Origin: DASVDK01 sp036381125 [NCBI: Thermodesulfobacteriota bacterium]
Lineage (GTDB): Bacteria > DASVDK01
DNA: 5,453 bases
NCBI GenBank assembly: GCA_036381125.1
Contig: DASVDK010000239.1
Location: 1 to 5,453 of the forward strand
Direction: 5' to 3'
Shown here: positions 1 to 5,453 of the stretch, in pieces
How positions within the stretch are numbered: the first letter of the stretch is position 1
Layout of the letters: every line of letters begins with the position of its first letter
The notes under the pieces: generated by a model
The model's database searches: none
What the model saw: the letters and a program-made list of their open reading frames with translations, nothing else
What the model was told of the DNA's origin: nothing
Program-made: the position numbers and the translations under genes

Positions 1-91
1 GCAGGCAGGTCTTGGGGTCTTTCATGCATTCCAGTGTGGCACGCGTCAGGCCGGCTCGTCTACAGCAGTCGTGCCTCGGCGTTAGCCCGCG

Positions 92-1858
92 ATGACGCGC
101 CCGCTCGCGCTCGCGCCCGAGCTTGCGCTCCCGCTCGACGCGGTGACGCAGACCTTCGCCTTCCTCGCCAAGCGCGGGGCGGGCAAGACCTACACGGCCG
201 GGATCCTCGTCGAGGAGTTCCTCAAGGCTGGCCACCAGGTCGTCGTCGTCGACCCGCTCGACGTCTGGTGGGGGCTGCGGGCCGCGGCGAACGGCCGGGA
301 TCCGGGGCTACCGATCACGGTCCTCGGCGGCGTCCACGGGGATCTCCCGCTCGCCGACACGGACGGGGAGATCCTCGCCCGCCTGATCTACGAAGAGCGC
401 CTCTCCGTCGTGCTGTCGCTGCGGCACCTGCGGAAGGCGGCCCGCACGCGGTTCCTGACGGCCTTCTACGAGGCGCTCTACCACCTGGCCGGGGAGCGCC
501 GCGTGCCCGTGCACCTCGCGATCGACGAGGCCGACGCCTCGGCGCCGCAGCGCCCCATGAAGGGCGAGGAGCGGATGCTCGGGGCCATGGAGGACATCGT
601 GCGCCGCGGCCGCTCGGACGGGCTCGGCTGCTCGCTCATCACCCAGCGCGCGGCCGTCCTCAACAAGGACGTCCTCTCCCAGGTCGAGGTCCTCGTCGCG
701 CTGCGCACGATCGCGCCCCAGGACATCGCGGCGATCAACGCCTGGGTCGTCCTGCACGGCACGGAGGCGGAGCGGCGCGAGCTGCTCGGGTCGCTGCCGT
801 CGCTCCCGATCGGCGAGAGCTGGTGGTGGTCGCCCGGCTGGCTCGAGATCTTCCAGCGGGTACGGGTCCGCGCGAAGGAGACGTACGACTCCTCGCGGAC
901 GCCGAAGGTGGGCGAGGTGCTCGCCCCGCCGAAGCGTCTCGCGCCGGTCGACCTCGAGCGCCTGCGGACGCAGCTCGCGCAGACGATCGAGCGGGCGAAG
1001 GCTGAGGACCCGAAGCTCCTCAAGGCGCGGATCGCGACCCTCGAGGCCGAGCTCCGGCAGGCGACGGCTGCCCGGCCGGGGCCGAGCCCGGAGGACCTCG
1101 CGCGGGCACGCGAGGAGGGGGCGGCGGTCGAGCGGGAGGTCTGGCGCCGGCGGTGGGCGCTCCTGCGGCCGAACGTGAGCAACGCCCTCGAGCCCGCCCG
1201 GCAGGTGGTCCGCGGCCTTGAGCGGCTCCTCGAGGCGAGCCGTGAGGAGGCGCCGCCCCCGGCACCGGTGGTCTCGGCGCTGACGCACCGGATCCGCGCG
1301 CAGCAGCGCGGCCTCGCGGGCCGCCCGACCAAGGAGGTCCTCGAGGACCTGAAGCCGACGGCCGGCATGGTGAGCCGGCCCAACGCCGGCGAGCCGCCCC
1401 TCGGCGCCGAGCGGAAGCTTCTGGTCGCCCTCGCGGCCCGGCACCCCGACGGCCTCACCCGCGCCCAGCTCGGGACGCTCTCCGGCTACGCGGCCGGCGG
1501 CGGGACGTTCCGTGACTACCTCTCCCGCCTTCGGCGCCTGGGCTACCTCGACGAGTCGGGCGACCGGATCCGCGCGAGCGCGGAGGGCCTCGCCGCCGCC
1601 GGGCCGGTCGAGCGCCGCTCGACGCCCGACGAGCTGCAGGCCATGTGGCGCGCCCACCTGGGCGCCGAGCGCCAGCTCCTCGACGTGCTGATCGCCGCCT
1701 GGCCGACACCCCTGTCGCGCGAGGCGCTCGGCGCGCAGGCCGGCTACGAAGCGTCGGGCGGCACGTTCCGGGACTACCTCTCGCGCCTCCGACGCAACGG
1801 GCTCCTCGACGAGACACGCGACGGGATCCGGGTCGTCTCGACCCTCATGGAGGACTGA
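92..1858 (+). CDS. HerA/DUF87-like P-loop ATPase with duplicated C-terminal winged-helix domain
   Basis: This is a predicted DNA-translocase-type ATPase of 588 aa. The N-terminal half is a RecA/HerA-type fold. It has a Walker A (KRGAGKT, residues 27-33; the usual first Gly is Ala26), a Walker B (VHLAIDEAD, 140-148), an arginine-rich RRGRSDG (171-177) and an ITQR sensor-like motif (183-186). The segments VVVVDP (50-55) and VWWG (58-61) also fit phage ATPases of this type. Residues about 290-390 are charged, helical and probably coiled coil. Two winged-helix-like units follow (about 438-505 and 524-588), each with GY, GGTFRDYLSRLRR and a D-x-IR end. The start at 92 is the first ATG after an in-frame TAG at 83-85; no clear Shine-Dalgarno is visible. 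It heads the operon; the next gene starts one base after its stop. The family role is ATP-driven DNA translocation, often beside a nuclease. The exact role here is inferred. Confidence 0.85.
   Translation: MTRPLALAPELALPLDAVTQTFAFLAKRGAGKTYTAGILVEEFLKAGHQVVVVDPLDVWWGLRAAANGRDPGLPITVLGGVHGDLPLADTDGEILARLIYEERLSVVLSLRHLRKAARTRFLTAFYEALYHLAGERRVPVHLAIDEADASAPQRPMKGEERMLGAMEDIVRRGRSDGLGCSLITQRAAVLNKDVLSQVEVLVALRTIAPQDIAAINAWVVLHGTEAERRELLGSLPSLPIGESWWWSPGWLEIFQRVRVRAKETYDSSRTPKVGEVLAPPKRLAPVDLERLRTQLAQTIERAKAEDPKLLKARIATLEAELRQATAARPGPSPEDLARAREEGAAVEREVWRRRWALLRPNVSNALEPARQVVRGLERLLEASREEAPPPAPVVSALTHRIRAQQRGLAGRPTKEVLEDLKPTAGMVSRPNAGEPPLGAERKLLVALAARHPDGLTRAQLGTLSGYAAGGGTFRDYLSRLRRLGYLDESGDRIRASAEGLAAAGPVERRSTPDELQAMWRAHLGAERQLLDVLIAAWPTPLSREALGAQAGYEASGGTFRDYLSRLRRNGLLDETRDGIRVVSTLMED
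1403..1855 (+). repeat. Intragenic tandem duplication, 86-codon period, in the ATPase 3' end
   Basis: Two units start at 1403 (GAERKLL) and 1661 (GAERQLL), exactly 258 bases apart. The GGTFRDYLSRLRR core repeats at the same spacing (glycine codons at 1502 and 1760). The second unit ends at the C-terminus. Protein similarity is strong and nucleotide similarity is moderate, so the duplication is old and both copies are maintained. They look like two DNA-binding wings on one polypeptide. Confidence 0.85.
1849..1854 (+). promoter_or_regulatory. Ribosome binding site for the 1860 gene
   Basis: GGAGGA lies inside the last codons of the ATPase gene, 5 bases before the ATG at 1860. It supports that start and suggests coupled translation. 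Confidence 0.7.
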
Positions 1859-1859
1859 C

Positions 1860-2339
1860 ATGGATAGCACCCGAGCCGACGAGCTGATCGCGTTCACCGA
1901 GCAGGCCGAACGGGCGGCCGAGACGTTCTCGAAGGCCTGCGCGGCCCTCGCGGCCGAGCTCGAGCTGGTCGCCGACTCGGCCGCCCTCGCGAAGCAGAAC
2001 CCGAAGCGCCTCATGCTCGCGTTCCGCAAGGGTGAGTACGAGGGCCAGCGGGCGCGGACCGAGCTGCTCGTCTTCCACAAGATCCTCAGCCAGATGCGGG
2101 ACCGCGCGGCCGCCCACGAGCAGGAGGAGGCCGAGAACCCGGGGCTCCCATTCCCGAACGGGACCGGGGGTGCCGCGGGCGGGGTGCGTGGGACGGCGGC
2201 CGCGACGGCGACCGGCATCTTCTGCACGTCCTGCGGCGAAGAGGTCGAGTCGGTCGTCAACGGGATCTGCCGGCCGTGCCGGCAGGAGGCGCGGGCACGC
2301 CGGACGACGGCGGCCGAGCCCGCGCCGTCGCCCGCGTAG
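1860..2339 (+). CDS. Helical protein with C-terminal four-Cys zinc ribbon, function unknown
   Basis: The protein is 159 aa. Residues 1-95 are Ala/Glu/Leu-rich and predicted helical (TEQAERAAETFSKAC and similar). A Gly/Ala/Pro linker follows (about 96-119), then a short zinc ribbon with C122, C125, C137 and C140 (C-x2-C-x11-C-x2-C). The tail is basic, then Pro/Ala-rich. The ribbon spacing and the following RQEARARR resemble small nucleic-acid-binding or DksA-like zinc fingers, but I do not recognise a named family. It sits between the ATPase and the nuclease, one base after the former and six bases before the latter. An adaptor or DNA-binding accessory to that pair is possible. The start is well supported by GGAGGA at 1849-1854. 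Confidence 0.8.
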   Translation: MDSTRADELIAFTEQAERAAETFSKACAALAAELELVADSAALAKQNPKRLMLAFRKGEYEGQRARTELLVFHKILSQMRDRAAAHEQEEAENPGLPFPNGTGGAAGGVRGTAAATATGIFCTSCGEEVESVVNGICRPCRQEARARRTTAAEPAPSPA

Positions 2340-2345
2340 CCGCCG

Positions 2346-2729
2346 ATGCCGATCCGACGGATCCGCCCGCCGCTGCGCGAGACGCCCTGGCAGAGCCAGG
2401 CGATCAACGCCTGGATCCGCATGGGCGCGACAGTCGTCGTCCTGGGCCACCCGCGGCGGCGCGTCCGGTGCCCCGAGTGCGGCGCCGATGCCACCGACTA
2501 CCGGACGCAGCAGACGCGGGGCACGTGGGACCTACTGCTGCTGTGGCCGCAGACCGGCGTCCACCAGGCGGTCGAGATGAAAACGCGGACGGGCACCGTC
2601 CGTGCGGAGCAGTCGGCCTTGCACGCGGTCGCGGCCCGGACGGGGCTGCCGACGTTCACGGTGCGGAGTCCCGACGACGTCGTCCGGGTGGCCCGGGCCG
2701 CCGGCGTCCGGGTGAGGAGGACCGCCTGA
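2346..2729 (+). CDS. VRR-NUC-like PD-(D/E)XK nuclease with CxxC insertion
   Basis: The protein is 127 aa, close to the compact size of phage VRR-NUC domains. What I see: an N-terminal helix with WQSQAINAW (15-23); GTWD (59-62), the probable first metal-binding Asp62; EMK (77-79), giving Glu77 and Lys79 of the ExK motif; Gln89 in the following helix; and a final TFTVRSPDDVVRV segment (103-114), as in the family where a substrate-recognition strand and helix close the fold. The family acts as a structure-specific or Holliday-junction-type nuclease in repair and phage DNA processing. Unusual here is RCPECGADATDYR (41-53), a single CxxC pair before the catalytic core, which may give a half zinc site or a dimer-shared one. 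There is no obvious Shine-Dalgarno; translation is probably coupled to the gene ending at 2339. Its stop overlaps the next ATG (TGATG). A nuclease of another PD-(D/E)XK subfamily is the main alternative. Confidence 0.75.
   Translation: MPIRRIRPPLRETPWQSQAINAWIRMGATVVVLGHPRRRVRCPECGADATDYRTQQTRGTWDLLLLWPQTGVHQAVEMKTRTGTVRAEQSALHAVAARTGLPTFTVRSPDDVVRVARAAGVRVRRTA
2714..2721 (+). promoter_or_regulatory. Strong ribosome binding site for the 2729 gene
   Basis: GAGGAGGA ends 7 bases before the ATG at 2729 and lies inside the end of the nuclease gene. It shows that a real gene begins at 2729, even though the reading frame downstream looks damaged. Confidence 0.7.
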
Positions 2730-2938
2730 TGTGCGAGATGGATCCGCGCCCTGCCCCGACCCCCGAGGTCCGCGCGGCCGCGGCGGCGGTCTCCACCGGA
2801 TGCGGGCGCCTCGAGCGCGAGCACGGCATGCACGGGGGTGACGGCGGGGGATGCCCCGGCGGCCGGGCACCTGAGCGTCTGCCAGAAGCGGCGGCCCGCC
2901 GAGGCGCCCGGGCCCCGGGCCGGCGTGCGAGGACGTGA
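2729..2938 (+). CDS. Small Cys/His protein, probably frameshifted and truncated by a cargo insertion
   Basis: As read, this is 69 aa starting MCEMDPRPAP and ending RRART; no family is recognised. The start is good: strong GAGGAGGA site and a TGATG overlap with the nuclease stop. Codons are G/C-ending up to about 2837. After that this frame takes on many A/T third positions, while the +1 frame from about 2838 becomes G/C-ending and encodes GHLSVCQKRRPAEAPG. That suggests a one-base indel near the G-run at 2834-2850. With the frames joined, the product would carry C25, H32, H35 and a later HLSVC, a plausible zinc-binding set. Close to 2926 a third frame encodes CEDVT, matching the EDVTA end found at 3636-3650. 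The gene therefore looks like a decaying remnant whose 3' end was separated by the inserted minus-strand gene. A sequencing error or a genuinely short protein are the alternatives. Confidence 0.5.
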   Translation: MCEMDPRPAPTPEVRAAAAAVSTGCGRLEREHGMHGGDGGGCPGGRAPERLPEAAARRGARAPGRRART

Positions 2939-2940
2939 CG
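2901..2940 (+). repeat. Left copy of imperfect direct repeat flanking the cargo gene
   Basis: The left copy matches 3606-3647. The last 14 bases (GCGAGGACGTGACG, 2927-2940) are identical to 3634-3647. Upstream, both copies share GAGG-x-GCCC and an interspersed CGGG-rich match with a two-base gap. The stop of the 2729 gene (2936-2938) lies inside the core. Confidence 0.6.
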
Positions 2941-3004
2941 AGACGAGACGGGCGATGACCGCTGCGGATGATTGTATGGCTCGGCTAAACAGGTCGGGAG
3001 CGTG

Positions 3005-3541
3005 TCAACGGGGCAGGGCAGACGCTGCGAGTATGGCGGCAAGCAGGACCCCCACGAAGAAGCACCCGGACTGCAGCATCCCGAGAATGCCGGCCCGCGT
3101 CTGCCAGACCATCATGACCCGCTCGGGGCCTTCGAATTCGGGGAATTTGCCCTCGGCCAGCCGGTCGATCTGTGCGTCGATGTTCGGCATGCCCTGCGCC
3201 AGACCGAGCCGCAGGCGTCTCTGCTCAATGTCAACGGCCGTCGCCATTTCGCCCAACCAGAATAGTGTGATCCTGATGGCCAACCGGCACAGGATTCCGC
3301 TGAGTACCGCCAGCGTGAACGCAGCCAGCGTCGAGACTACAAGCGGACGTGAGACCGTTTCGAGATCGGCAAAGGTCGAAAGAGCCGGACCTACGCCCAG
3401 AATTGCGCCCGCGCTCAGGCTGACGAGCCAGGTCGCGAGATTGTCCACGTGGCGGATGTACTCACCCCCTCGCCTGAACTCCTCGCGTCGGAGCGCCTCG
3501 ACATGGTCGAGGAATATCGTACGGGCCTCGTTGACGGGCAT
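3005..3541 (-). CDS. Small membrane protein with about three transmembrane segments, moron-like cargo
   Basis: The protein is 178 aa and encoded against the operon. Residues 1-34 are charged and helical (EALRREEFRRGGEYIR), followed by hydrophobic segments at about 36-56, 67-96 and 149-174. Between the last two lies a roughly 50-residue polar helical loop (IEQRRLRLGLAQG and on). An inner-membrane location is likely. I recognise no family. The ATG at 3541 has GAGGAA (plus-strand 3552-3557) 10 bases upstream. Codons are far less G/C-biased than in the neighbours, with TTG, CTA, GTA, ATA and TCA all used; I counted 34 of 60 G/C in 3241-3300 against 49 of 60 in 1081-1140. Opposite strand, different composition and flanking repeats fit a lysogeny-expressed moron, for example superinfection exclusion or host fitness, but that role is inference. 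No terminator hairpin is evident after the stop. The open + frame across it is Ser/Arg-rich and shadow-like. Confidence 0.75.
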   Translation of the reverse strand: MPVNEARTIFLDHVEALRREEFRRGGEYIRHVDNLATWLVSLSAGAILGVGPALSTFADLETVSRPLVVSTLAAFTLAVLSGILCRLAIRITLFWLGEMATAVDIEQRRLRLGLAQGMPNIDAQIDRLAEGKFPEFEGPERVMMVWQTRAGILGMLQSGCFFVGVLLAAILAASALPR

Positions 3542-3551
3542 GCGCCGATTG

Positions 3552-3557
3552 TTCCTC
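3552..3557 (-). promoter_or_regulatory. Ribosome binding site of the minus-strand membrane gene
   Basis: The minus strand reads GAGGAA here, 10 bases upstream of the ATG at 3541. It favours that start over upstream in-frame codons, which would be read through the operon-like flank. A promoter must lie in roughly 3558-3650 on the minus strand, but I cannot pick convincing -35 and -10 boxes. Confidence 0.5.
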
Positions 3558-3584
3558 GGTAGACCGGGTATGCCTAGCGGAATC

Positions 3585-3653
3585 TCCGGTGCCGCGGGCA
3601 GGGGCGAGGTGCCCTTCGGGCTCGGGCTGGAGCGCGAGGACGTGACGGCATGA
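3585..3653 (+). pseudogene. 3' remnant of the interrupted operon gene
   Basis: From about 3585 the G/C-ending codon pattern of the operon resumes in one frame, encoding GAAGRGEVPFGLGLEREDVTA and a TGA that overlaps the next ATG (ATGA, 3650-3653). This looks like the C-terminal end of a coupled gene with no local start. A two-base gap aligns it with 2901-2940, where EAP, a short Gly/Pro stretch and CEDVT can be read. I infer that it is the tail of the gene family starting at 2729, left on the far side of the cargo gene. It could instead be leader DNA carried in with the cargo. Confidence 0.35.
3606..3647 (+). repeat. Right copy of imperfect direct repeat flanking the cargo gene
   Basis: It pairs with 2901-2940; the perfect 14-bp core is 3634-3647. 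This copy also supplies the ribosome binding site of the 3650 gene (GAGGA, 3636-3640, 9 bases before the ATG). Recombination between the two cores would remove 707 bases and place GAGGACGTGACGGCATG directly after the 2729 gene, rebuilding a compact operon. Confidence 0.6.
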
Positions 3654-4204
3654 GCGCGCGCGAGCTCAGCCAGGTCGAGGGCCTCGACGTCGCCGTCCAG
3701 GCGCTCGACGCCTTCGGCGTCCCGGCGGAGGTGATCGCGGACCTCCGCGCGAAGGTCGCGCAGCTCGGCCAGGTCCTCGCCATCGCCGGCGAGACGGTCG
3801 AGGACTGGCACAACTGGCGCGGCATGGCGTCGACCTTCCAGGCGGCCGACGACTCGATGTGGCGGCTCCGACGGGCGCTCCGCCGGGCGGGCCTCGATGT
3901 CGGCCCCCGGCGGGACACGCTCTGGTGGCGCGGGGCCCTGATCCAGGAGGTGAACGCGGCCGGCTTCTACCGCGGCGCCGACGACCTCCTGCGGCACGAC
4001 CCCTCGGGCGACCGGATCCTCGGCGACGCCGTGGGCCCGACGCTGCGCGAGGTGGTCCTCCTGGCCGGGCTGCCCGTACCGCCGCCACGCCGCCTCGGGC
4101 GGTGCACGCGCTGCGGCGTCCGGCTGACCGCGGCACTCGGCCACGAGCCGGCGACGGACCGGCCCTACTGCGGCGGCGCGATCGAGTGGGGGGCGATGGT
4201 CTGA
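3650..4204 (+). CDS. Hypothetical protein with C-terminal Cys motif
   Basis: The 184-aa protein is of unknown function. Residues 1-75 are helical (VQALDAFGVPAEVIADLRAKVAQLGQ region). The middle has a tryptophan-rich patch (WHNW 53-56, LWWRG 91-95) and a basic RRALRRAG (74-81). The C-terminus has CTRC (152-155), H165 and C174 in RPYCGG, a possible irregular zinc site with spacing C-x2-C-x9-H-x8-C. The start has GAGGA at 3636-3640, 9 bases upstream, and is overlapped by the TGA of the remnant frame (ATGA). The stop overlaps the next ATG (TGATG at 4202-4206). Codons are strongly G/C-ending, unlike the minus-strand gene beside it, so this belongs to the original operon. Its place between nuclease and initiator suggests an early-phage accessory, but nothing more specific is supported. 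Confidence 0.75.
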   Translation: MSARELSQVEGLDVAVQALDAFGVPAEVIADLRAKVAQLGQVLAIAGETVEDWHNWRGMASTFQAADDSMWRLRRALRRAGLDVGPRRDTLWWRGALIQEVNAAGFYRGADDLLRHDPSGDRILGDAVGPTLREVVLLAGLPVPPPRRLGRCTRCGVRLTAALGHEPATDRPYCGGAIEWGAMV

Positions 4205-4458
4205 TGGTGTCGCTCGTCCACCACACGGGCCCGGTCGTCGACGGCGTCCAGCGCTGCCTCCGCTGCGGGACCGTCCTCGCCGACGGCCGACATACCGTGA
4301 CGGTCGGGGGTGCCCCAGCCCTGGCCGGCTTCGCGCCCGACACACTCGTCGGTGTCATCGACGGGCCGTTCCGCTCCCTCTACGTGATCGCCGGCCGGCT
4401 CCCGGACCCCGACGAACCGCTCTGCGCGCCCGCGGGCGGGCCCTGGGGGGAGCCGTAG
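4204..4458 (+). CDS. Small CxxC protein, function unknown
   Basis: The 84-aa protein starts MVSLVHHTGPVVDG, with a CLRC knuckle (C18, C21) followed by GTVLADGRH and a lone C74 near the Pro-rich end. The QRCLRCGTVL pattern is common in small phage proteins with a zinc knuckle, but only one clear Cys pair is present; H6, H7 or H30 could complete a site. Translation is coupled to the gene before (TGATG overlap) and to the gene after (TAG immediately followed by ATG at 4459). Codons are strongly G/C-ending throughout. No family is recognised. Confidence 0.65.
   Translation: MVSLVHHTGPVVDGVQRCLRCGTVLADGRHTVTVGGAPALAGFAPDTLVGVIDGPFRSLYVIAGRLPDPDEPLCAPAGGPWGEP
4445..4452 (+). promoter_or_regulatory. 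Ribosome binding site for the 4459 gene
   Basis: GGGGGGAG lies 6 bases before the ATG at 4459, inside the end of the previous gene. It supports a real, short gene there. Confidence 0.5.
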
Positions 4459-4662
4459 ATGCCGCTCGAGCCTCGGTTCCTCCTCGCGCCCCCGCTCGCG
4501 CTCCCGCTCGCCGTCGGTCTCCTGGTCGTCGAGCCGTGTCACGGCGGCCGGTGCGTGAACCCGTACGACCTGAGCCTGTGCCACCTCCCGGTCCGGCAGG
4601 CGGCGCCGACGCCCTGGGACGAGCCGGCCGCGCCGGCGACACGGGGGTCCGATGCCGCGTGA
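4459..4662 (+). CDS. 67-aa protein with hydrophobic N-terminus and Cys/His cluster
   Basis: The N-terminus reads MPLEPRFLLAPPLALPLAVG, giving a hydrophobic stretch at about residues 7-24. EPCHGGRC (25-32) and LCHLPV (40-45) follow, with Cys27, His28, Cys32, Cys41 and His42, then a Pro/Ala-rich tail. The first part could be a short membrane anchor or signal-like segment, although the prolines weaken that. The Cys/His cluster could bind a metal. Reality is supported by the good ribosome binding site, by exact abutment to the previous stop, by strongly G/C-ending codons, and by an 11-base overlap with the initiator gene (ATG at 4652, stop at 4660-4662). No family is recognised. Confidence 0.6.
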   Translation: MPLEPRFLLAPPLALPLAVGLLVVEPCHGGRCVNPYDLSLCHLPVRQAAPTPWDEPAAPATRGSDAA

Positions 4663-5453
4663 CTACTCGCGCGTCGCACCAGGCTTCTGGACGGGTCCGA
4701 CGGGGCGGGCCATCCGCGCGCTCGGCCAGGACGCGCTCCTGGTGGCGCTGCACCTGATGACCTCGCCGCACGCGACGATGCTCGGCCTCTACTACGTGCC
4801 CGAGGCCTACATCGCGCACGAGACGGGGATCCCGGTCGCGCGGGTACGGAAGGCGCTCGAGGGCCTGGCGGGGCTCGACTTCGCCCACTACGACCCGGCG
4901 AGCGAGCACGTCTGGGTGGTCGAGATGGCCCAGTACCAGATCCTCGAGCCTGACGAGGTCGCCCTCAAACCGGGCGACAACCGGATCAAGGGCATCCGGA
5001 AGGCCTACGCGGCGCTGCCGACGAACGCGCACCTCGGTCGGTTCTTCGACCGCTACGCCGAGGCCTTCCACCTCGAGATCCGAAGGGACTCCGAAGCGAC
5101 TCCTGGAAGCCCCTCCGAAGGGGCTTCCAAGGGGCTTCCCGCGCAGGCGAAGCCCCTCCGAAGCCAGGAACAGGAACAGGAACAGGAGCAGGACCAGGAG
5201 CAGGAGCGGGCTCCGCGCGACGCGCCGCCGAGCGGCGCCTCGCCAGCCTCGGCGGCCCGGAACGGGCATGGGCGTGTGGGAGGGTCGACGGCGTCGGCGG
5301 CCCTAGATCCCGACCTCATGGCGGTCCTGGCCGAATGCCCGCACCTGCAGCTCGTCGCGACGCCGGCGTCGGCCGCGTTCTGGGAGTCGGTCTTTGCCGC
5401 CTGCGAGCCATACCCCCTCGCGGACCACCGCTGGCTCACGGCGAAGATCCGTA
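4652..5453 (+). CDS. Phage replication initiator / replisome organiser, 3' end cut by window
   Basis: At least 267 codons are open to the window edge with no stop. The N-terminal domain (about 1-110) starts MPRDYSRVAPGFWTGPTGRA, then has LLVALHLMTSPHATMLGLYYVP and IAHETGIPVARVRKALEGL. This is a winged-helix arrangement I recognise from phage replication proteins (replisome organisers, DnaD/lambda-O-like in role). VWVVEMAQYQI (about 90-100) is the wing and final strand. Residues about 144-215 are a low-complexity linker, including QEQEQEQEQDQEQE (172-185). A second domain begins near 226 (DPDLMAVLAECPHLQL) and runs off the edge; by analogy it would contact the helicase or its loader. The start overlaps the previous gene by 11 bases and has only a weak G-run upstream, so coupled translation is likely. 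The linker DNA contains the iteron array proposed as origin, with codons (CGA, AGG, ACT, CCT, CTT) rare elsewhere in the operon. Confidence 0.8.
   Translation, partial: MPRDYSRVAPGFWTGPTGRAIRALGQDALLVALHLMTSPHATMLGLYYVPEAYIAHETGIPVARVRKALEGLAGLDFAHYDPASEHVWVVEMAQYQILEPDEVALKPGDNRIKGIRKAYAALPTNAHLGRFFDRYAEAFHLEIRRDSEATPGSPSEGASKGLPAQAKPLRSQEQEQEQEQDQEQERAPRDAPPSGASPASAARNGHGRVGGSTASAALDPDLMAVLAECPHLQLVATPASAAFWESVFAACEPYPLADHRWLTAKIR
5082..5163 (+). repeat. Iteron-like array, candidate phage replication origin inside the initiator gene
   Basis: Forward 11-mers of the form GAAGSSMCTCC lie at 5082-5092, 5093-5103, 5106-5116 and 5149-5159. Inverted copies lie at 5117-5127 and 5128-5138. The 9-base core GAAGCCCCT occurs four times exactly, forward at 5106 and 5149 and inverted ending at 5127 and 5138. 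GAAGCCCCTCCGAAG is identical at 5106-5120 and 5149-5163, 43 bases apart, so the two copies are read in different frames (GSPSE versus AKPLRS). AAGGGGCTTCC is repeated in tandem at 5118-5139 with an 11-base period, again in different frames. This points to selection on DNA rather than protein. The location in the linker region of the initiator matches lambda ori within gene O. The origin function is inferred. Confidence 0.6.
5104..5129. repeat. Perfect inverted repeat within the iteron array
   Basis: A 10-bp stem (TGGAAGCCCC, 5104-5113, with 5120-5129) encloses a 6-base loop, TCCGAA. A second, alternative 9-bp inverted repeat joins 5130-5138 with 5149-5157 across a 10-base spacer. There is no T-run after either, so I read them as opposed protein-binding sites and not as a terminator. 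Confidence 0.75.
5165..5206 (+). repeat. Seven tandem CAGGAN hexamers, purine-rich tract
   Basis: The units are CAGGAA three times, then CAGGAG, CAGGAC, CAGGAG and CAGGAG. The hexamers stay in frame and encode the Gln-Glu/Asp repeat of the linker. The strand is strongly purine-biased (A/G, with one C per unit and one extra C) and lies directly beside the iterons. In lambda ori, the element next to the iterons is a strand-asymmetric AT-rich stretch; here it is GC-richer, so an unwinding role is uncertain. Confidence 0.8.

Follow-up and report, generated by a model that had tools for sequence, protein, structure and literature searches.

Positions 5082-5206 of the window (the whole stretch of DNA analysed, 5,453 nucleotides) probably form the initiator-binding half of a lambda-type phage origin, nested in the linker codons of its own initiator gene; we place the probability of this reading at about 0.8. 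An origin within the initiator's linker had been proposed in the first-pass annotation, and the proposal gains support from DNA-level conservation among relatives, a winged-helix domain and helicase or helicase-loader genes as neighbors, as judged by sequence comparison. From these we infer that the initiator binds the array, that the adjoining tract melts and that the segment acts as an origin.

If this is true, the 11-bp iteron together with its 6-bp tract would be an origin mark across a broad range of temperate phages and prophages, and origins would be readable from sequence; the named hosts range from Escherichia and Acinetobacter to Burkholderia. It would also provide a clear natural example of protein sequence dictated by a DNA signal, one that is kept through changes of frame and orientation and that, in relatives, has settled in the codons of a putative recognition helix. 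As a model it would be neither lambda-like nor AT-rich, with DNA opened by an initiator without a DnaA-type motor. The open literature in PMC yielded no description of this 11-bp iteron and no match to the exact iteron strings, though we do not claim that the element is absent from print. The review of phage replication modules by Weigel and Seitz (2006) reportedly may list some such repeats as predicted origins.

Iteron array and hexamer tract in the window

The array lies in an initiator-like gene, with the following features:

4652..5453, plus strand: initiator-like gene, an open reading frame cut by the window end, with a winged-helix N-terminal part, the iteron linker, the hexamer tract and the start of a variable C-terminal part
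4835..4873, plus strand: codons of helix-α3 (putative DNA-recognition helix), residues 60-72 of the AlphaFold2 model, also placed by alignment with CRP; site of the second cluster in relatives
4849..4859, no strand: degenerate core GAAGGCGCTCG, a possible relic of the second cluster, 2 mismatches to GAAGSSSCTTC
5082..5092, minus strand: iteron 1, GAAGGGACTCC, 2 mismatches
5093..5103, no strand: iteron 2, GAAGCGACTCC, 2 mismatches, mixed center
5106..5116, plus strand: iteron 3, GAAGCCCCTCC, 1 mismatch, CCC center
5117..5127, minus strand: iteron 4, GAAGGGGCTTC, exact, GGG center
5128..5138, minus strand: iteron 5, CAAGGGGCTTC, 1 mismatch, GGG center
5149..5159, plus strand: iteron 6, GAAGCCCCTCC, 1 mismatch, CCC center, 21 bp (about two turns) past iteron 5
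5160..5164, plus strand: GAAGC half-element linking the array to the tract; its AAGC is the anchor for the family consensus
5165..5206, plus strand: hexamer tract CAGGAA/CAGGAG, a putative unwinding or loader-entry element (TRF period 6, 6.8 copies)

Six 11-mers within 2 mismatches of GAAGSSSCTTC thus start at 5082, 5093, 5106, 5117, 5128 and 5149 in the linker, where the first-pass annotation had reported about six copies in both orientations. The start-to-start spacings are 11, 13, 11, 11 and 21 bp, followed by 11 bp to the half-element before the tract, and the departures from 11 bp mean that the array stays in frame. Both the 11-bp arrays and the tract (as a 6/12-bp repeat) are detected by TRF. 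When synonymous codons were shuffled with the gene's protein and codon usage kept fixed, the relaxed linker count reached at most 5 in 3,000 shuffles versus the 6 observed, and the four strict cores (AAG[CG]3CT[TC]) of the window were reached by none of 20,000. A phased-pair pattern with 2 mismatches allowed matches the window 5 times, a figure that includes single sites counted on both strands, versus 0.03 expected, and none of 200 dinucleotide shuffles reached 5.

Two further points of the first-pass annotation concern coding. Identical 15-mers occupy 5106-5120 and 5149-5163, 43 bases apart, and are read in different frames as GSPSE and AKPLRS, just as had been stated. The reported shift away from G/C-ending codons is likewise present: GAA and GAG stand at 5:79 across the operon's remaining genes, at 1:11 in the non-linker part of the initiator gene and at 5:3 in the linker and tract (a ratio obtained by subtraction).

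The purine-rich hexamer tract described after the array is found at 5165-5206. It is 81% purine and 59.5% GC (the window is 73.2% GC), its autocorrelation at period 6 is 0.92, and the last strict core starts 15 nt before it, which is also the distance seen most often in relatives. That an AT-rich melting tract is lacking, as had also been claimed, holds in absolute terms: an AT-rich unwinding region was looked for beside the iterons, and in its place lies this purine-rich period-6 tract, which at 40% AT is AT-rich only relative to the window (27% AT).

The initiator-like protein and two iteron clusters among its relatives

The initiator-like gene matches PHROGs 25210 (E 1.6e-58), 1701 ('DnaD-like helicase loader', E 9e-44) and 12196, and weakly PHROG 345 ('replication initiation O-like', E 0.011); a Pfam search gave no family at E<=1. 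The PHROG label for the family is helicase loader and not initiator, which counts against the origin reading. The AlphaFold2 model of residues 1-145 is a winged helix (mean pLDDT 94.7) in which helix-α3 spans residues 60-72, and its top structural matches are CRP-type winged helices with Z about 9. Foldseek returned no match of the model to the PDB at E <= 0.001, and a PDB sequence search with the initiator nothing better than E = 1. Structural comparison nevertheless establishes the fold, and we assign the N-terminal winged helix with confidence as the predicted DNA-binding domain of the initiator. The initiator of one relative (L032, JX403940.1) is annotated as starting at 5916 of the record, which is too late, since the homologous domain begins near 5652.

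Relatives were sought by protein patterns outside the element (V[WF]VxEMAx[YFW]Q, P[HS][AS][NT]MxG...); the alignment query found 82 loci, of which 80 were kept. A search of genome contigs with a single initiator protein as query gave no matches. The synonymous statistics are limited to these loci and the window because loci picked by DNA pattern carry selection bias: the 80 loci, minus the partial L307 and plus the window, were reduced to 59 representatives below 80% identity. The viral-contig scan and part of the surveys of peptide variants and helix codons used loci picked by DNA pattern, and the tree-change counts, cluster-distance analysis and tract autocorrelation mix loci of both kinds.

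In the linkers of the 59 representatives there are 93 strict cores versus 10.5 +/- 2.6 in 300 synonymous shuffles (maximum 18), a ninefold excess, and the rest of the gene is near background (12 versus 8.0 +/- 2.3). The spacing between linker cores is 11 bp in 36 of 46 cases, all three reading frames are used (34/42/17), and the centers are CCC in 72 cores, GGG in 16 and mixed or other in 5. At least one strict linker core is present in 47 representatives and at least two in 33; 12 have none, two of these being genes truncated ahead of the linker. A wider set of 79 representatives, drawn from 188 genes, behaves alike: 48 have at least two strict linker cores, 8 have none, and the spacing is 11 in 51 of 64 cases. 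Comparison thus establishes, at the level of sequence, that the repeats are conserved as DNA and phased at 11 bp.

The junction between array and tract is also fixed. The distance from the start of the last core to the start of the tract is 15 nt in 22 of the 39 representatives that have both, and 15+11 or 15+22 in 10 more. The family consensus, taken from the 70 of the 79 wider-set representatives that could be aligned on the AAGC junction (L023, L025 and genes under 175 aa being left out), is GAAGCCCCTTCnAAGCCCCTTcgAAGCCAAGAgCAGGAa / GAAGCCCCTTCnAAGCCCCTTcgAAGCCAAGAgCAGGAaCAgGAg.

Beyond what the first-pass annotation described, there is a second iteron cluster in relatives, placed where the DNA-binding helix is encoded. 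The codons of helix-α3 contain 71 cores in the 59 representatives versus 10.4 +/- 3.1 in 300 shuffles (maximum 22), a sevenfold excess. The peptide EGAxKGL occurs at this helix in 33 of the 59, encoded by GAA in 32 of the 33, GGG in 32, GCT in 26, AAG in 33, GGG in 27 and CTT in 32, and this codon usage indicates that the putative recognition helix is itself encoded by iteron-like DNA. The second cluster, a pair or triple of iterons, is mostly in the GGG orientation and the linker cluster mostly in the CCC orientation. Two relatives (L314 and L317) have three cores at helix-α3 at exact 11-bp spacing. The recognition helix is, however, not a universal location, and we rejected it as such: the N-terminal cluster of L320-L324 precedes the helix, at nt 44-66, with three cores there in L320 and L321. 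In the window itself, the helix-codon region has a single strict core, not above chance (shuffle mean 0.51).

This second cluster bears on an alternative in which the repeats are genuine initiator-binding sites that serve control (autorepression, handcuffing or copy control) and are not the origin itself. Control loci of iteron plasmids typically have additional clusters away from the origin, and the mostly GGG-oriented cluster in the N-terminal codons of relatives would fit such a role, as would the exact cores that 4 of 77 representatives carry in the 300 nt before the gene. The linker array, however, is locked to its own tract by the 15-nt distance, as expected of an origin with its unwinding element, and the equivalent position in lambda O is the origin. 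We regard a purely regulatory role as unlikely, and the two roles can coexist.

The distances between the two clusters in 99 representatives are quantized, with 254, 266 and 278 nt in 11, 34 and 28 of them and steps of 12 or 9, and they have changed at least 42 times on the tree. The analysis was corrected for the choice of first core, which by itself creates 11-nt steps. This quantization may reflect helical phasing, or whole-iteron turnover with frame repair; we do not claim helical phasing between the clusters, because gain or loss of whole iterons with repair of the frame by 1-2 nt predicts the same steps. A more elaborate picture, which we put forward tentatively as the less likely course, is a two-cluster origin within coding sequence: the initiator would bridge the clusters into a helicase-loading loop, an iteron-reading helix would itself be iteron-encoded, and a trio-like tract would be common to the initiators of very different phages.

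Changes of peptide, frame and orientation, and genomic context

In the window's nested origin as proposed, the DNA and not the peptide should be what persists, and relatives provide the comparison. Homologs that keep the linker peptide and lose the repeats would have counted against the first-pass annotation; the opposite is seen, the repeats being kept as peptide, frame and orientation change. The linker peptides include EAPSKPLRS, EGASKGLRS and QGASKGVGRGLEAPPK, of which the first is the CCC-oriented array read across three frames and the second the same array in the opposite orientation. One relative, L018, has a different peptide, yet four copies in 11-bp register. Among the 48 wider-set representatives with at least two linker cores, 43 are read in two or more frames, 12 combine both orientations and 33 show only CCC. 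The 70 anchored rows include 40 with CCC and 9 with GGG at the second slot before the tract, and on a tree of 87 rows the orientation there has changed at least 13 times. The tree used for orientation and frame changes was built without the helix residues.

The hexamer tract changes its reading as well. Averaged over 122 genes, the autocorrelation is higher at period 6 (0.66) than at period 3 (0.42), and the tract is read as QEQEQE (the commonest by far), GTGTGT, GAGAGA, TETETE or AVAVAV. Its frame has changed at least 11 times on a tree of 110 rows, 97 of which are in frame 0, the QEQEQE reading. A codon-level test inside the tract gave no excess (CAGGAA 81 versus 77 +/- 6.6 in shuffles), a weak test because most Q and E codons sit in the tract itself. 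As codon choice there is not above the shuffles, the evidence for the tract rests on its frame changes and position. Under the strict definition it is absent in 13 of the 59 representatives, several of which have a related hexamer. In L025 (match 5001-5258; 27% identity), the linker carries different, 12-bp in-frame repeats (VEHRVEHR), followed by a QEQEQE tract; from this case, the hexamer tract may be common to origins with other iterons.

These changes decide against a protein-level account, in which a flexible, charged linker rich in S/P/K and Q/E arises from simple repeats expanding by slippage. Such a process would suit the predominance of frame 0 and the hexamer copy number, which differs between close relatives. 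The cores nevertheless exceed synonymous shuffles, the same DNA yields EAPSKPLRS, EGASKGLRS, GTGTGT, GAGAGA or TETETE according to frame and orientation, and the numbers of orientation and frame changes are those given above. We reject this account as highly improbable, in agreement with the earlier statement that a protein-level explanation fails.

The origin reading is further strengthened by the confinement of the pattern to the initiator gene. Across 79 genome loci, 78 phased pairs lie inside the gene (70.4 kb); the flanks, which total 687.8 kb, contain a single pair, and it is 61 nt from the gene on its upstream side. A complete phage genome of 45,364 bp has five exact AAG(CCC|GGG)CTT cores in all, and the whole set falls within 498 bp, in and just before the initiator gene. 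When viral contigs were scanned at the DNA level alone for a pair of phased cores with AAGC, at least 120 stretches were found, near-duplicates included. Among the 120 matches listed, 101 contain an open reading frame of the initiator family, in which the sites fall either at the helix codons or in the linker. The other 19 listed include further phage initiators with the same 11-bp arrays and other 6-bp tracts (AATAGT, GGTATAGGTAAT, AAGGAA), some of them matching replication-initiation PHROGs, as well as two primase genes and one unclear case.

Several isolated sites may be recorded here. The phased-core pattern in primase-like genes (L093 at 2702 and L110 at 6348, NKGLPSPFEALL) is perhaps due to chance. 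Four mixed-orientation cores at 1087 of L104 lie beside a TAGATCTAGAGATAGATATA-like stretch, with no clear initiator open reading frame. Exact cores occur just upstream of the initiator at 5611 in L313 and at -27 to -61 of the domain start in L253, L278, L228 and L312; such upstream cores are possibly an autoregulatory site.

The repeats could instead be bound by a host protein, or mark a recombination hot spot where an exchangeable DNA-binding module meets C-terminal modules. Two observations would fit: relatives with similar N-terminal domains differ in their C-terminal parts, and the core is shared by initiator families with N-terminal domains weakly or not comparable with that of the window (hhalign probability 60%, E 9e-5, and 0.5%). 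Sites of this kind should also occur outside the initiator gene, so the near-absence of phased pairs from the flanks (1 of 79 pairs) disfavors this idea, to which we give very little credence. Inverted copies could pair into an mRNA or DNA hairpin, and the window has perfect 11-nt inverted arms (for example 5104-5114/5119-5129). We find this scarcely credible, because 36 of the 48 arrays are in one orientation only, leaving no conserved hairpin between copies.

The downstream genes of most relatives surveyed agree with an origin nested in the initiator gene. The survey covered 18 loci, of which 16 have a downstream open reading frame; the first 10 were picked partly by eye and the other 6 scanned afterwards. 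A DnaB helicase or helicase loader is encoded next in 10 of the 16 (6 DnaB, 2 IstB/DnaC-like AAA+ proteins and 2 lambda P homologs), and 6 are not recognizable as either (1 DUF6475 and 5 without a Pfam match at 1e-4). Annotated phage relatives have a DnaC-type or primase-helicase gene directly downstream; the window ends before the next gene. In one relative, Acinetobacter phage B1251, the minimum of the GC skew is at 3998, about 1.6 kb before the gene, at a divergent transcription boundary.

Elsewhere in the window, the open reading frame at 92-1858 encodes a HerA/FtsK-like ATPase (Pfam DUF87 and HerA_C; PHROG 2666, labeled terminase large subunit) in whose C-terminal part a similar stretch appears twice (...GGGTFRDYLSRLRR...). 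A small protein resembling VRR-NUC and Holliday-junction resolvases is encoded at 2346-2729 (Pfam VRR_NUC at E 0.003, below the cut-off; PHROG 5702 at E 5.5e-5). At 3005-3541 on the minus strand, the list of open reading frames has a lone gene that stands between plus-strand phage genes; its product, of about 178 aa and with hydrophobic stretches, is possibly a membrane protein, and the gene a moron or cargo.

A mechanism can be proposed on this basis. The N-terminal winged helix would bind the 11-bp iterons, and because these are about one helical turn apart, the bound protomers would stack on one face of the DNA. The iteron center (CCC or GGG) would set the orientation, both being accepted. 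The resulting nucleoprotein complex might open, or hand over, the adjoining purine-rich hexamer tract, where the C-terminal part of the initiator and the helicase or loader encoded downstream would place DnaB. The protein sequence of the linker would then be a by-product of the upkeep of the DNA element.

Comparison with known origins and initiators

Bacterial oriC, with its DnaA-boxes and DnaA-trios, offers an analogy: there too double-strand sites adjoin a short-period repeat, and the tract can be divided into 3-nt units (CAG GAA, CAG TAA) with a central A. A passage of PMC10721633 gives the DnaA-trio consensus as 3'-GAT-5'. DnaA-trios have a trinucleotide period, whereas the tract is a hexamer by its autocorrelation, and the likeness is one of analogy only. 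No TTWTNCACA with up to 1 mismatch occurs near 5082-5206; the window has a single 1-mismatch DnaA-box site, at 2071-2079 (0.28 expected). An unwinding system of DnaA-boxes and DnaA-trios was therefore rejected, as there is no DnaA box near the array.

Plasmid initiators of the RepA type share the winged-helix N-terminal domain. Three entries, 4pql, 4pt7 and 5kbj, which we take to be staphylococcal RepA, match the N-terminal model with Z about 8 over 81-82 residues, whereas CRP-like winged helices match it equally well or better.

The closest arrangement is that of lambda ori in gene O, and of its relatives in Stx phages, where the iterons likewise lie mid-initiator, between the N-terminal DNA-binding domain and the C-terminal part. 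The lambda iterons are read in frames 0, 2, 2 and 1 of gene O, and those of the window's family are also read in different frames. In lambda, an unwinding tract follows the iterons and a helicase-loading gene comes next; here the tract is a putative unwinding element, and the next gene encodes a helicase or loader in 10 of 16 relatives, a lambda P homolog in two of them. The parallel with lambda, drawn in the first-pass annotation with the 11-bp period and mixed orientation as differences, is borne out in both respects: the four lambda iterons are 18 bp long and spaced 20, 24 and 23 bp, in one orientation as annotated, whereas the units here are 11 bp long, one turn apart and in either orientation.

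The tracts differ as well. The sections on lambda ori in PMC7466680 describe an AT-rich region beside the iterons. By our measurements, the lambda tract is 68% AT with a period-6 autocorrelation of 0.30, versus 40% AT and 0.92 for the purine-rich hexamer here. Finally, outside its array lambda gene O matches the iteron at no more than 11 of 18 positions, whereas relatives of the window's gene have the second cluster. Since the AT-rich feature was sought and the tract proved otherwise, we class the element as a variant of the nested phage origin and not as lambda ori itself. The best explanation is thus a nested phage origin that is new in its one-turn phasing, in the second cluster within the DNA-binding-domain codons of its relatives and in its hexamer in place of an AT-rich tract.
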